Assembly: GCF_025149465.1 (NCBI RefSeq)
Contig: NZ_CP102275.1
Coordinates: 806,001-870,000 of the forward strand
Source of the DNA: Thomasclavelia spiroformis DSM 1552
GTDB lineage: Bacteria; Bacillota_I; Bacilli_A; Erysipelotrichales; Coprobacillaceae
DNA: 64,000 bases
Direction: 5' to 3'
The position numbers and the translations under genes are program-made. The notes below the pieces were generated by a model that saw only the letters and a program-made list of their open reading frames with translations, was not told the origin of the DNA and searched no databases. How positions within the stretch are numbered: the first letter of the stretch is position 1; every line of letters starts with the position of its first letter. Of this stretch, positions 1 through 64,000 are shown in pieces.

Positions 1-1563
1 GTTGCTAAAAAACGTCGTCATAAAGATTTATATACGCCAGGAGGAAAGGGGTTTAAACGACCAGATCGTGCTGTAATCGTATATAGCCAAATGGCACGTC
101 AAGCATATAAAGATGCCAATATTATTATTGGAGGCATTGAAGCTAGTTTAAGACGTCTTGGACATTATGATTATTGGGACGATAAAGTTCGTAAATCAAT
201 TATTATTGATGCTAATGCTGATTTATTATTATATGGAATGGGTGAAAATAGCATTATTGAAGTAGCTGAAGCTTTAGATAGTGGTTTAGAAATAAAGTAT
301 TTAACGTATTTAGATGGAACTGTTTTTAAAACCAAAAATCTTGAAGATGCCCATGAACCAATTATTTTACCTAGTTATGAAGAAATTTGTAAAGATAAAG
401 TTGCTTATGCTAAATCTTTTCAAATTCAATATTTAAATACTGATCATTATAACGCTAAAACTTTAGTTGAACCATATCAAGGCTGGTATGTTGTTCAAAA
501 TCGACCAAATCGCCCACTAACACAACGTGAATTTGATCGAGCGTATTCATTAGATTATAATCGTACATATCATCCTAGTAGCGAGCATATTCCAGCTATT
601 AATGAAGTGAAATTTTCATTGATTAGTAATCGTGGTTGTTTTGGCTCTTGTAATTTTTGTGCTTTGGCTTTTCATCAAGGAAGAATTGTTCAAACTCGTT
701 CGCATGAATCGATTTTATCAGAAGCAAGTAAAATGGTTTGGGATCCGGAATTTAAAGGGTATATTCATGATGTAGGAGGACCAACTGCTAATTTTAGACA
801 ACCGGCTTGTAAAAAACAACAAAAACATGGAGCTTGTCCAACTAAACAATGTCTATGGCCAAAACCTTGTAATAATTTAGAAGTTAGTCATCAAGATTAT
901 AAGGAACTGTTAAATAAATTAAAGATGTTACCAAATATAAAAAAAGTATTTGTTCGTTCAGGAATTAGATATGATTATTTAATGTATGATAAAGATGATA
1001 GCTTTTTTAGAGAATTAGTTCAAAATCATATAAGTGGCCAATTAAAAGTAGCTCCTGAGCATATTAGCGATCGTGTTTTAGATAAAATGGGAAAACCACG
1101 TCGAGGTTTGTATGAAAAATTTGTTGATAAATATTATCGTTTAAATGAAGAATATAATAAAAAGCAATTTTTAGTTCCATATTTAATGTCATCACATCCA
1201 GGTTGTACCCTAGAAGATGCTATTGAATTAGCTGAATATTTACGAGATATTCATCATCAACCAGAGCAAGTACAAGATTTTTATCCGACTCCTGGAACTC
1301 TTTCAACTGCAATGTATTATACTGAATTAGATCCTCGAGATATGTCTAAAGTATATGTTCCAAAAACGGCTAAAGAAAAAGCAATGCAAAGAGCCTTGAT
1401 TCAATATCGTAATCCTAAAAATTATGATTTAGTATATGAAGCATTAATTAAAGCAAATCGTAAAGATTTAATTGGTTTTTCAAAAAAATGTTTAATTAGA
1501 CCTAGAAAGAATAATCAACAGCATAGATATCCACCAAAATGCAATAAACAAAAAAGAGGGTAA
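1..1563 (+). CDS. ygiQ: YgiQ family radical SAM protein (5' partial)
   Basis: The reading frame is open from base 1, so the gene begins upstream of the window; the first ATG at 91 is internal. The radical-SAM cluster motif CxxxCxxC is visible as RGCFGSCNFCAL, about residue 215 of the visible part, followed by the family's long C-terminal half with the Cys-rich segment ACKKQQKHGACPTKQC. The family (UPF0313/YgiQ) binds a 4Fe-4S cluster and SAM; its substrate is not established. The C-terminus is Lys/Arg/Asn-rich and probably disordered. The stop codon at 1561-1563 abuts the next gene, so the two are probably cotranscribed. Family assignment is secure; function is not. Confidence 0.93.
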   Translation, partial: VAKKRRHKDLYTPGGKGFKRPDRAVIVYSQMARQAYKDANIIIGGIEASLRRLGHYDYWDDKVRKSIIIDANADLLLYGMGENSIIEVAEALDSGLEIKYLTYLDGTVFKTKNLEDAHEPIILPSYEEICKDKVAYAKSFQIQYLNTDHYNAKTLVEPYQGWYVVQNRPNRPLTQREFDRAYSLDYNRTYHPSSEHIPAINEVKFSLISNRGCFGSCNFCALAFHQGRIVQTRSHESILSEASKMVWDPEFKGYIHDVGGPTANFRQPACKKQQKHGACPTKQCLWPKPCNNLEVSHQDYKELLNKLKMLPNIKKVFVRSGIRYDYLMYDKDDSFFRELVQNHISGQLKVAPEHISDRVLDKMGKPRRGLYEKFVDKYYRLNEEYNKKQFLVPYLMSSHPGCTLEDAIELAEYLRDIHHQPEQVQDFYPTPGTLSTAMYYTELDPRDMSKVYVPKTAKEKAMQRALIQYRNPKNYDLVYEALIKANRKDLIGFSKKCLIRPRKNNQQHRYPPKCNKQKRG

Positions 1564-1568
1564 TGACT

Positions 1569-2462
1569 ATGAAATTTAGCGAAACTTTTTCATCTACAAC
1601 TAGAACATTAATAAATTTTGATCTTTATTTACCAGCTGTGATGATTAGATATAAAGGTGTTGTACAAATTCATCATGCTATGGGAGAATATGTTGGACGT
1701 TATCGTCGTTTTGCTGAATATTTAGCAAGTGATGGATTTGTTGTTGTTGTAAGTGATTTTCCGGGTCATGGAATGTCTTTATATAATTATGAACAAGGAT
1801 ATTTTGGTGTTGGTGATGCAACAGTAAACTTAGTTGAAGATATGCAGCGACTTAGAAATATTATTGCTTCAAGATTCCCTGATTTGCCTTATTTTATTTT
1901 AGGTAATGAATTGGGCTCAGTTGTTTTAAGAAAGTATGTTGCTAAATATGGTGATTATATTCAAGGTTGTATTTTTATGGGAACTTGTGGTAAATTGAAA
2001 AGAACTAATATTGCCAAAGTGTTTTTAAAAGGTGAAGTGTTATTGCGTGGAAGTATGCATCGTTCAAAAACTCTAAAAAAACGGTTATTAAAAACTAAGC
2101 CATATGTAACTGATGATTTAGAAGAATTGGAAAAATATCGAGATGATCCATTTACTGGATTTGTATATACTAATCAAGCATATAGTGATATTTTAAAATT
2201 AATTAAAGAAGTTACTTCAACGTCTACAATTGAAAAAATTCCTGATTACCTATCAATTTTGATTATTTCAGGCTTAAAAGATGTATTTGGAATGTTAGGT
2301 AAAGGACCTAAATGGTTTTATGAACGTCTTTTAGATAGAGGGGTAAAAGATTTAACACTTAAATTATATGATAACAGTCATCAAGATATACTACATGATA
2401 ATCAAAGACGTGAAGTATATTTAGATATCTTAACATGGTTGAATGAACGAACATATATTTAG
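1569..2462 (+). CDS. Alpha/beta-hydrolase-fold protein lacking the nucleophile serine
   Basis: The protein resembles monoacylglycerol lipase/lysophospholipase-type hydrolases (Hydrolase_4). It has an HHAMGE oxyanion-type segment near residue 37, an FPGHGMS turn near 66, an Asp in GLKD and a His in NSHQDIL near the C-terminus. The nucleophile elbow normally reads GxSxG but here reads GNELG (residue 116 if numbered from the ATG at 1563), so Glu replaces the catalytic Ser. It may be a non-hydrolytic family member or use different chemistry. An ATG at 1563 overlaps the ygiQ stop, but AGAGGG at 1555-1560 is better spaced for the ATG at 1569. No signal peptide is seen, so it is probably cytoplasmic. 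A terminator follows immediately. Confidence 0.8.
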   Translation: MKFSETFSSTTRTLINFDLYLPAVMIRYKGVVQIHHAMGEYVGRYRRFAEYLASDGFVVVVSDFPGHGMSLYNYEQGYFGVGDATVNLVEDMQRLRNIIASRFPDLPYFILGNELGSVVLRKYVAKYGDYIQGCIFMGTCGKLKRTNIAKVFLKGEVLLRGSMHRSKTLKKRLLKTKPYVTDDLEELEKYRDDPFTGFVYTNQAYSDILKLIKEVTSTSTIEKIPDYLSILIISGLKDVFGMLGKGPKWFYERLLDRGVKDLTLKLYDNSHQDILHDNQRREVYLDILTWLNERTYI

Positions 2463-2508
2463 TACCCTTATAATTGGTTGACAATAAACCACTATAAGGG
2501 TATTTTAT
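2463..2508 (+). terminator. Intrinsic terminator after the ygiQ-hydrolase pair
   Basis: A perfect 10-bp stem, TACCCTTATA (2463-2472) with TATAAGGGTA (2493-2502), contains an inner TGGTT/AACCA pairing and is followed by TTTTATATTT. It starts directly after the hydrolase stop codon. Confidence 0.85.
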
Positions 2509-2543
2509 ATTTGCATAAAAATAGATATAGATATATTTATATT

Positions 2544-2564
2544 GACTTGGCGATGTTCCAAGTC
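2544..2564 (+). other. Short hairpin in the glyS leader
   Basis: GACTTGG (2544-2550) pairs with CCAAGTC (2558-2564) around a 7-nt loop, about 45 nt before the glyS start. I looked for T-box features, expected for some aminoacyl-tRNA synthetase genes, and did not find the conserved T-box sequence. Its role is unknown; a TTGACT at 2542-2547 overlaps it and could instead be a -35 element. Confidence 0.35.
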
Positions 2565-2607
2565 TTTCATTGTATATATCAAAAATCTACATATAAAGGA
2601 GTAAATT

Positions 2608-3981
2608 ATGGCAATTAAAGATATGGATAAATTAGTAAATCATGCTAAAGTATCAGGTTTTGTGTATCAAGGTTCAGAAATATATGATGGACTTGCAAAT
2701 ACTTGGGATTATGGTCCACTAGGAGTGGAAATGAAAAATAACATTAAACAATTATGGTGGAAACGTTTTATTCAAGAATCACCATATAATGTTGGTTTAG
2801 ATTCAGCTATTTTTATGAATCCAAGAGTTTGGGAAGCTAGTGGACATGTTGGTGGCTTTTCAGATCCATTAATCGACTGTAAAGAATGTAAAACTAGACA
2901 TCGTGCTGATAAATTAATTGAAAATTATGATCCAAGTGTACATAGTGAAGGATGGACAAGTGAAGAAACAGTTAATTATATTAAAGAACATCAAATTGTT
3001 TGTCCTAATTGTGGGAAAAGCAATTTTACTGATGTAAGACAGTTTAAATTAATGTTTGAAACTAAAATGGGTGTTGTTGAAGATGCTAAATCTACAGTGT
3101 ATTTACGCCCAGAAACTGCTCAAGGGATTTTTGTTAATTTTAAAAATATTCAAAGAACAACAAGAAAGAAAGTACCATTTGGAATTGGGCAAATTGGTAA
3201 AGCATTTAGAAATGAAATTACACCAGGTAATTTTATATTTAGAATGCGTGAATTTGAACAAATGGAATTGGAATTTTTCTGTAAACCAGGTACTGATTTA
3301 GAATGGTTTGAATATTGGAAAGATTATTGTAAAAAATTCTTAAAAGATTTAGGAATCAAAGACGAAAACTTACGTTTTAGAGATCATGAAAAAGAAGAAT
3401 TGTCTTTCTATTCTAAAGGAACTTGCGATGTAGAGTATAATTTCCCATTTGGTTGGGGAGAATTATGGGGAATTGCTGATCGTACCGATTATGATTTAAC
3501 TCAACATCAAAATCATTCAAAAAAATCGTTGGAATATCTTGATCCAACAACTAATGAAAAGTATATTCCTTATGTAATTGAACCATCTGTTGGTGCTGAT
3601 CGTTTATTTTTATCAGTACTTTGCGATAGTTATGAAGAAGAAACATTAGAGGATGGGGAAACTAGAGTAGTAATGAAATTATTACCAGCTCTTGCTCCAT
3701 ACAAGGTAGCTATTTTACCACTTACAAAGAAACAAAGTGATAAAGCAAGTGAAGTATATAGTATGTTAGCTAAACATTTTAGCTGTGAATTTGATGTTGC
3801 TGGACAAATTGGTAAACGTTATCGTCGTCAAGATGCAATTGGTACGCCATTTTGTGTAACTGTTGATTTCGATACGCTTGAAGATAATACAGTAACAGTG
3901 CGTGATCGTGATACAATGGAACAAATTCGTTTACCAATTGATGAATTAGTTGATTATATTAGTAAAAAGGTTATGTTTTAG
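2608..3981 (+). CDS. glyS: Glycyl-tRNA synthetase (single-chain, alpha2 type)
   Basis: The enzyme charges tRNA-Gly with glycine using ATP; it is a cytoplasmic class II synthetase. Visible landmarks are the N-terminal DYGPLG segment, a zinc-ribbon-like insertion (CKECK near residue 91 and CPNCGK near 132), motif 2 region [10 protein letters not shown] and FRNEITPG, motif 3 region EPSVGADR, and a C-terminal anticodon-binding domain starting around [11 protein letters not shown]. The 457-aa length is right for the eukaryote/archaea-like homodimeric type, not the separate alpha and beta subunits (GlyQ/GlyS). The start is supported by AAAGGAG nine nt upstream. It heads the dnaG-rpoD block, with 9 nt to dnaG, so cotranscription is likely. 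Confidence 0.97.
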
Positions 3982-3990
3982 TTAAAATAT

Positions 3991-5742
3991 ATGCCAAGAT
4001 TATCAGAAAAAAAAATTGATGAAATAAGACAGAGTGTAGATATTGTTGATGTAGTTGGCAATTATCTTTCACTGAAAAAAAAAGGACGCAATTATGTAAC
4101 ACTTTGTCCATTTCATGATGATAGTAATCCTTCTTTGACCATTTCACCAGAAAAACAAATTTATATGTGTTTTGTTTGTGGAAATGGTGGAAATGTATTT
4201 AATTTTTTAAAGAATTATTTAAAAATCCCATATATCGAAGCTGTTAAAATGGTTGCTTCTATGGGAAATGTTGATATTAGCGAATATAATCTTGAAAGAC
4301 GAGTTCAACTAGTTGATCAAAAATTAGAACCTTTATATAAAATGCATGATGAAGCAAATAAAATCTATCATCATTATTTAAATACAAAATTAGCTTTACC
4401 TGCAAAAGAGTATTTAAATGCAAGAAGCATGAATGATGAAATCATTGAAACTTTTGAAATTGGATATGCTCCAAACAACAATATTTTATTAAAGGCTTTT
4501 GAAAAGATGGGCTTTGATAAAATTGCAATGTATGAATCTGGCTTGATTATTGAAAATAATCAAGGATATGATCGTTTTAGTGATCGAATTATGTTTCCTT
4601 TGCATGATACAAGTGGTCGAGTTGTTGGTTTTAGTGGCCGGATTTATCAACAAAGTCAAAATGAATCAAAGTATATGAATTCACCAGAATCAAAAATTTT
4701 TATTAAAGGTGAATTGCTGTACAATTATCATCGTGCCATTGAAGAAGTTAGACAAGCGGGATTTGTTATTGTTAATGAAGGATTTATGGATGTTATTGCA
4801 TTATATAAAGCCGGAATTAAAAATGCTGTAGCCATTATGGGAACTGCTTTAACTAAAGGACATATAAGGCTGTTAAAGCGTCTTAGTAAAGTTGTTTATC
4901 TTTGTTTAGATGGTGATCAAGCTGGAAAAAAAGCTATGATCAAGGCTAGTGATATTTTAATTAATGAAGGTTTTAGTGTTAAGATTATTGATTTATCTGA
5001 TGATTTGGATCCAGATGAATTTTTGGAGAAAAAAGGTGTTGATGAATTAAACGCTTTGATTAAAAGACCGTTATCTTCATTAGATTTTAAAATGAATTAT
5101 TATTATGAATTAACGAATATGGATAATTATGAAGAGCGAAAGAAGTATTTAGAAATGATTACTAGTGAAATTAGTAATCTTGATGATATGATTGATCAAG
5201 ATTATTATATCCAACAATTAGAAAAAAAATCCGGTTTTTCTAAAGAAATAATTTCTAGTCTTGTTAATAAACAAAGTGTTACAAAAATTAATCAACCAAC
5301 TAAACAGGTTTTTTATCAACAAAGTGTACGTTTAATTGATAAATATTCTAAAGCTGAACGTGATTTATTATATTATATGATGAATGATAAAAATGTCGCA
5401 ATGATGTATGAAGCAAAAGCTGGTTTTATGTTTAATGATAACTATCGAATTATTGCATCATATATAGTTGATTATTATCGTCATGAAGTTGTTTTAGAAA
5501 TTGCTGATTTAATTAGTAGTATTGAAGATGAAAATCTTGTAAAAAATATAGTAGAAATATCGCAGTTAAATTTACCAAAATTAAAAGATACTAAGGCAAT
5601 TAATGATTATATTGAAACTATTAAAGAAAAAACTGTGAAAATTAAAATTGATGAATTAACAAAGGCTTTAAAAGATACTTTTGATCCTAAGCAAAAAGCT
5701 CAGATATTAAAAGAAATCATAGCATTAAAAGGTAAGGAGTAG
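3991..5742 (+). CDS. dnaG: DNA primase
   Basis: DnaG makes RNA primers at the replication fork. The N-terminal CHC2 zinc-binding domain has Cys39, His42, Cys60 and Cys63. The TOPRIM core shows EGFMD near residue 264 and DGDQAGKKA near 307. The C-terminal domain (about 430-583) is the divergent helicase-interacting part. The 583-aa length is normal. The ATG at 3991 lacks a clear Shine-Dalgarno sequence (only AAAAAGG about 20 nt upstream, inside glyS), so translation may be coupled to glyS. The next gene, rpoD, starts 3 nt after the stop, giving the classic dnaG-rpoD arrangement without rpsU. Confidence 0.97.
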   Translation: MPRLSEKKIDEIRQSVDIVDVVGNYLSLKKKGRNYVTLCPFHDDSNPSLTISPEKQIYMCFVCGNGGNVFNFLKNYLKIPYIEAVKMVASMGNVDISEYNLERRVQLVDQKLEPLYKMHDEANKIYHHYLNTKLALPAKEYLNARSMNDEIIETFEIGYAPNNNILLKAFEKMGFDKIAMYESGLIIENNQGYDRFSDRIMFPLHDTSGRVVGFSGRIYQQSQNESKYMNSPESKIFIKGELLYNYHRAIEEVRQAGFVIVNEGFMDVIALYKAGIKNAVAIMGTALTKGHIRLLKRLSKVVYLCLDGDQAGKKAMIKASDILINEGFSVKIIDLSDDLDPDEFLEKKGVDELNALIKRPLSSLDFKMNYYYELTNMDNYEERKKYLEMITSEISNLDDMIDQDYYIQQLEKKSGFSKEIISSLVNKQSVTKINQPTKQVFYQQSVRLIDKYSKAERDLLYYMMNDKNVAMMYEAKAGFMFNDNYRIIASYIVDYYRHEVVLEIADLISSIEDENLVKNIVEISQLNLPKLKDTKAINDYIETIKEKTVKIKIDELTKALKDTFDPKQKAQILKEIIALKGKE

Positions 5743-5745
5743 TAT

Positions 5746-6993
5746 ATGAAAAAGAAAAATGTTACAGCTGTATCATTTGATGATTTGAAGAAAATTGTTT
5801 TAAATGATGCTAAAAATGGAGATGGAATTTTAACTCAAGATCAAATTGATACTTATTTATCTACTTACGATTTAAGTGACGATCTTGCAGAAGATTTATT
5901 AGAGTTTATTGGAAATAATGATATTATTATTTCTGATGATGGTTTAGATGATATCGATGTTGAAGATGATATGTTACTCACAGGAGCAGCAGATGATCTA
6001 GATATTGATCTTGATTTAGGAGATGATTTATTAGGTGATGATACTCCAGATTTAGATTTTGATGGTGATTTCGATATGATGACTAGTGATACACTTCATA
6101 TGTATCAAGTTGCCGATGCTGATGCAGAAATGGATAAAAATCAATTAGGAAGTAATGTCAAGATTAATGATCCAGTAAAAATGTATCTAAAGGAAATTGG
6201 CCGTGTAGAGTTATTGTCACATGATGATGAAATTAAATTAGCTAAAAAGATTTTAGAAGGTGATGAAGCTGCTAAGAAAGAATTGGCTGCTGCTAACTTA
6301 CGTTTAGTTGTTTCTATTGCTAAAAGATATGTTGGACGTGGAATGTTATTTTTAGACTTGATTCAAGAAGGTAATATGGGATTAATCAAAGCAGTTGAAA
6401 AATTTGATTATACTAAAGGATTTAAGTTTTCAACTTATGCTACTTGGTGGATTCGTCAAGCAATTACTAGAGCAATTGCTGATCAAGCTAGAACTATCAG
6501 AATTCCTGTACACATGGTAGAAACTATCAATAAATTAACAAGAATACAACGTTTGTTAATTCAAGAATTAGGTCGTGAGCCAACAGCTGAAGAAATTGCT
6601 GAAAGAATAGATGGAATGACACCAGAAAAAGTTCGTGAAATTCAAAAAATCTCATTAGAACCTGTTTCATTAGAAACACCAATTGGAGAAGAAGACGACT
6701 CTCATTTAGGAGATTTTATTGAAGATGAAGGTGTAATGTCTCCTGATGATTACGCTGCAAATGAATTATTAAAAGATGAATTAAATGAAGTATTACTAGA
6801 ACTTACTGATCGTGAAGAAAAAGTATTACGTTTGAGATTTGGTTTAGATGACGGACGTACTAGAACATTAGAAGAAGTTGGAAAAGAGTTTAGTGTAACT
6901 AGAGAAAGAATTCGTCAAATCGAAGCAAAAGCATTACGTAAGTTAAAACACCCTTCACGTTCAAAAAGATTGAAAGATTTTTTGGATCGTTAA
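5746..6993 (+). CDS. rpoD: Housekeeping RNA polymerase sigma factor (sigma-70/SigA)
   Basis: This is the primary sigma factor directing core RNA polymerase to vegetative promoters. Region 2 ([20 protein letters not shown], then the [13 protein letters not shown] melting segment), region 3 and region 4 ([17 protein letters not shown] with the helix-turn-helix [17 protein letters not shown]) are all intact. The N-terminal region 1.1 is followed by a very Asp-rich stretch (about residues 60-110, many repeats of DL/DD). That acidic spacer is larger than in Bacillus SigA. AAGGAG precedes the ATG. One base separates its stop from trmK. Confidence 0.97.
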
Positions 6994-6994
6994 G

Positions 6995-7687
6995 ATGAAA
7001 TTATCTAAAAGATTACAGTTGATTGCAGACGTAATTGATAAATATAAGCAAGGCTCTGTTCTTGCTGATATTGGAACAGATCATGGGTATTTACCTTGTT
7101 ATTTAGTTGAAAATAAAATTATATCAAAAGCATATGCTTGTGATGTTGCAAAAGGTCCTTATGATTCTTCAGTTGAAACAATTAATCAATATAATTTACA
7201 AGATCGTGTATTTGCATTATTAGGTAATGGTTTGAATCCAATTTTAAATCGTAAAGTTGATATGATTAGTATTGCAGGAATGGGTTCTTATTTGATTTGT
7301 GAGATTTTAGATGAAAATCGTGAGTATTTAAAAAATGTTCAAGTTCTGTTTTTACAATCTAATGCTAATAATGATCATTTGCGAAAATATTTATTTTCTC
7401 ATGATTGGATTATTATTGATGAAAAGATGGTAAAAGATGCTGGTCATATTTATGAAGTTATGGTAGTAACTAGTAGAAAAAATAAAGCTGTTACTTATAG
7501 TCAAAAAGATGTTGAATTTGGACCGGTTTTAATTAATAATCAAACTCCTTTATTTAAAGAAAAATGGAAAAAACAATATAATGTATATAAAAAGATTCAA
7601 AATACATTAGATCATAATCATCCTCGTTATCATGAATTAAATGATAAAATAAAAATGATTGAAGAGGTATTACATGAAAGCTTATGA
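6995..7687 (+). CDS. trmK: tRNA (adenine(22)-N1)-methyltransferase
   Basis: TrmK (YqfN family) methylates N1 of A22 in tRNA using SAM. The SAM-binding motif LADIGTDHGYLPCYL lies at about residues 22-36, and SIAGMGSYLICEIL (about 90) is the family's second conserved block. The C-terminal coiled-coil region (about 185-230) is Lys-rich as in known TrmK. The 230-aa length is typical. It directly follows rpoD, as yqfN follows sigA in Bacillus, and overlaps the next gene by 14 nt. Confidence 0.93.
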   Translation: MKLSKRLQLIADVIDKYKQGSVLADIGTDHGYLPCYLVENKIISKAYACDVAKGPYDSSVETINQYNLQDRVFALLGNGLNPILNRKVDMISIAGMGSYLICEILDENREYLKNVQVLFLQSNANNDHLRKYLFSHDWIIIDEKMVKDAGHIYEVMVVTSRKNKAVTYSQKDVEFGPVLINNQTPLFKEKWKKQYNVYKKIQNTLDHNHPRYHELNDKIKMIEEVLHESL

Positions 7688-8423
7688 GATAATTAATTAT
7701 TTAGAAGATTATTTTCCTATAGATTTGCAACAACCATGGGATAAATGTGGTCTTCAAATTGGTGATGTTGATCAAGAAATTAGTAAAGCTATGGTATCTT
7801 TAAATGCTGATTTACAGAGCATTCAAAAAGCAATTGATAATAAATGTCAAATGTTAATTACTCATCATCCTTTTTTTCTAGAGAAGATAGATAATTTGAA
7901 TTTTAGTAATCATCATGGGAAATTTGTTCAATTAGCTATAAGTAATAATATAATAGTTTATAGTTTGCATACTTGTTTGGATCGTGGAAAAGACGGAATA
8001 TCTATGAATGATTGGTTGATTAATGAGTTAGATGTTCATGATATTAAATGTTATGATGATATTCAAGTTGGTAAATGCGCAATTTTAAATCAACCATGTT
8101 TAACTAGTGAATTAGTGACAAGAGTTCGTAAAGCATTTAATCTGCCAGTTAAATATGCTGGTAGAGAAAAATTAATTAGTAGTATTGCTATTTGTGGTGG
8201 TAGTGGTAGCGAGGATATTGAATCTTTAGTAGGTAAAGTTGATGCTTTTATTACTGGTGATACAAAACATCGACATGCTAAATATGCAATTGATCATGAT
8301 ATTGTTTTAATAGATGTACCTCATCATGTTGAGGTAATTATGGAAGAAAGAGTAAAAGAATTATTGGATGCTAAGGGTCTTGAGACATTAATAGCAAAAT
8401 CTGATGATTATTATTGTTATTAG
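7674..8423 (+). CDS. Nif3-like dinuclear metal centre protein (DUF34, YqfO-like)
   Basis: A member of the Nif3/DUF34 family, a widely conserved metal-binding protein sometimes annotated as GTP cyclohydrolase 1 type 2 homolog; its biochemical role is unsettled. Metal-ligand segments are visible: PWDKCGLQIGD (near 22), LITHHPFF (near 61), SLHTCLDRGKDGISMND (near 96), and the C-terminal GDTKHRHA and DVPHHVEV. This is the short form (about 249 aa) without the PII-like insertion of Bacillus YqfO. The ATG at 7674 with GAAGAGG upstream is preferred over a TTG at 7659. The overlap with trmK implies coupled translation. A terminator follows. Confidence 0.9.
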   Translation: MKAYEIINYLEDYFPIDLQQPWDKCGLQIGDVDQEISKAMVSLNADLQSIQKAIDNKCQMLITHHPFFLEKIDNLNFSNHHGKFVQLAISNNIIVYSLHTCLDRGKDGISMNDWLINELDVHDIKCYDDIQVGKCAILNQPCLTSELVTRVRKAFNLPVKYAGREKLISSIAICGGSGSEDIESLVGKVDAFITGDTKHRHAKYAIDHDIVLIDVPHHVEVIMEERVKELLDAKGLETLIAKSDDYYCY

Positions 8424-8449
8424 GCGATTTTTTAATCGTCTTTTTTTTT
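8423..8449 (+). terminator. Intrinsic terminator after nif3
   Basis: GGCGATT (8423-8429) pairs with AATCGTC (8434-8440) around a short T loop, followed by nine T residues. It ends the glyS-dnaG-rpoD-trmK-nif3 unit. Confidence 0.85.
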
Positions 8450-8455
8450 GTAAAA

Positions 8456-8484
8456 TTGAATCTTAGAATTAAAAGTTATATAAT
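8456..8484 (+). promoter_or_regulatory. SigA-type promoter of the Ig-repeat protein
   Basis: TTGAAT (8456-8461) and TATAAT (8479-8484) are separated by 17 bp. A leader of about 125 nt follows. It contains a strong Shine-Dalgarno-like AAAGGGAGGTG at about 8532-8542 with no open frame behind it, and a weak TAGCA/TGCTA pairing. Confidence 0.65.
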
Positions 8485-8616
8485 ATTATTATATGGTATT
8501 GTGATTATAAATTTGCTGGATATTTCATATAAAGGGAGGTGTAATAGGGGAAGATAATTGTTATAAAATTTTCTAGCAATTTATTAATCAAATGCTAAAA
8601 ATTAAAAGAAAGGGGA

Positions 8617-11600
8617 ATGGATATATTTATAATATCCAAGTATAAAACTATGAAAAAATTAATGAAGAAAATAAGTAAAACTTTTTTAGTCATAGCGATG
8701 ACTATGGCAATGACTTTTTCATTTACAGTTATTCCAGCTGATGCTTATTCTTTAGAAAACGTAGTTGAAAACGAAACAGCAACAATTACACCTGTTGAAG
8801 ATGAGTTTGTTGGAAATGCGGAAAAAAATATTTTTTCAAATGCACATTTTAAAGTAGCTTGTTCTGTACCATTTACAAAAATTACTTTAAATAGTCAAGA
8901 ACTTGCTTTATCACCAAATAAATGGACTGATATTAATTTATCAAATGTAAAGGCTTATTTAAATGAAGGTCAGTCTAATGTAATAGAAGTATTATTTGAT
9001 GATGGAAATGGTGGATTGTATGTAGGCGGTAGTTATGAATTTGTTTATGATACTACAGCTCCAACATTAAAATTAACTAATACTAATCCAAATAAAGCAG
9101 TAATTGAAGTTGGGGATAAATATTTTGAAGAATATATTGCTAGTGATAATGTAAGCGCTTCTGAGGATATTAAAGTAGAACTTATTTATCGCTATAATAA
9201 TGCTGGTAATTATCAACAAGTAGATTCTCTTGATAAAATAGGTAATTATACTGTATGGTATAAAATTACGGATGAAGCTGGAAATGTAGTAACAAAAGCA
9301 GCTGCTAGAGAAATTGATGTTGTAGATACAACTCTTCCAACTATTACTGCTAAAAATCAAGTAGGTAGTACAGTTGATGGAGTTAATTATTATTCATATG
9401 TTGATTTTAAATTACATGATGTAGGCGGATTAAGTCATATTATTGTAAATGATAAATATCGTTTAAATAGAAGTAATGTATGGAATGATGCTAATTACGT
9501 TAATTTAAAACCATATTATGATAATGAAAAAATGAATACAGTTGAAGTTTTTGATACTACAGGAAACTTTGCAACTTATGCATTTATATATGATATTGAA
9601 AAACCAGTAGTAGATGTTCAATATAGTACTACAGCTCCAACTAATCAAGATGTTGTAGTTACAATTAGTGCTGCAAATGAATCGTATGATGGATATGGTG
9701 GAATTAATCCATTAGATGGTTGGACAAAAATCGATAATCAAACATATCAAAAAACATTTAGCGAAAATACAAGCATTAAAGATTTAGCTGTTAGTGATTA
9801 TGCTGGAAATGTTTCATATGTTGATATTGATGTAAGTAATATTGATAGAACATTTGGTAAAACAACTTTAACTTATTCACCAAATTATGGAGAATATACA
9901 AATGGTAATGTAACAGTTACTTTAAAATGTACAGAAGAAATTGTTGCACCAGATGGATGGATTAAACATACTTATAGTAATGGTAAAGTAAATTATAGTA
10001 AAGAATTTAGTGAAAATGATGTTTATCAATTTGATATTTATGATTTAGCAGGTAATAAAAAGACAATTACTGTTGAAATTAATCAAATTGATCGTAATGC
10101 ACCAGTAATTAGTGGTATTGAAAATAACAAATATTATAATACTGATGTATCTTATACAATTGAAGATGATCATCTTGATTATGTATTAATCAATGATACA
10201 AAATATACAGAAAATATTCCAACTGTTTTAAGCGATGAAGGAACATATACAATTAGTGCTGTTGACAAAGCTGGAAATACAACAACAGTAACTATTACAA
10301 TTGATAAAACAAATCCAAATGTTATTGATTTAACACAAAAATATGAAGCAAAACAAGATGGAAGAATTAAAGTAACTGTAGTATTTGACGAATCAGTTAA
10401 ATTAAATGGAATATCATTATGGCGTAGTGTTGACGTAGATGAAAATGGTTATGCAAGCGAATACTATGGATACTTCTATAGAACAAAAGATATTACATTA
10501 AATTTTGAAGATCGTGCCGGAAATTTAGGAACATATCAATTTACTGTAGATAAGACTGCTCCAAACGCTCAAGTAACTTATTCAACAGTAGAACCAACTC
10601 GCAATAATGTAATTGCAACAATGACTGTTAGTGAAGATATTGATGAAGCTAAACTTATTGAATTAGGTTGGCAAAAAGTAGATAATAGAATATTTACTAA
10701 AGAATATACTCAAAATGTTGATGAAGTTGTAACTATTTATGATTTAGTTGGAAATCCAACTGATGTTGCAATTAAAATAACAAATATTGATAAAAAAGTA
10801 CCTGAATATAAACCTGATCAATGGTTTATTACAGTAGAAGTAGATGCTAGTGCACCTAACTCATATTTAAGTAGTGAACAAGTAAGCGCTATTTTAGAAG
10901 CTCAAAAAGAATTTATTAGTGATGATAGTGAAGTAACAGTTGTAGAAGATACTTGGTGGAATCATAATTCATCAAATCTAGATATTAGAAAAATTGGATC
11001 TTATGCAAATGCATTTTCATTCTACATTACAGATGCAGCTGGAAATAGAATTAATCCAAGAATATCTGTTAAAGTAGTAGATACAACAGCTCCGGTAATT
11101 GATTTAGGAGATGTTGAAGCAATCACTGAACATGAATATTTAACACCTTTTACTGATATTATTCCAACTGTAACTGATAATTCAGGAGAAGCACTTAGTG
11201 CAATAGTTTCAAAAATTACTTATGCTACTAGCCAAGAAGGATTAGAAACATCTAGTGAATATGTAGATGCTGTAGATCCAGCAAGACTTGGATGGTACAA
11301 AATTGAATATAGTGCAACTGATTCATCAGGAAACAGTGCAACAGTTTCAAGAATTGTACATGTAGTAGATACTACAGCTCCAACTTATACAATTGAATAC
11401 TCAACTACTGATTACACATATGATAGTGTTACAGTAACTATTAAAACAAGTGAACCAGTTACACTTGAAGGATGGACAAGTGATGAAACTGGAACAGTAT
11501 TTACAAAAACATATACTGCAAATGTAGATGAAAATATTGTATTAACAGATGCTTCTGGTAATACTACTACTGTAAATATAAAAATTGAAAATATTGTAAA

Positions 11601-11820
11601 TAAAAATAATTTAGAAGCTTTCGTAGAAAAATGTAGTAAATTAGATCAATCAAAATATAGTGAAGAATCATGGGCAGCATACTATCCTGTTTATGAAGCA
11701 TCAGTAGAAATGTTGAAAGTACCTCATTCACAAGCTGAAGTTGATGAACAATACGTAAAATTAGTTACTGCATATTTAGGATTAAGATTAATTCCTGATT
11801 CTGGATTGATTGATAAATAA
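8617..11820 (+). CDS. Large secreted Ig-like repeat protein with C-terminal FIVAR-like domain
   Basis: The N-terminus has a signal peptide: KKLMKKISKT, a hydrophobic run, then a likely cleavage after PADA. The body is an array of bacterial Ig-like domains; junctions are marked by recurring DTTAP, DKTAP and NIDR segments, and at least two blocks look like DUF5011 (about residues 150-240 and 825-915). The last 70 residues resemble a FIVAR helical module. No LPXTG motif or C-terminal membrane anchor is present, so it is probably released or wall-associated non-covalently. The start is uncertain: the ATG at 8617 is only 2 nt from AAAGAAAGGGG, while the in-frame ATG at 8650 gives a better signal peptide but lacks a ribosome-binding site. 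It interrupts a conserved housekeeping gene order. Confidence 0.82.
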   Translation: MDIFIISKYKTMKKLMKKISKTFLVIAMTMAMTFSFTVIPADAYSLENVVENETATITPVEDEFVGNAEKNIFSNAHFKVACSVPFTKITLNSQELALSPNKWTDINLSNVKAYLNEGQSNVIEVLFDDGNGGLYVGGSYEFVYDTTAPTLKLTNTNPNKAVIEVGDKYFEEYIASDNVSASEDIKVELIYRYNNAGNYQQVDSLDKIGNYTVWYKITDEAGNVVTKAAAREIDVVDTTLPTITAKNQVGSTVDGVNYYSYVDFKLHDVGGLSHIIVNDKYRLNRSNVWNDANYVNLKPYYDNEKMNTVEVFDTTGNFATYAFIYDIEKPVVDVQYSTTAPTNQDVVVTISAANESYDGYGGINPLDGWTKIDNQTYQKTFSENTSIKDLAVSDYAGNVSYVDIDVSNIDRTFGKTTLTYSPNYGEYTNGNVTVTLKCTEEIVAPDGWIKHTYSNGKVNYSKEFSENDVYQFDIYDLAGNKKTITVEINQIDRNAPVISGIENNKYYNTDVSYTIEDDHLDYVLINDTKYTENIPTVLSDEGTYTISAVDKAGNTTTVTITIDKTNPNVIDLTQKYEAKQDGRIKVTVVFDESVKLNGISLWRSVDVDENGYASEYYGYFYRTKDITLNFEDRAGNLGTYQFTVDKTAPNAQVTYSTVEPTRNNVIATMTVSEDIDEAKLIELGWQKVDNRIFTKEYTQNVDEVVTIYDLVGNPTDVAIKITNIDKKVPEYKPDQWFITVEVDASAPNSYLSSEQVSAILEAQKEFISDDSEVTVVEDTWWNHNSSNLDIRKIGSYANAFSFYITDAAGNRINPRISVKVVDTTAPVIDLGDVEAITEHEYLTPFTDIIPTVTDNSGEALSAIVSKITYATSQEGLETSSEYVDAVDPARLGWYKIEYSATDSSGNSATVSRIVHVVDTTAPTYTIEYSTTDYTYDSVTVTIKTSEPVTLEGWTSDETGTVFTKTYTANVDENIVLTDASGNTTTVNIKIENIVNKNNLEAFVEKCSKLDQSKYSEESWAAYYPVYEASVEMLKVPHSQAEVDEQYVKLVTAYLGLRLIPDSGLIDK

Positions 11821-11830
11821 TATAAAATAA

Positions 11831-11868
11831 AGAAGCTGTAACATTAATTTGTTACAACTTCTTTTTAT
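11831..11868 (+). terminator. Terminator of the Ig-repeat gene
   Basis: AGAAGCTGTAAC (11831-11842) pairs with GTTACAACTTCT (11851-11862) with one mismatch, followed by TTTTTATAA. Confidence 0.8.
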
Positions 11869-11872
11869 AACT

Positions 11873-11910
11873 GAAAAAATACGTGAGTTAGTATCATTTA
11901 ATACTAACTC
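11873..11910 (-). terminator. Terminator of ispH (minus strand)
   Basis: GAGTTAGTAT (11885-11894) and ATACTAACTC (11901-11910) form a perfect 10-bp stem. Read on the minus strand it is followed by ACGTATTTTTTC. It sits back to back with the plus-strand terminator of the Ig-repeat gene. Confidence 0.8.
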
Positions 11911-11919
11911 ATTATCTTT

Positions 11920-12831
11920 TTATAATATTTTATGCAAATCAATTTTTGGTTTAGTATGGGTATTACAATTATTATAATCAAATTGTTTTAGATAATTGAT
12001 TACTTGGGTTGTAAGATAAGTAGGTGTAGAAGCACCTGAACTAACAGCAGCTATATGTTTGTCTTTTAACATCTCTAAAGTTATATCATTTACACTTTCA
12101 ATCATATAAGTAGTTTTATTAGCCTTTTCACTAGCAATACTTGCTAATTTTTTTGTATTGTTGGAATGAGGATCACCAACAATAAACACAACATCAACAT
12201 CATCACTTATTTTTGCAATTGCTTCTTGTCGTACTGTTGTTGCTTGACATGTTTCTTTAGCAATAGTTAAATTAGGAATTACATTTTTAGCATAATTACA
12301 TAAATTATAAACATCATATAAAGACATAGTTGTTTGATTAGTAATTACATAATTTAATTTTTTATCTAATTTATCAATATCTTTATTTGTTTCAATTAAA
12401 TGAATATGGTCTTTATCTATTGATAGGGCACCTTCAGATTCAGGATGACCGTGTTTACCAATATAAAGAATTTCAAAACCTTTGTTTAAATAATCTTTAA
12501 TTAAATCATGTGTTTTGATTACATCAAGACAAGTAGCATCAACTACGTTTAAATTTTTAGCTTTAGCTTTTTTAAAAACATTATTACCAGCTCCATGAGC
12601 AGTAATAATTACAGTTCCTTTATCAATAAAATCTAATAGTTCTTCTCTTGAAACATTTTTTTTATCAATTGTTTTAATGCCTAAATTTTCAAGAGCATCA
12701 ACAATATATTGATTATGAACAATCATTCCAAGAATATAAACGTCATCTTGATAAGCATATTTTTTTGCAATCTCAATTGCTCTTACAACGCCTTTACAAT
12801 ATCCTCGAGGAACAATTTGATATACTTTCAT
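11920..12831 (-). CDS. ispH: 4-hydroxy-3-methylbut-2-enyl diphosphate reductase
   Basis: IspH/LytB catalyses the last MEP-pathway step, reducing HMBPP to IPP and DMAPP with a 4Fe-4S cluster. The three cluster cysteines are visible in RGYCKGVVRAIE (Cys12), VDATCLDV (near 97) and KETCQATTVRQ (near 195). Substrate-binding SGASTPT is near the C-terminus. The 303-aa length is typical. GAGGTGAT precedes the ATG. ispG, the preceding step of the pathway, is at 15.8-16.9 kb. Its position next to a yqfQ-like gene and cshB matches Bacillus yqfP. Confidence 0.96.
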   Translation of the reverse strand: MKVYQIVPRGYCKGVVRAIEIAKKYAYQDDVYILGMIVHNQYIVDALENLGIKTIDKKNVSREELLDFIDKGTVIITAHGAGNNVFKKAKAKNLNVVDATCLDVIKTHDLIKDYLNKGFEILYIGKHGHPESEGALSIDKDHIHLIETNKDIDKLDKKLNYVITNQTTMSLYDVYNLCNYAKNVIPNLTIAKETCQATTVRQEAIAKISDDVDVVFIVGDPHSNNTKKLASIASEKANKTTYMIESVNDITLEMLKDKHIAAVSSGASTPTYLTTQVINYLKQFDYNNCNTHTKPKIDLHKIL

Positions 12832-12846
12832 AACATCACCTCGAAG

Positions 12847-13182
12847 TTATTGTAGCATATTTTCAAAGTGTACGTCATTATCAGAATTATTTTTTTCTTT
12901 ATCGATAGGAGTGATATTTTTTTCTACTTCATCTAAATCAATATTATTAATATGATTTACTGCTTGAATGATCTTAAATGCATTTTTGGTATTATTAATA
13001 ATAGGTCGAATTTGATATATTAGGGGAATAATTTGATTTATTGTATAAATTGTTTTTGTTGCATAGTGTAAAGATCGTTGTAAAGTAATTCTAGCTTTCA
13101 TTTTATTATTGATTGGAAATGGTGGATATGTTTGAGGATTGTAATTATCATAGTAGAAATTTTCATCATAAAATGGATCCAT
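12847..13182 (-). CDS. YqfQ-like small protein
   Basis: 111 aa with an N-terminal Tyr/Pro/Asn-rich segment, a basic stretch, a helical central part (NQIIPLIYQIRPIINNTKNA) and an acidic Asn-rich tail. Composition and position, between ispH and the cshB helicase gene, match Bacillus YqfQ, whose function is not known; direct sequence similarity is weak. A strong AAAGGAGG stands 7-8 nt before the ATG, so the gene is expressed. It lies 15 nt upstream of ispH on the same strand and is probably cotranscribed. Confidence 0.6.
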   Translation of the reverse strand: MDPFYDENFYYDNYNPQTYPPFPINNKMKARITLQRSLHYATKTIYTINQIIPLIYQIRPIINNTKNAFKIIQAVNHINNIDLDEVEKNITPIDKEKNNSDNDVHFENMLQ

Positions 13183-13220
13183 AGTATACCTCCTTTTATA
13201 ATAATTTATGTATCTTTTTA

Positions 13221-13237
13221 CTATTTGTTACAAATAG
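13221..13237. repeat. Inverted repeat between divergent yqfQ-like and cshB genes
   Basis: CTATTTG (13221-13227), a 3-nt spacer, then CAAATAG (13231-13237) form a perfect 7-bp dyad in the 126-bp divergent intergenic region, just upstream of the cshB promoter. It could be an operator; no regulator is identified. Confidence 0.4.
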
Positions 13238-13247
13238 ATAAATTTAC

Positions 13248-13275
13248 TTGCTTTTTATTTGGGGTATGATAAAAT
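13248..13275 (+). promoter_or_regulatory. Promoter of cshB-nfo
   Basis: TTGCTT (13248-13253), a 16-bp spacer, and TAAAAT (13270-13275) preceded by TG at 13267-13268 (extended -10). Confidence 0.55.
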
Positions 13276-13308
13276 TAATTGAATTTATCTAAGAAAAGGA
13301 GACGTAAA

Positions 13309-14679
13309 ATGAATACATTTGAAAAATATAACTTTCAAAAGTTTTGTTATCAAACAATCAATGAATTAGGTTTTAGTAAACCTACATCTATTCAAGAAAA
13401 AGTCATTCCCTTAGTATATAAAAATAATGATATAATTGGTATTTCACAAACTGGAACAGGTAAAACACATGCATTTTTATTACCAGTAATGGATCAAATA
13501 GATACTAACCAAGATTGTGTTCAAGCTGTAATCACTGCTCCTACAAGAGAATTAGCAACGCAAATATATAATAATGCAAAATTATTTGTAAAATATAATG
13601 AAAAAATTAGAGTATCTTTATTAATTGGTGGAAGTGATCGCCAAAAATCAGTAAATAAATTAACAGTTCAACCACATATTGTTATTGGAACACCAGGAAG
13701 AATAAAAGATTTAGCATTAGATGAACAAGCATTAAAAATAACTACTGCTTCTACATTTATTATTGATGAAGCTGATATGACATTGGAGTTTGGTTATTTA
13801 GAAGATATTGATGCAGTTGCTGGGAAGATGAAAGAGGATTTAAAAATGATGGTTTTTTCAGCAACAATTCCTCAAATGTTAAGACCCTTTTTAAAAAAAT
13901 ATATGCAAACACCTGTAATTGTAGAAATTGATGATGATAAAGTAACAACTGATAATGTAGAACATGTTTTAATTGCTACAAAACATCAAGATCGTTATGA
14001 TGTATTGAAAAAAATAATGAATATAATTGATCCTTATATTTGTATTATTTTTGCAAATAAACGCGATGAAGTTGCTAAAATTACTAAACAATTACGTGAA
14101 GATGGATTTAAGGTTGGTGAAGTTCATGGGAATTTAGAACCACGTGAACGTAAACAAATGATGCGAAGAATTCATAATAATGAATATCAATATATAGTAG
14201 CCACAGATATTGCTGCTAGGGGAATTGATATTGATGGAGTTTCTCATGTTATCAATCTTGAATTTCCAAAGGAATCGGATTTTTATATTCATCGCAGTGG
14301 ACGAAGTGGGCGTGGTAAATATACTGGTGTTTGTTATAGTATGTATGATACTAGTGATGAGGCAAATTTAAAGGTATTAGAAAAAAAAGGGATTATCTTT
14401 AAAAATATGGCAATTAAAAATAATCAATTTGTTGATTTAGGTGAACGTTTAAAAAGAACTAAACGTGTTAAACAACAAACTGAATTAGAAAAAAAGGTTC
14501 AAAGTATTATCCGTAAGCCAAGAAAAGTAAAACCTGGATATAAGAAAAAACGTAAAAGAGAAATTGAAACAGTTGTTCGTAAGCAAAAACGTCAAATGAT
14601 TCAAAATGATATAAGACGTCAGAAAAAAGAACGTGCTAGAGCAGCACAAATTGCAAAAAGAAATATGGAGGATAATTAA
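13309..14679 (+). CDS. cshB: DEAD-box ATP-dependent RNA helicase (CshB-like)
   Basis: A cytoplasmic RNA helicase of the type that helps RNA unfolding in the cold and in ribosome or mRNA metabolism. All core motifs are seen: Q motif ([12 protein letters not shown]), Walker A (SQTGTGKT), PTRELA, TPGRI, DEAD in [11 protein letters not shown], and HRSGRSGRG. The C-terminal tail (about 375-456) is Lys/Arg-rich, as in CshB. The ATG at 13309 with AAAGGAGA upstream is preferred to an in-frame TTG-type start at 13279. Position (ispH-yqfQ-cshB-nfo) matches Bacillus yqfR. Its stop overlaps the nfo start by 1 nt. Confidence 0.93.
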
Positions 14680-15539
14680 TGTTAATAGGTAGTCATGTTT
14701 CAATGTCAGGAAAAGAGATGCTTTTAGGTTCAGTTAAAGAAGCACTTAGCTATAATGCTACTACATTTATGTTTTATACTGGTGCTCCTCAAAATACAGC
14801 CCGTAAACCAATTGACCAATTAAGAGTAGAAGAAGCTAAACAATTAATGGAAGAAAATGGAATTGATATTAATAACGTAGTTGTTCATGCTCCTTATATT
14901 ATTAATTTAGCTAATACAATCAAAGAAGAAACATATGAAATTGCGGTAAGATTTTTAAAACAAGAAATTGAGCGTTGTAAAGCGATAGGGATAACTAGAT
15001 TAGTTTTACATCCTGGTTCTCATGTAAAAGCAGGTAGTCAAGTAGGATTGAATAGAATTATTGAGGGATTAAATGAAGCTACTAAAGATTGTGGAAATGT
15101 TAAAATTGCATTAGAAACAATGGCAGGTAAAGGTAGTGAATGTGGTCGTTCTTTTGATGAAATTAAATATATTATTGATAATGTTGATAATAATGAATGT
15201 TTAGGTGTTTGTTTGGATACTTGTCATTTACATGATGCGGGATATGATTTAAATGATTTTGATAGTGTTTTAGATGAATTTGATCAAAAAATTGGATTAA
15301 ATCGTTTATTAGTTGTACATATTAACGATTCTAAAAATGTTCGTGGAGCAAGTAAGGATCGCCATGAAAATATTGGTTATGGATATATTGGATTTGAAGT
15401 TTTAAATAAAATTGTTCATCATGAAAAATTAAAAGATGTTCCTAAAATATTAGAAACACCATATATTGAAAAAGTAGCACCATATAAACAAGAAATTGAA
15501 ATGTTTAAAACTCAAACATTTAACCCTAATTTGAAATAA
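14679..15539 (+). CDS. nfo: Endonuclease IV (AP endonuclease)
   Basis: Nfo cleaves DNA 5' of abasic sites in base-excision repair. Trinuclear zinc-site segments are visible: IGSHVSMSG (residues 3-11), [62 protein letters not shown] and LETPY. The 286-aa length is typical. The start ATG shares one base with the cshB stop, so the two are translationally coupled; TGGAGG precedes it. The last 28 nt overlap a convergent small gene, and the nfo terminator lies inside that gene. Confidence 0.97.
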
Positions 15540-15769
15540 TCCGTAAAAAAAGATTTAATTTTAAGACAAGTAGCAATACTTGTCTTTTCACTTATATAGT
15601 TATATAAAACATCATTATAATGACTGTCATCTAAAGCATAGCGATTATTTTGAATTAAGTTATAAATTATAAATAAATGTTCTTGATCAATATCAAGTTC
15701 ATATTTATTAACTAGTTTATAAAAATTTTCAAAATCTAAATTAAATAATTTACGATAAGTATTATCCAT
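15512..15769 (-). CDS. Small YqfT-like (DUF2624-type) protein
   Basis: 85 aa, mostly helical and Tyr/Asn/Asp-rich, with no membrane segment. AAAGGAGA stands 8 nt before the ATG on the minus strand, so this looks like a real gene and not a shadow. Position beside nfo and the pattern of helix, acidic turn, helix ([17 protein letters not shown]) recall Bacillus YqfT, a DUF2624 protein of unknown function; the similarity is weak and the strand is opposite. Its 3' end runs into the end of nfo. Confidence 0.55.
15563..15591 (+). terminator. Terminator of nfo, embedded in the antisense small gene
   Basis: AAGACAAGTA (15563-15572), loop GCAA, TACTTGTCTT (15577-15586): a perfect 10-bp stem followed by TTCACTT. 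It lies wholly within codons of the minus-strand gene at 15512-15769. Confidence 0.7.
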
Positions 15770-15802
15770 TTTCCATTCTCCTTTCTTTATATAATATGTA
15801 TA

Positions 15803-15829
15803 ACTAAAAAAAGTAGCACAAAGCTACTT
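15803..15829 (-). terminator. Terminator of ispG (minus strand)
   Basis: AAGTAGC (15811-15817) and GCTACTT (15823-15829) pair; on the minus strand the stem is followed by TTTTTTAGTT. The ispG stop codon lies in the stem. Confidence 0.75.
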
Positions 15830-16879
15830 TGTCATTTTGATAATTTCTTTTTTAAGTTCTTCAATAATATCATCTTGTTTAACTTTACGAATAATTTCTC
15901 CTTTTTTAATTAATAGCCCTTCATTAACGCCTCCAGCGATACCAATATCTGCATGTTTAGCTTCACCAGGACCATTAACGGCACATCCCATAATAGCAAC
16001 TGTAATATTACTGTTGATGGTATTTAAAAAATCTTCAATTTCTTTAGCAATTGGAATTAAGTCATATTGAATTCTGCCACATGTTGGACATGAGATTAAT
16101 GTAGGAACATTATCAATCAATTCTAATTCTTTTAATAAAGTTTTAGCTACTTTTATTTCTTCTAAAGGACTATCACTTAAAGAGACTCTAATCGTATTAC
16201 CGATTCCTTGATACAAAATAGTTCCAATTCCAAGACTTGATTTAATCGTTCCCCCAAGTTTAGTACCAGCTTCAGTAACACCGATATGTAAAGGATAAGG
16301 GAAAGTTTCACTAGCTAATTGATATGCTTCAATTGTAAGTAATGTATTTGAAGATTTCAATGATATACAAATATCATAAAAGTCTAAACTTTCTAATATT
16401 TCAACATGTTTTTTAGCACTTTCAATCATTGCTTTAGCGGTTGGTTTACCATATTTTTCTAAAATATCTTTTTCAAGCGATCCACCATTAACTCCGATTC
16501 TAATTGGGATATGTTTTTTCTTACAAGCTTCAACAACTAATTTAACTTTATCAATTGAACCAATATTACCAGGATTAATTCTAATCTTATCAATTCCGGA
16601 TTTAATTGCTTGCAATGCTAAACGATAATCAAAATGAATATCTGCAACTAAAGGAATATTTACTCTAGATTTAATTTCTTTGATTGCTAGAGCATCATCC
16701 ATATTTAATACAGCCAAACGTACTAATTGACATCCAGAATTAGCTAAATCATTGATTTGTTTAACTGTTGCTTCAATGTTTTTAGTTTTGGTATTAGTCA
16801 TTGATTGGATAATGACTTGATCATTACCACCAATTACTAAGTTGCCAACTTTAATAGCTCTTGTTTCATTTCTTTTCAT
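15824..16879 (-). CDS. ispG: 4-hydroxy-3-methylbut-2-en-1-yl diphosphate synthase
   Basis: IspG/GcpE converts MEcPP to HMBPP in the MEP pathway with a 4Fe-4S cluster; the product is the substrate of IspH in this window. An N-terminal TIM barrel ([32 protein letters not shown]) is followed by the cluster domain with CPTCGR (near 261) and [15 protein letters not shown] (near 301). The 351-aa length fits the bacterial short form. GAGGTGAG precedes the ATG. Bacillus ispG (yqfY) lies in the same neighbourhood. Confidence 0.96.
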
Positions 16880-16896
16880 GAACTCACCTCAAAATT

Positions 16897-16905
16897 ATTA
16901 TAACA
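16897..16905 (-). promoter_or_regulatory. Candidate extended -10 promoter of ispG
   Basis: Minus strand TGTTATAAT is an exact extended -10 element only about 18 nt before the start codon, which would place the transcript start at or next to the ribosome-binding site. No good -35 is seen. The same bases also read TATAAC on the plus strand. Confidence 0.4.
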
Positions 16906-17136
16906 TACGGCAGACGTTGTTCGCATCCTAATTGGTAAAATAAAAGTCAAAACCTGTCTTTAGAAGTTCTCACCATATTTTTTAGGAACCCTTTTTTCTC
17001 AAATATCAAATTATGCCGATTCTATTGGCTTTTTTATTTATTTTTTATGATATTGCATTTTTAATACAATATTATATCAGTTTTATTTATAAAAACAAAA
17101 GTAATTAAATAGTAAATATGTGTAGAGTATAGAAAT
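16906..17136 (+). other. Intergenic region between ispG and the purine permease
   Basis: About 230 bp without a gene. It holds a weak hairpin (GTTCT 16966-16970 with AGGAAC 16984-16989) followed by CTTTTTTC, then a better plus-strand terminator at 17015-17036. I looked for a purine riboswitch, expected before some purine permeases, and did not find its conserved loop sequences. An NCS2 promoter lies to its right. Confidence 0.4.
17015..17036 (+). terminator. Plus-strand terminator with no obvious upstream gene
   Basis: GCCGAT (17015-17020), loop TCT, ATTGGC (17024-17029), then seven T residues. The only gene to its left, ispG, is on the minus strand, so it may end a short leader, a small RNA or read-through. 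Confidence 0.55.
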
Positions 17137-17164
17137 TTGATGTTAATCATGGTAGAATTAAAAT
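17137..17164 (+). promoter_or_regulatory. Promoter of the purine permease
   Basis: TTGATG (17137-17142), a 16-bp spacer, TAAAAT (17159-17164). Confidence 0.5.
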
Positions 17165-17204
17165 GTTTTTTTAGATATTTTTAATAAATAGAAGGAGTAG
17201 TGAG

Positions 17205-18611
17205 ATGAAAAATAATAAAGAAGAAAAAGTTACATCAATAAGTACAGAAAATATCTATAAATTAAATGGAAGAGTTCCGCTAAAAAAAGCTATTCCATTT
17301 GGCTTACAACATGTACTTGCAATGTTTGTATCTAACTTAGCTCCAGTATTAATAGTATGTGGAGCAGCAGTTGTAAAAGGGAGTGGTGAGCATTTAAGTT
17401 CAGCTGAAATTACACAGTTACTTCAATGTGCAATGTTTGTAGCTGGAATAGGAACATGTATGCAGCTTTATCCAGTTTGGAAAATCGGTTCTAAATTACC
17501 GATTGTTATGGGAGTAAGTTTTACTTTTTTAGGAAGTTTGTTAGTTATTTGTACAAATCCCAAATTAGGTTATGAAGGAATGGTTGGTGCTGTTATTTTA
17601 GGTGGTATTTTTGAAGGATTAGTTGGATTAAGTGCTAAATATTGGAAACGTTTTTTAACACCAGTTGTTTCAGCGTGTGTTGTAATTGCAATTGGATTAT
17701 CACTTTTATCTGTTGGAATGGATTCTTGGGGTGGTGGAACCGGCGTAGAGGATTTTGGTGCCTGGTATCATATTTTAGTAGGAACATTTACTTTAATTGT
17801 ATGTCTTGTTTCACGTTATTGGTTAAAGGGTGTTTATAAGAATTTAAATATTTTAGTTGGTTTGATTTGTGGATATCTTTTATCAATTGTTTTTACAGTA
17901 TTAAATATTGCACCAATGGTTGATTTTTCTGGTATTACTAAAACGATTGAAGAAGTAGGGATTTTTAGTATTCCTCAATTAGTATTCTTTTCAAGTCATC
18001 AGCCAATATTTGATTTAGGAGCATTTTTAACGATAGCAATTGTCTTTTTAGTTTCAGCAGCCGAAACAACTGGGGCAACAACAGCAGTATGTACTGGTGC
18101 TTTAGATCGTGATATTAAAATTGAAGAATTACAAGGATCTCTTGCAGTTGATGGTTTTTCTAGTGCGATTTCAGGGTGTTTTGGATGTCTTCCATTAACA
18201 TCATTTAGTCAAAATGTAGGATTAGTTACAATGACACAAGTAATTAATCGTTTTACGATTTTAATGGGAGCATTGATTTTGATTTTAGCATCTTTATTTC
18301 CACCACTAGGTGCCTTCTTTAATTCTTTACCACAAGCAGTTTTAGGTGGTTGTACAGTTATGATGTTTGGATCAATTATGTATGAAGGAATAAAAATGCT
18401 TAAAAATTGCAAATTTGATGATCGCACTATGATCATTGTTTCTCTTTCATTTTGTATTGGTGTTGGTTTGACTCAAACATCTGGAAATTTCTTTGCAGCT
18501 TTTCCTCCAATTATTGGCGATATCTTTAATGGAAATGCAGTTGCTGGAGTATTTGTTGTATCGTTATTTTTAAGCTTATTTTTGCCTAAAAATAAAAAAG
18601 ATCAAGTCTAA
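17205..18611 (+). CDS. NCS2 family nucleobase:cation symporter (xanthine/uracil permease type)
   Basis: A 468-aa inner-membrane transporter with about 12-14 hydrophobic segments. The family's first helix motif FGLQHVLAMFVSNLAPV is at about residues 28-44, and the signature region PLTSFSQNVGLVTMT is near 330. The transmembrane stretch FLVSAAETTGATTAV precedes it. The xanthine/uric-acid branch of NCS2 is the closest match by eye, but substrate (xanthine, uric acid or uracil) cannot be fixed from sequence. GAAGGAGT precedes the ATG. It is a single-gene unit with its own promoter and terminator. Confidence 0.88.
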   Translation: MKNNKEEKVTSISTENIYKLNGRVPLKKAIPFGLQHVLAMFVSNLAPVLIVCGAAVVKGSGEHLSSAEITQLLQCAMFVAGIGTCMQLYPVWKIGSKLPIVMGVSFTFLGSLLVICTNPKLGYEGMVGAVILGGIFEGLVGLSAKYWKRFLTPVVSACVVIAIGLSLLSVGMDSWGGGTGVEDFGAWYHILVGTFTLIVCLVSRYWLKGVYKNLNILVGLICGYLLSIVFTVLNIAPMVDFSGITKTIEEVGIFSIPQLVFFSSHQPIFDLGAFLTIAIVFLVSAAETTGATTAVCTGALDRDIKIEELQGSLAVDGFSSAISGCFGCLPLTSFSQNVGLVTMTQVINRFTILMGALILILASLFPPLGAFFNSLPQAVLGGCTVMMFGSIMYEGIKMLKNCKFDDRTMIIVSLSFCIGVGLTQTSGNFFAAFPPIIGDIFNGNAVAGVFVVSLFLSLFLPKNKKDQV

Positions 18612-18666
18612 GATCATGAATATTTAGATATATGGTTTTTATTTGATAATAAATGAATTTATTTAT

Positions 18667-18693
18667 CAGCACAAGAAATTGTGCTGTTTTTAT
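18667..18693 (+). terminator. Terminator of the purine permease
   Basis: CAGCACAA (18667-18674), loop GAAA, TTGTGCTG (18679-18686), then TTTTTAT. Confidence 0.8.
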
Positions 18694-18769
18694 ATTTTAA
18701 AACTAAAATAATTAAAAAATATAAAGAAAAATAATCATTAAAAAAGTATAAGATAATGAGGTGATCAAA

Positions 18770-19677
18770 TTGATTAAACGAATAGATAAAATCTATGATT
18801 TTAAAAATGATTTCATGTTCAAACACTCTCTTGGTAATGATCAAGATCCTGATTCCTTTTATTTACTTAAGCTCTTTATTGAAGGTATTTTAAATATCAG
18901 CTGTAAATCAATTACGATCTTAAATCTTGATCTTGCCGTTGAAAATATTGAAGATAAAGATATGCTTTTAGATATTAGAGTACAAACCAATACTGGTGAT
19001 TATGTTAATATCGAAATGTTTTCTAAAAATCAGTATCAAATATATGGAACATCATTATTATCAGGATAGGAAAAAGAAGGAGATGATTATCAAAAAATAT
19101 CAATCATGTATATCAGATAATCTTTATCGATGATATCGATAAAGCAAACTTAAAACTATATGATCGCTATGAAAGCAGAAATGAAGAAGGGAAGCTTGAA
19201 AAATATAATCTACTAACCAGAGTATATGTCCAAATGCCCTATATCAATCTAATTAAGAAACAGAAAAAACTAGAGGAATTCAGTGAAATAGAAAAGGGGA
19301 TATACATATTTGAAAACGGGATAACCGATGATATAATTAGGTTAAAGGAAGATAACAAGGTGGTAGAGATCATGAAAGAAAAGATAGACAGATTCAATCA
19401 AGATGAGCAGTTAAGAGACATGGCATATAAAAGGAGCTTAAATTGCTGGGCTAATGAACGAGACAAACAGGATATGTATGAAAAAGGAAAAGAAGAAGGA
19501 ATAAAACAGGGAATCATAGAAAAAAGTAAAGAAAAGACAAAACAATTATTTAATAAATATTATCCTAAAGAAGGCGATAGTATTTTAGAGGACTTAAATA
19601 ATGAACAATATGATAAAATATTTGAAATGATCTTAGATAATCAAAGTATTGAAGAAATCAAAAAAATTTTAAAATAA
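18770..19677 (+). pseudogene. Rpn-type PD-(D/E)XK nuclease/transposase gene, disrupted
   Basis: The frame begins at TTG 18770 (GAGGTGAT upstream) with YDFKNDFMFKHSLGN and the nuclease-like segment LLDIRVQTNTGDYVNIEM. It hits an amber codon at 19067-19069, reads on as EKEGDDYQK, then needs a one-step frame change near 19110 to continue as IDDIDKANLKLYDRYESR through the usual C-terminal helix (MYEKGKEEGIKQG) to 19677. Rpn proteins are Rec-independent recombination-promoting nucleases. The Gln expected after NIEM is Phe here. Two lesions indicate an inactive copy. It abuts an IS256 element. Confidence 0.78.
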
Positions 19678-19702
19678 TATTTATTTAAGTCAATGTTATA
19701 TA

Positions 19703-19710
19703 AATAAAAA
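19703..19710. repeat. Target-site duplication, left copy
   Basis: AATAAAAA immediately precedes the left IS end; identical to 23006-23013. Confidence 0.88.
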
Positions 19711-19735
19711 GGGAGTGTAAATAATTTTGTGTAAA
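19711..19735 (+). repeat. IS256 left terminal inverted repeat
   Basis: 25 bp beginning GGGAGTGTAA; matches the inverted right end at 21 of 25 positions. Confidence 0.9.
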
Positions 19736-19786
19736 CTAATCCACCAATGGTAGAATTAAATTAACTGCCAAAGGAGGATTTTTATT

Positions 19787-20983
19787 ATGAGTAAAAAAGA
19801 TATAGTTAAATATATAATTGATGAGTATGGTGTTACATCACCTACTGACATAACTAATGCATTAAAAGACTTATTAGGTGAAACATTACAAGATATGTTG
19901 AACTCTGAATTTGATGAATATATGGGATATGACAAGTATGATCAAAAAACAGATAAAACTAATTATCGTAATGGAACTTACAAAAAAACAGTTAAAACAT
20001 CTCAAGGGAATATGGATTTAAATATTCCAAGAGATAGAAACTCATCATTTGATTCAGTTATTATAGAAAAACACAATCGTGATATTAGTGATATTGATAA
20101 CAAAGTTATCAACTTATATGCCCGTGGTATGTCTGCAAGAGATATCAGTGATACTATTAAAGATATTTATGGTGTAGAAGTTAGTGCAGCTATGATAAGT
20201 AAAATAACAGATAAAATTATACCTAAAGCTTTAGAATGGCAAAATAGACCATTAGATACTGTATATCCGATAGTCTTTATTGATTGTGTTCATTTTAATG
20301 TTAAAGCAGATAATATGGTTACCAAAAAAGCTGCATATGTTGTCTTAGGGGTTAATGAGAATGGATATAAGGAAATACTTGGTATTTGGATTGGCGAAAA
20401 CGAAACAGCTAAATTCTGGCTATCAGTACTAACTGATTTAAAGAATAGAGGAGTTAAGGATATATTAATTATTTGTGGTGATGGTCTTCCAGGTATTAAA
20501 TAGGCAATTGAATCAGCATTCCCAAATACAGTACAACAAAGATGTATAGTTCATCTAATTAGAAATTCATGTAAATACTTGAGTTATAAAGATAGAAAAG
20601 AATTCTGTAAAGATCTAAGAACAGTATATACAGCATCTACAGGTGATAAAGCATTAGAAGCGCTAGATAAGTGTAAAGATAAATGGGGAGATAAATATCC
20701 GTATGCATTTAAGCCATGGGAAGATAATTGGAATGAAGTTTGTAATATGTTTAATTATGTTCCAGAACTAAGAAAAATCATGTACACAACGAATGCAATT
20801 GAAAGTCTGAATAGTGCATTTAGAAAGTTTACTAAAATAAGAACAGTATTCCCAACAGATGAAAGTTTATTTAAATCTTTGTACTTAGCTCAGGATAAAA
20901 TAACAAGTAAATGGAATGTCCCATATGGTAATTGGGGAGTTATATATTCTAGTCTTCAAATCATCTTTGAAGGGAGGCTTTAA
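19787..20983 (+). pseudogene. IS256-family transposase with in-frame amber codon
   Basis: The frame is continuous for 398 codons except for TAG at 20501-20503 (codon 239). The DDE residues are all present: Asp166 in VFIDCVHF, Asp232 in ICGDGLPG, and Glu339 in TTNAIESLNS. The C-terminus SSLQIIFEGRL is the normal family ending. AAAGGAGG precedes the ATG. The amber codon falls where the family has a residue between GIK and AIES, so this is a point mutation in an otherwise intact gene; transposition would need suppression or help in trans. Confidence 0.9.
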
Positions 20984-21020
20984 CGAGAACGTTTACAATT
21001 AAATATATTATGATATGATA

Positions 21021-22916
21021 ATTGAATAGGGGCTAAGAATTAAAATCTTTCGCCCCTTTCACAACACCGTGCGTAGGGTTCCCTACACGGCGTTTCATAA
21101 GTTTATAGAGTTGTAATAATCTAGTGCACTTATAAATCCGTATATTTTTAATACTTCATTTGTAAGTGTCCTTTTTAGTATGAAGCTATTGGCGATGTGC
21201 CAGTAGCTTTTTCTTGTGTTTGCCCATTCCCATGCCTTACTTTTATTAATACCTAGTTTTTGTAAATTTCTATACCTTGTTCTTACTAACTTCCATCTTT
21301 TCCAATATATCATTCGTATTCTTCTTCTCATCCATGAGTCTATTTCCCTTAGATGTTTACTCATATTCGCTATCCTATAGTAATTCACCCAACCTGTAAT
21401 GTATTCTTTTAACTCTTTAGCTAATTCCTTACTTGATATTGGTCGGTTCCTTTTGGTGATTTCCTTTATTCTCTTTTTCATCTTTTCTTTAGATTTCTTG
21501 TGAACAGTGATTCGTACATTACCACTCTTCTCTATATAAAATCCAAAGCCCAAGAATTTTATATCAGTAATATAGGCTACCTTTGTCTTCTCTTGGTTCA
21601 CTTTTACAAATAATTTCTCTTCTAAATATCTTGTCACTGTTTCTTTGACTCTCATTGCACTTCTTTTACTTTTGAATAGTATGACACAGTCATCTGCGTA
21701 CCTTACAAATCGATTTCCTCTTCTTTCCATTTCTTTATCAAATTCATTAAGATATATATTTGATAATAATGGGCTGAGTGGCCCACCTTGGGGTACTCCT
21801 TTTGTAGTTTCTTCAAACTTATGTTTTACTATGACTCCTGCATTGAGATATTTATGTATGAGTGATATAACTCTTCCGTCTTTAATAGTTTGTGACAATA
21901 TCTGTATAAGTCTTGAATGGTTGACTGTATCAAAGTACTTCTCTAAATCTAGGTCTACTGTATATCGATATCCTTCATTGGCGTATTCGACTACTTTTCT
22001 TACTGCTTGATGGGCATTTCTTCTTGGTCGGAACCCATAACTATTGTCACTGAATTGGGGTTCAAATATTGGTGTCAGTACCTGTACTATCGCCTGTTGT
22101 ATGACCCTATCCGTCACTGTTGGAATTCCTAACTCTCTTTTCTTTCCGTTATCTTTTGGTATTTCTACTCTTTTAACGGCTTGTGGACTATAATGTCCCT
22201 CCATGATAAGTTTCTTTAGATAAGACCAGTGTTGTGCGAAATGCGTACGAACTTCTGCGACTTGCATTTTATCTACACCACCACTTCCCTTATTACTCAT
22301 AACCCTTTGGATTGCCTTTTCTATATTGGCATCCTCCATAATTGTTTCAAGTAACTTCTCATGTACTACAAATCTATTGGTGTTCTTCGTATGTGATATC
22401 TCTTGTTTTGATGTAGGATACACTTCTCCACTATTGTCGTATTCCGTACTATCTTCATAGAGTAAGCCTAATGATAGTTGACAGTATCCTATTTTATCTT
22501 GAGTATCTTTCATTTCCAGTTCACCTCCTTATGTTCGGTCCTTCGCTAGATAACCATTACAGTTATCATCATCACTACTATGACCTCGGCTGACTTCCTA
22601 GGACAAACGTTTCCACCATGATTACATTTTCATCATGTTCCTAGGACCTCCCACGGTAAGACATAACACTTTCATCCTATGTACCCACTATCTTTACACT
22701 GCTTATTCCGTCGTACTATTGGACTTCGATTTGTTTAGCAATCTCATCCGATAAGCTTCTGCCTAAAATAGTTCGTATTCCTTGGGTCAGGACTTTGCCT
22801 CCAACTTCCTCCCGTTCACACCTTACGATGGATACCTTGTCTTCGGCTAGTGGTTGGTAGTACGAAACCCCCACAGTGGACTTTCACCACCTAGTCTTAT
22901 GTCATGCGTGGCACAC
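21021..22916 (-). mobile_element. Group IIC intron, copy 1 (minus strand, nested in IS256)
   Basis: On the minus strand the element starts GTGTGCC at 22916 and ends TTCAAT at 21021, giving 1896 nt, consistent with the GUGYG...AY rule. The first ~400 nt are non-coding ribozyme (domains I-III), the reverse transcriptase ORF occupies domain IV, and after the ORF come a domain V-like hairpin (AACGCCGT...ACGGTGTT) and a domain VI-like GGGGC/GCCCC hairpin. It sits directly behind a terminator hairpin with a T-tract (22917-22952), the insertion preference known for group IIC introns. Length, boundaries and encoded protein are the same as in copies at 34604 and 60614. Confidence 0.9.
21095..22513 (-). 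CDS. ltrA: Group II intron reverse transcriptase/maturase, copy 1
   Basis: 472 aa. The reverse-transcriptase catalytic motif is RYADD, with EKYFDTVNH and GVPQGGPLSPLLSN as other RT blocks. The C-terminal maturase (GIIM/X) domain contains YITGWVNYYRIAN and the class-C ending GINKSKAWEWANTRKSYW. There is no HNH endonuclease domain, as expected for class C introns. AAGGAGGTGAAC precedes the ATG. Protein identical to the copies at 35007 and 61017. It assists splicing and reverse transcription of its own intron. Confidence 0.96.
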   Translation of the reverse strand: MKDTQDKIGYCQLSLGLLYEDSTEYDNSGEVYPTSKQEISHTKNTNRFVVHEKLLETIMEDANIEKAIQRVMSNKGSGGVDKMQVAEVRTHFAQHWSYLKKLIMEGHYSPQAVKRVEIPKDNGKKRELGIPTVTDRVIQQAIVQVLTPIFEPQFSDNSYGFRPRRNAHQAVRKVVEYANEGYRYTVDLDLEKYFDTVNHSRLIQILSQTIKDGRVISLIHKYLNAGVIVKHKFEETTKGVPQGGPLSPLLSNIYLNEFDKEMERRGNRFVRYADDCVILFKSKRSAMRVKETVTRYLEEKLFVKVNQEKTKVAYITDIKFLGFGFYIEKSGNVRITVHKKSKEKMKKRIKEITKRNRPISSKELAKELKEYITGWVNYYRIANMSKHLREIDSWMRRRIRMIYWKRWKLVRTRYRNLQKLGINKSKAWEWANTRKSYWHIANSFILKRTLTNEVLKIYGFISALDYYNSINL

Positions 22917-22952
22917 TAAAAAAGTAACTGTATGATTACTCAATACAGTTAC
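22917..22952 (-). terminator. Terminator hairpin at the intron 5' exon (inside IS256)
   Basis: GTAACTGTAT (22924-22933) and ATACAGTTAC (22943-22952) form a 10-bp stem; on the minus strand CTTTTTTA follows, then the intron. It would stop transcription entering the IS from its right end. Confidence 0.7.
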
Positions 22953-22980
22953 CCATCAAATTCTATCATTGGAAATAGAC

Positions 22981-23005
22981 TTTACACAAAATAATTTACA
23001 GGCTC
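22981..23005 (-). repeat. IS256 right terminal inverted repeat
   Basis: 25 bp; on the minus strand it begins GAGCCTGTAA and pairs with the left end. Confidence 0.9.
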
Positions 23006-23013
23006 AATAAAAA
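23006..23013. repeat. Target-site duplication, right copy
   Basis: AATAAAAA immediately follows the right IS end. It forms part of the T-tract of the pepF terminator on the minus strand. Confidence 0.88.
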
Positions 23014-23043
23014 ACCAGAAGAAATATTTGATATGACTTCTGG
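23006..23043 (-). terminator. Terminator of pepF
   Basis: CCAGAAG (23015-23021) pairs with CTTCTGG (23037-23043); on the minus strand TTTTTTATT follows. The IS256 target duplication lies in this tail. Confidence 0.75.
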
Positions 23044-23077
23044 TATTATTTTGATTTAATGATATTGGTAAAAATTT

Positions 23078-24853
23078 CTATTTTGCTTTTTTAATTGCTT
23101 CAAATTGATTTAATAAGTCTTCAAAATAATTAAAAGCATCTTCATATATTTGATCATCTAGCGGATCAACACCGGCTTTTTTCAATAAATCTACTGGTGA
23201 AGCACTACCACCAGATTTTAAGAAACTCAAATAATTATCAACTTGATTTTGATCACCTTTTAAAATTCGATTAACAATCGCTAAAGCAACAGTCATTCCT
23301 AAAGTATATTTATAAACATAATAATTGTAATAGAAATGAGGAACATAATAACATGACCATCCAACTAATTCATCCATCACTACATCATCACCATAATATT
23401 CTTGATTTAATTTAGCATATAAATCAGTAATAACTTTAGAAGATAAAGCCTCATTGTTTTCAGCCATTGTATGTAATTTATATTCAAAATCAGCAAACAT
23501 CGGTTGTCTAAAAATTAAACCAACACAGTTTTCCAATTGTTCATAAATAAAATATGCTTTTTCCTGATCATCTTTAGCATTATTGATCATATAATTAATT
23601 AACAATGTTTCATTAACTGTAGAAGCAACTTCAGCTACAAAGATACGATAACTAGCATTTACTGATTCTTGATAATGATTAGATAAATATGAATGAACAC
23701 TATGACCAAGTTCATGAATTAAAGTTGATAAAGAATTATAATCTCCAATAAAATTCATTAAAATAAATGGATTAGTATCATAACTACCACTAGAATAAGC
23801 TCCAATTCTTTTATTTGGAGTTGGATAATAATCAATCCAACGTTCACTTCTTGCTTTATTTATAATTTCTAAATATTCTTTACCAAAAGGTTTTAAACAT
23901 TCATTGATTATTTCAAAGCATTGATCAATCGTATATTCTTTTTTTATTGATGATACCAAAGGAATATTTAAATCATAATTATAAAGAGTTTTTTTATTTA
24001 AAAGTTCTTTTTTTAAGCGATTATAACGATGGAATAAATGACGATATTTAACATTAGCACTATTTAAAACTTTAAAAAATAAGTCACTTGGAACATCATC
24101 ATCAAATACACTTGCTTCAAGTGAATTATCAAATTTTCTTACATTAGCATAAAAAGCATCTTTTTTCATTGTACCAGCTAATGTTTGCGCAAAAACATTT
24201 TCAAATCGTTTATATTCTTTAAAGAAATTAGTATATGCAGTTTTTCGCACTTTATCATCTTTGCTCTTTAAAAATTGATTTAAAGTAGCATTATTTAAAG
24301 TTTTCATTTCCCCATTTTCTTCGACGTTTTCATATTCAAGACGAAGTGCGTCAAAAACTTGGCTAGAAATATCAGCAATACTATCAGCCTTAGCTAAAAG
24401 TTCTTCTTGTTCTTTTGGTAAAATATGTTCTTTATAAGATAATAAAGAATTTATTTTATATGCATATTTTTCTAATTTTGAATCTTTAATATATTCTAAA
24501 ACTTTTGTTTCATTTTCAATCAATTCATTATCAATAAAAGATATTTGAATTGAAGAAGCTTCTAAAACACCAATTGTAGAAGTCATCATAGTTTGATACT
24601 CTTGATTATTTGGTTCAACATCACAGTTTAAATGTGCAAAACAATATAACTTATTTATAAGTCTTTCAACAGTATCTTTTGTTGATAAGAAATTATAAAA
24701 ACTATCAATACTACTACATATTTTTCCTTTATAACTAACTAAATCATTAATTAATGATTTAGCTTTTTCTAAATCTTGATAAAATGTATCATGATTATCA
24801 TAGATTGTAGATAAATCCCATTTATCTTTTATATCAATTTTTTCTCTTTCCAT
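23078..24853 (-). CDS. pepF: Oligoendopeptidase F
   Basis: A cytoplasmic M3B zinc metallopeptidase that degrades short oligopeptides. The zinc motif HEXXH is visible in TLIHELGHSVHSY (about residue 387), with the third ligand Glu in the downstream VAEVASTVNETLL. The 591-aa length is typical. AAGGAGA precedes the ATG at 24853; an out-of-frame ATG lies 4 nt further upstream. It lies downstream of rpsT but behind the rpsT terminator, so it is probably a separate unit. Confidence 0.93.
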   Translation of the reverse strand: MEREKIDIKDKWDLSTIYDNHDTFYQDLEKAKSLINDLVSYKGKICSSIDSFYNFLSTKDTVERLINKLYCFAHLNCDVEPNNQEYQTMMTSTIGVLEASSIQISFIDNELIENETKVLEYIKDSKLEKYAYKINSLLSYKEHILPKEQEELLAKADSIADISSQVFDALRLEYENVEENGEMKTLNNATLNQFLKSKDDKVRKTAYTNFFKEYKRFENVFAQTLAGTMKKDAFYANVRKFDNSLEASVFDDDVPSDLFFKVLNSANVKYRHLFHRYNRLKKELLNKKTLYNYDLNIPLVSSIKKEYTIDQCFEIINECLKPFGKEYLEIINKARSERWIDYYPTPNKRIGAYSSGSYDTNPFILMNFIGDYNSLSTLIHELGHSVHSYLSNHYQESVNASYRIFVAEVASTVNETLLINYMINNAKDDQEKAYFIYEQLENCVGLIFRQPMFADFEYKLHTMAENNEALSSKVITDLYAKLNQEYYGDDVVMDELVGWSCYYVPHFYYNYYVYKYTLGMTVALAIVNRILKGDQNQVDNYLSFLKSGGSASPVDLLKKAGVDPLDDQIYEDAFNYFEDLLNQFEAIKKAK

Positions 24854-24871
24854 ACATTTTTCTCCTTATAT

Positions 24872-24900
24872 AAAATAAAAACCCTATCAATTAGATAGAG
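24872..24900 (-). terminator. Terminator of rpsT
   Basis: CCCTATC (24882-24888) and GATAGAG (24894-24900) pair; on the minus strand GTTTTTATTTTA follows. The rpsT stop codon is in the hairpin. Confidence 0.75.
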
Positions 24901-25151
24901 TTTACTAATTTAGCTAATCTTGATTTTTGTCTGCTAGCATAGTTTTTATGATGAATTCCTTTTGAAACAGAAGCATCTAATTTTGATGCAACAATGTTAT
25001 AAGCTTCAACTGCTCCATCTTTATTTCCAGCTTCAACTTCAGCTAATACTTTTTTAATTGCAGTTTTTAATGCTGATTTATAAGAAGCATTTTTTGCTCT
25101 TTTTAAGTTATCGTTTTTATAACGTTTGATTTGTTGTTTCATATTTGCCAT
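24891..25151 (-). CDS. rpsT: 30S ribosomal protein S20
   Basis: An 86-aa, very basic, Ala/Lys-rich helical protein that binds 16S rRNA. The N-terminal KQQIKRYKNDNLKRAKNASY and the C-terminal block KGIHHKNYASRQKSRLAKLV are characteristic of S20. GAGGTGAAAG precedes the ATG. It is divergent from gpr; rpsT next to gpr is also the Bacillus arrangement. Confidence 0.96.
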   Translation of the reverse strand: MANMKQQIKRYKNDNLKRAKNASYKSALKTAIKKVLAEVEAGNKDGAVEAYNIVASKLDASVSKGIHHKNYASRQKSRLAKLVNSI

Positions 25152-25279
25152 GATCTTTCACCTCGCTTTATTCTTGCCTCTACATTATATATAAATAATT
25201 GATTAAAATCAACTTTTTTTTGAATTAGAGATGATAAATTAAAGAAAAATGTATTAAATATGGATAAATGGAGATATTT

Positions 25280-26254
25280 ATGGTAGGTGATAAGATGGAT
25301 TTTAATAATATACGTAGTGATTTAGCTGGTGAATCATTAGATCAGTTAGAAAGTGGAAAACATTATAATAAAGAAGAATATGCAAATGATGGAATCAAAG
25401 TTGAAAAAATAACAATTTTAAAAGAACATCAAAGTATCAATCAAGGTATCGGTACATATATTGAAATAAGTTTTAAAAATTATTTAAATCAACAAAATAT
25501 AGTTAATGAAGTAGTTAATAATTTAAAACCATTAATTGATAAAATAGATTATCCTAAAATACTAATGGTTGGCTTAGGTAATCGCTTTTTAACAAATGAT
25601 GCAATTGGACCTAGAGTATTAAGAGATTTAAAAATAACTCATTATCTTGATGATGAAGATAAGCTATTAAACCACTACTATGATATTTTAGCGATAGCTC
25701 CAGGGGTAAAAGTACAAACAGGAATGGAATCTAGTGAAATTGTAAAAGCTTTAGTTGATCGTGAAAAGATTGATTTAGTAATTGTTGTTGATGCTTTATG
25801 TGCTAAAAATTATCATAAATTAGCTCATGTAATTCAAATTAATGATGTAGGAATTAGTCCAGGTAGCGGGATTGGTAATCATCGTAAAGCAATTACTAAA
25901 GAAACGATTGGGGCAAATGTTATTGCAATTGGAGTGCCTACTGTAATTTATGCTAGTAGTTTAGTTAGGGATGTATTGAATTATACAATGGAGTATTTTG
26001 GGGATAGTTTGAATTCTGTAAATAAGTTAAAAGTTGGCAAACGTGATAGTTATAAAGGGAGTTTAAATGAAAGTCAAAAAGAGATGATGCTAGGACAAAT
26101 TGGAAAACTTAATAGTAATGAATTGGATTTGTTATTTAATGAAGTATTGAATCCAATTGATTGTAATTTTGTTTTAAGTGATAAGCAAATTGATGAACAA
26201 TGTGAGGTTATGTCTAAAATAATAAGTAAAAGTATTAATGCGTTAAGGTACTAA
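25280..26254 (+). CDS. gpr: GPR endopeptidase (germination protease)
   Basis: GPR is made in the forespore as a zymogen and degrades small acid-soluble spore proteins on germination. NIRSDLAGE near the N-terminus matches the propeptide-cleavage region, and MLVGLGN-type (here MVGLGNRFLTNDAIGPRV), APGVKVQTGMES, VVDALCAKN, GSGIGNHRK and GVPTVIYA are family blocks. Length about 325 aa. The start is ambiguous: ATG 25268, 25280 (GGAG 7 nt upstream) or 25295 (AGGTGA upstream). It shows the organism is a spore former. spoIIP follows, as in Bacillus. Confidence 0.93.
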   Translation: MVGDKMDFNNIRSDLAGESLDQLESGKHYNKEEYANDGIKVEKITILKEHQSINQGIGTYIEISFKNYLNQQNIVNEVVNNLKPLIDKIDYPKILMVGLGNRFLTNDAIGPRVLRDLKITHYLDDEDKLLNHYYDILAIAPGVKVQTGMESSEIVKALVDREKIDLVIVVDALCAKNYHKLAHVIQINDVGISPGSGIGNHRKAITKETIGANVIAIGVPTVIYASSLVRDVLNYTMEYFGDSLNSVNKLKVGKRDSYKGSLNESQKEMMLGQIGKLNSNELDLLFNEVLNPIDCNFVLSDKQIDEQCEVMSKIISKSINALRY

Positions 26255-26305
26255 TTACTACATTTCACGCATACAATTAGTTGTATAGTATAGTGGGTGA
26301 TGTAG

Positions 26306-27043
26306 ATGAGACTAAAAAATACTTTTTTGATTTTATTGAAATTAGTTGTAATTGTTGGTTTGATTGTTTATTTACCTAGTAAAGTGTCTTCTCCTTCAAA
26401 GGCACAAGTTATTAATGCAATTGATAATTCTAATCAGGTAAAAGCAAGTTATCAAAATATGGAATCTAAAGTTGTAAAAGATAAAAAGATTCATATCTAT
26501 AATACTCATCAAGGTGAGGAGTATGATGGATATAATGTTGTTTTAGGAGCAAATTATTTAAAGGATTGTTTAAGTAGTCAAGGATATCAATGTGATGTTG
26601 AATCTAATGATTTTGAAGGATATAAGGCTGTTCATAATATTGCCTATAATAAATCATATAGTGTTTCAAAAATGTATTTGGAACAAAGCATTCAAAGTAA
26701 TGGAGGATATGATTTAATTATTGATTTTCATCGAGATTCAATATCTAAAGAATTATCGACAATTAATCATAATGGTAAATCGTATGCTAAAATTATGTTT
26801 GTTGTTGGTAAAAGCAGTGGCAAATTTGATGCTGTTAATCAGTTATCACAACAATTATCTGATATTGCTAATTCAATTGTTCCTAAAATAAGTCGAGGCG
26901 TTTATGTAAAACAATCTCATTATAATCAAGGAACAAGTGATAATATGGTTTTAATTGAAGTAGGAGCCCAAAGTAACACTAAAGAAGAAATCCAAGCTAC
27001 AGTAGAAGTTATTGCTAGTGCAATAGGGAAATATTTAGGATAA
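26306..27043 (+). CDS. spoIIP: Stage II sporulation protein P
   Basis: SpoIIP is a peptidoglycan amidase/endopeptidase that works with SpoIID and SpoIIM in forespore engulfment. An N-terminal transmembrane segment (about 5-24) is followed by the amidase domain with IHIYNTHQGEEY, IIDFHRDS and LIEVGAQSNTKEE. The 245-aa length is shorter than Bacillus SpoIIP because the N-terminal linker is reduced. GGGTGATG precedes the ATG. Order rpsT/gpr/spoIIP/yqxA-like follows Bacillus. Its stop overlaps the next start by 1 nt. Confidence 0.92.
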   Translation: MRLKNTFLILLKLVVIVGLIVYLPSKVSSPSKAQVINAIDNSNQVKASYQNMESKVVKDKKIHIYNTHQGEEYDGYNVVLGANYLKDCLSSQGYQCDVESNDFEGYKAVHNIAYNKSYSVSKMYLEQSIQSNGGYDLIIDFHRDSISKELSTINHNGKSYAKIMFVVGKSSGKFDAVNQLSQQLSDIANSIVPKISRGVYVKQSHYNQGTSDNMVLIEVGAQSNTKEEIQATVEVIASAIGKYLG

Positions 27044-27327
27044 TGAAAAGTTTTTTAATTGATTTGTGTTTAGTTGGTTTGCTTTTGTTTTTAATTAATG
27101 GATTATTTGGTGATTACGGGATTCAAAAAGCCATGTTTGAACAAAATATCGTACAATTTGAAGAAGAAATAAAGGAACATCAGCCAATTACAACTGATTA
27201 TGGAACTACTAATGATAATGAAGAAAACACATTATCATTAGTAGTAAAAAAAATTAGTGATATTTGTATTAAAATAATTGAGACTTTAGTATTGATTATT
27301 TCTAATATTATTAGTACACTTTTATAA
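27043..27327 (+). CDS. YqxA-like small membrane protein
   Basis: 94 aa with hydrophobic segments at about 3-20 and 75-92 and a polar Glu/Asn/Thr-rich middle, so probably two membrane helices. The position directly after spoIIP and the LFLINGLFGDYGIQKAM segment recall Bacillus YqxA (DUF3679), of unknown function; similarity is weak. Translation is coupled to spoIIP through TAATG. A sporulation role is inferred from context only. Confidence 0.6.
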   Translation: MKSFLIDLCLVGLLLFLINGLFGDYGIQKAMFEQNIVQFEEEIKEHQPITTDYGTTNDNEENTLSLVVKKISDICIKIIETLVLIISNIISTLL

Positions 27328-27342
27328 GAAAGTGGTGATTAA

Positions 27343-28296
27343 ATGGAAAATGTAAAAATATTATTTATGGGTACTGCAAGTTTTTCTAGCTGTGTACTAG
27401 AAAAACTTTTAGAAACTAATTATAACGTTATTGCAGTAGTAACTCAGCCTGATCGTTTAGTTGGTCGAAAAAAAATATTAACGATGCCTGAGGTCAAAGA
27501 GGTAGCTTTAAATCATGATATCCCAGTATATCAACCTCAAAAGATAAAAAAAGATTATCAAGATTTATTAGATTTAAAACCTGATCTAGTAATTACAGCA
27601 GCTTATGGACAAATGATTCCTGAAGCAATTTTAAACTTACCTAAATTAGGATGTATTAATGTTCATGCTTCCTTGTTACCAAAATATCGTGGTGGAGCCC
27701 CAGTTCATTATGCAATCATTAATGGTGAAGAGGTTACTGGAGTAACAATTATGTATATGGTTAAAAAGATGGATGCTGGAAATATTATCAGCCAAGAAGA
27801 AGTTAAAATTGCACCTGATGAAACAACTGGCGAGTTATATGATCGTTTAAGTAATGTCGGGGCAAAGTTATTAATTGAAACATTACCAAGTATTATTAGT
27901 AAAACTAATGATTCAATTGAACAGGATGAAAACTTAGTTACATATGCACCAGTAATTAGTCACGAACAAGAAAAGATTGATTTTAATCAATCAGCTAAGC
28001 AAGTTTATAATCATGTTAGAGGATTGAATCCATGGCCAGGAGCTTATACTGTTTATCAAGATAAAGTAGTTAAAATTTGGGCAGGTTCAATACATAATTG
28101 CCAAAATGCAACAAAACATCATGGTCATCAAGAAAATGGAACGATTGTTAAAATTTTTAAAGATGCGATTGGTGTAAAAACAGGTGATGGAATTTATTTA
28201 ATTACGGAATTACAAATTGCTGGTAAAAAAAGAATGCTTGTAAAAGATTATTTAAATGGTAATAATATTTTTAAAGTAGATACTAAATTTGATTAA
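27343..28296 (+). CDS. fmt: Methionyl-tRNA formyltransferase
   Basis: Fmt formylates initiator Met-tRNA using 10-formyl-tetrahydrofolate. N-terminal FMGTASFSS, catalytic SLLPKYRGGAPVHYAIINGE (about 108-127, including the conserved Asn-His region NVHAS just before), and the C-terminal OB-like domain beginning VRGLNPWPGAYT are all seen. The 317-aa length is normal. AAGTGGTGA precedes the ATG. A strong terminator follows. Confidence 0.96.
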   Translation: MENVKILFMGTASFSSCVLEKLLETNYNVIAVVTQPDRLVGRKKILTMPEVKEVALNHDIPVYQPQKIKKDYQDLLDLKPDLVITAAYGQMIPEAILNLPKLGCINVHASLLPKYRGGAPVHYAIINGEEVTGVTIMYMVKKMDAGNIISQEEVKIAPDETTGELYDRLSNVGAKLLIETLPSIISKTNDSIEQDENLVTYAPVISHEQEKIDFNQSAKQVYNHVRGLNPWPGAYTVYQDKVVKIWAGSIHNCQNATKHHGHQENGTIVKIFKDAIGVKTGDGIYLITELQIAGKKRMLVKDYLNGNNIFKVDTKFD

Positions 28297-28327
28297 TGGT
28301 ACAACAATTTGTTGTACCATTATTTTT
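28295..28327 (+). terminator. Terminator of fmt
   Basis: ATGGTACAAC (28296-28305), loop AATTT, GTTGTACCAT (28311-28320), then TATTTTTA. Confidence 0.85.
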
Positions 28328-28341
28328 AGGAGGAATTGATT

Positions 28342-29598
28342 ATGACAATGGTAGAAATAATAGAGTTAAAGAAAAATAATCATGTCTTAACAAAAGAACA
28401 AATTCATTTTATTATTAATGGGTATTGTAATAATAAGATCCCTGATTATCAAATGAGTGCTTTTTTAATGACAATATGTTTTAATGGGTTATCTAAACAA
28501 GAAATATTTTTATTAACTGATGAAATGATTAATAGTGGTAAAATAATGGATTTAAGCAAGATTAAAGGAATTAAAGTAGATAAACATTCTACAGGTGGTG
28601 TTGGTGATAAAACAACATTAGTAGTTGGACCATTAGTAGCAGCTTGTAATGTTCCTGTAGCTAAAATGTCAGGGCGTGGTTTAGGACATACAGGCGGAAC
28701 GCTTGATAAATTAGAAGCTATTCCTGGTTTTGATATTCATCTAGATGAAAGTAATTTTATTAAACAGGTCAACGAGATTCAACTTGCTATAATTGGTCAA
28801 AGTAAAGAATTGGCGCTTGCTGATCAAAAAATATATGCTCTTAGAGATGTAACAGCTACAGTTGATTGTATGCCTTTAATTGCTTCTTCAATTATGTCAA
28901 AGAAGATTGCTTCAGGTAGTGATGCGATTTTATTAGATGTAAAATATGGAAATGGTGCTTTTATGAAAAGTATTGATGAAACTGAAAAATTAGCTCAAAC
29001 AATGATTGAAATTGGTAAGTATTTTAATAAAGATACAAGAGCAATTATTTCTAATATGGATCAGCCTCTAGGTAATACAATTGGTAATAGTTTAGAAGTT
29101 ATTGAAGCTATTAATACTTTAAAGGGAAAAGGACCTAAGGATTTATTAGAATTATGTTTAAAAACTGCTAGTTTAATGCTTCTTCAAGCAAAAAGATGTA
29201 AAGATGAAGTTGAAGCAATGGCATTATTAAAAAAAGTTCTTGAAAGTGGAAAAGCTTTAAATAAATTTAAAGAAATGGTTAGCTATCAACATGGTGATAT
29301 TAGATATATTGATAATCCTGGTTTATTTAAATTAGCCAAAAATATTATTCCTGTTAAAGCTAAAACAAATGGTTATGTAAAAAAATTAGATACCAAAGCT
29401 TTAGGAATTATTTCAATGAAACTAGGTGGTGGTCGATTAACTAAAGATGATATAATTGATCATAGTGTGGGAATTGTTTTAAATAAAAAAATAGGTGATA
29501 AATGTAATAGTAACGATGTTTTAGCTTATTTGTATGTAAATAAAGAAATTGAAGAAACATTAATTGATGAAGTATATAATGCCTATCAAATAGTTTGA
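28342..29598 (+). CDS. pdp: Pyrimidine-nucleoside phosphorylase
   Basis: The enzyme reversibly phosphorolyses uridine and thymidine for nucleoside salvage. The signature KHSTGGVGDKTTLVVGPLVA (about 78-97) and MSGRGLGHTGGTLDKLE follow an N-terminal helical domain. The C-terminal alpha/beta domain (VKAKTNGYVKKLDTKALG, MKLGGGRLTKDD) is intact. The 418-aa length separates it from longer archaeal types; thymidine phosphorylase DeoA is the close alternative. AGGAGG is 8 nt before the ATG at 28342, preferred to a TTG at 28336. It stands alone, without the usual deoxyribose-phosphate aldolase or cytidine deaminase neighbours. Confidence 0.92.
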   Translation: MTMVEIIELKKNNHVLTKEQIHFIINGYCNNKIPDYQMSAFLMTICFNGLSKQEIFLLTDEMINSGKIMDLSKIKGIKVDKHSTGGVGDKTTLVVGPLVAACNVPVAKMSGRGLGHTGGTLDKLEAIPGFDIHLDESNFIKQVNEIQLAIIGQSKELALADQKIYALRDVTATVDCMPLIASSIMSKKIASGSDAILLDVKYGNGAFMKSIDETEKLAQTMIEIGKYFNKDTRAIISNMDQPLGNTIGNSLEVIEAINTLKGKGPKDLLELCLKTASLMLLQAKRCKDEVEAMALLKKVLESGKALNKFKEMVSYQHGDIRYIDNPGLFKLAKNIIPVKAKTNGYVKKLDTKALGIISMKLGGGRLTKDDIIDHSVGIVLNKKIGDKCNSNDVLAYLYVNKEIEETLIDEVYNAYQIV

Positions 29599-29613
29599 TT
29601 TTTTAACAAAAAA

Positions 29614-29649
29614 TTGATACTAATTGAAAAAATCCTTGTATAATATAAT
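29614..29649 (+). promoter_or_regulatory. Candidate promoter of the HAD gene
   Basis: TTGATA (29614-29619) with TATAAT at 29639-29644 (19-bp spacer); a second overlapping TATAAT is at 29644-29649. Spacing is long, so confidence is modest. Confidence 0.4.
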
Positions 29650-29664
29650 TGTGGGAGGTTAAAA

Positions 29665-30144
29665 ATGGGAAAATATTTATTTTTTGATATTGATGGTACA
29701 TTTTTTAGTAAAAAGACTATTAAAGAAATTAAACAGACATGTAAAAATAGTCATAAAGCTTTTAAATGTACGAAAGTACCAATATCAATTATAAAAGATG
29801 TAAATGATATTGGATTTAATGATATTATTGCATCGACTGGTAGCTTTGGTAATGAATATATTTTGGAGAATTATATTAATCAAACGCCAGGAATTCGTGA
29901 GTTTTTTAATATCGATATTTTTTCAAGAGATACTGATAGTTATATTAATGGTAAGATTATTCGAAAGGATTGCACTAAAAAAGATGTAATAAAAAAAGAT
30001 TCAATTGCATTTGGTGATAGTATGAATAACTATCAAATGATTAAAATAACTGGTTATGGAGTTGTTTTACACTTGGCTTTTGATAAATTAAAGACAATAG
30101 CTGATAGTACATTTGATAAGCCTGATATGATGGGATTTATATAA
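29665..30144 (+). CDS. HAD-superfamily (Cof-type) protein, internally reduced
   Basis: Motif I DIDGTFF is at residues 8-14 and motif IV FGDSMNNYQM near 121, but Cof-type HAD phosphatases are about 260 aa and this one is 159. Residues 30-45 (AFKCTKVPIS) resemble the motif II segment FLCTGRP with the key Thr-Gly lost, and most of the C2 cap is missing. GDSMND is GDSMNN. It looks like a gene with internal deletions, possibly no longer an active phosphatase. GGGAGG precedes the ATG. Confidence 0.6.
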   Translation: MGKYLFFDIDGTFFSKKTIKEIKQTCKNSHKAFKCTKVPISIIKDVNDIGFNDIIASTGSFGNEYILENYINQTPGIREFFNIDIFSRDTDSYINGKIIRKDCTKKDVIKKDSIAFGDSMNNYQMIKITGYGVVLHLAFDKLKTIADSTFDKPDMMGFI

Positions 30145-30184
30145 GTATGAAAGAATTCAAACTAAGATAAATTGGAGATAAAAT

Positions 30185-30559
30185 TTGTCAGTTGGACTAA
30201 TCTTGAAACAAATTAGAAAATTAAAAAATATTTCACAAAAAGATATTGCTGAAATATTGAATGTTAGTATAAGTTCAATCTATCGTTTTGAAAATGGTGG
30301 AAAGATCAGTTTTGATAATTATCTTAAGTATTGTGTATATTTAGAGGTATTTCCATGTATACCTTTGATCATATGTAATAATGATAAATTATTGCTTTTA
30401 TACCATAAAATCTATCAATCTAATTTAAATAGAGAAATGAAAGATTTAATTTTATCAATACTTGTTCAGGAGTTAAGTGAAGGAATATTACAACACATTG
30501 AACAAATATTCTTTAAACTAGATGCAAAAATTAAGGACGATAAGATTAAGATAATTTAA
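30185..30559 (+). CDS. Small XRE-family helix-turn-helix regulator
   Basis: 124 aa. The N-terminal HTH_3 domain (LKQIRKLKNISQKDIAEILNVSISSIYRFENGG, given here only as residues 7-40 by key parts ISQKDIAEIL and SSIYRFE) is typical of Cro/CI regulators. The C-terminal 70 residues are hydrophobic-helical and unrecognised. The start is TTG at 30185 with TGGAGA 7-8 nt upstream. It has its own terminator. Its target is unknown; the neighbouring relic region may be what it once controlled. Confidence 0.75.
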   Translation: MSVGLILKQIRKLKNISQKDIAEILNVSISSIYRFENGGKISFDNYLKYCVYLEVFPCIPLIICNNDKLLLLYHKIYQSNLNREMKDLILSILVQELSEGILQHIEQIFFKLDAKIKDDKIKII

Positions 30560-30589
30560 TATAGTGAGATATTTATACGAGATAACTAT

Positions 30590-30621
30590 GAGAAATAATT
30601 AATAAAATTATTTCTTTTTTT
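30590..30621 (+). terminator. Terminator of the XRE gene
   Basis: AGAAATAATT (30591-30600), loop AATAA, AATTATTTCT (30606-30615), then TTTTTT. Confidence 0.75.
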
Positions 30622-30639
30622 ATAAAAAATTATGTTATT

Positions 30640-31120
30640 AAAAACGATGATATACCTAAATATAAAATATTTATCCAAAATTATTTATATTAAGATGAAG
30701 ATGTTTTGTGGAAAGAAAAATCTGAAAAAGGTAATTTTTTAGTAAAGATGGCCAAAATTATTTTTTATTTTGGTTTGATATGTATTTTTATTTTTTGAAA
30801 GTATGATAATAATGGCTGAACCACTACTAGCTTTTTTTAGTATTTGGAATATTATTTGTGCTAATCGGTTATTATTTATTATATGTTGAATTTTTAAAAG
30901 AGCATTGATAAGGAGCAAGACGATTTATATTGTGATAGATTAGAAGTTAATTATTAAAGTGGGAAATGATATTAAAATGTATCAAGCAAATGAGTTATCA
31001 TCGATGAAAATACAAATGTATAAAATAGAACGATTTATTTTTTATTATCTTCCTACCGTAAGTATCGCAGTTACTCTTATTATATCTACTACATTCTTGA
31101 AAATCTTCCAAATATAATGA
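30640..31120 (+). pseudogene. Relics of small membrane-protein gene(s)
   Basis: About 480 bp without an intact gene. Fragments in different frames read like parts of a membrane protein: VKMAKIIFYFGLICIFIF near 30750, then MAEPLLAFF near 30815, then FGILFVLIGYYLLYVEFLKEH near 30850-30915. A 46-codon frame at 30977-31117 encodes another single hydrophobic segment. No family is recognised. The pattern of short in-frame pieces with stops suggests decay, but chance AT-rich hydrophobic frames are possible. Confidence 0.35.
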
Positions 31121-31164
31121 TGCTTTAAATAGAATAAAAGAGGGCTCGAAGTAATTAATAAGTA

Positions 31165-31204
31165 TTTGTAAAAACCGTCAATCTTTTATGATATATTGAC
31201 GGTT
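31165..31204 (-). terminator. Terminator downstream of dacF
   Basis: AAACCGTCAAT (31172-31182) and ATTGACGGTTT (31194-31204) form an 11-bp perfect stem; on the minus strand TTTACAAATA follows. Confidence 0.65.
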
Positions 31205-31260
31205 TAAGATATTTAAAAATTTATGTTAAGGAAAACTAAAATAGTTTCTTTTTATATCAA

Positions 31261-32403
31261 TTAAAATAATAATTTAAATGTTTTAATTAATTTAGAAAAA
31301 TAAGTAGCTTTTTCAACATCGTTATCACTATATAAATTATAACTAGTAATTTCTTTGTCATCACATAATACAGTTAAAGTAGCTACTATATCACCTTTTT
31401 TAACTGGTAACAAATTATCTTTATAAACAATCTTAGTTGTATATTTTTGATCATTAGCTTTTGCTTTAATATAAGCAATATCTTCTTTACAAACAACATT
31501 GATAGTTAAATTATCCATTTTATCTACAACATGTTTTTCAATTATACTATCTTTTTTATAAATAATTTCACGTTTATAATTATTTAAACCATAGTCAAGC
31601 AAATTACACATTTCTTCATTTCTTTTCTTAGGTTCACTTTCTTTCATTACTACACCAACTAATCTTTGTCCATCACGTTTAGCAGTAGTTACAAGACAGT
31701 ATCCAGCTTCTTTAGTATATCCGGTTTTTAAACCATCAACCCCATCATATAACTTTAATAATTTATTTGTATTTACAAGCCAAAAGCTTTGTTTAGTATC
31801 TTCTCTTATATAACTATCATATAGAGAAGTAACACTTAATAACTTATTGCCGCCTATTTTAATTAAATATGAAGCCATCATGGCAAGATCATAGGGGCAT
31901 GTATAATGATTATTATCGTGTAAACCAGTAACATTTTCAAAATGTGTATTTTTTAAATTAAGTTCTTTGGCCTTTTGGTTCATCATTTCAACAAATTTAT
32001 TAGTACTTCCAGCAATATACTCACTTACTGCAACACTGGCATCATTAGCACTTGCAATAGCAATTGATTTAAACATATCTTCTAATGACATGTTTTCACC
32101 TTCTTCTAAATATACTTGAGAACCACCCATGCTAGCAGCATATTTAGATGTTGTTACTTGATCATCAAAAGATATTTTTTTATTATTTATTGCTTCAAAC
32201 ATAATGATCATGGTCATTATTTTAGTAGTTGATGCGGGAAAAAGTTTTTTATCAGCGTTTTTATCATAAAGAATTTGTTTAGAATCAGCATCGATTAATA
32301 TGGCACCACTTGCATTTGGGGTAATGTCATTTTCGATTGCTTGAAGATTAGTTATTGGTAGTAAGCTGATGATTAATAGAAATATTAATAGTTTTTTTAT
32401 CAA
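31261..32403 (-). CDS. dacF: D-alanyl-D-alanine carboxypeptidase (DacF-type)
   Basis: A secreted, membrane-bound penicillin-binding protein (peptidase S11) that removes the terminal D-Ala of peptidoglycan stem peptides. A signal peptide (KKLLIFLLIISLLPITNLQA) leads into SxxK in PASTTKIMT, SxN in SANDASVA, and KTG in LKTGYTKEAG. The C-terminal PBP5 beta domain and an ending with hydrophobic and basic residues suit membrane attachment. The preferred start is TTG at 32403 with GAGGCGAT upstream; the ATG at 32433 would extend the signal peptide without a ribosome-binding site. It diverges from spoIIA, whereas dacF precedes spoIIAA in the same direction in Bacillus. Confidence 0.92.
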   Translation of the reverse strand: MIKKLLIFLLIISLLPITNLQAIENDITPNASGAILIDADSKQILYDKNADKKLFPASTTKIMTMIIMFEAINNKKISFDDQVTTSKYAASMGGSQVYLEEGENMSLEDMFKSIAIASANDASVAVSEYIAGSTNKFVEMMNQKAKELNLKNTHFENVTGLHDNNHYTCPYDLAMMASYLIKIGGNKLLSVTSLYDSYIREDTKQSFWLVNTNKLLKLYDGVDGLKTGYTKEAGYCLVTTAKRDGQRLVGVVMKESEPKKRNEEMCNLLDYGLNNYKREIIYKKDSIIEKHVVDKMDNLTINVVCKEDIAYIKAKANDQKYTTKIVYKDNLLPVKKGDIVATLTVLCDDKEITSYNLYSDNDVEKATYFSKLIKTFKLLF

Positions 32404-32496
32404 TTTAATCGCCTCAGTAATTAATATGTCCAAGTTTGATAAAAATACATATATGATTGATGATAAAAATATTTTTATTGTAGTTAATATTCTAGT

Positions 32497-32506
32497 TTTG
32501 TCGAAA
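32497..32506 (+). promoter_or_regulatory. Spo0A box upstream of spoIIA
   Basis: TTTGTCGAAA contains the exact Spo0A-binding core TGTCGAA. It lies 28 bp before a TATGAT -10 (32533-32538), so it is centred about 43 bp before the expected transcript start, the usual place for activation. Spo0A-P activation of spoIIA is established in Bacillus. Confidence 0.7.
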
Positions 32507-32532
32507 GCATTTATTCATGATTTTAAAAGTTG

Positions 32533-32538
32533 TATGAT
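32533..32538 (+). promoter_or_regulatory. Candidate -10 of the spoIIA operon
   Basis: TATGAT (32533-32538) with no good -35; the Spo0A box upstream could compensate. A SigH-type promoter, used for spoIIA in Bacillus, was not clearly found. Confidence 0.45.
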
Positions 32539-32558
32539 AACTTCGAGGAGATGAGAAA

Positions 32559-32882
32559 ATGGAAAATAAGATAGAATATAAGATTTTAGATGATAAAATT
32601 ATTATCTGTTTTTATGGTGAATTAAGTAGTAGTAATGTTAGTAAATATCGTAATTTAATAAATAACATTTTAGATAAAAGTAGAGGTGTTGTTTATTTTG
32701 ATTTTTTACATACAAGTTTTATTGATAGTTCAGGAATTGGTTTAGTTTTAGGACGCTACAATCATTTAAAAAATGAAAATCGAAAATTAGTTCTTGCTAA
32801 TTTAAGCAAAACAGAATATAAAGTTTTTGAATTGTCGGGAATGTTTGCGCTGATGGAATATGTAGAGGGGGTAAAAGAATAA
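32559..32882 (+). CDS. spoIIAA: Anti-sigma F factor antagonist SpoIIAA
   Basis: A 107-aa STAS-domain protein. When unphosphorylated it binds SpoIIAB and frees sigma F in the forespore. The phosphorylated serine lies in SFIDSSGIGLVLGRY; the serine is residue 58, as in Bacillus. CGAGGAGATGAG precedes the ATG. It overlaps spoIIAB by 1 nt. Confidence 0.95.
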   Translation: MENKIEYKILDDKIIICFYGELSSSNVSKYRNLINNILDKSRGVVYFDFLHTSFIDSSGIGLVLGRYNHLKNENRKLVLANLSKTEYKVFELSGMFALMEYVEGVKE

Positions 32883-33316
32883 TGAATCAAATGGAACTTA
32901 GTTTTAGTGCAAAAATAGAAAATGAATCTTTTGCAAGAACTAGTATAGGAGCATTTATTGCAACAATGAATCCAACTGTTGATGAAGTTGCTGAAGTAAA
33001 GACAATTATTAGTGAAGGAGTCAGTAATGCAATTATTCATGGCTATCAAAATGATGGTGAAAGCAAAGTTGTTGTAAAAGTTCAAATTGAGGAAAATAGA
33101 ACGATAAAAATAGTTATTCAAGATTATGGTAAAGGAATTGAAGACGTTGAAATGGCAAGAGTTCCAATGTACAGTTCATTAAAAGAAATTGAACATGCGG
33201 GAATGGGTTTAACAATTATTGAGGCTTTATGTGATAGTTTGGAAATTCATTCAACACTTAATTTAGGAACAAAACTAACTATTAAAAAAAGATTGAAAGA
33301 TTCTAACATTGGCTAA
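32882..33316 (+). CDS. spoIIAB: Anti-sigma F factor SpoIIAB (serine kinase)
   Basis: A 144-aa GHKL-fold ATPase that holds sigma F inactive and phosphorylates SpoIIAA. The N box (EGVSNAIIHGY), G1 (QDYGKGIED) and G2 (HAGMGLTIIEAL) are visible. GGGGGTAAAAG lies upstream in spoIIAA and the ATG overlaps its stop. Sigma F follows with an 8-nt overlap, ensuring balanced synthesis. Confidence 0.95.
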   Translation: MNQMELSFSAKIENESFARTSIGAFIATMNPTVDEVAEVKTIISEGVSNAIIHGYQNDGESKVVVKVQIEENRTIKIVIQDYGKGIEDVEMARVPMYSSLKEIEHAGMGLTIIEALCDSLEIHSTLNLGTKLTIKKRLKDSNIG

Positions 33317-34028
33317 GGCAAATACAATTGAACTAATTGAAAAAGCAAGATGTGGGGATGAAATTGCTAAAGAATTAGTTGTTAATCAAAATTTAGGATT
33401 AGTTTGGTCAATAGTGCATCGTTTTAAAAATAATTATTATGATAAAGAAGATTTATTTCAAATTGGCTGTATTGGTTTGATGAAAGCAATTAATAATTTT
33501 GATACTAATTACGGAGTACAGTTTTCAACATATGCAGTACCAATAATTATGGGTGAAATAAAAAGATATTTTAGAGATGATGGAACGATTAAAGTAAGTC
33601 GTTCGTTAAAAGAATTGAATTTAAAAATTAATAAAGTAAAAGAGTTATTGATTAATCAAACAGGCCAAGATCCTACTGTTGAGGCAATTGCTAAGTATTT
33701 AAATATTGATGTTCAAGATGTAGTAGAGGCAATTGATTCATCATATTATCCTACTTCATTAAGTGAACCAATTTATGAAAAAGATGGCTCATCGATTTCA
33801 ATGGAAGAGAGAGTAGAAGATAAACATAATAAGATGTGGTTTGAAAAAATTGCTTTAAAAATGGAAATTGATAAACTAGATGAAAAAGAAAAATTAATTT
33901 TATATTTACGCTATCAATTAGATTTTAATCAAGAGAAAGTAGCTAAACGTCTAAATATTTCACAGGTACAAGTTTCACGTTTAGAAAAGAAAATTATTGC
34001 AAAGTTACGTAGTCACTTGAATGAATAA
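33309..34028 (+). CDS. sigF: Forespore RNA polymerase sigma factor SigF
   Basis: A 239-aa sporulation sigma factor that drives early forespore genes such as gpr. Region 2 (YYDKEDLFQIGCIGLMKAI, VQFSTYAVPIIMGEIKRYF), region 3, and region 4 with the helix-turn-helix NQEKVAKRLNISQVQVSRLEKK are intact. The start is TTG at 33309 inside the end of spoIIAB, with a weak GAAAGA upstream, so translation probably depends on coupling. lepB follows after 33 nt but has its own promoter. Confidence 0.94.
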   Translation: MAKANTIELIEKARCGDEIAKELVVNQNLGLVWSIVHRFKNNYYDKEDLFQIGCIGLMKAINNFDTNYGVQFSTYAVPIIMGEIKRYFRDDGTIKVSRSLKELNLKINKVKELLINQTGQDPTVEAIAKYLNIDVQDVVEAIDSSYYPTSLSEPIYEKDGSSISMEERVEDKHNKMWFEKIALKMEIDKLDEKEKLILYLRYQLDFNQEKVAKRLNISQVQVSRLEKKIIAKLRSHLNE

Positions 34029-34044
34029 TAAAACATGTTATAAT
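34017..34044 (+). promoter_or_regulatory. Promoter of lepB
   Basis: TTGAAT (34017-34022), 16-bp spacer, TATAAT (34039-34044) with TG at 34036-34037. It overlaps the sigF stop codon, allowing vegetative expression of lepB. Confidence 0.7.
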
Positions 34045-34061
34045 GTTTATCAGGTGATAAT

Positions 34062-34577
34062 ATGGATGAAGTTAAACAAAGCAAAAAAAGTGTTTTATTA
34101 GACTATTTAAAAGTTATTGTAATAACTTTAATAGTTACTTATGGGGTATTATATTTTGTTCAAATTTCAAAAGTGTATGGAACATCAATGCTTCCTACAT
34201 ATCATGAAGGAAATATAGTATTAGTAGATAAAGTTTTTTATAAGCATAACGAACCAAAAAGAAATGATATTGTTGTCGTTGATTATAAAGATGCCAATAT
34301 GAAAGAAACTTTTATTATTAAAAGAGTTGTTGGAATTGGTGGCGATCATATTGAAATTAAAGACAATGAGTTATATTTAAATGGTGAGTTGCTAGAGGAA
34401 GATTATATTAACGGTGCCATGATTAATTCTGAAGATATGGTTGTAGATGTTCCTGAAGGTAAGGTTTTTGTTATGGGTGATAACCGCAATAATAGTTTAG
34501 ATTCAAGAAAATTGGGTTATTTTGATTTTGATGAAGATGTAATTGGAAGGGTATTTTTTACGGTACCACTTACTTAA
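34062..34577 (+). CDS. lepB: Signal peptidase I
   Basis: A 171-aa membrane protease that removes signal peptides from exported proteins. One N-terminal transmembrane helix (about 14-32) precedes the catalytic Ser in GTSMLPTYHEGN, the catalytic Lys in FIIKRVVG, and the box GDNRNNSLDSR. Size and single helix are typical of Gram-positive SipS-type enzymes. CAGGTGATA precedes the ATG. A group II intron has inserted just behind its terminator. Confidence 0.95.
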   Translation: MDEVKQSKKSVLLDYLKVIVITLIVTYGVLYFVQISKVYGTSMLPTYHEGNIVLVDKVFYKHNEPKRNDIVVVDYKDANMKETFIIKRVVGIGGDHIEIKDNELYLNGELLEEDYINGAMINSEDMVVDVPEGKVFVMGDNRNNSLDSRKLGYFDFDEDVIGRVFFTVPLT

Positions 34578-34603
34578 AACAGGTTATATGCCTGTTTTTT
34601 TTA
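34577..34603 (+). terminator. Terminator of lepB and intron 5' exon
   Basis: AAACAGG (34577-34583), loop TTATATG, CCTGTTT (34591-34597), then TTTTTA; the intron begins at the next base. Confidence 0.85.
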
Positions 34604-36499
34604 GTGTGCCACGCATGACATAAGACTAGGTGGTGAAAGTCCACTGTGGGGGTTTCGTACTACCAACCACTAGCCGAAGACAAGGTATCCATCGTAAGGT
34701 GTGAACGGGAGGAAGTTGGAGGCAAAGTCCTGACCCAAGGAATACGAACTATTTTAGGCAGAAGCTTATCGGATGAGATTGCTAAACAAATCGAAGTCCA
34801 ATAGTACGACGGAATAAGCAGTGTAAAGATAGTGGGTACATAGGATGAAAGTGTTATGTCTTACCGTGGGAGGTCCTAGGAACATGATGAAAATGTAATC
34901 ATGGTGGAAACGTTTGTCCTAGGAAGTCAGCCGAGGTCATAGTAGTGATGATGATAACTGTAATGGTTATCTAGCGAAGGACCGAACATAAGGAGGTGAA
35001 CTGGAAATGAAAGATACTCAAGATAAAATAGGATACTGTCAACTATCATTAGGCTTACTCTATGAAGATAGTACGGAATACGACAATAGTGGAGAAGTGT
35101 ATCCTACATCAAAACAAGAGATATCACATACGAAGAACACCAATAGATTTGTAGTACATGAGAAGTTACTTGAAACAATTATGGAGGATGCCAATATAGA
35201 AAAGGCAATCCAAAGGGTTATGAGTAATAAGGGAAGTGGTGGTGTAGATAAAATGCAAGTCGCAGAAGTTCGTACGCATTTCGCACAACACTGGTCTTAT
35301 CTAAAGAAACTTATCATGGAGGGACATTATAGTCCACAAGCCGTTAAAAGAGTAGAAATACCAAAAGATAACGGAAAGAAAAGAGAGTTAGGAATTCCAA
35401 CAGTGACGGATAGGGTCATACAACAGGCGATAGTACAGGTACTGACACCAATATTTGAACCCCAATTCAGTGACAATAGTTATGGGTTCCGACCAAGAAG
35501 AAATGCCCATCAAGCAGTAAGAAAAGTAGTCGAATACGCCAATGAAGGATATCGATATACAGTAGACCTAGATTTAGAGAAGTACTTTGATACAGTCAAC
35601 CATTCAAGACTTATACAGATATTGTCACAAACTATTAAAGACGGAAGAGTTATATCACTCATACATAAATATCTCAATGCAGGAGTCATAGTAAAACATA
35701 AGTTTGAAGAAACTACAAAAGGAGTACCCCAAGGTGGGCCACTCAGCCCATTATTATCAAATATATATCTTAATGAATTTGATAAAGAAATGGAAAGAAG
35801 AGGAAATCGATTTGTAAGGTACGCAGATGACTGTGTCATACTATTCAAAAGTAAAAGAAGTGCAATGAGAGTCAAAGAAACAGTGACAAGATATTTAGAA
35901 GAGAAATTATTTGTAAAAGTGAACCAAGAGAAGACAAAGGTAGCCTATATTACTGATATAAAATTCTTGGGCTTTGGATTTTATATAGAGAAGAGTGGTA
36001 ATGTACGAATCACTGTTCACAAGAAATCTAAAGAAAAGATGAAAAAGAGAATAAAGGAAATCACCAAAAGGAACCGACCAATATCAAGTAAGGAATTAGC
36101 TAAAGAGTTAAAAGAATACATTACAGGTTGGGTGAATTACTATAGGATAGCGAATATGAGTAAACATCTAAGGGAAATAGACTCATGGATGAGAAGAAGA
36201 ATACGAATGATATATTGGAAAAGATGGAAGTTAGTAAGAACAAGGTATAGAAATTTACAAAAACTAGGTATTAATAAAAGTAAGGCATGGGAATGGGCAA
36301 ACACAAGAAAAAGCTACTGGCACATCGCCAATAGCTTCATACTAAAAAGGACACTTACAAATGAAGTATTAAAAATATACGGATTTATAAGTGCACTAGA
36401 TTATTACAACTCTATAAACTTATGAAACGCCGTGTAGGGAACCCTACGCACGGTGTTGTGAAAGGGGCGAAAGATTTTAATTCTTAGCCCCTATTCAAT
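34604..36499 (+). mobile_element. Group IIC intron, copy 2
   Basis: 1896 nt from GTGTGCC to TTCAAT, the same length and, as far as I can read, the same sequence as copies 1 and 3. Ribozyme domains I-III fill about 34604-35000, the maturase ORF is in domain IV, the domain V-like hairpin is about 36426-36457 and the domain VI-like hairpin about 36463-36492. It follows the lepB terminator directly and precedes the LysR gene by 19 nt. Confidence 0.9.
35007..36425 (+). CDS. ltrA: Group II intron reverse transcriptase/maturase, copy 2
   Basis: 472 aa, identical to the proteins at 21095-22513 and 61017-62435. RT motif RYADD, maturase domain present, no endonuclease domain. Its GC content and codon choice (more ACA, GGA, CTC-type codons) differ visibly from the surrounding AT-rich genes, consistent with recent arrival. 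Confidence 0.96.
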   Translation: MKDTQDKIGYCQLSLGLLYEDSTEYDNSGEVYPTSKQEISHTKNTNRFVVHEKLLETIMEDANIEKAIQRVMSNKGSGGVDKMQVAEVRTHFAQHWSYLKKLIMEGHYSPQAVKRVEIPKDNGKKRELGIPTVTDRVIQQAIVQVLTPIFEPQFSDNSYGFRPRRNAHQAVRKVVEYANEGYRYTVDLDLEKYFDTVNHSRLIQILSQTIKDGRVISLIHKYLNAGVIVKHKFEETTKGVPQGGPLSPLLSNIYLNEFDKEMERRGNRFVRYADDCVILFKSKRSAMRVKETVTRYLEEKLFVKVNQEKTKVAYITDIKFLGFGFYIEKSGNVRITVHKKSKEKMKKRIKEITKRNRPISSKELAKELKEYITGWVNYYRIANMSKHLREIDSWMRRRIRMIYWKRWKLVRTRYRNLQKLGINKSKAWEWANTRKSYWHIANSFILKRTLTNEVLKIYGFISALDYYNSINL

Positions 36500-36518
36500 T
36501 AGAATAATGGAGGTAAAT

Positions 36519-37421
36519 ATGACATTACAGCAATTGAAATATGTAATTGAAGTAGCAAAAGCAAAATCAATAAGTGAAGCAGCAAAAAAATTATTTATTT
36601 CACAACCAAGTCTTACGAATGCAATTAAAGAATTAGAAAAGGAAATGAATATTACTATTTTTTTACGCACTAATAAAGGTATTTTAATTTCTAAAGAAGG
36701 AGAGATTTTTTTGGGGTATGCTCGTCAAGTATTAGAACAAGCATATCTTTTGGAAGAAAAGTATTTACAACAAGATAAACGCAAACAACAGTTTTGTGTG
36801 TCTACTCAACACTATTCTTTTGCAGTAAATGCTTTTGTTGATATTATTAAGGAATATGGTCATGATGAATATGATTTTAGTTTGAAAGAAACACAAACAT
36901 ATGAAATTATTGAAGATGTTACAAGGATGAAAAGTGAAATTGGAGTATTGTATATAAATAATTTTAATAAATTAGTTATTCAAAAAATATTAAAAGAATA
37001 TAATTTAATTTTTCATAGTTTAATTGTAGTAAAGCCACATATTTTTATAAGTAATAAAAATCCGCTTGCTAAAAAGGAAAAAGTGACTATGGAAGAATTA
37101 CAATCATATCCTTATTTATCATTTGAACAAGGTGAACATAATTCTTTTTATTATTCTGAAGAAATCTTCAGTTCTGTAGTCCGTAATAAAAATATTCGTG
37201 TAAGCGATCGAGCAACTTTATTTAATTTATTAATAGGATTAAATGGTTATACAGTATGTAGTGGTATCATTGATGAAAATCTTAATGGTAAGGACATTGT
37301 TGCCGTTACGCTTGATAAAGAAGGTGAAATGAATATTGGGTATATAACACGTAAAGATAGTCTTACTAGTGATTTAGCTAATGCTTATATTGAGGCTTTA
37401 AGGAAACATGTTAATAAATAA
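36519..37421 (+). CDS. LysR-family transcriptional regulator
   Basis: 300 aa. The N-terminal winged helix-turn-helix (LQQLKYVIEVAKAKSISEAA, SQPSLTNAIKELEKEM) is followed by the effector-binding domain. GGAGG at 36509-36513 supports the ATG at 36519; an in-frame ATG at 36507 is less likely. It lies 111 bp upstream of the MetE-like gene in the same direction, so methionine or sulfur control is plausible but inferred. The intron's 3' boundary is only 19 nt upstream, so the native promoter has been separated from the gene unless it lies in the intron end. Confidence 0.9.
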   Translation: MTLQQLKYVIEVAKAKSISEAAKKLFISQPSLTNAIKELEKEMNITIFLRTNKGILISKEGEIFLGYARQVLEQAYLLEEKYLQQDKRKQQFCVSTQHYSFAVNAFVDIIKEYGHDEYDFSLKETQTYEIIEDVTRMKSEIGVLYINNFNKLVIQKILKEYNLIFHSLIVVKPHIFISNKNPLAKKEKVTMEELQSYPYLSFEQGEHNSFYYSEEIFSSVVRNKNIRVSDRATLFNLLIGLNGYTVCSGIIDENLNGKDIVAVTLDKEGEMNIGYITRKDSLTSDLANAYIEALRKHVNK

Positions 37422-37460
37422 CTGTTTGTTATAGTTAAAAGCTATAGCAAACAGTTAATT
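37420..37460 (+). terminator. Hairpin after the LysR gene
   Basis: AACTGTTTGTTATAG (from 37421) pairs with CTATAGCAAACAGTT (ending 37456) with one mismatch; the tail AATTTATT is poor in T, so termination may be weak. Confidence 0.55.
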
Positions 37461-37468
37461 TATTGTAT

Positions 37469-37498
37469 TTTACATTAAGAGAATTCGAGTACTATAAT
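37469..37498 (+). promoter_or_regulatory. Promoter of the MetE-like gene
   Basis: TTTACA (37469-37474), 18-bp spacer, TATAAT (37493-37498). I saw no S-box (SAM) riboswitch in the short leader. Confidence 0.55.
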
Positions 37499-37532
37499 AA
37501 ATGCCATAGAATATAGAAATAGGAGATAGAAT

Positions 37533-38651
37533 ATGGCAAAATTAAATGCACCATTTAGATATGATTATGTAGGGAGTTTTTTACGTCCAGAACGTTTAAA
37601 ACAGGCTAGAAAAGATTTTGAAAATAATATTATTACAAAAAAAGAATTAGAAAAGATTGAGGATGAAGAAATAACTAATTTAATAAAAGACCAAAAAGCA
37701 GCAGGTTATCATGTTATTTGTGATGGTGAATTTAGAAGAAGTTATTGGCATCTTGATTTTATGTGGGGATTTAAGGGAATCGAGCATATTGAACTAGATC
37801 ATGGTTATTTTTTTCATGGTGAAGAAACTACTCATGGGTCGATTAAAGTAGTTAAAAAAATTAGTGGTGAAGATCATCCCTTTGTTGATCATTTTAAATT
37901 TGTAAAACAGTTTGAAGATGAAAATACAGTTGCAAGACAAACTATTCCTGCACCAGCACAATTATTTGCAGAACTATTTAGAGAAGATAATGGTAAACAA
38001 ACTCAATTAATTTACCCAGATTTTGAAGTGTTGATCCAAGATATAGTAAAAGCATATCGAACTGTTATAGAAGATTTATATATTGCAGGTTGTCGAAATA
38101 TTCAATTTGATGATTGTACTTGGGGAATGTTTTGTGATCAAAAATATTGGCAAAGTAGACAAGGTGAAAATATATCGATAGAACAAGAAGCAAATAAATA
38201 TTTACGTTTAAACAATCTTGTACTTGAAAATTTACCTGATGATTTAATTATAACTACTCATGTATGTCGTGGGAATTATCATTCAACTTGGGCATCATCA
38301 GGAGGATATGAGCCAATAGCTCCTTATTTGTTTGCAAATGAAAAAGTATCAGCATATTATCTTGAATTTGATGATGAACGTTCAGGTAATTTTGAACCAC
38401 TTCGTTTTATTCCAAATGATAAAAAAGTAGTTCTTGGACTTATCACTACAAAATCACCAACTTTAGAAGATAAGGAAGTCATTAAACAAAGAATTTATGA
38501 AGCTAGTAAATATGTTAATTTTGATCGTCTTTATTTAAGTCCTCAATGTGGTTTTGCTTCTTGTGAAATAGGAAATAAGTTAACTAAACAACAACAGTGG
38601 GATAAACTTAAATTAGTAAAAGAGATTGCTAAGGAAATATGGGAGAAGTAG
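37533..38651 (+). CDS. Cobalamin-independent methionine synthase-like protein (YxjG/YxjH type)
   Basis: 372 aa, corresponding to the C-terminal catalytic half of MetE only. YDYVGSFLRPERLK at the start, DGEFRR, FDDCTWGMFCD, the zinc-ligand segment THVCRGNYH (about 247) and the final zinc Cys in SPQCGFASCE are all present. Short MetE-like proteins of this type transfer methyl groups to homocysteine; the methyl donor is not known. TAGGAGATAG precedes the ATG. The upstream LysR gene is the likely regulator. Confidence 0.88.
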   Translation: MAKLNAPFRYDYVGSFLRPERLKQARKDFENNIITKKELEKIEDEEITNLIKDQKAAGYHVICDGEFRRSYWHLDFMWGFKGIEHIELDHGYFFHGEETTHGSIKVVKKISGEDHPFVDHFKFVKQFEDENTVARQTIPAPAQLFAELFREDNGKQTQLIYPDFEVLIQDIVKAYRTVIEDLYIAGCRNIQFDDCTWGMFCDQKYWQSRQGENISIEQEANKYLRLNNLVLENLPDDLIITTHVCRGNYHSTWASSGGYEPIAPYLFANEKVSAYYLEFDDERSGNFEPLRFIPNDKKVVLGLITTKSPTLEDKEVIKQRIYEASKYVNFDRLYLSPQCGFASCEIGNKLTKQQQWDKLKLVKEIAKEIWEK

Positions 38652-38799
38652 TAAATATTTGATAATGTATTATATGTTTAGAAAATTTAGATGTTTTTAT
38701 AAGAGAAATTTAATATAGGCAATATAATTTATTATATTTATTGAAAAAGGTTTGTTTAAGTATTAGAATGCAGACAGTAGGATTGTTACTTTAATTAGG

Positions 38800-38850
38800 C
38801 AAGACCAAATAAAACCATGCTTAAAACATGATTTTATTTGGTCTTTTTTT
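38800..38850 (+). terminator. Strong terminator before the surface-protein pseudogene
   Basis: AAGACCAAATAAAA (38801-38814) pairs with TTTTATTTGGTCTT (38832-38845) with an inner CATG/CATG pairing, then TTTTT. It is 150 bp beyond the MetE-like stop; the bases between (38652-38800) are AT-rich and show no gene. Confidence 0.75.
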
Positions 38851-38894
38851 AAGTAAATAACAAATTTACTAATTTAGGAAAAGGGGAAGAAAAG

Positions 38895-41800
38895 ATGAAA
38901 AAGTTATTAAAGGGTTTTCTAGTAGTGATGATACTTTTGTCAATGGCTACACCAAAGGCATTAACTGCAAAAGAAGTAACACCAAATGAAAATGATTATG
39001 GAACCAATTATTATTTGGATTCTAATATCAATAAAAAAGATGGTGATGGATTAACACCTGAAAATGCTTTTGATAGTCTGGAAGACATTAATTCAAAAAC
39101 TTTTCAACCAGGTGATAAAATATTAATCAAAGCAAATTCAAAATTTACTGGAGCTAAAGGTCCAGGGTGTGCTGGTTATCCAATTGTTATTGATATGTAT
39201 GGTAATGGAAATAAACCAGTGATTGATGGAAATGGTAGTTATTTTATGCCACAAATTAAAGATTGGAAAGGGCCTTTTGTAGGAGAAGATGGTAGCCCAT
39301 TAGATGGCTATGTTGGCGGTGATCCTAATAACCCAAATACATAAAATACATTTTGGGGAGCTCGTACTACACATCGTACAGGGGGAATAAATTTAGTCAC
39401 TTATACTGCTAGACATCCAGAAAAAGCAAATGATTTTAATGTTATTGTTCAGGATTTAGATGAATCAAAAAAATTACACGTTTTGATGATATTTTAATTG
39501 AAAATAATACAATAGAGAATTGTCAGGCAAATGGAATCACAACTACTAATGTAAAAGGAACATTAGATGATGTTGACTTTAGACACACAAATGTAGTGAT
39601 TCGTGGTAACTATATTCATAACGTTACTCGTGCTGGAATTATTCCATTATATACAAGTAATGTTTTAGTAGAATATAATAAAGTTGATACTTTCCAAAGT
39701 ACAACTGAAGGATATGGTTGCGGTATTTGGTGTGATCGTGCTAATGGCATGATTTTTCAATACAACGAAGTATGTAATGGTCAAAATGGTTATGATGGAA
39801 TGGCATTTAATTTAGATGATATGACTAGAGATGGAATTGTTCAATATAACTATACTCATGATAGCTATGGTGGTGGTTATATGTTACATGTTCGTCAAAA
39901 ATCATATAATCGCAATAATACAATTCGTTATAATTTATCAATAAATGATAGTGGGATTTTTACTGCACATAATGCTCAAATTGTTGCTGTTGGAGAAACA
40001 GATGTAACTAAATTAGAGAGTGCAAAGATATATAATAATACTTTTATTTCTAATAAAGATTGTCATGCAGTATATCAAGGAGATCAGGTTGATTATACAA
40101 ATAATATTTGGTATTTTACAAATTCAAGTGTAGCTAATCGTAGTGATTGTTTTTTACCAGGAGCTAATTCAACATTTAATAATAATGCTTATATTGGATG
40201 TATAGCACCTGAGGATTTGAATAAAAAAACTGCTGCACCACAGTTTATCGGTGAAAATAATTTATTTAATTTAGATAAAGAAACTGCGTATATAAATGCA
40301 AATTAAAAATAACTTCACCATACATCAATCAAGGTGTAATTGTTGAAAATAGTAGTAATCGAGATATTATTGGTAATGATCTAACATCATTGAATTTAGG
40401 AGCATTTAGTGGTAAAGGTCATGATATTCAAATTATTAGTGAAACAGTTGATGCCGCTAATGTAAGAAAATATTATGCAAATGGTAATGAACAAACAGAA
40501 GTTATTAATGAAACAGCAAGTGAAGCTGATGAAAAATGGGTAAATACTACGTTTGAAGGTAATAGTAATATTTATACTAAAAAATTAAACAATTATTTAC
40601 AGTTTTCTTTTATTGGTACTGGTGGTAATTTGAAATTAAAACGCGGAGCTGGTGCTGGATTAGTAAAAGTTGAGGTTTTAAATAAAGTAGATCAATCTGT
40701 AATAAAAACAAATGTATATAATACATATAATGCAAATGTTGATGTGATGGAAATTGATGATTTTAAAAATTTAAGTAATAATAACCAAGAGTATTTAGTT
40801 AAAATTTCTAATTATGAAAGTGGTAAAGCAGCTAATTTTATGTCTTTTACAAGTGATGTAGTTAGTAATGAAAATCAATGTAAAAATGATGAACTTGCAG
40901 GAATTATAATTGAAAAACCAATGAAACAAACAATTCCATATGCTCAAGATGATTTAGCAATTAAATTAAATTCACACTTATATTTTAATACTTGTCGTCC
41001 TCTTAATGACGATGTTTTAGTTGGATATAAAGTTGATAATGATGGTATTATTGATGGCGATATTTTATTAATAAGTAAGCCAGGAACATATACTATTGAA
41101 GCAAATGCTACTTATAATAATAAAACTGTTAGTGATAGAATTGAAGTTATTGTGGAATTAGGTAATGAACCACAAATAAGTGTACCAGAATTGAATAAAA
41201 GAGCGTTAGAAACTTTGATTTCAGCTTGCGAAGCATTAAAATTAGATAATTATTCTGATATAAATAAGGATAACTTTATTAAAGTTCTTGATGATGCTAA
41301 AAAACTATTGGAATTAGAAAATTTAAATCAAGATTTAATTGATGAAATGGTATTAAAGTTAGCTGATGCTAGAGATGCATTAATTAAGATTAAATTTAAT
41401 GCAGAAGATAGTGAAGTTAGTAAAAAAGGGAATTGGGTTATTTTAAGTGAATCAATATTGGATAAAGGAACAGCTTTAAAATCAGGAGTTGCAAATGAGG
41501 AAATGGCATTAGAATTTTTTGGTAATGAAATTACTGTTTACGGTCGTAAAGCAGTAGATGTAGGAATAATTAAATTTATTGTAACTAAAGTAAGTGATGG
41601 TAGTGAATTATATAATGGAGAAATTGATTGTTATAGTTCTGAAAAATTAGATCAAGCAAAATTATTTAGTTGGAAAGATGATGTTAATGATCAATATCGT
41701 ATTACAATAATTAATACCGGAAAGAAAAATAGCAGTGCAACAAATCGAGATACTAATACGATTATTGATTATTTTACTGTAGAGTCTTTAACTGTAGATA

Positions 41801-42186
41801 TGTCTAAATTAAAACAATTAATTGCATTAATTGAACAAGAAAACATGAATGAAGCTGATTATACAGTAGAAGGCTGGAAAACTTTTAAAATTGCATTAGA
41901 TAATGCAAAAGTATTATTAGACAATGTAAATGCAACTCAAGAAGAAGTAGATTTAGCATATAATGAATTACAAATTGCAAAAGATGCTTTAGTAAAAGCA
42001 ATAGCCGGATTACAAATAGTAACAACTGATAGTACAGTAAAAACACTAGCAAATAGTGGTGATACAATTGCAAGTGTAAAAACTGGAGATGAAAGCTTAG
42101 CTGGAATGTTTGCAACAATAGCATTATTAAGTGCTGTTGTATATATGGTATTAAGAAAAAAGAAAATTATTAAATATAATTTTTAA
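38895..42186 (+). pseudogene. Wall-anchored beta-helix surface protein, broken by three lesions
   Basis: Frame 1 (38895-39344) has a signal peptide ending near ALTA and the start of a right-handed beta-helix protein (YYLDSNINKKDGDG). It stops at TAA 39342-39344, continues in the same frame to about 39470, then shifts at a run of seven A residues. The next part (through 40304) contains parallel beta-helix repeats (IRGNYIHNVTRAGI, VEYNKVD). A second one-base loss near 40306 shifts to the last frame (to 42186), which has FIVAR-like helical modules and a C-terminal sorting-type end: VKTGDESLAG, hydrophobic helix, RKKKIIK. Restoring one A, one T and one sense codon would give a ~1090-aa protein, perhaps a polysaccharide lyase or glycosidase. 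Confidence 0.85.
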
Positions 42187-42206
42187 TTCAAATACCAAGA
42201 ATATTA

Positions 42207-42231
42207 GATACTCCATGATGGGGTATCTTTT
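42207..42231 (+). terminator. Terminator of the surface-protein pseudogene
   Basis: GATACTCC (42207-42214), loop ATGAT, GGGGTATC (42220-42227), then TTTT. Confidence 0.75.
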
Positions 42232-42332
42232 ATCATATGTTAGTTTTTAGTTTGAAGAAAGTAAATTATTTGATAAAAATGATTAAAAATAATGTAAATA
42301 GTTAAATAATTCAACTTTTTTTGAAATATCTA

Positions 42333-42362
42333 TTGTATACAAAATGGCTTTTATGGTAAAAT
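42333..42362 (+). promoter_or_regulatory. Promoter of the P-loop protein gene
   Basis: TTGTAT (42333-42338), 18-bp spacer, TAAAAT (42357-42362) with TG at 42354-42355 (extended -10). Confidence 0.55.
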
Positions 42363-42416
42363 GACAAAAATCAATGAGTGGGGGAAGTACTTATTGAGTA
42401 AAGAAAGGGTGGTTAT

Positions 42417-44171
42417 ATGAGTTATAAATTTAAAATTACACGTGGAAATGCGATTTTGAATTTTTCTGAAGAATATTGTCAATCACGTTGTGAGTTAATT
42501 GAAAGTGAATCTTTTGCAAGGGTACTTAAAGGATTTATTCATGACTGTAAAAGAAAAGAAAATACAATTTATACTTATTTAAAAGAAGTAAAAGCCGAAA
42601 GTGTTGATCTTGTTGCTGATTTAAGAACAATTTTTAAATTACTATTAGTAATGACGGTAGATGAAGTTGTTAGTACATATCCGCATTTTGCAGCTTATTT
42701 TAGAGATCGAGATGAATTTGTAAAAGTTATTGAAGAAGTATATCTTTTCTGGAGAAAGTTACAACGTTATAGTGTTGTTTATAATGAAAGTACTAGTAGA
42801 GGATATCAAAATGTACAATTTGCTGTTGCACAAGCTAAATTCGAAGAATTAGTTTTGCAAGTATATCGTACTATTGAGGAAAAAGCTTTGGGGTATAATC
42901 ATCAAGTATATCGTCAAATTACAGCAGGGGTTAATGCTGGTTTAAGAGTTACTAATATGCGTTCATTTTTACCATATGAGTATCGTAATTTAGATGATAT
43001 TCCATTTATTGAAACAGTTATTATTCATCCTCCATTTATTACTTATTCAAGACGTAATAAACGTGATGGAGTTTTCCCGGAAATTAAACACAATCCAATT
43101 GAGGATTTAAAATTTGATTCAGAACAATGGTTCTGTTATCCTGCAAAAGTAGGAGATTTATTAGCATTTGTATATTTTAATGTTGCATTTATGGCTCAAG
43201 GGGTTGCATTATGTAACTTATTTGAACTTGCAAGTGAAGAAGAGTATCGTAATCGTAAACCGGATATTATTTATGTATATGGTTATGAAGATGGTAAAAT
43301 GAATCAAAGTTTCTATCAAGATGACGAAAATGATATGATGGTAGCATTATTATCAGCCAATGATGAATTTGACTATTTTGGTTATATGAAAAAAATGATG
43401 TTAACTTTGCATAATGTTCGTAAGATTAATCAACGCCAATTACCAATTCATGGAGCAATGGTTAAAGTAACTTTACATAGTGGCGAAGTTAAGAATATTG
43501 TTGTAATGGGAGATAGTGGTGCTGGTAAGTCTGAAACAATTGAACAAATCAAAGTATTTGGGGCTGCTTATATTCGTGATTTAGTTACAGTATATGATGA
43601 TATGGGTGTATTATCATTAGATGAAAATGGCATGATTAGATCTTCGGGTACTGAAATTGGGGCGTTTGTCCGACTTGATGATTTAGATGCTGGATATAGT
43701 TTCAAAGAATTAGACCGTTCAGTATTTATGAATCCAGATAAGGTTAACGCTCGTATCGTAATTCCAATTACTGATTATAAAGATGTAGTTGCTAAACATC
43801 ATGTTGATTTCTTCTTATATGCTAATAACTATGAAGACGGTGGAGAAGCATTAAGTTTCTTTGATAATGTTGATGATGCTCTAGAAGTATTTAGAGCTGG
43901 AAATCGTATGGCTAAAGGAACAACAACTGAATATGGTTTAGTTGGAAGCTATTTTGCTAATCCTTTTGGTCCTGTTCAACGTCAAGAACAAACTGATCCA
44001 ATTCTAGTTGATTATTTTAATAAGATGTTTGAACAAGGAATAAAAGTGGGGCAATTAAGAACTCGTTTAGGAATTAAAGGAAATGAGCATAAAGGACCTC
44101 AAGATGCAGCTATCGCTATTTTAAAATATATTACTGGTGAAAACGAATTAAAACAATTAGAAAATGAATAG
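42417..44171 (+). CDS. Unassigned 584-aa P-loop protein (HprK/PEPCK-like motif)
   Basis: I do not recognise the family with certainty. A Walker A/P-loop GDSGAGKSE lies at about residues 365-373, very close to the GDSGVGKSE loop of HPr kinase. It is followed by VTVYDDMGVL, which could be a metal-binding acidic pair, and by ARIVIPITDYKDVV. The N-terminal 300 residues are helical and soluble, without recognisable motifs; no membrane segment is predicted. AAAGGGTGG precedes the ATG. It is a single-gene unit with its own promoter and terminator, and codon usage matches neighbours, so it is a resident gene. Either a kinase/phosphorylase or a carboxykinase-like enzyme fits the motif; the function is open. 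Confidence 0.7.
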   Translation: MSYKFKITRGNAILNFSEEYCQSRCELIESESFARVLKGFIHDCKRKENTIYTYLKEVKAESVDLVADLRTIFKLLLVMTVDEVVSTYPHFAAYFRDRDEFVKVIEEVYLFWRKLQRYSVVYNESTSRGYQNVQFAVAQAKFEELVLQVYRTIEEKALGYNHQVYRQITAGVNAGLRVTNMRSFLPYEYRNLDDIPFIETVIIHPPFITYSRRNKRDGVFPEIKHNPIEDLKFDSEQWFCYPAKVGDLLAFVYFNVAFMAQGVALCNLFELASEEEYRNRKPDIIYVYGYEDGKMNQSFYQDDENDMMVALLSANDEFDYFGYMKKMMLTLHNVRKINQRQLPIHGAMVKVTLHSGEVKNIVVMGDSGAGKSETIEQIKVFGAAYIRDLVTVYDDMGVLSLDENGMIRSSGTEIGAFVRLDDLDAGYSFKELDRSVFMNPDKVNARIVIPITDYKDVVAKHHVDFFLYANNYEDGGEALSFFDNVDDALEVFRAGNRMAKGTTTEYGLVGSYFANPFGPVQRQEQTDPILVDYFNKMFEQGIKVGQLRTRLGIKGNEHKGPQDAAIAILKYITGENELKQLENE

Positions 44172-44196
44172 AACTCTAGTAGTTCTATTTTTTTTA
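44168..44196 (+). terminator. Terminator of the P-loop protein gene
   Basis: TAGAACT (44169-44175), loop CTAGT, AGTTCTA (44181-44187), then TTTTTTTT. Confidence 0.8.
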
Positions 44197-44227
44197 ATAT
44201 AAAATATATTATTATGAGGGGATAAAA

Positions 44228-45622
44228 GTGTCAAAATATAAGTTATTATTGATTACAGCATTTTTAATAATTATTTTAATGACTTTATCCATTAAAAATA
44301 CAAATAATATAATTTTATATAACTATCATCCAACTATTGAAATATCTCAAAAATTTGATTTTAAAGCTAATATCTTAAAAGTAATAGATGGTTCTATAAA
44401 TGATGTTAGTATTGATACTAGTAAAGTGAATTTTAATAAAGTAGGCAAATATCCGGTAATTTATTCCTTCAATAATATTTACACTACAATTACAATTGAA
44501 TTAGTTGATACAATCATACCTGATTTAGAAGTAAAAGAACTTACGATTGATTTAGGGATGAATGTAGAAGCTAATGATTTAATTAAAACTAAGCATTTTT
44601 CCAATCGTACTACAATCGAATTTAAAGACAATTATAAGTTTGATGAAGTAGGTGATTATCCTGTAGAAATAAAAATTTGTCATAGTAATAAATGTATCAC
44701 AAAAAAATCAATTATTCATGTTTTACCTAAAGATACTACTCCTCCAGAAATTCGGGGAATTAGAAATCTAACAGTTTTAAAAGATAGTGATATTGATTTA
44801 TTGTCAAGTGTTAGTATCAAAGATAACCAAGATGATAACCCAACTTTAACAATTGACAGTTCAAATCTAGATATTTCTAAAGTTGAAGATTATGTAGTCA
44901 CATATTATGCTAAAGATCGTTCATCAAATAAAACTAAAGAAACGTGTATTGTAAGTGTTGTTGAAAATAAAAAAATTGGGACATTTACGCAAAGTGATCA
45001 AAAAATAGTATATCTAACTTTTGATGATGGACCATCAGAACACACAAAAAAAGTATTAGATATATTAGATAGATACAATGCTAAAGCAACTTTTTTTGTC
45101 ACTGGAACTAATGAAGAATATTATCATTTAATAAAAGAGGCTCATGATGCCGGACATACAATTGGTTTACATTCATTTGTTCATGAATATGATCAAGTAT
45201 ATAATTCACCATCGGCATATTTTGATGATTTAAAAAAGATTGAAGATTTAGTTTATGATCAAATTGGCTTTGTTCCTAAATATATTCGTTTTCCTGGAGG
45301 GAGTAGTAATAATGTTTCTAAAGAATATTGTTATAAAATTATGACTAAATTAACAAAAGAGGTAGTTAATCGTGGTTATCAATATTATGATTGGAATGAA
45401 GATAGTGAAGATGGTTCAGGTGAATTATCAGTTAAGCAATTAATAAAGAATGCAACAGCGGCTAAAGATAATAATATTATTTTATTATTTCATGATGCAA
45501 ATGGTAAAGAAAATTCTTTAGAGGCACTTGGTTCAGTAATTGAATATTATCAAGATAAAGGATATGTCTTTAAGGGAATTGATGATAGTTCTTATGTTGT
45601 GCATCATAGTATTAATAATTAG
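44228..45622 (+). CDS. Membrane-anchored polysaccharide deacetylase with N-terminal Ig-like domains
   Basis: 464 aa. An N-terminal hydrophobic anchor (about 5-22) is followed by two or three DUF5011/Ig-like modules (to about 250) and a NodB deacetylase domain. Catalytic motifs are TFDDGP (near 260), the metal-binding HSFVHE, RFPGG, and LFHD. It probably removes acetyl groups from peptidoglycan or another polysaccharide outside the cell. The start is GTG at 44228 with GAGGGGAT 6 nt upstream. A terminator follows. Confidence 0.9.
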   Translation: MSKYKLLLITAFLIIILMTLSIKNTNNIILYNYHPTIEISQKFDFKANILKVIDGSINDVSIDTSKVNFNKVGKYPVIYSFNNIYTTITIELVDTIIPDLEVKELTIDLGMNVEANDLIKTKHFSNRTTIEFKDNYKFDEVGDYPVEIKICHSNKCITKKSIIHVLPKDTTPPEIRGIRNLTVLKDSDIDLLSSVSIKDNQDDNPTLTIDSSNLDISKVEDYVVTYYAKDRSSNKTKETCIVSVVENKKIGTFTQSDQKIVYLTFDDGPSEHTKKVLDILDRYNAKATFFVTGTNEEYYHLIKEAHDAGHTIGLHSFVHEYDQVYNSPSAYFDDLKKIEDLVYDQIGFVPKYIRFPGGSSNNVSKEYCYKIMTKLTKEVVNRGYQYYDWNEDSEDGSGELSVKQLIKNATAAKDNNIILLFHDANGKENSLEALGSVIEYYQDKGYVFKGIDDSSYVVHHSINN

Positions 45623-45650
45623 AATTCGATTAAGAATTCTTTTTATTTTT
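45621..45650 (+). terminator. Terminator of the deacetylase gene
   Basis: AGAATTC (45621-45627) pairs with GAATTCT (45634-45640), then TTTTATTTTT. Confidence 0.75.
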
Positions 45651-45675
45651 ATACATATAATGTAGTGGTGATTAG

Positions 45676-46692
45676 ATGAAAGAACATTTAATTAAGTATT
45701 TGTATTGGTTGATGATTTTATTTGTTTTAGTAATTACTACATATGTTTTAGTTAACTGGTTAATTCCTTTATTTTTTAGTTGCCTAATTGTTTTGATCTT
45801 ACAACCATTATTAACTAGAGAAATAAATTTACTAAAAATAAAAAATAATTTATTAGCTAAAGCAGTAATAATTTTTAATTATGGATTATTTATTGTTTTA
45901 GTGATTAGTTTGATTATCTTTTGTATCATTCAAATATATAATATTTTAGAAATATTACCAGCTTATCTACAAAAATTATATGTGATGTTTAGTAATAATA
46001 GTTATATTATCGATATTAGTAAGTATCTTGATTTTATTTATAGTGGTTCTATGAGTATTATTGAAAATGTATCTAGTAGTTTTATACATGGTTTGATTAT
46101 GATTATTATGAAAATACCGAGTATTATGTTTGATATGGTTTTTATTGTTATGACATCATTGTTTATGTTACTTGACTATCAAAGAATTGATAAATTATTA
46201 ATTAGAAAATATCCAATGGTTTCATTAGTTGTTGATACGACTAAAGATGTTTTTAGTAATATGTTTAAAGCGTATTTTATTATTATGGTTGTAACATTTT
46301 TTGAATTGTGGATTGGTTTTTTGATAATGAAACTAGAACACAGTGTAGTGCTTTCATGTATTATTGCAATATTTGATTTTTTGCCAGTTTTTGGTATTGA
46401 TATGATTATGATTCCATGGATCGTCATTTGTGCATTTACCAATAAAATATCTTTAGCTTTAGGATTACTGATAATTTATTTAGTAATCGTAATTACTAAA
46501 AATATTTTAGAGCCTAAATTAATTGCTAAAGGTCTAGGAATTAGTCCGCTTGTTTCACTGATTGGAATGTATTTAGGAATGAAAATATTAGGTTTTATTG
46601 GTTTAATTATTGTTCCAGTTATTTTAGTAATTGTTATTCAAATTATTAAGGTTAAAAAGAATTATGATATACTAAATAAACAGGAGGATTAA
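45676..46692 (+). CDS. AI-2E family transporter / YtvI-like permease
   Basis: A 338-aa integral membrane protein with about eight hydrophobic segments. The family blocks DFLPVFGIDMIMIPW (about 235) and SPLVSLIGMYLGMKILGF (about 295) are present. Members include exporters of varied substrates and the sporulation protein YtvI; which applies here cannot be told. TAGTGGTGAT precedes the ATG. The next gene starts 2 nt after its stop, so the two are cotranscribed. Confidence 0.85.
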   Translation: MKEHLIKYLYWLMILFVLVITTYVLVNWLIPLFFSCLIVLILQPLLTREINLLKIKNNLLAKAVIIFNYGLFIVLVISLIIFCIIQIYNILEILPAYLQKLYVMFSNNSYIIDISKYLDFIYSGSMSIIENVSSSFIHGLIMIIMKIPSIMFDMVFIVMTSLFMLLDYQRIDKLLIRKYPMVSLVVDTTKDVFSNMFKAYFIIMVVTFFELWIGFLIMKLEHSVVLSCIIAIFDFLPVFGIDMIMIPWIVICAFTNKISLALGLLIIYLVIVITKNILEPKLIAKGLGISPLVSLIGMYLGMKILGFIGLIIVPVILVIVIQIIKVKKNYDILNKQED

Positions 46693-46694
46693 AA

Positions 46695-47192
46695 ATGCTA
46701 AAAAGTGAGCGATTAATTTTAAAACAACCAGAATTAGAAGATGTTGATAAAATTTTAAAGATTCAAAATAGTGAATTTGTTCAAAAGTACAATATGATGA
46801 AAATTTATGATAAAGACGATATGATAAAAGAAATAGTTGAGGAGGGTAAGAATACTTATTATTTACAATTGATTGATTCAAAAGAAATAATAGGAGCTAT
46901 TTTTATTGAAAAAGATTATTTAAGATATCATGTTGATTCAGTTTGTCTTTCTTATTATCTTGATGAACAGTATCAAAGAAACGGATATATGTATGAAAGT
47001 CTAAAAATTGTAATAAATAAGTTATTTGAACAAGGAATTGAAGTTATTAGCGCTAGAGTGTTTGAAGATAATTTTACTTCTAAAAAGTTATTAGAAAAAT
47101 TAGGTTTTGAATTAGAAGGTTGTTTAAAAAAAGCCGTTAAAGATAAGCATGGAATTGTTCATAATGATATGCTTTTTGCTTTATTTAAATAA
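46695..47192 (+). CDS. GNAT-family N-acetyltransferase (RimJ/RimL type)
   Basis: 165 aa. The acetyl-CoA-binding region is around SYYLDEQYQRNGYMYES (about 95-111), and the C-terminal block FTSKKLLEKLGFELEGCLKK is typical of RimJ/RimL-like acetyltransferases. The substrate is unknown. CAGGAGG precedes the ATG by 7-8 nt. It converges with the YbaK-type gene. Confidence 0.88.
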   Translation: MLKSERLILKQPELEDVDKILKIQNSEFVQKYNMMKIYDKDDMIKEIVEEGKNTYYLQLIDSKEIIGAIFIEKDYLRYHVDSVCLSYYLDEQYQRNGYMYESLKIVINKLFEQGIEVISARVFEDNFTSKKLLEKLGFELEGCLKKAVKDKHGIVHNDMLFALFK

Positions 47193-47207
47193 TAATGATT
47201 ATTTAAA
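47184..47207. terminator. Bidirectional AT-only hairpin between convergent genes
   Basis: TTTAAATAAT (47184-47193), loop AATG, ATTATTTAAA (47198-47207) covers both stop codons. It has no G:C pairs in the stem, so it is a weak candidate. Confidence 0.4.
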
Positions 47208-47690
47208 ATTATAAATAACGACTTTATTACCATGGGCTTTTAAAATATTTATTAAATCATTAATTTTAAGAAAAATAGTTGTTCTATTATCATTTGGATG
47301 TACTCCAATAAGTCCTGGAGTCTCAAAAAACGCTTCATCAATAAAACAGTGCACTTTACAATCATGATCATTTAAAATCCCTAGCGGTGTAACAGCACCA
47401 GGAATTAGTTTCATAATTGACATTAAATCATCTTTTGAAGCAAAAGATAATGAACGAGTATGATTATTTTGTTTAAATTCTTTTAAATTAACTTTTTTAT
47501 CACCTTTTACAGTTAAAAGATAATAATTTTGTTTTTTATTATCTCGAATAAAAAGATTTTTAGCACTAGCATTAGGATAAGGAAGTTTAATATCATATGC
47601 TTCTTCCATATTATATACAGCAATGTGTTCACTAATTTCATATTTTATATTATTATTATTTAAATACTCATAAATTTGATTTTTATCCAT
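47199..47690 (-). CDS. YbaK/ProX-type aminoacyl-tRNA deacylase (PrdX-like)
   Basis: 163 aa. Proteins of this family hydrolyse mischarged tRNA, typically Ala-tRNA-Pro or Cys-tRNA-Pro. SAKNLFIRDNKKQNYYLLTV, LSFASKDDLMSIMKLIPGAVTPLG and VHPNDNRTTIFL are conserved blocks of the PrdX/ProXp-ala branch. The length is that of the free-standing enzyme. An AAGGAGTT-type site precedes the ATG on the minus strand. Confidence 0.88.
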   Translation of the reverse strand: MDKNQIYEYLNNNNIKYEISEHIAVYNMEEAYDIKLPYPNASAKNLFIRDNKKQNYYLLTVKGDKKVNLKEFKQNNHTRSLSFASKDDLMSIMKLIPGAVTPLGILNDHDCKVHCFIDEAFFETPGLIGVHPNDNRTTIFLKINDLINILKAHGNKVVIYNFK

Positions 47691-47749
47691 AGTAATTAAC
47701 TCCTTATATAATTTAATATAATAAGTATATCATGTTTATTATTTAAATA

Positions 47750-47773
47750 TTACATTTTTGTAATATCTTGTAA
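47750..47773 (+). promoter_or_regulatory. Candidate BceR-type operator before bceRS
   Basis: TTACA (47750-47754), four T, TGTAA (47759-47763) is a perfect inverted repeat of the TnACA-N4-TGTAA form described for Bce-type regulators; a further TGTAA follows at 47769-47773, 10 bp on. It ends just before the -35. Confidence 0.6.
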
Positions 47774-47778
47774 TTGTA

Positions 47779-47806
47779 TTTATATAAATTTTTAGTGTGC
47801 TATAAT
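47779..47806 (+). promoter_or_regulatory. Promoter of bceRS
   Basis: TTTATA (47779-47784), 16-bp spacer, TATAAT (47801-47806) with TG at 47798-47799. Confidence 0.6.
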
Positions 47807-47822
47807 ATTAAAAGGTGAGATT

Positions 47823-48500
47823 ATGGAAAAGATGAAAATAATGGTTGTTGAAGATGATAAAATGTTAGCTAATGAAATTAGTGATTTTCTTTTAAAGTGG
47901 AATTATTTAGTCTTTATAGTTAAAGATTTTGAAAATTTATTAACTGAGTTTTCAAAGATTGAACCACAACTAATTTTATTAGATATTAATTTGCCATTTT
48001 ATGATGGATTTTATTGGTGTAGAAAGATTCGTGAGTTATCAAATGTGCCGATTATTTATATTAGTTCACGTAGTGACGATAGTGATAAAATTATGGGAAT
48101 TGTTCAAGGAGGCGATGATTATCTTGAAAAACCATTTAATTTATCAGTGTTAAAAGTAAAAATTGATGCTATTTTAAGAAGAACATATGAATATAAAAGA
48201 AAAGAAAAAACATATCTTTATCCTGATATTTATTTTGAAGAAAATAGCGGTAAGCTATTTTATAAAAAAAACTTTTTAGAATTAACAAAATCAGAATTAA
48301 AAATTATTCAAACATTGATCAATAACCGATCAAATGTTGTAACAAGAAATGAATTAATGGATGTATTATGGGATACTGATGAGTATATTTTAGACAATTC
48401 ATTGACAGTATTAATTTCTAGAATGCGCAGTAAGATTAAAAAATTTTGTGGTAATGAGATTATTCAAACTAAAAAAGGAAAGGGCTATTTTATTGCATGA
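47823..48500 (+). CDS. OmpR-family response regulator (BceR-like)
   Basis: 225 aa. The receiver domain has VVEDD (phosphate-pocket acids), the phosphoacceptor Asp in LLDINLPFYDG (about 53), Ser in YISSRSD and Lys in EKPFN. The C-terminal winged helix ends with SLTVLISRMRSKIKK and KGKGYFIA. Followed by a small-sensor histidine kinase and an ABC transporter, it forms a peptide-antibiotic sensing module. AAGGTGAG precedes the ATG. It overlaps the kinase gene by 4 nt. Confidence 0.92.
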   Translation: MEKMKIMVVEDDKMLANEISDFLLKWNYLVFIVKDFENLLTEFSKIEPQLILLDINLPFYDGFYWCRKIRELSNVPIIYISSRSDDSDKIMGIVQGGDDYLEKPFNLSVLKVKIDAILRRTYEYKRKEKTYLYPDIYFEENSGKLFYKKNFLELTKSELKIIQTLINNRSNVVTRNELMDVLWDTDEYILDNSLTVLISRMRSKIKKFCGNEIIQTKKGKGYFIA

Positions 48501-49480
48501 ATTATTTAAAGAGGTATCTAAAATATATATGTTTGATTATTTTTATATGTTTAGCTTTTAATCTTTATTATATTTTTTTAGTTGATAATAAACAAATTGA
48601 TTTATTAGTATATTTAGATTTTTTATTAGTTATAGTAATTTTAATTTTTTCTTTTTTTGAGTATTTAGGATATCGAAAAACAAAAAGAAAAAAAGATGAA
48701 TTATTAAAGCTAAATACACTTATTTTTAATGAATTTGAAGATATAGATGTTGCAATTATTGAACATGATATCAATTATTTAAAAAATGAATTACAAAATC
48801 AATATGATATTAATTCCAATCTTCAAGATTATTTTGCAAGATGGTGTCATGAAATAAAAATACCATTATCATCACTAGTTTTAATGAATGAAAAAATATT
48901 GGATAATGATTTAAAGCAGGCTATGAAATATTCTTTAGAAAAAATAAAACAGCAACTTAATTATGTTATGTTAGGTTGTAAAGTACAAAGTCATTTATAT
49001 GATTTAAAAGTAACTAAGATAAATCTTTTAGACTGTATTAAATCATCAATTCGTAATAACCGTTTTTTTCTAATTGAAAAGAAATTTGATATTAAAATAG
49101 ATATAGATGAAACATTTGTTTATTCCGATAAAGAATGGCTAACATACATAATTGATCAACTGATTAATAATGCAATAAAATATTCAAAAAAAGATCCTTA
49201 TTTAAAAATATGGACTAAAAAAGATAAAAATGAAACATCGTTATTTATTGAAGATAATGGTGAAGGAATAAAAAAAGAAGATTTACCAAGAATCTTTGAA
49301 CGTGGTTATACTGGAAGCAATCATCGTAATAATCAATATAAATCAACGGGATTTGGATTGTATATGGTTGATTTGATTTTAAAAAGATTAGGGCATGATT
49401 GTTATGTTGAAAGTAGTTTTTCAAAATATACACGCTTTATAATTGTATTTAAAGATAATCGTGATTTTTTTAACCTCTAA
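48497..49480 (+). CDS. Intramembrane-sensing histidine kinase (BceS-like)
   Basis: 327 aa. Two transmembrane helices (about 8-27 and 35-53) are joined by a very short loop, so there is no extracellular sensor; BceS-type kinases sense drug flux through their partner ABC transporter. The H box is WCHEIKIPLSSL (His near 116). N box QLINNAIKYSKK, G1 EDNGEGIKKED and G2 STGFGLYMVDLI are present. ATG overlaps the regulator stop (ATGA). Confidence 0.92.
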   Translation: MNYLKRYLKYICLIIFICLAFNLYYIFLVDNKQIDLLVYLDFLLVIVILIFSFFEYLGYRKTKRKKDELLKLNTLIFNEFEDIDVAIIEHDINYLKNELQNQYDINSNLQDYFARWCHEIKIPLSSLVLMNEKILDNDLKQAMKYSLEKIKQQLNYVMLGCKVQSHLYDLKVTKINLLDCIKSSIRNNRFFLIEKKFDIKIDIDETFVYSDKEWLTYIIDQLINNAIKYSKKDPYLKIWTKKDKNETSLFIEDNGEGIKKEDLPRIFERGYTGSNHRNNQYKSTGFGLYMVDLILKRLGHDCYVESSFSKYTRFIIVFKDNRDFFNL

Positions 49481-49512
49481 TCTTACATTAAATGTAAGGT
49501 TAGGGGTTTATT
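49471..49512 (+). terminator. Long hairpin after bceS
   Basis: AACCTCTAATCTTACAT (49472-49488) pairs with ATGTAAGGTTAGGGGTT (49492-49508) through 17 bp including two G-U pairs, then TATTT. Its inner part also contains the TTACA...TGTAA operator-like dyad. Confidence 0.65.
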
Positions 49513-49528
49513 TGTAACCTAGATGTAA
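49513..49528 (+). promoter_or_regulatory. Candidate BceR operator before bceAB
   Basis: TGTAA at 49513-49517 and again at 49524-49528 (11 bp apart), with another TGTAA at 49493-49497. The same element occurs before bceRS. It lies directly upstream of the -35 position of the bceA promoter. Confidence 0.55.
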
Positions 49529-49550
49529 GGATTTGTTTTAATAATTTTAT

Positions 49551-49556
49551 TATAAT
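49551..49556 (+). promoter_or_regulatory. -10 of the bceAB promoter
   Basis: TATAAT at 49551-49556 with no recognisable -35, as expected for an activator-dependent promoter. Confidence 0.5.
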
Positions 49557-49579
49557 TTTAGTTGTAATAGGAGGAGATA

Positions 49580-50344
49580 ATGATGAGTGAAAAAGTAGTT
49601 ATGGAAATTAAGGAATTGGTTAAGGATTATGGTGGTAAAGGTTTTTTAACAAAGGTATTAAAGGGAATTGATTTGACGATTTATAAAAATGACTTTATCG
49701 CTATTATGGGACCTAGCGGTTCGGGTAAAACGACACTTTTAAATATTTTATCAACGATTGATAAACCGACTCATGGCATAATTAAAATAGATGGACAAGA
49801 TATATCAAAAATATCTAATAAAAATCTATCAGATTTAAGAAAAGAAAAAATTGGTTTTATTTTTCAAGATTATAATTTATTAGATACAATGACATTACAA
49901 GATAATATTGCTTTACCGTTATCATTAAATGGAGTTGATAGTAAAACATGTCTTGAAAAAACTAATTCATTAGCTAATTTATTTGGTTTAAAAAATCATT
50001 TGAAAAAATATCCATATCAATTATCAGGTGGACAAAAACAACGTGGGGCAACATGTAGAGCATTAATATCCAATCCTGAGATAATTTTTGCAGATGAACC
50101 AACTGGAGCATTAGATTCAAAATCAAGTAAAGATTTATTAGAATGTTTAAAAATGGTTAATGATCAAGAAAAAGCAACGATTTTAATGGTTACTCATGAT
50201 GCATTTAGTGCTTCATATGCTAAAGATGTTTATATTTTAAGTGATGGTATGATTAAATGCAAACTTACTAAAGGTAATGATCGTAAAGAGTTTTATGATC
50301 GAATTATTGATATGCAAACATCGATGGGAAGTGATTTTTCATGA
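49580..50344 (+). CDS. ABC transporter ATPase (BceA-like)
   Basis: 254 aa of the MacB/BceA subfamily. Walker A GPSGSGKTT (about 44), Q loop FIFQDYNLL, signature LSGGQKQRG, Walker B IIFADEPTGALDSKSS and H loop MVTHD are all intact. With the permease it forms a peptide-antibiotic detoxification module (bacitracin-type lipid II cycle inhibitors are usual substrates; the actual one is unknown). GGAGGAGAT precedes tandem ATGs at 49580 and 49583. It overlaps bceB by 4 nt. Confidence 0.93.
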   Translation: MMSEKVVMEIKELVKDYGGKGFLTKVLKGIDLTIYKNDFIAIMGPSGSGKTTLLNILSTIDKPTHGIIKIDGQDISKISNKNLSDLRKEKIGFIFQDYNLLDTMTLQDNIALPLSLNGVDSKTCLEKTNSLANLFGLKNHLKKYPYQLSGGQKQRGATCRALISNPEIIFADEPTGALDSKSSKDLLECLKMVNDQEKATILMVTHDAFSASYAKDVYILSDGMIKCKLTKGNDRKEFYDRIIDMQTSMGSDFS

Positions 50345-52218
50345 AAATGATGAAATTAGCATTTCAAAATTTTAAAGTAAGTTTTAAAAATTATTTGTCA
50401 TTGATTATTTCTTTGGCATTTACTATTTTAGTTCTATTTAATTTTTTAAATCTTATTGATTCAGGTATTCTTAATGGCTTAGGTGAAAGTAATGCTAGAA
50501 ATATTGAAATTGTTATTCAAGTGATGTCGTTTGTTTTAGGTTGTTTCATGTTGTTTTTTATTTGGTATGCAACTAATGTATTTTTGACAAAACGAAAAAA
50601 GGAAATTGGGATTTATGTATTTATGGGACTTACTAATCAAAAGATTGGCAAGCTATATGCAATAGAGACAATATTTTTAGGATTAGTTGCATTAGTTTTA
50701 GGAGTTGGTTTTGGGATTATTACTTCTAAATTGTTTGTGATGATAACTATGGCGATTTCTAAAATATCTATAGATATAGCATTTCATTTTTCAATTACAC
50801 CAATTTTAATTACAACAATCATTTTTATAATTATTTATGCGATTTTTGTTTTAAAAGGATATATTAGTATCGTTCGTAGTAGTGTTTTAGAAATGGTGGC
50901 TGCTAATCGCCAAAATGAATATGTACAAGCTAAAACATGGCTTTTAGTTATAAAAACGATTTTAGGAATAGTAATTATGGCAACTGGTTACTATTTCGCT
51001 ATAGCTAAAGGTGGTATGGAAACCATGTCAAATGCCTTATTAGCAGTTGTTCTAGTAGTAATCGGGGTATATTTTTTATTCGGTGGCTTGATTCCATTTA
51101 TTTATCAATCTTTATTGAAAAATAAACGATTTCTTTATCAAAAGCAAAGAAATTTATGGGTCAATAACGTTGTTTTTAGAATTAAAAAGAACTATCGTAC
51201 GTATGCAATGGTATGTGTTCAAATGATTTGTGCGGTTACAGCTTTAGCAACTGGTGTAGCAATGAACGATCGTTATAATAGCATTGTTCACTTTGAAAAT
51301 ACTTACACATATCAAATATTAGCTACAAGTAGTAATTTGGATAATGAATTTAAACAAGCAATTGAAAAAGAAAATGATGTTTTATATCATTCTTATATTG
51401 AAATATTACAATTACCAGATGAAGCAACAGCAAATGGTTATACTACAGCAATTTTAAATTACTCACAGTTAAAAAAACTTGCACAAGATGTAAATTTGGA
51501 ATTTAATTTTAAAGAGCCTAAAAATGATGAAATCATCGATGTTTCAAAATTATATTTATTATCAGTAATTACTGATGAAGATTTGTCTGATGTAAAAATC
51601 AATAATAAAAACTATCATCAAATTGGAAGTACCAATGAACCATATTTAGGATATTTTCAAGAACAGATGGATTTTTATGTAGTAAATGATAATGAATATC
51701 AAAACTTAAAGAATGGTGGAACAGTAATTAATATTTATAATTATAAAATAAAAGATCCAAATAATTTTGAAGCATCAGCTAAAGATATTCAAGAAAATCA
51801 AAATTGTCAGGGATTATTAAAAATCGATCCCCAAAGAAGTGAAATTGATTGGATCAAGATTTTATTTACAGTTTGTATTTTTATGTTTATGGTATTTGTT
51901 TTAGCTAGTGGTAGTATTATCTTTATGAAGTTATATAATGATTCTTTTGAAGAAAGAGAAAGATATAACGTATTAAAGAAAATAGGTATTAGTTCAAAAA
52001 CATTAAAGAAATCTATTGCCTTAGAATTAGGATTTTTCTATGTTATGCCTCTTATTGTTATGACAATATCATCATATTTTTCAATCAAAGCATTATCTAA
52101 TATGATGTTTACTGATTTAATAGGGGTAAATATTATTAGTGTCTTAGTAATATATGTATTTTTCTTAATTTGTTATATATTATCAATTGGGATTTATAGT
52201 AAAAATGTAAAATTATAA
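50341..52218 (+). CDS. ABC transporter permease (BceB-like)
   Basis: 625 aa, with hydrophobic segments giving about ten membrane helices and a large extracellular domain of about 200 residues between helices 7 and 8 (about 315-500), the BceB hallmark. FtsX-like regions flank it. The extracellular domain is the part thought to recognise the drug or target complex. It starts inside bceA. A 12-bp hairpin follows. Confidence 0.92.
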   Translation: MKMMKLAFQNFKVSFKNYLSLIISLAFTILVLFNFLNLIDSGILNGLGESNARNIEIVIQVMSFVLGCFMLFFIWYATNVFLTKRKKEIGIYVFMGLTNQKIGKLYAIETIFLGLVALVLGVGFGIITSKLFVMITMAISKISIDIAFHFSITPILITTIIFIIIYAIFVLKGYISIVRSSVLEMVAANRQNEYVQAKTWLLVIKTILGIVIMATGYYFAIAKGGMETMSNALLAVVLVVIGVYFLFGGLIPFIYQSLLKNKRFLYQKQRNLWVNNVVFRIKKNYRTYAMVCVQMICAVTALATGVAMNDRYNSIVHFENTYTYQILATSSNLDNEFKQAIEKENDVLYHSYIEILQLPDEATANGYTTAILNYSQLKKLAQDVNLEFNFKEPKNDEIIDVSKLYLLSVITDEDLSDVKINNKNYHQIGSTNEPYLGYFQEQMDFYVVNDNEYQNLKNGGTVINIYNYKIKDPNNFEASAKDIQENQNCQGLLKIDPQRSEIDWIKILFTVCIFMFMVFVLASGSIIFMKLYNDSFEERERYNVLKKIGISSKTLKKSIALELGFFYVMPLIVMTISSYFSIKALSNMMFTDLIGVNIISVLVIYVFFLICYILSIGIYSKNVKL

Positions 52219-52252
52219 AATAAAAGATGATCTTAATTGATCATCTTTTATC
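52219..52252 (+). terminator. Terminator of bceAB
   Basis: TAAAAGATGATC (52221-52232), loop TTAATT, GATCATCTTTTA (52239-52250): a perfect 12-bp stem with T residues inside the 3' arm. Confidence 0.7.
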
Positions 52253-52294
52253 AGGTTATCATTACCTAAATATTTATTATTTTTTGACTCAACC

Positions 52295-52546
52295 TTAGTG
52301 AGCCACTAATATAATTGGGGGTCTACGTTTCATATTTAGGCGATAATCCTTTTTTAGATTAATTCTAAGAATTATTGGAGTTATTACTTTATGAATAATT
52401 CTTATGAAAGTTTGGTGAGGATAAATAATTTTATCTTCCACATCATCAATTCTATCAGTTAATACATGTGAATATTCTAATAAAGTTTCACTTAGTACTA
52501 ACAATACATAAATCATTAATACAGTAATTATATAGAATTCATTCAT
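52295..52546 (-). CDS. Small single-pass membrane protein, unrecognised
   Basis: 83 aa with one hydrophobic helix at about 5-20, an acidic middle (DRIDDVEDK) and a basic C-terminal tail (KKDYRLNMKRRPP), so an N-out/C-in membrane protein is likely. No family is recognised. AAGGAG stands 8 nt before the ATG, the promoter has TATAAT, and a perfect cre sequence lies upstream, so the gene looks real and carbon-regulated. Confidence 0.6.
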   Translation of the reverse strand: MNEFYIITVLMIYVLLVLSETLLEYSHVLTDRIDDVEDKIIYPHQTFIRIIHKVITPIILRINLKKDYRLNMKRRPPIILVAH

Positions 52547-52578
52547 ATTATCAACTCCTTCCTAATCCTTTCCTCACC

Positions 52579-52584
52579 ATTATA
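52579..52584 (-). promoter_or_regulatory. -10 of the small membrane protein gene
   Basis: TATAAT on the minus strand, 33 nt before the start codon. The -35 is poorly defined (ATTTTA, 16 bp upstream). Confidence 0.45.
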
Positions 52585-52604
52585 ATAGCACAAACCAGCA
52601 TAAA

Positions 52605-52619
52605 ATGAAAGCGTTTTCT
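52605..52619. promoter_or_regulatory. cre site (CcpA operator)
   Basis: ATGAAAGCGTTTTCT matches every fixed position of the consensus WTGNAANCGNWNNCW. It lies about 40 bp upstream of the expected transcript start of the minus-strand gene at 52295-52546 and about 80 bp upstream of the trpC -10. Confidence 0.7.
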
Positions 52620-52689
52620 TTGAAAAACTTTAATTTTTTTAAGAATTATTTTTTTATTAAAAAAATGATGCAACTTTAAAAAAAAGTGC

Positions 52690-52695
52690 TACAAT
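52690..52695 (+). promoter_or_regulatory. Candidate extended -10 of trpC
   Basis: TACAAT (52690-52695) preceded by TG at 52687-52688; the -35 is weak. Confidence 0.4.
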
Positions 52696-52743
52696 ATAGG
52701 GCGTGATTAATATATAAAATTATTGTTTAAAGGGGTTAGAAAG

Positions 52744-53535
52744 ATGATTATTGATGATATTATAGAAAGTACTAAAGAAAGGGTTGTAGAAAATAAAAAA
52801 CTACATTCAATTGAAAAAATAGCTAAATTAGCATTTGATAAACCAATCAATTTTGATTATCCATTTGAAAAAGCCTTACGTAAACCAGGATTATCTTATA
52901 TTATGGAAGTAAAAAGAGCAACACCAACAAAGGGACAAATCACACAAAATTTTGATTATAAAACGATAGCTAAAGAATATGAAGATATTGGAGCTGCTGC
53001 TATTTCTGTTGTAACCGAGCCTGATTTTTTTAAGGGGGATGATGATTTTTTAGCTGAAATTGCAAGAATTGTAAAAATACCAGTTTTAAGAAATGATTTT
53101 ATTATTGATGAATATATGGTTTATGAATCTAAGTTATTAGGGGCAGATGCTATTATACTTTTATGTAGTGTTTTAGATGAAATAACTTTGATGCGTTGTG
53201 TAAATTTAGCTGAAAGATTAGGAATGAGTGCTTTAGTTGAAGCTCATAGTTCAATGCAAGTAAAAAAAGCAATGCGTGTAGGGGCTAAGATTATTGGTGT
53301 TAATAATTGTGATTTAAGAACTTTTGAAATTGATATGAAAAATAGTATTGAATTACGTTCTATGGTATCTGATGATATTGTTTTTGTAAGTGAAAGTGGT
53401 ATTAAAACATACGATGATATAAAAGTTTTAGAAGAAAATAATGTTAATGCAGTACTAATTGGTGAAACATTGATGAAAAGTCATGATAAAAGAAAGACAT
53501 TTGAAATATTACAGGGATTAAGAAAGCCGGAATAA
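52744..53535 (+). CDS. trpC: Indole-3-glycerol phosphate synthase
   Basis: TrpC closes the indole ring in tryptophan biosynthesis. A 263-aa TIM barrel shows MEVKRATPTKGQI (phosphate/substrate Lys), VVTEPDFFKGD, VLRNDFIIDEYMVYES, ALVEAHSSMQ, IGVNNCDLRTFEID, SESGIKTYDD and LIGETLMKS. No other trp genes flank it, so it is a solitary copy; the rest of the pathway would need to be elsewhere. The ATG at 52744 with AAAGGGG upstream is preferred to TTG 52723. The next gene follows after 3 nt. Confidence 0.93.
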   Translation: MIIDDIIESTKERVVENKKLHSIEKIAKLAFDKPINFDYPFEKALRKPGLSYIMEVKRATPTKGQITQNFDYKTIAKEYEDIGAAAISVVTEPDFFKGDDDFLAEIARIVKIPVLRNDFIIDEYMVYESKLLGADAIILLCSVLDEITLMRCVNLAERLGMSALVEAHSSMQVKKAMRVGAKIIGVNNCDLRTFEIDMKNSIELRSMVSDDIVFVSESGIKTYDDIKVLEENNVNAVLIGETLMKSHDKRKTFEILQGLRKPE

Positions 53536-53538
53536 GTT

Positions 53539-54021
53539 ATGGAATATCATACTATTGAACCAATATATAATAAAGAATCAAAGATATTAATTTTAGGCTC
53601 ATTTCCTTCAATCAAGTCAAGAGAGGCTAAGTTTTATTATTATCATCCTCAAAATCGCTTTTGGAAGATTTTAGGAAATATTTTTGATAATGATAATTTA
53701 AGTACGATTACTTTAAAAAAGCAATTTTTATTAAATAATAAAATTGCTTTATGGGATGTAATTGCTAGTTGTAATATCAAAGGATCAAGTGATAGTAGTA
53801 TTAGTGATGTAAAAGTCAATGATTTAATCAGAATAATCAATGGTAGTGCAATTAAACATATTTATACTAATGGTAATCTTGCAAACAAACTTTATCATCA
53901 ATATTTTGATGATAAAATAGCTTTACCAGTTACTAAATTACCTTCATCTTCACCGGCTAATGCTAGTTATAGTTTAGAGCGGTTGATTGAATGTTGGAAA
54001 GTTATCAAAGATAGCATGTAA
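53539..54021 (+). CDS. DNA-deoxyinosine glycosylase (UDG superfamily, HDG type)
   Basis: 160 aa. Family 6 uracil-DNA glycosylases excise hypoxanthine (and some deaminated bases) in DNA repair. LGSFPSIKSRE (about 18-28), FYYYHPQNRFWKIL, and LPSSSPANASYSL near the C-terminus are the family's signature blocks. It follows trpC by 3 nt and probably shares its transcript, though the pairing has no clear biochemical logic. A terminator overlaps the stop. Confidence 0.9.
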   Translation: MEYHTIEPIYNKESKILILGSFPSIKSREAKFYYYHPQNRFWKILGNIFDNDNLSTITLKKQFLLNNKIALWDVIASCNIKGSSDSSISDVKVNDLIRIINGSAIKHIYTNGNLANKLYHQYFDDKIALPVTKLPSSSPANASYSLERLIECWKVIKDSM

Positions 54022-54036
54022 AATGCTATTTTTTAT
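54011..54036 (+). terminator. Terminator of trpC-glycosylase
   Basis: ATAGCAT (54011-54017), loop GTAAA, ATGCTAT (54023-54029), then TTTTTATT. Confidence 0.8.
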
Positions 54037-54130
54037 TGTATGATAAATTTGAATTTTAGAATTTTTTTAATAGCGTTATAGGACATATATTAGGATATAA
54101 TTGTTAAAAGAACAGAAAGGGGGGATAATT

Positions 54131-55686
54131 ATGGGAGTCTATTTAAATCCAAATAATCAAAATTTTTATGAAGCAGTTAATAAGGAAATATATGTTGATA
54201 AATCCTTATTAATTGAAAGAATCGAATATTTAAAAGAAAAAGTGAATAAATATATTTGTGTATCACGACCAAGACGATTTGGAAAGAGTACCGATGCTAA
54301 TATGCTTGTAGCTTATTATTCCAAAGGATGTGATTCATCTCATATTTTTAATAACTTGAAAATCAGCCAGACAGAATTATACTATAAACATTTGAATCAA
54401 CATAATGTCATTCATGTTAATATGCAGGATTTTTTAGGTTATACACATGATGTTAGTAAAATGGTTACCCTTTTGACAAGAAGAATTATAAATGATCTAA
54501 AAAAAAATTATAATGTTGAATTATTCGATGAAAGTATTTTATCAATGTCACTAGAAGATGTTTACAGTGCAACTAATGAACAATTTATATTTATTATAGA
54601 TGAATGGGACTGTATCTTTAGGGAATATTCAAAAAATAAAGAAGCACAGAATCGATATTTAGATTTTTTAAGAAATCTATTGAAAGATAAGCCTTATGTA
54701 AAGCTTGCTTATATGACAGGAATACTGCCTATTAAAAAATATGGAACTCATAGTGCCTTGAATATGTTTGAAGAAATATCTATGATTGAACCGGAATTAT
54801 TGGCTGAATTTATGGGATTTACAGAAAATGAAGTTAAAGATCTTTGTTCTTTATATAATGTAAGTTATGAAGAAATGAGGGAATGGTATGATGGTTATTA
54901 TATGACAGATTGTTTATCAACTTTTTCCCCACGTTCTGTTGTTGCATCAATTGATCGTAAAAAATTTGGAAATTATTGGACATCTACGGAAACCTATGAA
55001 GCATTAAGAGTCTATATAGATATGAACTATGATGGATTGAGGGACGATGTTGTAAAGTTGTTGGCAGGGGAAGAGGTATATTTGAATACCAACAAGTTTC
55101 AAAATGATATGACCACTTTTAAATCAAAGGATGATGTTTTGACATTACTTATACATCTAGGATATCTAGGATATAACAGTTCCAATCAGACATGCTATAT
55201 ACCAAACAAGGAAGTAACAAGTTCATTTGTTGCATCAGTTGAAATTCATCATGGAACGAAACAACGAAGGCATTATTAAACAGCAGAGAACTGTTAGAAG
55301 CAACATGGAATCAAGATGAAAAGAAGGTAGCCAAATATATAGAAGAAGCTCACTTGGATACATCAATACTGACATATAATAATGAAAATGCCCTTTCATA
55401 TACAATATCAATTGCATATATGTATGCAAGGAATTATTATACGATTGTAAGAGAAATGCCAAGTAGAAAAGGTTATGCAGATATGATATTGATACCTAAA
55501 GATGATAAACCGGCAATGATTATAGAATTGAAGTGGAATCAGGATGTTGAAACAGCAATCACTCAAATTAAAGAAAAAAAATATCCAAAATTATTGGAAG
55601 AATATAAAGATAACTTACTGATAGTTGGAATAACTTATGACAAGAAAACAAAAAAACATATATGTAGAATAGAAAAAATGAATTAG
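54131..55686 (+). pseudogene. AAA-ATPase-like / PD-(D/E)XK nuclease-domain gene, frameshifted
   Basis: The ATG at 54131 (AAAGGGGGG upstream) opens the AAA-ATPase_like domain: YVDKSLLIERIEYL, Walker A RPRRFGKST and Walker B FIIDEWDCIF. The frame runs to a stop at 55277-55279, but from about 55249 a different frame continues the family sequence (WNETTKALLNSRELLEATWN) through the nuclease domain (GYADMILIP, MIIELKWN) to 55686. One missing base near 55246 explains it. These genes are common in gut Firmicutes and Bacteroidetes, often in many decayed copies; their role is unknown. It lies at the break in the cell-wall cluster. Confidence 0.85.
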
Positions 55687-55714
55687 GTTCATAAAAAAGA
55701 ATGAACCTTTTTTC
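55686..55714 (+). terminator. Terminator of the AAA/PD-(D/E)XK gene
   Basis: GGTTCAT (55686-55692) pairs with ATGAACC (55701-55707), then TTTTTTC. Confidence 0.75.
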
Positions 55715-55834
55715 TTTATTATAAAACTTAAGGTAATATATCATTTAACAGTATATTTATTCAATATCATCGTTATCCCTTAAATAAACTAGTTTATATA
55801 TTTACAAACATTTTTGTCTATACGTTATAATTAT

Positions 55835-56848
55835 TTATATAAAATTGTTTCGTAAATACAAGGTTACACCTGTAACAGGGAATAGACCAACGACAACTCC
55901 TAGATTTATTAATGTTTGTATGCCAATCATGGAAATAATTCCAATCATTAAAAAACTACCAAATAAATCTTTAACTTTCATTGCCTGATTGAAAACTGTA
56001 ATAAACAAATAACCATATAATCCTACTAAAAAAATACCGCCAATTAAACCAAATTCTTCTAAATATATCGCAAAAATAAAATCAGTTTGTGGTTCTGGTA
56101 AATAAAAATGTTTTTGAACACTATTATTAAATCCCACTCCTAAAATTCCCCCTGGAGCAATAGCATATAATGATTGGATGATTTGAAACCCACTACCTAA
56201 TGGATCAGCAAAAGGATTTAAAAAAGCAACAATTCGGGCTAATCGATATGGTGCGGATATGATCATTAAAACAATTCCAATTACACCTAAAATTCCTAAC
56301 ATAATAAAATACTTAAAAGGAAAAGGACTAACAATCAACATTACAATAATCGAACAAACCATAACAAAACCACTACCAAAATCAGGTTGTAACATAATCA
56401 AACCAAAACCTAATGATAAAACTACTAATAACTTAATACTTGCTTTTAATTTCTTCAATTCATGATAATGATTACTTATATAACTAGCACTATATATAAT
56501 AATTGCTATTTTAAATAACTCTGAAGGCTGTAAAGAAATGATTCCTAAATTAAACCAACTTCTTGAACCACCACGAACACTACCTAGTCCAGGGATTAAA
56601 ACTAAAATCATTAAAATAAAACAAAATATTAAAATTTTATTCGCGTTTTTTTGATAAATATGATAATCAATTTTTGAAAAAATAAACATTGCAATGATAC
56701 CAATTACCGCAAATAAAGCTTGTCTTTTTATATAATATAAAGAATCATTAAACTTATAGCCAGCCCAAATATTTGAAGCACTATAAACCATCATTAAGCC
56801 AATAAAAACAATAGTCATTACTAAAATAACTACTCTTTTGCTTTTCAT
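55835..56848 (-). CDS. SEDS-family protein (SpoVE/FtsW type), C-terminally truncated
   Basis: 337 aa with nine or so membrane helices. SEDS proteins polymerise glycan strands from lipid II with a partner penicillin-binding protein. MMVYSAS near the start, SVRGGSRSWFNLG, QPSELFK and GGILGVGFNNSVQKHFYLPEPQTDFIFA are characteristic. The final conserved part ends at LFPVTGVTL and is followed by seven unrelated residues (YLRNNFI) in place of the usual PFISYGGSS and last helix, so about 30 residues are lost. AGGGATG precedes the ATG. Order mraY-murD-SEDS matches Bacillus mraY-murD-spoVE, but murG is absent downstream. Confidence 0.85.
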   Translation of the reverse strand: MKSKRVVILVMTIVFIGLMMVYSASNIWAGYKFNDSLYYIKRQALFAVIGIIAMFIFSKIDYHIYQKNANKILIFCFILMILVLIPGLGSVRGGSRSWFNLGIISLQPSELFKIAIIIYSASYISNHYHELKKLKASIKLLVVLSLGFGLIMLQPDFGSGFVMVCSIIVMLIVSPFPFKYFIMLGILGVIGIVLMIISAPYRLARIVAFLNPFADPLGSGFQIIQSLYAIAPGGILGVGFNNSVQKHFYLPEPQTDFIFAIYLEEFGLIGGIFLVGLYGYLFITVFNQAMKVKDLFGSFLMIGIISMIGIQTLINLGVVVGLFPVTGVTLYLRNNFI

Positions 56849-56888
56849 TTACATCCCTCCATCATAAGTATATGAATAAAAAATTTAT

Positions 56889-56930
56889 AAATGAAAAAAC
56901 GATATAAATCATTAATCATGATTTATATCG
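56889..56930 (-). terminator. Terminator of murD
   Basis: CGATATAAATC (56900-56910) and GATTTATATCG (56920-56930) form an 11-bp stem containing the murD stop in its loop; on the minus strand TTTTTTCATTT follows. The SEDS gene downstream therefore needs its own promoter or read-through. Confidence 0.75.
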
Positions 56931-58270
56931 TCTAAAGAGCAAACAATTTCTTTAAATACATTACCACGTTGTTCATAACCGCTAAATTCATCGAAGCTAC
57001 TTGTCGATGGTGATAGTAAAACAATATCACCAGCTGTAGCGTTATTGATTGCTTCTAATGTAGCTTCTTTTAAGTTTTTAACACAAATACTATTTTCAAC
57101 ATGCATTTCATCTTTAAAACGTTTACCAGCGGCTCCAAATGTTACTAAACGTTTTATTTTATTACTGTAAGTAGACATTTCTTTTAGATCTAGGCCTTTA
57201 TCAAAACCACCCATTAATAAAATAACTGGTTGTTTAAATGCTTTTAAAGCAATGATACTAGCATCAGTGTTAGTAGCTTTTGAATCATTATATATTTTAA
57301 TCCCATTTATTTCTTTAACAAATTCGATTCGATGTTCAACACCAATAAATGAAGCAATTTCTTGATTAATTATTTCATTTTTCACATCACATTTTTTAGC
57401 AATACAAATTGCAATCATTATATTTTGTAAATTATGATTACCAACTAATTTAATATCATCAAGATCAATAATAAATTCATTTTGATAATAAATAGCTTTA
57501 TCTTTAATCATGCAATCAGCTTGATTATCTAATGACATCGTAATTTGTTTACAAGGAATAGGATATTGTTTTAAATATTTGTCTAAAACTTGATCATCTA
57601 AATTTACTACAAAACAATCATTTTTATTAGTGTTTTTATAAATATTGGTTTTTGAAGCATAGTATTCATCTAATGAAGCCATGTAGTCTAAATGGTCAGG
57701 TGTTAAGTTAATGATTGTTGAAACATTTGGTTTAAATGTATCAATGTCAAGTAATTGAAAATTACTCATTTCAATAACAATATAATGATTTTCTTCTTCT
57801 AATAAATTATGATCTAAAACAATATCACATAGTGGCATACCAACATTACCAGCTAAATGAACATTTTGATATTGTCCTTTTAAGATCTTATCAATTAATG
57901 TAACAGTAGTTGTTTTACCATTAGTTCCTGTAACCCCAATATAATGTTGTTTTTTAGCTACTTGATAAGCAAGTTCTATTTCTGTATATACTGGGATATT
58001 TCTTTTTTTTAATCTTAAAATAAATGGTTTATGATAATTGATTCCAGGATTTTTTATTACAAAATCAAAATCACGTTCAAATAATTCATCAGGATGACCA
58101 CCAGTAATCATTTCAATTCCATCATCAAGATATTGTTGATATTCAGGAATTTTACTAGCTTCTTGAAATTCATTAATAGTAATTGTTGCATTAAGCTTTT
58201 TAAGTAAGCGAACTGCAGCTTTACCACTTTTAGCTAAACCAATAACTAATACTTTTTTACCTGTTAACAT
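56912..58270 (-). CDS. murD: UDP-N-acetylmuramoyl-L-alanine--D-glutamate ligase
   Basis: MurD adds D-Glu to UDP-MurNAc-L-Ala in the cytoplasm. An N-terminal Rossmann-like domain (VLVIGLAKSGKAAVRLL), the ATP-binding P-loop GVTGTNGKTTT (about 110), the central NLTPDHLDYM and the C-terminal domain with HRIEFV, YNDSKATN and LLMGGFDKG are seen. Length 452 aa. The ATG at 58270 with GGAGTG upstream is preferred to 58291; it lies 1 nt after the mraY stop. Confidence 0.95.
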   Translation of the reverse strand: MLTGKKVLVIGLAKSGKAAVRLLKKLNATITINEFQEASKIPEYQQYLDDGIEMITGGHPDELFERDFDFVIKNPGINYHKPFILRLKKRNIPVYTEIELAYQVAKKQHYIGVTGTNGKTTTVTLIDKILKGQYQNVHLAGNVGMPLCDIVLDHNLLEEENHYIVIEMSNFQLLDIDTFKPNVSTIINLTPDHLDYMASLDEYYASKTNIYKNTNKNDCFVVNLDDQVLDKYLKQYPIPCKQITMSLDNQADCMIKDKAIYYQNEFIIDLDDIKLVGNHNLQNIMIAICIAKKCDVKNEIINQEIASFIGVEHRIEFVKEINGIKIYNDSKATNTDASIIALKAFKQPVILLMGGFDKGLDLKEMSTYSNKIKRLVTFGAAGKRFKDEMHVENSICVKNLKEATLEAINNATAGDIVLLSPSTSSFDEFSGYEQRGNVFKEIVCSLDDINHD

Positions 58271-58271
58271 T

Positions 58272-59261
58272 TTATAACACTCCAATAACAATTGCTAAAA
58301 TACCACAAATAAAACCAATAAACCAAAAAGAAATAGTAACTTGTTGTTCAGACCAACCTAACATTTCAAAATGATGGTGAATCGGTGCCATTTTAAATAC
58401 ACGTTTACCACGTAATTTAAATGAAGTAACTTGGATAATAACTGATAATGTTTCCATTAAGAAAACCCCACCAACTAAAATCAATAATAACTCTTGTTTA
58501 GTAAGAATTGCTAAAACTGCTAAAAAACCACCTAAACCAAGTGATCCTACGTCACCCATAAAAATCTTAGCTGGATGATAGTTAAACATCATAAATCCAA
58601 GTAAAGCACCGACCATTGCAGTAGCATAACTAGCTAAAACATAATCTTTAGTCATAATTGAAAAGATAATAAATGGTGCAATTGCAATCATTGAAAGTCC
58701 AGTAGCAAGTCCATCTAATCCATCAGATAAGTTAACACCATTACTTTCACCTGCAAACATAATTAATATTAAGAATGGGTATAAGTATTTAAAATCAATA
58801 CTTATATCAACTAGTGGAATTGTTACTACTGATGTAAAACCAGGAATAAAATTCATGGCGTAAAAATAACAAATAATCGCTAAAGCTATTTGTGCTAATA
58901 ATTTAGCTAATGGTGGTAATCCTTTATTACTATGCTTTACAATAATTAAAGCATCATCAATTAAGCCAATTAAACTATAACCAACTAAAACAATTGTGGT
59001 TAAAATTAGTTCTGGATTAAATATATTTTTGATATCAAAAACAAGTGTACTAATAGCAGTACCTAAAATTGCAGCTAAAACAAAAACAATACCTCCCATT
59101 GTCGGTGTTCCGTTTTTAACCTTATGTGATGCTAATCCTTCTTCACGTTCAACTTGGCCAAATTTCATTTTATGTAGAAACGGGATTACTCTAGGCATAG
59201 CTATTAAAACTAAGACGAATCCTACACCAAAAGCAAAGATCAATTTTAAAAAGTTTTCCAT
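58272..59261 (-). CDS. mraY: Phospho-N-acetylmuramoyl-pentapeptide-transferase
   Basis: MraY makes lipid I from UDP-MurNAc-pentapeptide and undecaprenyl phosphate in the membrane. 329 aa with ten membrane helices; GTPTMGGIVF, the active-site region NGVNLSDGLDGLATG, MGDVGSLGLGG and the MAPIHHHFE motif are present. AAAGGGGTT precedes the ATG. It is the first gene of a minus-strand unit with murD and has a good promoter. Confidence 0.95.
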   Translation of the reverse strand: MENFLKLIFAFGVGFVLVLIAMPRVIPFLHKMKFGQVEREEGLASHKVKNGTPTMGGIVFVLAAILGTAISTLVFDIKNIFNPELILTTIVLVGYSLIGLIDDALIIVKHSNKGLPPLAKLLAQIALAIICYFYAMNFIPGFTSVVTIPLVDISIDFKYLYPFLILIMFAGESNGVNLSDGLDGLATGLSMIAIAPFIIFSIMTKDYVLASYATAMVGALLGFMMFNYHPAKIFMGDVGSLGLGGFLAVLAILTKQELLLILVGGVFLMETLSVIIQVTSFKLRGKRVFKMAPIHHHFEMLGWSEQQVTISFWFIGFICGILAIVIGVL

Positions 59262-59292
59262 TTTTTTAACCCCTTTTTTTAAATTCGTCTTT

Positions 59293-59321
59293 ACTATACC
59301 ATATTATCGAATAATAGGCAA
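59293..59321 (-). promoter_or_regulatory. Promoter of mraY-murD
   Basis: On the minus strand TTGCCT (59316-59321), 17-bp spacer, TATAGT (59293-59298) preceded by TGG (extended -10). Confidence 0.65.
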
Positions 59322-59341
59322 AATAAAAGGGACGAAGTCCC
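59322..59341 (-). terminator. Terminator of the HPr-like gene
   Basis: GGGAC (59329-59333) and GTCCC (59337-59341) form a short GC-rich stem; on the minus strand TTTTATTTT follows. Confidence 0.65.
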
Positions 59342-59356
59342 AATTATTCGACATAT

Positions 59357-59626
59357 TTATTGACAAATACCTAATTCTTTCAATAATTCAGCTGCCTTTT
59401 TAATAGCTGCATCTTCATCTTCACCCTCAGCAATAATTTCAATTGTTGCTTTAGTAGGAATCCCCAAAGATAAAACCCCCATTAAAGATTTTAAATTAAC
59501 TGTTTTTGAAGAATAAATTAATTTAATATCAGATTTAAAAAGTTTCATTGTATCGACTAGTTTTGTTGCGGGTGTTGCATAAAGACCTACAGGATCAATT
59601 ATGGTAGCATTTATTCGTTTTGCCAT
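59357..59626 (-). CDS. HPr-like protein without the catalytic histidine (Crh-like)
   Basis: 89 aa with the full HPr fold pattern. In HPr the PEP-dependent phosphorylation site is His15 in GxHARPA; here the segment reads GLYATPA, so Tyr replaces His and Thr replaces Arg. The regulatory serine site (Ser46 in HPr) is kept: NLKSLMGVLSLG. This is the residue pattern of Bacillus Crh, which has Gln at position 15 and acts only as a Ser-phosphorylated CcpA co-regulator. A carbon-regulation role is inferred from that. AAAGGAGGTAG precedes the ATG, and TGCTATAAT lies upstream, so it is well expressed. Confidence 0.9.
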   Translation of the reverse strand: MAKRINATIIDPVGLYATPATKLVDTMKLFKSDIKLIYSSKTVNLKSLMGVLSLGIPTKATIEIIAEGEDEDAAIKKAAELLKELGICQ

Positions 59627-59653
59627 TTTATCTACCTCCTTTGTGTTACTTTA

Positions 59654-59662
59654 ATTATAGCA
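59654..59662 (-). promoter_or_regulatory. Extended -10 of the HPr-like gene
   Basis: TGCTATAAT on the minus strand (59654-59662). A weak TGCATA -35 lies 16 bp upstream. Confidence 0.5.
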
Positions 59663-59813
59663 TTGTTGTTTTTTTTATGCATTAGTAATGATAAATCTTT
59701 TCATAAATATTTGAAACAATGTTACAAGTTAATTATATATAAATGTATTGTAAAATATGTCTGATTATCAATAATTAATCTTTTTTATAAAATGACAAAA
59801 TTATGAATTAAGC

Positions 59814-59841
59814 TTGATTTTTTAATCGAATATGCTACAAT
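59814..59841 (+). promoter_or_regulatory. Promoter of the NusG-paralog/polysaccharide unit
   Basis: TTGATT (59814-59819), 16-bp spacer, TACAAT (59836-59841) with TG at 59833-59834. The leader that follows (59848-59870) has two mutually exclusive hairpins: ACAGAA/TTCTGT and GTCTA/TAGAC. Confidence 0.6.
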
Positions 59842-59889
59842 CTAATCACAGAATGTCTATTTCTGTAGACTATTGAAGGGATGAGGACA

Positions 59890-59991
59890 GTGAATAAAAA
59901 AATAGTCAATGTTTTCAATAGTGAAATGAATGTTTTTATTGGTATACATAAATCAACATCAAAATTTTTTTATTTAATTAACAAATTATGA
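59890..59991 (+). CDS. Short leader ORF coupled to the NusG paralog
   Basis: A 33-codon frame (GTG start; an in-frame ATG at 59881 would add three residues) with GGGATGAGG upstream. It is basic and aromatic (NKKIVNVFNS, KSTSKFFYLINKL) and unrecognised. Its TGA overlaps the ATG of the next gene (ATGA), a common coupling arrangement, so it may serve to bring ribosomes to a gene that otherwise lacks a Shine-Dalgarno sequence. It could also be a chance frame. Confidence 0.4.
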   Translation: MNKKIVNVFNSEMNVFIGIHKSTSKFFYLINKL

Positions 59992-60479
59992 ACTGGTATG
60001 TTTTATATGTTCTTTCTTATAAAAAAGAACAGTTAATTAAATATTTAAATAAATATGAAGATGTTGAAGCATTTGTACCTAAATACGAATATTATCGAAG
60101 AGTTACTAAAGATTATGAGATTAAACCAATGTTTAATGGCTATATCTTTGTAAAGTCAACAATGAATCAATTGGAATTTAATTCATTGTTGATGAAAATG
60201 TCTAAGGAAAAAGATGGATTATTAAAACAACTTGTTTATCCTGATACTTCTGCGTTAAAAAAAGAAGAGATTGAGATGTTTGATAGGTTGTTGGATGAAA
60301 ATTATGTTGTAAAGATGTCCCAAGCGTATTTACAAGATAAAAGAGCAATTATTATTAATGGTCCGTTAAAATATTTTGAAAATGATATTCGTAAGGTTGA
60401 TAAGTACAATAAAGTAGCTTATTTGAATTTATTGTTTATGAATCGAGAGATAAAAGCAGGTTTAGAAATTATTAAGTAA
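59988..60479 (+). CDS. NusG-paralog antiterminator (LoaP/RfaH/UpxY-like)
   Basis: 163 aa. It starts WYVLYVLSYKKEQLIKYL and continues through FVPKYEYYRR, MFNGYIFVKS (the NGN-domain core) to a C-terminal KOW-like part (about 105-163: IINGPLKYFENDIRKVDKYNKVA). Specialised NusG paralogs travel with RNA polymerase and promote read-through of terminators in long polysaccharide or antibiotic operons. Position supports this: it is followed by a leader with terminators and then a polysaccharide-biosynthesis gene. No good Shine-Dalgarno sequence precedes the ATG; the short upstream ORF overlaps it. Confidence 0.85.
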   Translation: MNWYVLYVLSYKKEQLIKYLNKYEDVEAFVPKYEYYRRVTKDYEIKPMFNGYIFVKSTMNQLEFNSLLMKMSKEKDGLLKQLVYPDTSALKKEEIEMFDRLLDENYVVKMSQAYLQDKRAIIINGPLKYFENDIRKVDKYNKVAYLNLLFMNREIKAGLEIIK

Positions 60480-60486
60480 AAAATGA

Positions 60487-60515
60487 GCTGGGGAGAATGG
60501 TCTACCGCCCCCAGC
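60487..60515 (+). promoter_or_regulatory. GC-rich leader hairpin after the NusG paralog
   Basis: GCTGGGG (60487-60493) pairs with CCCCAGC (60509-60515). The 15-nt loop can form a small GG/CC stem with a TCTA loop. No T-tract follows, so it is not a terminator; it could be the recognition element of the antiterminator. Confidence 0.5.
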
Positions 60516-60524
60516 CTATATTTT

Positions 60525-60573
60525 GAACATAGTTTTACTTACCTTGGGGTAGGGGGAACTATGTTCTTTTTTT
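60525..60573 (+). terminator. First terminator of the polysaccharide leader
   Basis: GAACATAGTT (60525-60534) pairs with AACTATGTTC (60557-60566), enclosing an inner TACC/GGTA hairpin, then TTTTTTT. Confidence 0.8.
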
Positions 60574-60588
60574 GTTTAAATATAAATG

Positions 60589-60613
60589 AAACTGCTTGGG
60601 CAGTTTTTTATTA
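60589..60613 (+). terminator. Second terminator of the leader and intron 5' exon
   Basis: AAACTGC (60589-60595), loop TTGG, GCAGTTT (60600-60606), then TTTATTA; the intron begins at 60614. Confidence 0.8.
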
Positions 60614-62509
60614 GTGTGCCACGCATGACATAAGACTAGGTGGTGAAAGTCCACTGTGGGGGTTTCGTACTACCAACCACTAGCCGAAGACAAGGTATCC
60701 ATCGTAAGGTGTGAACGGGAGGAAGTTGGAGGCAAAGTCCTGACCCAAGGAATACGAACTATTTTAGGCAGAAGCTTATCGGATGAGATTGCTAAACAAA
60801 TCGAAGTCCAATAGTACGACGGAATAAGCAGTGTAAAGATAGTGGGTACATAGGATGAAAGTGTTATGTCTTACCGTGGGAGGTCCTAGGAACATGATGA
60901 AAATGTAATCATGGTGGAAACGTTTGTCCTAGGAAGTCAGCCGAGGTCATAGTAGTGATGATGATAACTGTAATGGTTATCTAGCGAAGGACCGAACATA
61001 AGGAGGTGAACTGGAAATGAAAGATACTCAAGATAAAATAGGATACTGTCAACTATCATTAGGCTTACTCTATGAAGATAGTACGGAATACGACAATAGT
61101 GGAGAAGTGTATCCTACATCAAAACAAGAGATATCACATACGAAGAACACCAATAGATTTGTAGTACATGAGAAGTTACTTGAAACAATTATGGAGGATG
61201 CCAATATAGAAAAGGCAATCCAAAGGGTTATGAGTAATAAGGGAAGTGGTGGTGTAGATAAAATGCAAGTCGCAGAAGTTCGTACGCATTTCGCACAACA
61301 CTGGTCTTATCTAAAGAAACTTATCATGGAGGGACATTATAGTCCACAAGCCGTTAAAAGAGTAGAAATACCAAAAGATAACGGAAAGAAAAGAGAGTTA
61401 GGAATTCCAACAGTGACGGATAGGGTCATACAACAGGCGATAGTACAGGTACTGACACCAATATTTGAACCCCAATTCAGTGACAATAGTTATGGGTTCC
61501 GACCAAGAAGAAATGCCCATCAAGCAGTAAGAAAAGTAGTCGAATACGCCAATGAAGGATATCGATATACAGTAGACCTAGATTTAGAGAAGTACTTTGA
61601 TACAGTCAACCATTCAAGACTTATACAGATATTGTCACAAACTATTAAAGACGGAAGAGTTATATCACTCATACATAAATATCTCAATGCAGGAGTCATA
61701 GTAAAACATAAGTTTGAAGAAACTACAAAAGGAGTACCCCAAGGTGGGCCACTCAGCCCATTATTATCAAATATATATCTTAATGAATTTGATAAAGAAA
61801 TGGAAAGAAGAGGAAATCGATTTGTAAGGTACGCAGATGACTGTGTCATACTATTCAAAAGTAAAAGAAGTGCAATGAGAGTCAAAGAAACAGTGACAAG
61901 ATATTTAGAAGAGAAATTATTTGTAAAAGTGAACCAAGAGAAGACAAAGGTAGCCTATATTACTGATATAAAATTCTTGGGCTTTGGATTTTATATAGAG
62001 AAGAGTGGTAATGTACGAATCACTGTTCACAAGAAATCTAAAGAAAAGATGAAAAAGAGAATAAAGGAAATCACCAAAAGGAACCGACCAATATCAAGTA
62101 AGGAATTAGCTAAAGAGTTAAAAGAATACATTACAGGTTGGGTGAATTACTATAGGATAGCGAATATGAGTAAACATCTAAGGGAAATAGACTCATGGAT
62201 GAGAAGAAGAATACGAATGATATATTGGAAAAGATGGAAGTTAGTAAGAACAAGGTATAGAAATTTACAAAAACTAGGTATTAATAAAAGTAAGGCATGG
62301 GAATGGGCAAACACAAGAAAAAGCTACTGGCACATCGCCAATAGCTTCATACTAAAAAGGACACTTACAAATGAAGTATTAAAAATATACGGATTTATAA
62401 GTGCACTAGATTATTACAACTCTATAAACTTATGAAACGCCGTGTAGGGAACCCTACGCACGGTGTTGTGAAAGGGGCGAAAGATTTTAATTCTTAGCCC
62501 CTATTCAAT
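60614..62509 (+). mobile_element. Group IIC intron, copy 3
   Basis: 1896 nt from GTGTGCC to TTCAAT, matching copy 2 line by line as far as I can read, with the maturase ORF at 61017-62435 and a domain V-like hairpin at about 62436-62467. It sits between the second leader terminator and the first polysaccharide gene, so that gene's transcript would carry the intron unless it splices. Confidence 0.9.
61017..62435 (+). CDS. ltrA: Group II intron reverse transcriptase/maturase, copy 3
   Basis: 472 aa, identical to the other two copies. RT motif RYADD, class-C maturase C-terminus, no endonuclease domain; AAGGAGGTGAAC before the ATG. Confidence 0.96.
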   Translation: MKDTQDKIGYCQLSLGLLYEDSTEYDNSGEVYPTSKQEISHTKNTNRFVVHEKLLETIMEDANIEKAIQRVMSNKGSGGVDKMQVAEVRTHFAQHWSYLKKLIMEGHYSPQAVKRVEIPKDNGKKRELGIPTVTDRVIQQAIVQVLTPIFEPQFSDNSYGFRPRRNAHQAVRKVVEYANEGYRYTVDLDLEKYFDTVNHSRLIQILSQTIKDGRVISLIHKYLNAGVIVKHKFEETTKGVPQGGPLSPLLSNIYLNEFDKEMERRGNRFVRYADDCVILFKSKRSAMRVKETVTRYLEEKLFVKVNQEKTKVAYITDIKFLGFGFYIEKSGNVRITVHKKSKEKMKKRIKEITKRNRPISSKELAKELKEYITGWVNYYRIANMSKHLREIDSWMRRRIRMIYWKRWKLVRTRYRNLQKLGINKSKAWEWANTRKSYWHIANSFILKRTLTNEVLKIYGFISALDYYNSINL

Positions 62510-62526
62510 CGGAGGGGATATTAGTT

Positions 62527-64000
62527 TTGAAATTTATAGGTGAAAAGAATATAAGAAGAATAATATTAATAATAACCGATATTTTATGTGTCATATTTTC
62601 ATTATATGGAGCATTGTTGCTTAGATTTAATGGACCTATTCCAGAACATTACTTAGAGCGGTTATTTATAATGTCATTGCCAATACTGGTTATTGCAATT
62701 GCAATCTTCTGGTATTTTAGACTTTATCATAGCTTATGGCAGTTTGCTTCGATTATTGAACTTAAAAATATTGTTCTGGCAACTATTGTTGACAGTTTAG
62801 CAAATATTGTCTTATTTGAAGTTAGCGGTAACAGTTTACCTAGAAGCTGTTATTTTATTTACTTTATGCTCTTGACGATGTTTTTAGGTGGTGAACGTTT
62901 TTTATATCGTTTGCTTAGATTAAAACACAGTAAGATCGGTTTTAATATCGATAATAAAGAAGTAAAAGATCTACAAAAAGTTATGATCATTGGTGCTGGG
63001 TTAGCTGGAGAAAAGATCTATCGAGAAATCATCAATTCTAAACAGGTATATAAACAAGTAATGTGCTTTATTGACGATGATCGTAGCAAGCAGGGAAGAA
63101 GTGTTCATGGAGTTACAGTCTATGGCGGAAGAGATAAGATTGTAGAAGCTGTTGAAAAGTTTGGCATTGAAGAGATTTTAGTAGCTATCCCTTCGGCTGA
63201 TAAAAAAGAACTGGCAGATGTTTTGAATATCTGTAAGGAAACAAAATGTCTGATTAAAAAATTACCGGGTATGTATGAATTATTAAATGGCAATGTTCAT
63301 ATTTCTGATTTTAAGGAAGTAGATGTTTTAGATTTACTGGGACGTGATCCAATTGAAGTCAACCTAGAAGATATCATGGGTTATGTAACGGATAAAGTAG
63401 TCATGGTAACCGGTGGAGGCGGATCAATCGGTAGCGAGCTATGCCGTCAGATTGCGGCAAGCAAGCCAAAGCAACTGATCATTGTCGATATCTATGAAAA
63501 TAATGCTTATGATATTCAGTTAGAACTTAAAGAAAAATATCATGATTTAAATCTGGAAGTAATGATAGCATCGGTAAGAAATACTAAAAGAGTGGATTCA
63601 TTATTCAAACGCTTTAGACCGGATATCGTTTATCATGCAGCAGCCCATAAACATGTGCCACTGATGGAAGATTCACCAAATGAAGCAGTAAAAAATAATG
63701 TTTTTGGAACATTGAATGTAGTAAAGGCTGCTGATAAATATAACACAAAACGATTTATTCTGATTTCTACAGATAAAGCAGTCAATCCAACAAATGTCAT
63801 GGGAGCAACAAAGAGAATCTGTGAAATGATCGTACAGTCATACAATAAAAAATCAAAGACAGAATTTGTTGCAGTAAGATTTGGAAATGTACTGGGGTCA
63901 AATGGATCAGTAATACCGCTATTTAAAAAGCAGATCAAAGCAGGGGGACCGGTAACTGTAACGCATCCGGATATCATCCGTTATTTTATGACGATACCAG
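62527..64000 (+). CDS. CapD/EpsC/WbpM-type nucleotide-sugar dehydratase/epimerase (3' partial)
   Basis: The frame runs off the window end, 491 codons visible. The N-terminus has four to five membrane helices (ILIITDILCVIFSLYGALLL and on), then a CoA-binding-like Rossmann domain (MIIGAGLAGEKIY), then the SDR domain with NAD motif TGGGGSIGSE (about 300), AAAHKHVPLME, ISTDKAVNPTNVMGATKR and RFGNVLGSNGSV. As in WbpM/PglF-type dehydratases, Met stands in the usual Tyr position of the SxxK-type site. These enzymes convert UDP-GlcNAc to a 4-keto-6-deoxy sugar for capsule or glycan synthesis. The start is TTG at 62527 with GGAGGGG 9 nt upstream. Confidence 0.9.
   Translation, partial: MKFIGEKNIRRIILIITDILCVIFSLYGALLLRFNGPIPEHYLERLFIMSLPILVIAIAIFWYFRLYHSLWQFASIIELKNIVLATIVDSLANIVLFEVSGNSLPRSCYFIYFMLLTMFLGGERFLYRLLRLKHSKIGFNIDNKEVKDLQKVMIIGAGLAGEKIYREIINSKQVYKQVMCFIDDDRSKQGRSVHGVTVYGGRDKIVEAVEKFGIEEILVAIPSADKKELADVLNICKETKCLIKKLPGMYELLNGNVHISDFKEVDVLDLLGRDPIEVNLEDIMGYVTDKVVMVTGGGGSIGSELCRQIAASKPKQLIIVDIYENNAYDIQLELKEKYHDLNLEVMIASVRNTKRVDSLFKRFRPDIVYHAAAHKHVPLMEDSPNEAVKNNVFGTLNVVKAADKYNTKRFILISTDKAVNPTNVMGATKRICEMIVQSYNKKSKTEFVAVRFGNVLGSNGSVIPLFKKQIKAGGPVTVTHPDIIRYFMTIP

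Follow-up and report, generated by a model that had tools for sequence, protein, structure and literature searches.

The window analysed is a 64,000-nucleotide stretch of the Thomasclavelia spiroformis DSM 1552 genome (contig NZ_CP102275.1). The gene of interest lies on its minus strand (59626-59357), with an ATG at 59626 and a stop codon ending at 59357. Its 89-residue product, which we call HPr-Y, is an HPr domain (Pfam search, PF00381, 84.6 bits; cut-off 23) with the motif DPVGLYATPAT...NLKSLMG. Residues 16, 18 and 47 of the ORF (Tyr, Thr, Ser) correspond to HPr positions 15, 17 and 46, and HPr numbering is used below. The Tyr15 codon occupies 59579..59581, that of Thr17, at a variable position held by Arg in ordinary HPr, 59573..59575, and that of Ser46, the presumed HprK target, 59486..59488, all on the minus strand.

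On the same strand an extended -10 promoter-like site, TGCTATAAT, of the pattern TGnTATAAT, lies at 59654..59662 and, by sequence reading, a Shine-Dalgarno-like AGGAGG at 59635..59640. Beyond the stop codon a hairpin resembling an intrinsic terminator, GGGACTTCGTCCC and then TTTTATTTT (59329..59341, minus strand), separates the gene from mraY (58272..59261, minus strand; TIGR00445, 315.9 bits), which starts 95 bases past the HPr-Y stop and is followed by murD (56912..58291, minus strand; TIGR01087, 384.6 bits). Upstream and divergent from HPr-Y in the window is a gene for a LoaP-like antiterminator (59988-60479, plus strand; NF033641, 101 bits, below the cut-off of 125), where several sister species have mnmM. 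Further along is a group II intron (60698-62435, plus strand; Rfam RF02001, RF01998), the ORF of which encodes a reverse transcriptase/maturase (TIGR04416, 439 bits).

The AlphaFold model of HPr-Y has a mean pLDDT of 95.7 and superposition on HPr gives a TM score of 0.96 and an RMSD of 0.6. The RMSD is 0.6-0.7 Å against HPr in complex with CcpA (2fep, 1rzr) and against B. subtilis HPr in complex with HprK (1kkl). The features of a PTS phosphocarrier are absent, Tyr15 and Thr17 standing in place of His15 and Arg17, and HPr-Y scores 89.7 of the 110 bits needed for the phosphocarrier-HPr equivalog NF010352. The preliminary description of this locus had proposed a genuine HPr paralog in which Tyr replaces the phospho-His while Ser46 and the fold are kept, and the ORF, the Pfam match, the model and an alignment of 34 family members all bear this out.

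Exactly two proteins of the T. spiroformis genome match PF00381 over the cut-off. The second is the product of the ordinary ptsH that the same description had suggested looking for (G000:C1:1889483-1889716), carrying the motif GLHARPAT and KSIMG, with His15, Arg17 and Ser46. HPr-Y and this protein share 55% sequence identity. Both forms, Tyr15 and ordinary, are present in all nine genomes of the genus.

A Tyr form was also to be sought in related species, and is widespread in the family Coprobacillaceae. The closest named relative of HPr-Y, with 78% identity, is in Thomasclavelia cocleata. The 43 family genomes hold 100 PF00381 places, of which 61 were fetched and read; ordinary HPrs and long fusions make up most of the remainder. 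Among the 61 are 34 Tyr15 forms, never more than one to a genome, so that a Tyr15 form is carried by 34 of the 43 genomes and represented in 15 of the 20 genera. A DNA pattern combining Gly-hydrophobic-Tyr with Lys45-Ser46 at the correct spacing recovered the same 34 genomes. Scanned across the order, this pattern gave no Tyr15 HPr in the 272 other genomes; matches in 20 of these were judged from the bases and none reads as HPr. A stricter pattern applied to a 392-genome phylum sample, which represents one class only and carries no information on Bacillus or Clostridia, matched 13 of 16 family genomes and none of the other 376. Among 21 loci from named genomes, residue 15 was read in 20 (all but L043), giving two Tyr (T. 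cocleata, L023, and L029), 17 His and one Glu. A base error at the Tyr codon is excluded by the presence of both forms in nine of nine genus genomes, by the Tyr form in 34 of 43 family genomes and by the use of two Tyr codons. In the literature searched, which lay mostly outside subscription journals, we found no account of a Tyr15 HPr or of HPr paralogs of Coprobacillaceae.

HPr-Y is missing from nine family genomes (G016, 69% complete; G019; G026; G028, 82%; G029-G032; G038). Seven of the nine are at least 93% complete, and the gene is therefore dispensable.

Ten positions are invariant in all 34 Tyr forms (15, 43, 45, 46, 48, 52, 53, 54, 56 and 59), among them Tyr15, Lys45, Ser46, Met48, Ser52, Leu53, Gly54, Pro56 and Ala59, and the region 43-59 is close to that of ordinary HPr. 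Tyr15 is encoded by TAT in 30 members and TAC in four. Ser46 is encoded by TCN in 22 and AGY in 12; since a switch between these codon sets requires two base changes, it is serine itself that is held at this position. Lys occupies position 27 in 29 of 34 Tyr forms and Ser in 11 of 12 ordinary HPrs. The Thr for Arg17 to which attention had been drawn is present in the window gene but is no fixed feature, as six residues occur there over the 34 members (Thr 23, Ser four, Ala two, Lys two, Gly two and Arg one). With residue 15 invariant and residue 17 varying, it follows that the latter became free after phosphotransfer was lost and the former did not. The retention of Tyr as Tyr argues that residue 15 probably takes part in a partner interface and is not the outcome of random loss.

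Could Tyr15 itself be phosphorylated? A tyrosine kinase might act on this residue, with phospho-Tyr replacing phospho-His as a second input, and such a role would suit a Tyr that is invariant in 34 of 34 at an active-site position when another non-phosphorylatable residue would do for loss of function. The literature searched yielded no such case for an HPr, however, and we regard this explanation as quite improbable. The loss of the catalytic His might alternatively mark HPr-Y as a decaying or misread copy of ptsH with no function. We give this next to no credence. The median dN/dS for HPr-Y is 0.113 (36 pairs from nine species of the genus), neither Tyr15 nor Ser46 changes in any of the 34 members, and a promoter-like site and a terminator-like hairpin of its own flank the gene; the pseudogene reading is contradicted by this conservation.

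The signals flanking the gene recur across the family. In 30 of the 34 HPr-Y loci a TGnTATAAT site precedes the start codon by 20-60 bases (shuffle mean 0.16), and in 28 a terminator-like hairpin follows the stop codon at a distance of up to about 115 bases (base shuffles expect 0.42). On account of these two features HPr-Y is most likely its own transcription unit, with changing neighbours and a strong-looking extended -10 promoter. The neighbours, named from model matches on cluster representatives, do change. Directly upstream lies mnmM in 13 of the 34 loci and an unnamed ORF of 118-129 residues in seven. Downstream, mraY and murD occur in 17 loci, from four of the 15 genera, and a gene of the nrdD cluster in ten, nine of which also list one of the nrdG cluster. 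The remaining seven comprise two with a HAD hydrolase gene, of a cluster also seen in the nrdD loci, and five with other genes.

This pattern bears on the earlier suggestion that HPr-Y, from a conserved position beside mraY, couples carbon status to the synthesis of cell-wall precursors through mraY-murD. The short distance to mraY in the window and the 17 loci with mraY and murD downstream are in keeping with it. However, that arrangement is confined to four genera, nrdD takes the place of mraY in ten loci, a terminator-like hairpin follows the HPr-Y gene in all 17 mraY loci and ORFs on the opposite strand intervene in two of them. Given also its own promoter-like site, we reject a cell-wall operon on synteny, terminators and promoter, place mraY outside the HPr-Y unit and hold the functional link to be very improbable. 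The contact with mraY is most likely a matter of position only.

We turn to the partners that could read Ser46. HprK scores over the cut-off in 42 of the 43 family genomes, the exception being a genome that is 72% complete; the T. spiroformis enzyme (TIGR00679, 359 bits) is encoded beside lgt. The CcpA model TIGR01481 has a single match in T. spiroformis, at 265 bits against an equivalog cut-off of 442, and at E<=1e-90 it matches no protein in any of the 43 genomes, 42 of them with HprK. The CcpA of Coprobacillaceae thus seems divergent. Nevertheless no other model comes near ccpA for this protein (265 bits, the next 144) and all six listed matches to solved structures are CcpA, some under an older name. 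The gene has a YtxH-like protein gene and a murC-like fragment as neighbours, presumably a setting similar to that of ccpA in B. subtilis. The protein retains a YD-GA--RLLTK stretch, which by our own reading holds the arginine that contacts phosphorylated Ser46; Arg304 of CcpA is reported to be such a contact (PMC4591507). Because HprK and a CcpA-like protein are both encoded, this genome, as judged from sequence, has the circuit that a P-Ser signal needs, with a divergent receiver.

Crh is the textbook example of a signalling HPr that is not a phosphate carrier. Bacillus Crh and HPr-Y are alike in possessing the HPr fold, lacking His15, keeping Ser46 and coexisting with an ordinary HPr, HprK and CcpA or a CcpA-like protein. 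As a functional analogy the Crh precedent, invoked when the locus was first described, is therefore the right one: His15 is absent, Ser46 is intact and an ordinary ptsH is in the same genome. Identity with Crh is another matter. Residue 15 is Gln in Crh and Tyr in 34 of 34 HPr-Y proteins, in which Arg17 is usually lost as well. The neighbours of HPr-Y are mnmM, mraY, nrdD or others, whereas the Crh operon is reported to include glmR and whiA (PMC10714963). HPr-Y is nearer to HPr than to Crh (best PDB match to HPr 71.5 bits, to Crh 48.8) and reaches 58.8 of the 123 bits required by NF010354/PRK13782, which we take to be the Crh model. Residue 15, the model score, the gene neighbourhood and sequence similarity all lead us to reject HPr-Y as a Crh. 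It is likely that it has a Crh-like role, as a regulatory HPr readable by HprK and silent in the PTS.

Ordinary Bacillota HPr, the ptsH product, shares the fold and the Ser46 loop with HPr-Y. HPr-Y differs in its lack of His15, in not keeping Arg17, in Lys27 and in evolving faster. With all columns included, a tree groups the 34 Tyr rows with a single His row (95/85). This row (L066, from G026) is an HPr on a long branch, with His at position 15 and Asn at 17, and falls inside the Tyr group. The Tyr group and the family's ordinary HPrs come together (97/87), apart from other HPrs. When columns 15 and 17 were masked and the long or odd rows O_L077, G_L039 and G_L034 dropped, the Tyr forms did not come out as a single clade (4 changes), although such a clade is not rejected by the masked data (AU p 0.26); the joint group of Tyr forms and family HPrs was again obtained (96/96). 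What is claimed from these trees, which took in the ordinary HPrs of 12 of the 43 family genomes and had no Crh among their rows, is one group made up of Tyr forms and family HPrs, not a single origin of the Tyr forms. Because the protein is short, it is fair to say no more than that ptsH was duplicated once or a few times, in the ancestor of Coprobacillaceae or close to it, to give HPr-Y.

How might such a protein work? By the known chemistry of HPr, Tyr is unable to form its phospho-imidazole and for that reason HPr-Y would take no phosphate from Enzyme I and pass none to the sugar permeases. HprK would phosphorylate Ser46 when fructose 1,6-bisphosphate (FBP) and ATP are high, and PTS flux through His15 would not limit this phosphorylation as it does in HPr. 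The level of Ser46-P on HPr-Y would then reflect metabolic state whatever the PTS flux, and P-Ser-HPr-Y would most likely act on the divergent CcpA-like protein as a second corepressor, as Crh does in Bacillus. We consider it rather probable that HPr-Y is a duplicate of ptsH, in a transcription unit of its own, that acts as a signalling-only, PTS-silent HPr read by HprK, with its P-Ser form serving as that second corepressor; the anatomy, conservation and distribution of HPr-Y and the occurrence of HprK and a CcpA-like protein are observed, and from this conservation and these partners we infer phosphorylation, CcpA binding and the role of Tyr15. There is precedent in the Bacillus literature, where Crh is described as signalling in its P-Ser form via HprK and CcpA (PMC13130090, PMC9631020) and, in Geobacillus kaustophilus, ribose repression is reportedly mediated by Crh and not by HPr (PMC13130090).

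The same source describes inhibition of the methylglyoxal synthase MgsA by unphosphorylated Crh (PMC13130090). By analogy HPr-Y might mainly regulate a metabolic enzyme through direct binding, with phosphorylation of Ser46 switching that binding off. A match to MgsA is found in 19 of the 34 genomes with HPr-Y and in none of the nine without (Fisher p 0.0025, kinship ignored). Yet 15 of the 34, some of them near-complete, have no match, so MgsA is rejected as the sole target of HPr-Y. Direct binding of an enzyme as the main role is in our estimation unlikely, though less so than the alternatives weighed above.

The preferred reading, a signalling-only HPr read by HprK, means that Coprobacillaceae, which are common gut bacteria, appear to have reached the Crh arrangement separately, with an invariant Tyr for His. 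It makes a more general question testable: does carbon catabolite control repeatedly evolve a signal carrier that is not coupled to the uptake of sugars? It also opens the question of what job residue 15 performs once phosphate is no longer carried. A bolder proposal, which we offer tentatively and with less confidence, is that a regulatory HPr silent in the PTS was invented here a second time, independently. The family would have split HPr into a Ser46-only signal (HPr-Y) and, in a subset of its members, a carrier with His15 only, from which Ser46 has been lost, together with a fusion of an HPr domain to a D-2-hydroxyacid dehydrogenase; Tyr15 would be a selected contact that sets partner choice on the divergent CcpA or on another target.

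Other His-less and Ser-less HPrs were encountered. An HPr-like protein of Sporanaerobium hydrogeniformans (L033:4001-4213) resembles HPr-Y in having an HPr domain with Ser46 kept and His15 lost; it differs in having Glu15 and in keeping Arg17, and is distant. Within Coprobacillaceae, seven paralogs (L046, L063, L064, L065, L073, L075 and L077) are the mirror image of HPr-Y, with His15 retained and Lys replacing Ser46. The one whose surroundings were checked, L063, follows a gene for a sucrose/beta-glucoside-type PTS EIIBCA, itself preceded by an alpha-amylase-like gene. Set beside HPr-Y, these paralogs look like a sharing-out of the two jobs of HPr.

An HPr-like domain with His15 kept and Ser46 lost is also found fused to a D-2-hydroxyacid dehydrogenase (L082:4995-6300, plus strand; L079; and others), an architecture for which nothing was found in the literature searched. 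Open frames of the size of the fusion, 432-461 residues with an HPr match, are present in 16 of the 43 family genomes and six were read; for one fusion the Pfam assignment is PF00381 with PF02826 and PF00389.
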